Origin: Thermoplasmatales archaeon ex4484_36
GTDB taxonomy: Archaea; Thermoplasmatota; Penumbrarchaeia; Penumbrarchaeales; EX4484-36
NCBI GenBank assembly: GCA_002254765.1
Contig: NJDV01000027.1
Span: forward strand, 1 to 12,223
DNA length: 12,223 nucleotides
Direction of reading: 5' to 3'
The translations under genes were made by a program, and so were the position numbers. Below the pieces are notes generated by a model. The model saw only the letters and a list, made by a program, of their open reading frames with translations. It searched no databases and was not told the DNA's origin. Positions 1 to 12,223 of this stretch are shown one piece after another (position 1 is the stretch's first letter; each line of letters begins with the position of its first letter).

Positions 1-438
1 GGGAAGATAAGGGTACTTTTGATGGACGATCAGGAGGCTGTTCTTGACAGCACCTCCCTTCTCCTTAAAGAACTCGGCTTTGAGGTGGAGACTGCGAGGA
101 ACGGCCAGGAGGCCATAGAAAGGTACAAGAGGGCACTTGAGGAGGGGGAGGCTTTTCACGCTGTGGTCATGGACCTCACAGTCCCGGGTGGAATGGGGGG
201 GAAGGAGGCAATAAAAAGACTGAAGGAGATCGATCCCAACGTCAGGGCCATAGTCTACACGGGCTATTCCAACGACCCCATCCTCTCCAGCTTCAGAGAA
301 TACGGCTTCAGCGGAGCGCTGAAGAAGCCCTTCAAAGCCCTTCAAAATAGAGGAGCTTATAACGGAGATCAAAAGAGTCGCCGGGGAGTCGATGGGATAA
401 GATCCCCTAAGCGCCGGCAAGTAGCGAGGATTACCTGA
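1..438 (+). CDS. Receiver (CheY-like) domain, 5'-partial and frameshifted near its C-terminus
   Basis: This is a phosphoacceptor domain of two-component signalling. The reading frame is open to the first base and reads GKIRVLLMDDQ, the usual start of a receiver domain, so translation probably begins upstream; such a lead-in is common for the C-terminal receiver of a hybrid histidine kinase. The acidic pair is at nt 25-30 (DD), the phosphorylated Asp at nt 172-174 in VVMDLTVPGG, the switch Thr in VYTGYS, and the conserved Lys in LKKPF near nt 325. After KKPF the frame becomes atypical (KALQNRGAYNG...) and stops at 438. A 10-bp tandem duplication at 326-345 explains this. In the +1 frame after it, the sequence reads KPFKIEELITEIKRVAGESMG and stops at 398-400, which is a normal receiver alpha-5 ending. 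The gene is therefore frameshifted, although all catalytic positions lie before the lesion. Without the duplication it would end about 30 bp before the convergent gene instead of overlapping it. Confidence 0.85.
   Translation, partial: GKIRVLLMDDQEAVLDSTSLLLKELGFEVETARNGQEAIERYKRALEEGEAFHAVVMDLTVPGGMGGKEAIKRLKEIDPNVRAIVYTGYSNDPILSSFREYGFSGALKKPFKALQNRGAYNGDQKSRRGVDGIRSPKRRQVARIT
326..345 (+). repeat. 10-bp perfect tandem duplication inside the receiver gene
   Basis: The unit AGCCCTTCAA occurs twice back to back (326-335 and 336-345). Removing one copy joins the receiver to its expected C-terminal helix in one frame. The repeat is therefore most simply a slippage duplication, or an assembly or sequencing artefact. 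Confidence 0.9.
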
Positions 439-1360
439 GAAGCCCCGCCAGGACCTCCTCCGCTGCGCTGTGGGGGTCCAGCTCCCCGTCGGTTATCCTC
501 CTCACAAGCTCTCCCACGCTCTCCCGAAACCTCCCCTCGTCGTATATCATTTTCTTAAGGCGCCCCATCACAATCTCCACCAGCTCGGTCTCGTACCTCC
601 TTCGGCGCCTCCTCTCAAGCTCGCCTGTATCTTTCAGCATCTGAAAGTGATTCTCAACCTCTACCAGGAGCTCATCTACTCCCTCCCCCTCGGTGGCAGA
701 GGTGCAGACCACCGGAACCATCTTTTCGGATATCTCCATCATGCTTTTCAGCTCGTTTACAGTGCTGTCCGCCCCGGGGCGGTCGGACTTGTTCACAACG
801 AATATGTCAGCGATCTCCATAAGACCCGCTTTTATTGTCTGGATGAAATCCCCCAGCCCGGGCACCAGGACGACCACAGTCGTGTCCGCTATCCTGATGA
901 CGTCCACCTCAGCCTGTCCCACCCCCACGGTCTCAACGATGATAATGTCCTTCCCCGAGGCATCCAGTATCTCAACAGCGTCGTATACAGCCCCCGAGAG
1001 CCCCCCCAGCTTCCCCCGGGTACCCATGCTTCTTATGAAGACCTCACCATCGGATGCCAGAGGGTTCATTCTCACACGATCTCCCAGAAGGGCCCCTCCA
1101 GTGAAGGGGCTCGTTGGGTCCACGGCGACTATTCCCACACTTTTTCCCATCTCTCTGTACTTGAGCGCCATCTCACAGATGAGTGTGCTCTTTCCCACCC
1201 CCATAACCCCAGTGACACCAATGACGTGAGCCCTCCCCGCCCGGGGATGGATTATCTCCATGGCCTCCTTCAGACTCTCGGAGCCTGACTCAGCCAGAGA
1301 TATCAGCCTTGCAATGGCCCTTCTGTCGCCCCGAAGGGCTCTCTCCGCTAGCTCTCTCAT
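431..1360 (-). CDS. meaB: MeaB/ArgK-family P-loop GTPase, chaperone of the B12-dependent mutase
   Basis: This is a G3E-class GTPase that gates adenosylcobalamin delivery to, and protects, acyl-CoA mutases. At 309 residues it is close to family length. Visible motifs are the P-loop G51-V-M-G-V-G-K57-S58, the MeaB switch I signature DPTSP...[10 protein letters not shown] (81-98), switch [14 protein letters not shown] (143-154), the NKSD guanine specificity motif (190-193) and an SAT triplet (about 221). The usual MeaB P-loop is GxPGAGKS; the proline is replaced here (VMGVGKS), though GxxxxGKS is intact. A run of six arginines precedes the C-terminal helical dimerisation region. The start codon overlaps the stop of the mutase small subunit by four bases (ATGA on the minus strand), which indicates translational coupling in one operon. 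It could also be called methylmalonyl Co-A mutase-associated GTPase; the function is secure from motifs plus context. Confidence 0.94.
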
Positions 1361-1752
1361 CTCTTCACGTTCCGTCTAATGTATTCAACAATCTCGTTAA
1401 GTGGGGTCCCCGGTCCGAAGACCTCATCCACCCCCGCCGCTTTCAGCTTTGGTATGTCCTCCGGGGGTATGATCCCGCCCCCTATCACCAATATGTCATC
1501 CACCCCCCTCTCCTTCAGCAGCCTGACCACCTCGGGGAAGAGAGGAAAGTGGGCCCCCGAGAGGGCGCTTAAGCCTATGACGTGGGCGTCCTCCTGTATC
1601 GCCGTCTCCACTATCATCTCCGGGGTCTGATGAAGCCCGGTGTATATCACCTCCATCCCCGCATCCCTCAGGGCTCTAGCCACCACCTTTGCCCCCCTGT
1701 CGTGTCCGTCAAGCCCCGGCTTTGCCACAAGCACCCTTATCTTTCTCTCCAC
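1357..1752 (-). CDS. Acyl-CoA mutase small subunit, B12-binding domain
   Basis: This is the cobalamin-binding subunit of a two-subunit adenosylcobalamin-dependent acyl-CoA mutase. At 131 residues it is a single Rossmann-like B12-binding domain. The sequence shows the base-off/His-on signature D15-G-H17-D-R-G20, where His17 is the expected lower ligand to cobalt. The S62-A-L64 motif and the glycine-rich GGG (91-93) pack around the nucleotide tail. It lies 9 bp after the large subunit and overlaps meaB by 4 bp, so stoichiometric production from one message is likely. It is often annotated as methylmalonyl-CoA mutase C-terminal domain (mcmA2) or isobutyryl-CoA mutase small subunit (icmB). The domain alone cannot tell substrates apart; the large subunit residues favour the isobutyryl type. 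Confidence 0.93.
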
Positions 1753-1761
1753 GATATCACC

Positions 1762-3438
1762 TCAGAATATTATGGGCTCCTTATACACTCCGAAGACCTC
1801 TCTCAGTACGTCTGTGGTCTCACCCAGCGTAGCGTAGCTCTTCACGCAATCTAAAATGTAGGGCATCAGGTTCTCATCCCCTTCCGCCGCCCTCTTCAGC
1901 CTACTTAGGCTCTCCCTCACCTTGGAGGAGTCCCTCCTCTCCTTAAGCCTTCTCAAGCGCTCTATCTGCCTCCTCTCTCCCTCCTCATCCACCCTCAGGA
2001 TAGGAATGTCTATCTCCTCATCCATGACATAGCGGTTGACCCCCACGATCACCCTCTCTCCCCTCTCCACCTCCTGCTGATACCTGTAGGCGCTCTCTGC
2101 GATCTCCCTTTGGAAGAAGCCCTTTTCAATAGCAGGGATAACCCCACCGAGCTCCTCTATCCTGTCAAAGTACCTCTGCGCCTCCTCCTCCATCCTCTCG
2201 GTGAGCCACTCCACATAGTAGGAGCCTCCCAGCGGATCCACAGTGTCGGTCACGCCGCTCTCGTAGGCAATGATCTGCTGGGTCCGGAGGGCTATCCTCA
2301 CCGCCTTCTCCGAGGGGAGGGCTAAGGCCTCATCCAGTGAGTTCGTGTGAAGGGATTGAGTCCCTCCCAGCACCGCCGCCAGGGCCTGCAGCGTCACCCT
2401 TATCACGTTTATCTCCGGCTGCTGGGCGGTCAGGCTACAGCCTGCAGTCTGCGTGTGAAAGCGCATCCAGAGCGATCTCTCCTTCTTCGCACCAAGCTCC
2501 TTCATACCCCGGGCCCAGAGCCTTCTCGCGGCCCTAAACTTGGCTATCTCCTCAAAGAAATTGTTGTGAGCGTTGAAGAAGAAGCTCAGGCGCGGGGCGA
2601 ACTTGTCGATATCGAGGCCCCTTGAGATGGCAGCCTTCACGTATTCAAAGCCGTCCGCCAGGGTGAAGGCCAGCTCCTGCACGGCGGTAGCCCCCGCCTC
2701 CCTTATGTGGTATCCGCTTATGCTTATGGTGTTCCACTTCGGCACGTACTTCATGCCATACTCTATTGTGTCCACAATAAGCCTCATGCTGGGCTCCGGG
2801 GGGAAGATGTAGGATTTCTGGGCAATGTACTCCTTGAGTATGTCGTTCTGTATGGTGCCCCCCAGCTTCTCCTTGGGTATCCCCCTCTTCTCCGCCGCCG
2901 CGATGTACATGGCCCAGATGATGGCTGCGGGGCCGTTTATGGTCATAGATGTGGTTATTTTATCCACCGGTATGTCCTTAAACAGGATCTCCATATCCTC
3001 TAAGGAGGAGACGGCAACCCCGCACTTTCCGAACTCTCCTTTAGCCATGGGGTGGTCGGTGTCGTAGCCGTAAAGGGTGGGGTAATCAAAAGCAACGCTG
3101 AGGCCCGTCTCCCCGTGGGCTAGAAGGTACTTGAACCTCTCGTTGGTCTCCTCAGCGGTGCCGAAGCCGGAGAACTGTCTGAAGGTCCAGAGCCTACCCC
3201 GGTACATGGTGGCGTGTATCCCTCTTGTGAAGGGATACTCCCCGGGGAAGCCTATGTCCTCGCTGTAGTCAAGATCCTCTATGTCAAGGGGCGTGTAGAG
3301 CCTTTTCACCTCGATCCCGGAGAGGGTCCTGAAGCTCTCGGCTCTCTCGGGCCTCTTCTTCAACCACTCCTTCACCCTCTCCTGGTTCCATCTCCTCTCC
3401 CGCTCCCTGATACTCTCAAGCTCTTTCCGGTCATACAT
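1762..3438 (-). CDS. B12-dependent acyl-CoA mutase large subunit, isobutyryl-CoA mutase type by active-site residues
   Basis: This is the substrate-binding TIM-barrel subunit of a radical carbon-skeleton mutase, and it would usually be annotated methylmalonyl-CoA mutase. It has 558 residues, full length for separate large subunits. Recognisable blocks are [19 protein letters not shown] (64-82), [13 protein letters not shown] (87-99), [15 protein letters not shown] (194-208), [12 protein letters not shown] (239-250, with His244), [15 protein letters not shown] (326-340) and [15 protein letters not shown] (358-372). Numbering happens to match the Propionibacterium enzyme. There methylmalonyl-CoA mutases carry Tyr89 and Arg207, the latter binding the substrate carboxylate; this protein has Phe89 and Gln207, as described for isobutyryl-CoA mutases. 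Butyryl-CoA/isobutyryl-CoA interconversion, or a relative such as pivalyl/isovaleryl-CoA, is therefore more likely than succinyl/methylmalonyl. It is preceded 13 bp upstream by the adenosyltransferase gene and followed by the small subunit. Confidence 0.93.
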
Positions 3439-3451
3439 GTCCTCACCACCT

Positions 3452-3985
3452 TCAGAAGTCTATTCCTCTTCTGGCAAGCACACCCTTCTGGAAGGGGTGC
3501 TTCACCTCCACCATCTCCGTCACCAGGTCCCCCTTCTCGATGATCTCCTCCCGGGCGTATCGCCCGGTGAGAATCAACTCAACGTGAGGGGGCTTCATCT
3601 CTATAAGCTCTATCACGTCCCGGAGAGACAAAAGGCCGTAGTCCACCGCCACGTTCACCTCATCTAAGATCACCACATCCCACTCCCCCCCCTTGATTAT
3701 CTCCTGAGCCCTCCGAAGTCCCTCCCTTGCCAGCCTCACATCCACCTCCTCGGGGTCACCCTTCCTGACGAACTCGTCCCTTCCGAACTGCTCTATCCTG
3801 AAGTTCTCCATCTCCTCAGTTGCCGCCACCTCACCGTATCTGCGCCCCTTCATGAACTGGATCATATAGACCTTAAGGCCCTGGCCGGCGGCCCTAAGCC
3901 CCAGTCCCACCGCCGCCGTGGTCTTGCCCTTCCCCTCCCCCGTGTACACCTGGACAAAGCCCTTCTTAAGTCTCATGTGGGACAT
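3452..3985 (-). CDS. cobO: Cob(I)yrinic acid a,c-diamide / corrinoid adenosyltransferase (CobA/BtuR family)
   Basis: This enzyme transfers the adenosyl group of ATP to cob(I)alamin, making the cofactor used by the mutase downstream. At 177 residues it is typical of the CobA/CobO family and differs from the PduO type. An N-terminal P-loop variant [10 protein letters not shown] lies at 16-25, followed by the [13 protein letters not shown] and IQFMKG segments, then [16 protein letters not shown] (about 104-119) and ELILTGRYA, all hallmark family blocks. The first ATG (3985) gives MSHMRLKKG; the second ATG (3976) is an equally good start. The gene leads the mutase operon, with 13 bp to the next gene, so cofactor adenosylation is likely co-regulated with its use. 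A TATA-like element lies about 20-30 bases before the two possible starts. Confidence 0.94.
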
Positions 3986-3999
3986 TAAACGCCGTTGTG

Positions 4000-4013
4000 A
4001 ATTATAATTTTTT
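4000..4013 (-). promoter_or_regulatory. Archaeal TATA-like box for the adenosyltransferase-mutase-meaB operon
   Basis: On the minus strand the stretch AAAAAATTATAAT is centred near 4006, about 21 bases before ATG 3985 and 30 before ATG 3976. No Shine-Dalgarno is visible before either start. The spacing fits a leaderless or nearly leaderless transcript. Confidence 0.55.
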
Positions 4014-4161
4014 CTACTCCTCCCAGAACCCTTCTCGGAACTCCACCCCCCTTCCCTTCCCCCGCAGATCCAATTTATGAAGCTCTGGGGAAGGCGGCCG
4101 GTGGAGAAGCGAAGTGGGCCCGGGGCGGGGTGTGATGCTGCTCAAAAAACCGGGGAGGGAA

Positions 4162-4173
4162 AGTTTTATTTTT
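4162..4173 (+). promoter_or_regulatory. Archaeal TATA-like box for the acyl-CoA dehydrogenase
   Basis: The stretch GTTTTATTTTT is preceded by a purine-rich GGGAAA that could serve as a BRE. Its centre is about 28 bases before the ATG at 4196, and there is no Shine-Dalgarno, consistent with leaderless initiation at or next to the ATG. Confidence 0.55.
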
Positions 4174-4195
4174 CCTCCTCTCTTTTTAAAAGACC

Positions 4196-5197
4196 ATGTC
4201 AGCCGAGATGAGTGAAAGATGGGATATGATAAGGAGCGCTGCCAGAGAATTTGCTGAGAGGGAGATAAAGCCCTTCGCCAGGGAGCACGATGAGAGAGGC
4301 GAGTTTCCCTGGCCTGTGATGAAGAAGATCGCTGAGGTTGGCTACCTGGGGGCCCTCATCCCGGAGGAGTACGGAGGATCGGGCCTTGATGCGGTAAGCT
4401 ACCTCATCATAATAGAGGAGATTTCAAAGGTCTGTGCCTCAACGGGCGTTATAACCTCGGTACACAACTCGCTTGTGGCGGGGCCCATCATGAAGTACGG
4501 CACAGAGGAGCAGAAGAGGAAATATCTCCCTCAGCTGGCGAAGGGCGAGAGGATTGGAGCCTTCGCTGCTACAGAGCCTGAGGCTGGCTCGGACCTGGGG
4601 GCTCTGAAGACCACCGCCGAGAAGAAGGGAGACGTCTACGTTTTAAACGGTCAGAAGACCTTCATAACGTCCGGAAAAGACGCTGGGCTCATAGTGGTCT
4701 TCGCCAAGACAGACCCCAAGGCGGGGCACAGGGGCATAAGCGCTTTCCTCGTGGAGAGTCCGAGGGAGGGTTTAGAGGTGGGGAATGTCTTCAACAAGAT
4801 GGGCATAAACGCCAACGTCGTCACAGAGCTCTACTTCAAGGATGTTGAGGTACCGGCGGAGAACCTCCTTGGGGAGGAGGGGCAGGGCTTCAAGATAGCC
4901 TTGAGCTCTTTAGACGGGGGGAGATTGGGCATAGCAGCCCAGTCCATCGGGATAGCCCAGGCGGCCCTTCAGGAGTCAATAAATTACAGGTTCACCGTGG
5001 AGGCGGCGATGGCGAAGATGTTCGCTTCCGATACCGCAATGTTCGCCGCAGACAGAGCGGTTCAGATACACGGAGGCTACGGATACATCAAGGACTACAC
5101 CGTTGAGAGGCTCTTCAGGGATGCCAGGATAACCCAGATATACGAGGGGACCAACGAGGTTATGAGACTGGTAATCTCCGGTGCTTTGCTTAGATGA
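4196..5197 (+). CDS. Acyl-CoA dehydrogenase with an internal deletion of about 46-47 residues
   Basis: This is an FAD-dependent alpha,beta-dehydrogenase of acyl-CoA thioesters, probably short-chain or branched-chain judging from its similarity to butyryl-CoA dehydrogenases. The N-terminal helical domain, the flavin-binding block GAFAATEPEAGSD (121-133), NGQKTFITSG (151-160), the middle beta domain, and the C-terminal IHGGYGY (291-297) and IYEGTNE (315-321) are all present. Glu317 of YEGT is the expected catalytic base. The protein is 333 residues, against about 380 for the family. The shortage is localised: SINY (261-264) runs directly into RFTVEAAMAK (265 on), skipping the family segment that contains the RxQFG motif and the following helix. 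RxQFG contacts FAD across the subunit interface, so activity is doubtful. The frame is preserved. The neighbouring mutase operon suggests a shared role in branched-chain or short-chain acyl-CoA metabolism. Confidence 0.9.
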   Translation: MSAEMSERWDMIRSAAREFAEREIKPFAREHDERGEFPWPVMKKIAEVGYLGALIPEEYGGSGLDAVSYLIIIEEISKVCASTGVITSVHNSLVAGPIMKYGTEEQKRKYLPQLAKGERIGAFAATEPEAGSDLGALKTTAEKKGDVYVLNGQKTFITSGKDAGLIVVFAKTDPKAGHRGISAFLVESPREGLEVGNVFNKMGINANVVTELYFKDVEVPAENLLGEEGQGFKIALSSLDGGRLGIAAQSIGIAQAALQESINYRFTVEAAMAKMFASDTAMFAADRAVQIHGGYGYIKDYTVERLFRDARITQIYEGTNEVMRLVISGALLR

Positions 5198-5225
5198 AGG
5201 TCACTCCCCTGATCACTGAAGAAAG

Positions 5226-5236
5226 AAATTAATAAC
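5226..5236 (+). promoter_or_regulatory. TATA-like box for the ClC-family gene
   Basis: AAATTAATAAC is centred near 5230, 27 bases before the TTG at 5257. No Shine-Dalgarno precedes that codon, so a leaderless transcript beginning on TTG is suggested. The nearby ATG at 5246 is in another frame, which closes after 16 codons. Confidence 0.45.
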
Positions 5237-5256
5237 CCCTTATTAATGCAAGTCCG

Positions 5257-6546
5257 TTGCCCGGGAGCTTTCGTCTTAAAAAAGAGTGGCGATTAGCCTC
5301 TCTCTCCATACTTTTGGGCCTGCTGGCCCCCCCAGTTGTATGGCTTCTTAGATACGTCGTAGACCAGCTCTTTGGATTTATACTCGCTTTAAAAAACCTC
5401 CCGGGGAATATGGGATATTACATAATACTGCTACCCGCAGCGCTCCTCTTCCTCCTGTCCTCTCTAATCACCACACATCTGGCTCCGGAGGCCGAAGGGC
5501 CCGGGCTGCATGTGGTCATAGCGGCATACTTCAGGCGAGGGGGGAGGTTGAGGCCAAGAACTGCCCCTTCCAAATTTATATCCACCCTTTTAACTGTGGG
5601 CACTGGAGCGGCAAATGGACTTGTGGGACCACTCACCCTAATTGGTGCTGGGATCTCCTCCTTTATGGGGAGGAGGATGAAAATAGGCTCATCAGAGCAG
5701 AGAACCCTCACCCTCTCCGGTATCGCATCGGTGATATCAGTCTTCCTGGGAGCACCACTTGCAGCTGCCATATTCGCCGTTGAACTGGTCTACGGGAACA
5801 GAATACTCTACCGCCGCTTCTTCTATCCCCTCCTCTCCAGCATAACAGCTTTTGTCTTCTCCCTCTTCTTAGGCATAAACTCGCCCCTTTTCATCTCAGG
5901 GGAGTCCCCATCCGTCACCCCCATTTCAGCCCTTCTCATCCTCTTAGCCTCCATAATAGTGGTTGCAGTGAACATCCTCTACATTCACCTCTATCAGAAG
6001 ATTCACAACATCTTCAATGAGCTGCACAGAAGGGTGAAAGAAGCGTGGCTACCCCCCTTCATGGGCTCACTTGCAGCAATCATCCTTCTGCTGCCCCTCT
6101 ACCCGACCCTGATTAAAATAAACTGTGTGGGCGGAGGGAGGCTCTCTGTAGATGCCCTCCCCGGCGCCCCCACCCTCACTCTCCTTCTCGTGGCCCTTCT
6201 CATTATGTTCTCAACTTCTCTCCTCTCCGGCTCCGGTGGGAGCGGAGGGCTGTTTATGCCCGTCTTCACCGTGGGAGCCATCATAGGATACGCCCTCGGT
6301 GAGCTGCTTCACCCGGGGGCAGGAGGGTCCTTCATAGCTGCAGGAATCAGTGCATCTCTTTCCACAACCCTCAACGTACCCCTGGCGGCGGCCATAATCT
6401 CTATGGAGCTCCTGGGGGAGGGAGCTGCTTTTCCCGCCGCCGTGGGAAGCCTCGCCGGCTATCTCCTTGCCAGAAGGTTCATCATATATCACGAGATAAG
6501 GTGGGAAGAGCTGAAGGAGGAGAGCTCGCAGAGAGGCCCGGGATGA
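5257..6546 (+). CDS. ClC-family anion channel/transporter lacking the gating and proton glutamates
   Basis: This is an integral membrane protein of 429 residues with about ten or more hydrophobic segments in the ClC order. The first selectivity motif is PEAEGPGLHVV (77-87), where G-P-G-L-H replaces GSGIP. The second is GLVGPLTLIGAG (121-132), where Val123 replaces the gating glutamate of GREGP. The third, GGLFMPVFTVGA (330-341), is well kept. The segment GAPLAAAIFAVELVYG (165-180) corresponds to NAPLAGILFIIEEM of the E. coli antiporter, and Leu177 sits at the internal proton glutamate. These losses point to a passive channel or an uncoupled transporter; the proline resembles the nitrate-type plant ClC motif GPGIP. 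There is no CBS domain. I chose the TTG start because it follows a TATA-like box at leaderless distance and no in-frame ATG exists before residue 52. Confidence 0.88.
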   Translation: MPGSFRLKKEWRLASLSILLGLLAPPVVWLLRYVVDQLFGFILALKNLPGNMGYYIILLPAALLFLLSSLITTHLAPEAEGPGLHVVIAAYFRRGGRLRPRTAPSKFISTLLTVGTGAANGLVGPLTLIGAGISSFMGRRMKIGSSEQRTLTLSGIASVISVFLGAPLAAAIFAVELVYGNRILYRRFFYPLLSSITAFVFSLFLGINSPLFISGESPSVTPISALLILLASIIVVAVNILYIHLYQKIHNIFNELHRRVKEAWLPPFMGSLAAIILLLPLYPTLIKINCVGGGRLSVDALPGAPTLTLLLVALLIMFSTSLLSGSGGSGGLFMPVFTVGAIIGYALGELLHPGAGGSFIAAGISASLSTTLNVPLAAAIISMELLGEGAAFPAAVGSLAGYLLARRFIIYHEIRWEELKEESSQRGPG

Positions 6547-6570
6547 CATTTTGACAAATGAACAAAAATC

Positions 6571-6580
6571 TTTATAATAT
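6571..6580 (+). promoter_or_regulatory. TATA box for the TSP3-repeat protein gene
   Basis: TTTATAATAT lies 58-67 bases before the ATG at 6638. A start site about 25 bases downstream would fall near 6600, giving a leader of about 35-40 nt that carries a hairpin and a strong Shine-Dalgarno. Confidence 0.6.
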
Positions 6581-6605
6581 ATGTTAAACAAATTATAACC
6601 ACAGC

Positions 6606-6633
6606 GGGTAGGAAATACCCAAAAAGGAGGTGA
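6606..6633 (+). promoter_or_regulatory. Leader hairpin followed by a strong Shine-Dalgarno
   Basis: GGGTA (6606-6610), loop GGAAA and TACCC (6616-6620) form a perfect 5-bp stem near the predicted 5' end of the message. It is followed after five A residues by GGAGGTGA (6626-6633), four bases before the ATG. The stem could stabilise the message or affect ribosome access. Confidence 0.5.
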
Positions 6634-6637
6634 AATA

Positions 6638-7357
6638 ATGAAAAATATGTATAAGTTAGCTACGGCTATCTTCCTGGGCTTCCTCATGGGGGTGGGTTAC
6701 TCTCTGGCGCTCAACCCCTTTGACTCATCCGATGCCAACGCCGACATGGACGGCGACGGCCTCACCAACGTGGAGGAGTTCGCCGTGGGAACAGACCCCA
6801 ACAACGCCGATTCCGACTCGGATGGAATGAGTGATGGTTGGGAATACGAATATGGACTGGACCCAACGGACCCCTCCGACGCACACCTTGACTTTGACTA
6901 CGCCGGTGGAGAGGAGTATGCCTCCTACACAGAAGTCCCCTATCCTTATGACAACCTGGCTGAATATGAGAGGGGCACAGATCCCACAAGCCCCGATACT
7001 GATGGTGATGGCATCCTCGACCCCGACGACCCATGGCCACTTGACTACAAGGACGACGGCACCGGTGGGGGCGGGGGCGGAGGTGACAGACCCAACCCCG
7101 GACCTCCCATACCCCCTGATCAGGATGATCCCGACAGGGATGGTTTGACGACCAGCTATGAATATCAGATAGGGACCGATCCCTACAACCCCGACACCGA
7201 CGGGGACGGCCTCATAGACAGCATGGAGATCCTTCTCGGATATGACGCCAACGACTGGGATTCCGACAACGACGGTCTCATGGATGGGAATGAACTGGGA
7301 GAGCAGGGAGGCTCAACAAGTGGGCTCATAGTTGACACGGACAGCGACGGAATATAA
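6638..7357 (+). CDS. Secreted thrombospondin type-3 repeat, calcium-binding protein, probably C-terminally truncated
   Basis: This is an extracellular or cell-surface acidic protein of 239 residues. Residues 1-25 form a signal peptide: MKNMYK, then a hydrophobic stretch to SLA. The rest is built of calcium-binding Asp-rich loops of the type DxDxDG with following GTDPxxxDTDGDG spacers: DMDGDG (36-41), DSDSDG (58-63), DTDGDG (120-125), DTDGDG (186-191), DSDNDG (208-213) and DTDSDG (233-238). A Gly7 run and a Pro-rich linker (142-160) separate two repeat blocks. The last loop is cut off right after DTDSDGI, where such proteins normally continue into the next repeat or an anchoring domain, so the stop may mark a deletion or rearrangement. 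Translation starts from an excellent Shine-Dalgarno, unlike its leaderless neighbours. The partner and biological role cannot be told. Confidence 0.88.
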   Translation: MKNMYKLATAIFLGFLMGVGYSLALNPFDSSDANADMDGDGLTNVEEFAVGTDPNNADSDSDGMSDGWEYEYGLDPTDPSDAHLDFDYAGGEEYASYTEVPYPYDNLAEYERGTDPTSPDTDGDGILDPDDPWPLDYKDDGTGGGGGGGDRPNPGPPIPPDQDDPDRDGLTTSYEYQIGTDPYNPDTDGDGLIDSMEILLGYDANDWDSDNDGLMDGNELGEQGGSTSGLIVDTDSDGI

Positions 7358-7370
7358 AGTAATAACGCGC

Positions 7371-7427
7371 AAAGGGTTCAGTCGGAGGCAGTCCGATCAG
7401 AGATCAAACGGTGTTAGAAGAACCCTT
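7371..7427 (+). other. Structured intergenic element: closed by an 8-bp inverted repeat with inner hairpins
   Basis: AAGGGTTC (7372-7379) pairs perfectly with GAACCCTT (7420-7427). Inside lie TCGGA-GGCAG-TCCGA (7382-7396), GATC-AGA-GATC (7395-7405, sharing two bases with the first hairpin) and AAC-GGT-GTT (7407-7415). The layout is that of a small multibranched RNA or an end of a rearranged element, but it lacks tRNA features such as a GGTTCGA T-loop. It may be the 3' end structure of the preceding message. Function unknown. Confidence 0.4.
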
Positions 7428-7466
7428 CTTACTTAAAAACGCCACTCACTCCGCTATATTTAGCGA

Positions 7467-7497
7467 AAGGGATGGGAGATTAGATTTCCCTTCCCTT
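7467..7497 (-). terminator. Possible hairpin at the 3' end of the AbrB-type gene
   Basis: AAGGGATGGGA (7467-7477) pairs with TCCCTTCCCTT (7487-7497) with one mismatch and a 9-base loop that contains the stop codon of the minus-strand gene. A second hairpin, CGCTA-TATT-TAGCG (7452-7465), follows in the direction of transcription. No long U tract follows, so termination is only a possibility. Confidence 0.35.
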
Positions 7498-7671
7498 AAC
7501 CCTTGTTATTATGATCCCGCCATCCTTGAAGATTATCCACCTTATCCTGTCACCATCCTTCAGTCCGAACTTCTCAACCACAATCTTCGGCACGGTGGTC
7601 CTTCTCCGGGAGCCCCTGATGGTGAGGGCTGTCTCCTGTATCGCCTCCACGTCGTCTAAGTCTATCTTCAT
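7480..7671 (-). CDS. AbrB/SpoVT/MazE-type swapped-hairpin DNA-binding protein
   Basis: This is a small transcriptional regulator of 63 residues. The sequence from TIRGSRRRTTVPKIV (17-31) through EKFGLKDGDRIRWII (33-47) to GGIIITRVK (51-59) is the complete AbrB-type double-psi half barrel: a basic first hairpin, the T-x-P motif, G-L-K-D-G-D, and a terminal strand. Such proteins dimerise and often repress their own promoter, or act as antitoxins; no toxin gene is adjacent, so an orphan regulator is more likely. A GGTG Shine-Dalgarno lies five bases before the ATG. The upstream region carries five TTTGGT half-sites around a TATA-like element, a plausible autoregulatory operator. The gene is divergent from the RHH-led sulfate operon and could also control it. 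A plus-strand frame covering most of the same bases is a shadow. Confidence 0.85.
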   Translation of the reverse strand: MKIDLDDVEAIQETALTIRGSRRRTTVPKIVVEKFGLKDGDRIRWIIFKDGGIIITRVKGREI

Positions 7672-7676
7672 TTTTT

Positions 7677-7737
7677 CACCAAAAGGTGTATGTCTCTTTT
7701 GGTATTTTAATTTGGTTGAGTACCAAACCCCTTTGGT
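7677..7737. promoter_or_regulatory. Cluster of five TTTGGT/ACCAAA half-sites around the AbrB-type gene promoter
   Basis: ACCAAA or TTTGGT begins at 7678, 7698, 7711, 7722 and 7732. The pair at 7711-7727 is a perfect inverted repeat with a 5-base spacer, and CACC-AAAA-GGTG (7677-7688) is a second palindrome next to the Shine-Dalgarno. A minus-strand TATA-like AATTAAAATA (7704-7713) sits between sites. This is a probable operator; the binding protein is inferred, not shown. Confidence 0.5.
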
Positions 7738-7778
7738 AGTTTTTCATCTGTTATCAAACTCTGTACTCATATCGCTAC

Positions 7779-7789
7779 CTTTAAATACC
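7779..7789 (+). promoter_or_regulatory. TATA box for the RHH-cysD-DUF2061-cysN operon
   Basis: CTTTAAATACC lies 56-66 bases before the ATG at 7845. The expected start site is about 7810, inside the 10-bp-periodic repeat array. The message would then have a leader of about 35 nt with the GGAGGTG site at 7833-7839. Confidence 0.55.
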
Positions 7790-7790
7790 T

Positions 7791-7830
7791 TAATTAGATA
7801 TCATTAAATGTCATTAAGGATTATTAAGGT
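7791..7830 (+). repeat. 10-bp-periodic direct repeats at the operon start, probable RHH operator
   Basis: Three consecutive 10-mers, TCATTAAATG, TCATTAAGGA and TTATTAAGGT (7801-7830), share TyATTAA at exactly one helical turn. A weaker fourth copy (TAATTAGATA) lies at 7791-7800. They cover the predicted transcription start. Tandem sites one turn apart are typical targets of ribbon-helix-helix dimers, and the first gene of the operon encodes one. Confidence 0.55.
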
Positions 7831-7844
7831 CCGGAGGTGTCCCG

Positions 7845-8087
7845 ATGGCTGAGAAGAAGGGCAAGAAGAAGTCCAAGTATACAACCGTTTCCATCCCCAC
7901 CCCCCTCTACAAGAAGATAAAGAAGAGGATCGAGGAGACTGGCTTCACATCAGTCTCCGACTACGTCACCTACGTTCTCAGGGAGGTCCTGGCAAGCCTA
8001 GAAGAGGAGGAGAAGGAGGAGGCCTTCACGGAAGAAGAGGAGGAGAAAGTGAAAGAGAGACTCAGGGCCCTTGGATATCTGGATTGA
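7845..8087 (+). CDS. Ribbon-helix-helix regulator heading the sulfate-activation operon
   Basis: This is an 80-residue DNA-binding protein. A lysine-rich N-terminus (MAEKKGKKKSK) precedes the RHH unit: beta strand YTTVSIP (12-18), helix LYKKIKKRIEETG (21-33), then the turn and second helix TSVSDYVTYVLREVL (35-49). The rest is an acidic, probably helical segment (52-71) ending in KERLRALGYLD. The short tail LRALGY (73-78) recurs at the C-terminus of the next protein in the operon. GGAGGTG at 7833-7839 sits five bases before the ATG. It lies 9 bp before the cysD-like gene, which implies one message. Autorepression through the 10-bp repeats at its promoter is the natural hypothesis; the signal it might sense is unknown. 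Confidence 0.85.
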   Translation: MAEKKGKKKSKYTTVSIPTPLYKKIKKRIEETGFTSVSDYVTYVLREVLASLEEEEKEEAFTEEEEEKVKERLRALGYLD

Positions 8088-8096
8088 GGTGATGGC

Positions 8097-8897
8097 ATGG
8101 ACCATCTGGATGAACTTGAGAGCAGAAGCATATACATAATCAGGGAGGCCTACAGGCAGTTCAAGGACATAGCTGCCCTCTGGAGCATAGGGAAGGACTC
8201 CACCACCCTGGTCTGGCTCATAAGAAAGGCCTTCTATGGGAAGGTGCCCTTCCCCGTAGTTCATATAGACACCTCCTACAAGTTCAAGGAGATCTACGCC
8301 TTCAGAGAAAAGTGGGCCAAGGAGTGGAACCTGAAGCTCATTGTGGGAAGGAACGAGGAGGCCATAAAAGCTGGCATGGGACCGGAGAGGGGAAAGCTTC
8401 AGTGCTGCACCGCCCTGAAAACCGATGCACTTAAGATGACAATAGACAAGTACGGCTTCAAGGCACTTCTTCTGGGAATAAGGAGGGACGAGCACGGTAT
8501 CAGGGCCAAGGAGAGGTACTTCTCACCGCGGAACAGGGAATTCCAGTGGAACTATAAAGACCAGCCTCCGGAGCTCTGGGACCAGTACAAGACGAAGCAG
8601 GAGGGTGAGGAGCACATAAGGGTCCACCCGCTCCTTCACTGGACGGAGCTTGACATATGGAACTACATCAAAAGGGAGGGCATCCCCGTGGTGGAGCTCT
8701 ACTTCGCCAAAGGGGGCAGGAGATACAGAAGTATCGGCTGCGAGCCCTGCTGCAGCCCCATACCCTCGGATGCAGACACCATTGACAAAATCGTCGAGGA
8801 GCTCAAAACCACAAAGATTTCGGAGAGGTCAGGAAGGGCCCAGGACAAGGAGAGGGCCTACATGATGCAGAAGCTTAGGGCGTTGGGGTATATGTGA
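8097..8897 (+). CDS. cysD: CysD-like ATP sulfurylase subunit (PP-loop) with an APS-reductase-type cysteine set
   Basis: This is the adenylyltransferase subunit expected to form adenosine 5'-phosphosulfate from ATP and sulfate together with the CysN GTPase two genes on. The PP-loop is SIGKDS (30-35). CysD hallmarks are RRDEHGIRAKER (129-140), the PELWDQY block (158-164), RVHPLLHWTELDIWNYI (175-191) and SERSGRAQDKE (242-252). At 266 residues it is shorter than the roughly 300-residue E. coli form, lacking an insertion before the RYRS motif. Unusual are C103-C104 and C215-E-P-C218-C219. SIGCEPC matches the iron-sulfur motif of assimilatory APS reductases, and CC lies at the equivalent position after the nucleotide-binding core. 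The reductase catalytic ECGLH tail is absent; the protein ends in KLRALGYM. The cluster is an inference. The start at 8097 follows GAGGTGA at close spacing; the ATG at 8092 is out of frame. Confidence 0.9.
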   Translation: MDHLDELESRSIYIIREAYRQFKDIAALWSIGKDSTTLVWLIRKAFYGKVPFPVVHIDTSYKFKEIYAFREKWAKEWNLKLIVGRNEEAIKAGMGPERGKLQCCTALKTDALKMTIDKYGFKALLLGIRRDEHGIRAKERYFSPRNREFQWNYKDQPPELWDQYKTKQEGEEHIRVHPLLHWTELDIWNYIKREGIPVVELYFAKGGRRYRSIGCEPCCSPIPSDADTIDKIVEELKTTKISERSGRAQDKERAYMMQKLRALGYM

Positions 8898-8907
8898 GGG
8901 GTCTCAG

Positions 8908-9132
8908 ATGAATTTCAGAGAAACCCGCCTCAGGAGCCTAGTGAAGACCCTCTCCTGGAGGGCGCTGGCCACCCTCACCACCATGGGGCTCGTCTACCTC
9001 TTCACCGGTGAGGTCATAATCGCCGTGGAGGTGGGCGCCCTGGAGGTTGTTGCCAAGCTCCTTCTGTTCTTCCTCCACGAGAGGGTGTGGAACCTGATAT
9101 CGTGGGGAAAGAAAGTGGCTGAAGGAGAGTGA
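8908..9132 (+). CDS. DUF2061 small membrane protein
   Basis: This is a 74-residue protein with two hydrophobic segments, about 18-33 (WRALATLTTMGLVYLF) and 36-55. Family features visible are the N-terminal RSLVKTLSWR (9-18), the small-residue threonine stretch, TGEVIIAVEVGALEVVAK, and the C-terminal HERVWNLISWG (57-67), which is the DUF2061 signature. It sits in the inner membrane with short cytoplasmic ends. The biochemical role is unknown. Its position between the two ATP sulfurylase subunits, 10 bp after one and 6 bp before the other, suggests that it serves sulfate activation or uptake. The ATG at 8908 is the only sensible start, with a weak GAGGGG upstream. Confidence 0.85.
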   Translation: MNFRETRLRSLVKTLSWRALATLTTMGLVYLFTGEVIIAVEVGALEVVAKLLLFFLHERVWNLISWGKKVAEGE

Positions 9133-9138
9133 ATAAAG

Positions 9139-10383
9139 ATGGAGAGAGAGCATCTCAAACTGGTGATAGTCGGGCATGTAGACCACGGAAAATCCACCCT
9201 CATAGGGAGACTCTTCTACGACACTGACAGCCTCCCCCGGGAGAAGCTGGAGGAGGTCAGGCAGATATGCGAGGCTCTGGGAAGAGAGCTTGAATTCGCC
9301 TTCGTCATGGACCACCTGGAGGAGGAGCGAAGCCAGGGGATAACGATAGACACCGCCCAAACATTCTTTAAGACCGCAAAAAGGGACTACGTGATCATAG
9401 ATGCCCCCGGGCACAGAGAGTTCACCAAGAACATGATAACGGGAGCCTCCCAGGCGGAGGCTGCCATACTCATAGTAGACGTCTCCGAGGGGGTGCAGGA
9501 GCAGACCCGCCGTCACGCCTACATACTGAGCATGCTGGGCCTAAAACAGGTTATTGTGGTCCTCAACAAGATGGACCTTGTTGGGTACTCCGAGGAGGTC
9601 TTCGAGAAGGTGAGGGGACATACACTGGATTTCCTCAAACGCATTGGGATCAACCCCACCTACGTGATACCCATCTCCGCAAGGGAGGGGGACAACGTCG
9701 CCTCAAGGTCGGAGAGGATGCCCTGGTACACGGGCCCCACAATCCTTGAGGCCTTAGACACCTTCAAGAAGACCGAGAGGAGGGATGGGGGCCCCTTAAG
9801 GTTCGCCGTCCAGGACGTCTACAACATAGAGGGAAAGAGAATCATAGTGGGAAGGGTGGAGGCGGGGACCTTAAGGAGGGGGGATGAGATAGTGATTCTC
9901 CCCACGGGAGAGAGGACACGGGTGAAGAGCATAGAGGAGTTCATGCGTGAAGGGGTTGAGGAGGCACCCCCGGGGAAGAGCACAGGGATCACCCTAGAGG
10001 ACAAGCTCTTCGTGGACAGGGGGCAGATCCTCTGCAGGCTTGAGGAGGAGACACCGAAGATGGTAAGTGAGGTGAAGGGGAGCATCTTCTGGATGAGCTC
10101 CGAGCCCCTGCAGGTGGGGGAGAGCGTGATCTTCAAATGCTCCACCCAGGAGGCACCCTGCAGGGTTGAGGCCATAGAGAGGAGGATAGACTCCTCCACC
10201 TTAGAGGTGATCGAGGAGAGCTCCAGCAGGCTTGAGAATAGGGAGGTGGGGGAGGTCACCCTCTCCTTCGCCTCCCCTGTCATCGTGGAGGATTTCAATG
10301 TGACCCCGGAGCTCGGAAGATTTGTGATAGAGAAGGAGGGCAACATCTCCGGGGGAGGGATAATAACGAGACTTGAGGGGTGA
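9139..10383 (+). CDS. cysN: Sulfate adenylyltransferase large subunit, CysN GTPase
   Basis: This is an EF-Tu/EF-1A-like GTPase whose hydrolysis drives APS formation by CysD. The G motifs are complete: GHVDHGKST (12-20), the switch I segment [13 protein letters not shown] (62-74), DAPGH (88-92), NKMD (143-146) and ISAREG further on. [15 protein letters not shown] is a characteristic CysN sequence. Two beta-barrel domains follow, and the protein ends soon after a final [19 protein letters not shown] stretch. At 414 residues it is shorter than E. coli CysN (about 475) and has no fused CysC APS kinase domain. GGAG lies 11 bases before the ATG. The gene is 6 bp after the DUF2061 gene, and its stop lies four bases before the GTG of the next gene. 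The assignment as CysN, not elongation factor, is strong because of its operon partner. Confidence 0.93.
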
Positions 10384-10387
10384 TCGT

Positions 10388-11107
10388 GTGATAACAGTGA
10401 TAGCGATAGATGCCCTGGAGTACACCCTGGTTGAGGAGTTCAACATGAGGAATTTAAAGCAGGATTACTACGGAAGAACGGACATAAGCGAGTTCTCAGA
10501 GCCCAGGACCATGGTCCTTTGGAGCTCCTTCATGACGGGGGAGAACAGGGAGGCCGAGATACTGGCCAAGGGGGATAAGGAGATGTGGAACACGAGAATC
10601 CCCCACGAGGAGACCTTCTTCTCCCACTTCAAGAATCCCTTTGTTCTGGACCTCCCGGGGTACAATTACGATCTGGAGCAGCACCGCAGGGAGAGGGAGC
10701 TTCTGAAGGAGTTCTTCGAAGAGAAGGACGAGGAGCGCAAGAGAGAGGTTAGGAGGAAGTACAACGAGAACGCCTTCGCCCACCACAGGAGGGTGAAGGA
10801 GAGGTTTTTTGAAGCCTTGGAGGGGGATTACGATTTCGTCCTGGGCTACTTCAGCGTGGCGGACGTGATAGGTCACCTGAACTTCGGAAACAGATCCCTC
10901 ATGAAGATGATATACAGGGACCTGGACGATATAGTCTCCCGGGTGGAGGGCAAGAAAATAGTCCTCTCCGACCACGGCATGAAGGCCGTTGGGGCCTTCG
11001 GGGACCACTCCGATTACGGCTTCTGGAGCACCAACTTCCGAGACCTGGGGAGGCCCAGGATAACGGACTTCAAAAGGATTGTACTTCAGGAGGCCCTAGG
11101 CGAATAG
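10388..11107 (+). CDS. Alkaline phosphatase superfamily (phosphodiesterase/sulfatase-like) hydrolase
   Basis: This is a two-metal hydrolase of phosphate or sulfate esters, 239 residues from the GTG. With that start the metal-ligand pattern is complete: Asp8 in VIAIDAL, Thr41 in the PRTMVLWSSFMTGE nucleophile region, Asp159 and His163 in SVADVIGHL, Asp195-His196 in VLSDHGM, and His207 in GDHSDYG. There is no signal peptide, so it is cytoplasmic. A charged helical insert (about 97-137) lies between the nucleophile and the second metal site. GAGGGGTGA overlaps the cysN stop and serves the GTG at 10388; an in-frame TTG at 10373 inside cysN is less likely. Placement at the end of the sulfate-activation operon suggests that a nucleotide or sulfonucleotide by-product, or a sulfated metabolite, is the substrate; that is inference. 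The 3' end overlaps the convergent mntP fragment by 12 bp. Confidence 0.82.
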   Translation: MITVIAIDALEYTLVEEFNMRNLKQDYYGRTDISEFSEPRTMVLWSSFMTGENREAEILAKGDKEMWNTRIPHEETFFSHFKNPFVLDLPGYNYDLEQHRRERELLKEFFEEKDEERKREVRRKYNENAFAHHRRVKERFFEALEGDYDFVLGYFSVADVIGHLNFGNRSLMKMIYRDLDDIVSRVEGKKIVLSDHGMKAVGAFGDHSDYGFWSTNFRDLGRPRITDFKRIVLQEALGE

Positions 11108-11332
11108 GGCGTGCTGAAGAAGTATCCTCAGCCCTATCAGGATGAGGATCACTCCCGCTACCGCCTGAAGGCTCCCCTCAAAATGTCTCTGGGCCGCCCT
11201 GCCGAAGTGAAGCCCGAAGAGGCAGAGGAGGAATGTCACCACCCCTATGATGGCGGCGGGGAGAAGAACAGGGACGCCCAGAAAGGAGAGGGTGGCCCCC
11301 ACAGCGAAGGCATCCAGTTTTTGTGCTAGCAA
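11096..11332 (-). pseudogene. mntP: MntP-like manganese efflux protein, C-terminal half only
   Basis: The 78 residues correspond to the second three-helix repeat of the MntP (DUF204) family. A transmembrane segment contains the conserved Asp in KLDAFAVGATLSFLGV (5-20), then IIGVVTFLLCLFGLHFGR (28-45), and a last helix AVAGVILILIGLRILLQHA (58-76). Full-length members have about 185-190 residues in two such repeats, with a conserved Asp in each; here the first repeat is absent. Upstream on the minus strand the frame runs only nine codons further (RQGALSV...) to a TAA, and the only initiator at this end is TTG at 11332. The fragment abuts the truncated 5' end of a plus-strand surface-protein gene, so a rearrangement has probably removed the N-terminal half. 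It is unlikely to function on its own. Confidence 0.75.
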
Positions 11333-11817
11333 TACTGATAGCGCCCCTTGCCGTTATGAACGGCAGCAAGGGAGAGGGGGGAGAGAGGGGCCCTGGGGAG
11401 ACCATTCTCTACGTTGACGACGACGGGGGCTCCACCTACACATCCATACAGGACGCGGTGGACGATGCGGGGCCGCACACCACCATTGTGGTGAACCCCG
11501 GCAGCTACGGTTCGGTGGAAATCCGCGATAAAAGTGACCTCACCATTGAGGGGAACGGCTCAAGTTACGAAGACGTTATAATAGCTGCGGGCTTTTCCAC
11601 GAACCCCTCCTTTGCCATTTCCCGCTCCACAAACATAACAGTGACTGGCGTCACCGTCAGTTTGAGCCTGAGCTCCTATGCATTCTACGTCTCCCGTTCT
11701 GACAACGTCTCAATAATAAGGGTTGAATGCGGGAATCTGAACAGTGCACTGGGAATTTTTAATCGGGTGGCTTATGTTGAACATCACGGGGGAGAACTCA
11801 ACCTTCATTCGCGGTAG
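11323..11817 (+). pseudogene. Secreted beta-helix (NosD/pectate-lyase-fold) surface protein, first frame segment, 5'-truncated
   Basis: The frame begins with a hydrophobic stretch VLAILIAPLAV that looks like the core of a signal peptide but lacks the positively charged start; the only initiator is GTG 11323, without a good Shine-Dalgarno. It continues with ILYVDDDGGSTYTSIQDAVD and IVVNPGSYGSVEIRDKSDLTIEG, the standard opening of archaeal right-handed beta-helix surface proteins. After that come short repeats such as STNITVTGV and SDNVSIIRV. The genuine frame appears to end around 11751-11790, where the protein character passes to the next frame; the remaining codons to 11817 are probably out of frame. 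The extreme 5' end overlaps the mntP fragment head to head. It may be a decayed gene or an assembled sequence with errors. Confidence 0.7.
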
Positions 11818-12016
11818 CGGGTGCTGGAACGTAACGTTCTCCAGCCTGGGTGGAATCGTTAAGAACTACATGGTTGAGCTCTTCAGCGGCGAGGTGAAGC
11901 TTATAGGAATTGACCTCCCCGTTCTCCGTCTACTCAGGGGCAAGGCTTTCTCTGGAGCTCCAGAGGTTCGTCTTCGTAAGGGACGAGAGCAACACCACAG
12001 CGATAGAGGGAGCTGA
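11744..12016 (+). pseudogene. Beta-helix surface protein, second frame segment
   Basis: From about 11775 to 11920 the second frame carries the continuation of the same protein: MLNITGENSTFIRGSGCW, NVTFSSLGG and VELFSGEVKLIGIDLP, which are beta-helix rungs. After 11920 this frame turns into unrelated arginine-rich sequence (LRLLRGKAFSG...) up to a stop at 12014-12016. The nominal ATG at 11744 is not a true start; the segment belongs to the gene beginning near 11323. Confidence 0.6.
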
Positions 12017-12223
12017 CCTGCTCCTCACCGTGGATGGGGAAGAGCTGTACTCAACCGAGCATTATGGAGGGACAGACGGTAAGTCCGACGGTAACGGGAG
12101 GTTCCTCCTCTACCTTGTAAAGAGGCTCTTTGACGGCACCAACACCTCAGTATTTCCACAAAACGACATCAGAGTCTGGTACGGCGGTGGGGATGTGGAG
12201 AGGGAGGTGGTCCTATCCAGTGT
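11919..12223 (+). pseudogene. Beta-helix surface protein, third frame segment with an Ig-like/regulatory-like domain, open to the window end
   Basis: In the third frame, PFSVYSGARLSLELQRF follows directly on GIDLP of the second frame, then FVFVRDESNTTAIEGADLLL, TVDGEELYSTEHYGGTDGKS and DGNGRFLLYLVKR. This is the beta-sandwich (carboxypeptidase-regulatory-like) domain that commonly follows beta-helices in archaeal surface proteins. No start codon opens it, and it has no stop before the end. Removing one C from the CCCC run at 11917-11920 fuses frames two and three without any other change. Confidence 0.6.

Follow-up and report, generated by a model that had tools for sequence, protein, structure and literature searches.

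A CysD sulfurylase subunit with the cysteine motif of iron-sulfur APS reductases

CysD and the iron-sulfur APS reductases are both known, and CysD is usually regarded as a plain PP-loop enzyme. The stretch of archaeal DNA analysed here (the window, 12,223 nucleotides, from a genome that is 54% complete and in 111 contigs) encodes a CysD carrying the CC...CxxC cluster motif of assimilatory APS reductases (C103, C104, C215 and C218), which raises the question of whether the protein activates sulfate or reduces APS, and of what its cysteines do. On balance we consider it probable that the gene encodes a subunit of a GTP-driven ATP sulfurylase and no reductase, with a putative [4Fe-4S] cluster beside the sulfate site that was probably ancestral and has been lost from a second, loop-bearing form of CysD. 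This explanation builds on the motif and its conservation, the mutual exclusion of loop and full motif, the core residues shared by both forms, the fold and the CysN partner; from these we infer the metal, the position and role of the cluster, the activity and the direction of evolution.

The window CysD and its cysteine pairs

The features of the locus are as follows.

7845–8087, + strand: ribbon-helix-helix (RHH)-like protein, 80 residues, upstream of CysD, ending in LRALGYLD
8097–8897, + strand: CysD, iron-sulfur-motif (no-loop) form, 266 residues, ATG start
8184–8201, + strand: PP-loop SIGKDS, residues 30–35; S30, G32, K33, D34 and S35 invariant in 326 no-loop and 51 loop-form rows
8403–8408, + strand: first cysteine pair, C103-C104 (KLQCCTALKT), aligning by profile with ECC of 7lhr
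8418–8420, + strand: K108, a lysine five residues past C103, in a column matching a conserved lysine of CysH
8739–8753, + strand: second pair, C215 and C218, with a fifth cysteine, C219 (SIGCEPCC), aligning by profile with SIGCAPCT of 7lhr
8823–8846, + strand: ERSGRAQD, residues 243–250; the R244 and R247 columns are common to CysH and the tails diverge beyond
8908–9132, + strand: small predicted membrane protein, DUF2061 (PF09834, 70.1 bits)
9139–10383, + strand: CysN, GTPase subunit of the sulfurylase (TIGR02034, 370.1 bits against a cut-off of 336.1)
10373–11107, + strand: alkaline-phosphatase-superfamily protein, type I phosphodiesterase-like, after CysN (PF01663 at cut-off, 23.0 bits)

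CysD and CysN together would be expected to form APS from ATP and sulfate in a GTP-driven reaction. The window CysD scores above the curated cut-off of NCBIfam NF003587 (358.5 bits versus 195) and matches PF01507 with 150.9 bits, and 1zun_A was its top match both by sequence and by fold. Judged by its scores, it is outside the narrower CysD classes TIGR02039 (265.4 bits, cut-off 396.6) and NF009214 (279.9 bits, cut-off 413); in both matches the best stretch stops at residue 205, directly before the site of the absent loop. The closest CysD among the named loci is that of a Thermoplasmata archaeon MAG (L002, 93%).

The only cysteines of the protein are C103, C104, C215, C218 and C219, and their codons were confirmed in the DNA (8403–8408, 8739–8741 and 8748–8753). 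The original prediction had pointed to these five residues in a protein with CysD hallmarks and had set them against E. coli CysD; both observations hold, E. coli K-12 having HT at 103/104 and GCWPLT at 214–219. To follow the motif across the family, 385 CysD rows were aligned (repeats included; excluded were the window's own gene, present as L001 and L099, and the broken-frame L125). Removal of L205–L209 and P0001 gave 326 no-loop rows, 239 of which come from two nearest-neighbour protein searches and which hold 320 distinct sequences, and 51 loop-form rows. Among the 326, cysteine occupies position 103 in 100%, 104 in 99.4%, 215 in 100%, 218 in 97.9% and 219 in 50.0%. With a mean of 5.36 cysteines per protein, only columns 103, 104, 215 and 218 reach at least 95% cysteine, and at the level of sequence the four-cysteine pattern exceeds chance. 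The predicted CysD subfamily with an iron-sulfur motif is thus real and large, with its four cysteines in 97.9–100% of no-loop rows. When the set was reduced to 37 representatives (~76% identity cut), the shares were 100% (C103), 94.6% (C104), 100% (C215), 83.8% (C218) and 59.5% (C219), and the number of the 266 columns at least as conserved was 58, 92, 58 and 133 for the first four, respectively. CysD is well conserved overall, so C218 taken singly would not stand out, half of the columns (133/266) doing equally well or better.

The same picture was obtained from the 81 locus rows (80 from a genome scan plus the window's own copy, L001), in which cysteine was found at 103 in 81, at 104 in 79, at 215 in 81, at 218 in 74 and at 219 in 42, the last column otherwise holding 37 threonines and two asparagines. 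Among the best 120 proteins nearest the window CysD, the first four cysteines were present in 120/120 and C219 in 118/120; among the best 120 nearest the CysD of Ilyobacter polytropus, the four were again present in 120/120, with threonine at 219. Conservation across the locus rows, both searches and the 326 no-loop rows rules out a local or sporadic oddity, the outcome that would have told against the original prediction. Its inclusion of C219 in the motif did not survive: this residue is cysteine in only 50% of the 326 rows and threonine in 16/16 CysH rows, which rules it out as a fixed part. Phage matches comprise nine records, every one below 60% identity; plasmid matches number 377 records, with 60 of the 377 in the matches listed and 13 taken for comparison.

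The fold of the window CysD superposes on that of the iron-sulfur APS reductases. Its model aligned with 2goy_A at 2.4 Å over 201 residues (model residues 6–252) and with 7lhs_B at 2.2 Å over 182 residues (model residues 6–223), and both aligned ranges cover the two cysteine pairs; the sole CysD matched in the PDB is of the loop form. The aligned cysteines of 7lhr are presumably its cluster ligands. In the active site of APS reductase a lysine following the CC pair lies near the sulfate of APS, and the corresponding K108 column is lysine in 326/326 no-loop, 41/51 loop-form and 16/16 CysH rows, the other 10 loop-form rows, all actinobacterial-type, having glutamine. Most likely, C103, C104, C215 and C218 bind a [4Fe-4S] cluster in the same place as in assimilatory APS reductases, at a site that would adjoin K108 as well as the end of APS that carries the sulfate. 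The likeliest task of such a cluster would be to shape the pocket and the charge around sulfate or APS, not to transfer electrons. As a caution, even in plant APS reductase the cluster is described as critical but its role as unclear (PMC9426629), and there are APS reductases that have no cluster (PMC2275785). By analogy, we think that in CysD the cluster may set how charge and shape are arranged in the pocket for sulfate.

The main rival to this pocket-shaping role, unlikely in our judgement, is that the cluster serves as an oxygen or redox switch, such that the sulfurylase would be active with the cluster intact and costly sulfate activation would be stopped upon its oxidation. CysD with the motif occurs in archaea, Omnitrophota, Nitrospinota, Clostridia and Fusobacteria, among others, and many of the named hosts come from groups known to be anaerobic, while proteins from E. 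coli, rhizobia and Streptomyces are among the loop forms compared; the position of the cluster beside the active site, as placed by fold and profile alignment, would permit switching. However, the pocket role fits that position equally well, and all four cysteines are kept in 23 loci of Nitrospina, Nitrospinaceae, Nitrospinae or Nitrospinota (L058–L081 without L065), although N. gracilis is described as aerobic (PMC3578206); this argues against a role confined to anaerobic life.

Two forms of CysD and the origin of the motif

The two forms were compared by counting the residues between Y202 and R209 (window numbering) in the 385 aligned rows. All four cysteines were present in 325 rows, none of which has an insert (6–13 residues). 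In 51 rows (50 distinct) C103 and C104 are both absent and exactly one of C215 and C218 is kept, and every one of these has the insert (34–36 residues). Seven further rows have no insert and have lost C218, two of them also C104, leaving three of the four cysteines in five rows and two in the other two; L210 and L211 are fragments missing the second pair. The no-loop form is widespread, and loop and full four-cysteine motif are mutually exclusive in the rows examined. The motif is nonetheless dispensable, since 7 of the 326 no-loop rows lost C218 without gaining the loop. CysD of the E. coli/P. syringae type (PDB 1zun_A) differs from the window protein in having HT and GCxPLT, and thus neither CC nor CxxC (only C215 is retained in E. 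coli), in its 34–36 residues between Y202 and R209 as opposed to 6–13, and in a KKRQGYF-like tail in place of KLRALGYM.

Both forms share their core. Eighteen columns (30, 32–35, 129, 131, 132, 136, 138, 139, 178, 182, 184, 243, 244, 247 and 250) are invariant across all 326 no-loop and 51 loop-form rows, so the sulfurylase function is probably unchanged between them; the R130 column is alanine in 114/326 no-loop rows. The cysteine left over in the loop form differs between groups. Loop forms of E. coli, rhizobia, Vibrio, Phocaeicola, myxobacteria and some Thermoplasmatota keep C215 (GCxPL or V), and those of Streptomyces, Nonomuraea and other Thermoplasmatota keep C218 (GDMxC), as expected of an ancestor that had both.

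A first tree (72 rows, ~76% identity cut) was built without the five motif columns and without the insert, with CysH as outgroup. It recovered a single loop-form clade (100/100), nested with iron-sulfur-motif CysDs of the Nitrospina type, of Ilyobacter and of two Myxococcota (100/98). For a second tree, nine long or redundant sequences were dropped (L160, L161, E. coli CysH, L163, L132, L131, L136, L084 and L048_H) and five from the Ilyobacter search were added (P0138, P0160, P0190, P0205 and P0214); here the loop forms grouped with the Nitrospina-type, Ilyobacter and Myxococcota proteins at 100/99, and the six C218-less no-insert rows in the set clustered as one group (86/90). An AU test did not reject a single clade of all iron-sulfur-motif and partial CysDs, separate from the loop form (p 0.357 for the first tree, 0.364 for the second), and because it leaves the root open, the direction of evolution rests on parsimony with CysH. 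The tree data are consistent with a cluster lost in the loop form but do not prove the direction.

The same four cysteines are present in 15/16 CysH rows, which favours a shared origin of the motif. The cluster was probably inherited from an ancestor shared by CysD and CysH; on the way to the E. coli-type and actinobacterial CysDs it would then have been lost, and a loop of ~30 residues would have arisen just before the second pair. The link between sulfurylase and reductase lineages proposed in the original prediction fits this shared ancestry, although the root is left open by the AU test. That CysD and CysH instead acquired the motif independently, or that it passed from CysH to CysD, we regard as rather improbable: the open root would allow it, as would the position of L160 and L161, which adjoin CysD in the first tree and have none of the four cysteines, but the spacing within each pair is identical in CysD and CysH, K108 is common to both, and the relic single cysteines differ between the two loop-form groups.

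Six PAPS_reduct-like proteins (L160, L161, L213, L214, L216 and L217) lack cysteine at all four sites but carry an ERAGR motif and a CysD-like tail ending in (F/L)GYM; L213, L214, L216 and L217 are cysteine-free throughout. On the CysH side of the tree, the branch that splits off first is a fusion protein (L108:793–2058) in which an APS/PAPS-reductase-like part with CC, CEPC and ECGIH is joined to an LpxD/acyltransferase-like part.

CC plus CxxC can bind zinc, and it is quite improbable, in our estimate, that the four cysteines of CysD do so or have a structural role without iron. Rows with three of the four cysteines (5/326) or only two (2/326) would suit that alternative. Against it, the cysteine columns coincide with the pairs of APS reductases, and the loop form loses three of the four cysteines with its core residues remaining, which fits the loss of a cofactor.

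Comparison with reductases

Although its cysteine pairs align with those of the [4Fe-4S] assimilatory APS reductases (2goy, 7lhr/7lhs) and its fold superposes on theirs, the window CysD differs from them in having a CysN partner and in lacking a C-terminal ECGLH-type catalytic cysteine; its tail is KLRALGYM, with no cysteine past residue 219. It also misses the cut-off of TIGR02055 by a wide interval (62.5 versus 235.3 bits). The absent ECGLH and the missed reductase cut-offs rule out a reductase identity. In Ilyobacter, the neighbours of CysD are annotated as an APS kinase and an AprA-like reductase with a ferredoxin-family protein, and in two Myxococcota loci an ECGLH-bearing CysH precedes CysD. 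That these hosts carry a separate reductase argues that CysD is not the reductase, and the earlier view that reduction by the usual mechanism is unlikely is supported.

Host genomes were surveyed for other users of APS by hand from match tables, covering 50 of 80 genomes (for G093, two 37-bit pieces sharing a frame were taken as a second PAPS_reduct protein). CysD was the only PAPS_reduct protein of at least 40 bits in 34/50; an APS kinase match of at least 40 bits was found in 14/50, in four of these within a frame whose length fits a CysN-kinase fusion; and 31/50 had neither at that threshold. Two of the 31 have CysD on single-record chromosomes (L025 and L049), and since most genomes are drafts, true absence will be rarer than counted. 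It is very improbable that the window CysD both makes and reduces APS with C219 or another thiol replacing the tail cysteine, as the 31 genomes and the 118/120 nearest proteins with C219 might suggest, given the missing ECGLH, the TIGR02055 score, a C219 that is cysteine in only half of the no-loop rows and threonine in all CysH rows, and the separate reductase genes beside or near CysD in Ilyobacter and two Myxococcota loci.

The genome of the window itself also encodes an archaeal PAPS_reduct fusion of the PRK13795 type (G000, contig C99, L225:776–2743). Like the window CysD, it has a PAPS_reduct core with two cysteine pairs, which by eye read FCC and IGCWLCP; unlike CysD, it has 655 residues with PUA and ferredoxin-like parts, and its NCBIfam name is hypothetical protein. 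Such cysteine pairs are therefore wider than CysD and CysH.

The operon and the fate of APS

In the window, the genes for the RHH-like protein, CysD, DUF2061 protein, CysN and phosphodiesterase-like protein run on one strand. Neighbouring genes were compared in 82 loci, namely the window and 80 genome-scan loci, minus L048, L068 and L070 (overlapping ORF calls), plus L090, L091, L093 (a duplicate of L002) and L096; they were called naively as longest ORFs, and names were taken from one scanned member per cluster. CysN was found in 77/82 loci and lies directly after CysD in 55 of the 78 loci having CysN downstream. A TauE/SafE-type permease lies between the two in 12 loci. A phosphodiesterase-like gene directly follows CysN in 20/78, and a 2Fe-2S-ferredoxin-like gene does so in 16 loci of the Nitrospina type. 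The flanks of CysD loci hold sulfatases (15 loci), larger phosphodiesterases (26), sugar epimerases (11), polysaccharide flippases (7) and UDP-sugar dehydrogenases (6). The place between CysD and CysN is taken by the DUF2061 protein in the window, and L012 and L015 add a HIT-type protein there (scanned in L015). Elsewhere in the window, positions 431–3985 (− strand) encode a MeaB-like GTPase and two methylmalonyl-CoA mutase-like subunits, as translations read by eye, and a PF02572 cobalamin adenosyltransferase was confirmed at 3452–3985 (− strand).

The RHH-like gene is a same-strand neighbour of CysD in 28/82 loci. The 80-residue window protein matches RHH_1 only at E 0.019, under the cut-off, which its L003 relative passes (23.1 bits against 20.5). 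Its tail, LRALGYLD, matches the LRALGYM of CysD. This pattern is terminal in 44/47 RHH-like proteins, 60/82 CysDs, 5/18 proteins of the sulfatase cluster and 1/28 of the large phosphodiesterase cluster, and occurs in no other called neighbour ORF (50/767 non-CysD ORFs overall). It is possible that the common tail is a shared docking tail.

Four relatives of the same order, G003, G004, G008 and G009, had no CysD match over the cut-off. In L240 (G004), the one of their loci scanned for protein families, CysD and CysN are replaced by Sat, a DHH protein, an APS kinase and a sulfotransferase-like protein as company of the RHH-like gene, and the set of five is complete; L241 (G009) has the same set, mostly by eye, and L242 (G003) and L243 (G008) have it in part, at contig ends. 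This association of the RHH-like gene points to sulfation as a purpose of the window operon too, for which the phosphodiesterase-like protein would be a candidate consumer of APS. More broadly, and as a long shot, CysD/CysN with an iron-sulfur cluster may feed an APS-based sulfation in many archaea and DPANN, in which the phosphodiesterase-like protein would move sulfate to a surface glycan or lipid, the cluster would help to hold APS, and no APS kinase, PAPS or classical sulfotransferase would be required. The 31/50 genomes in which both APS kinase and a further PAPS_reduct protein are missing at 40 bits support this, as do the scarcity of sulfotransferase families (PF13469 in 5/50 and PF00685 in 4/50 host genomes) and the Sat-type loci of the four same-order relatives. 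It is weakened because the phosphodiesterase-like gene follows CysN in only 20/78 loci and was not found in the CysD-bearing relatives G002, G006 and G007; of 57 relatives, G000 and G001 have the protein, and G054 gave a partial match that is weak.

Among the titles and abstract openings listed in searches of open-licence literature, we found no report of an iron-sulfur CysD. The division into an iron-sulfur form and a loop form provides a simple sequence marker for splitting CysD, and it suggests a cluster-bearing ancestor of both sulfate activation by CysD and APS reduction. If many CysDs hold an iron-sulfur cluster, their activity may have been missed in aerobic assays. An iron-sulfur CysD would also be a natural comparison for the role of the cluster in APS reductases, offering the same site with no reduction step.
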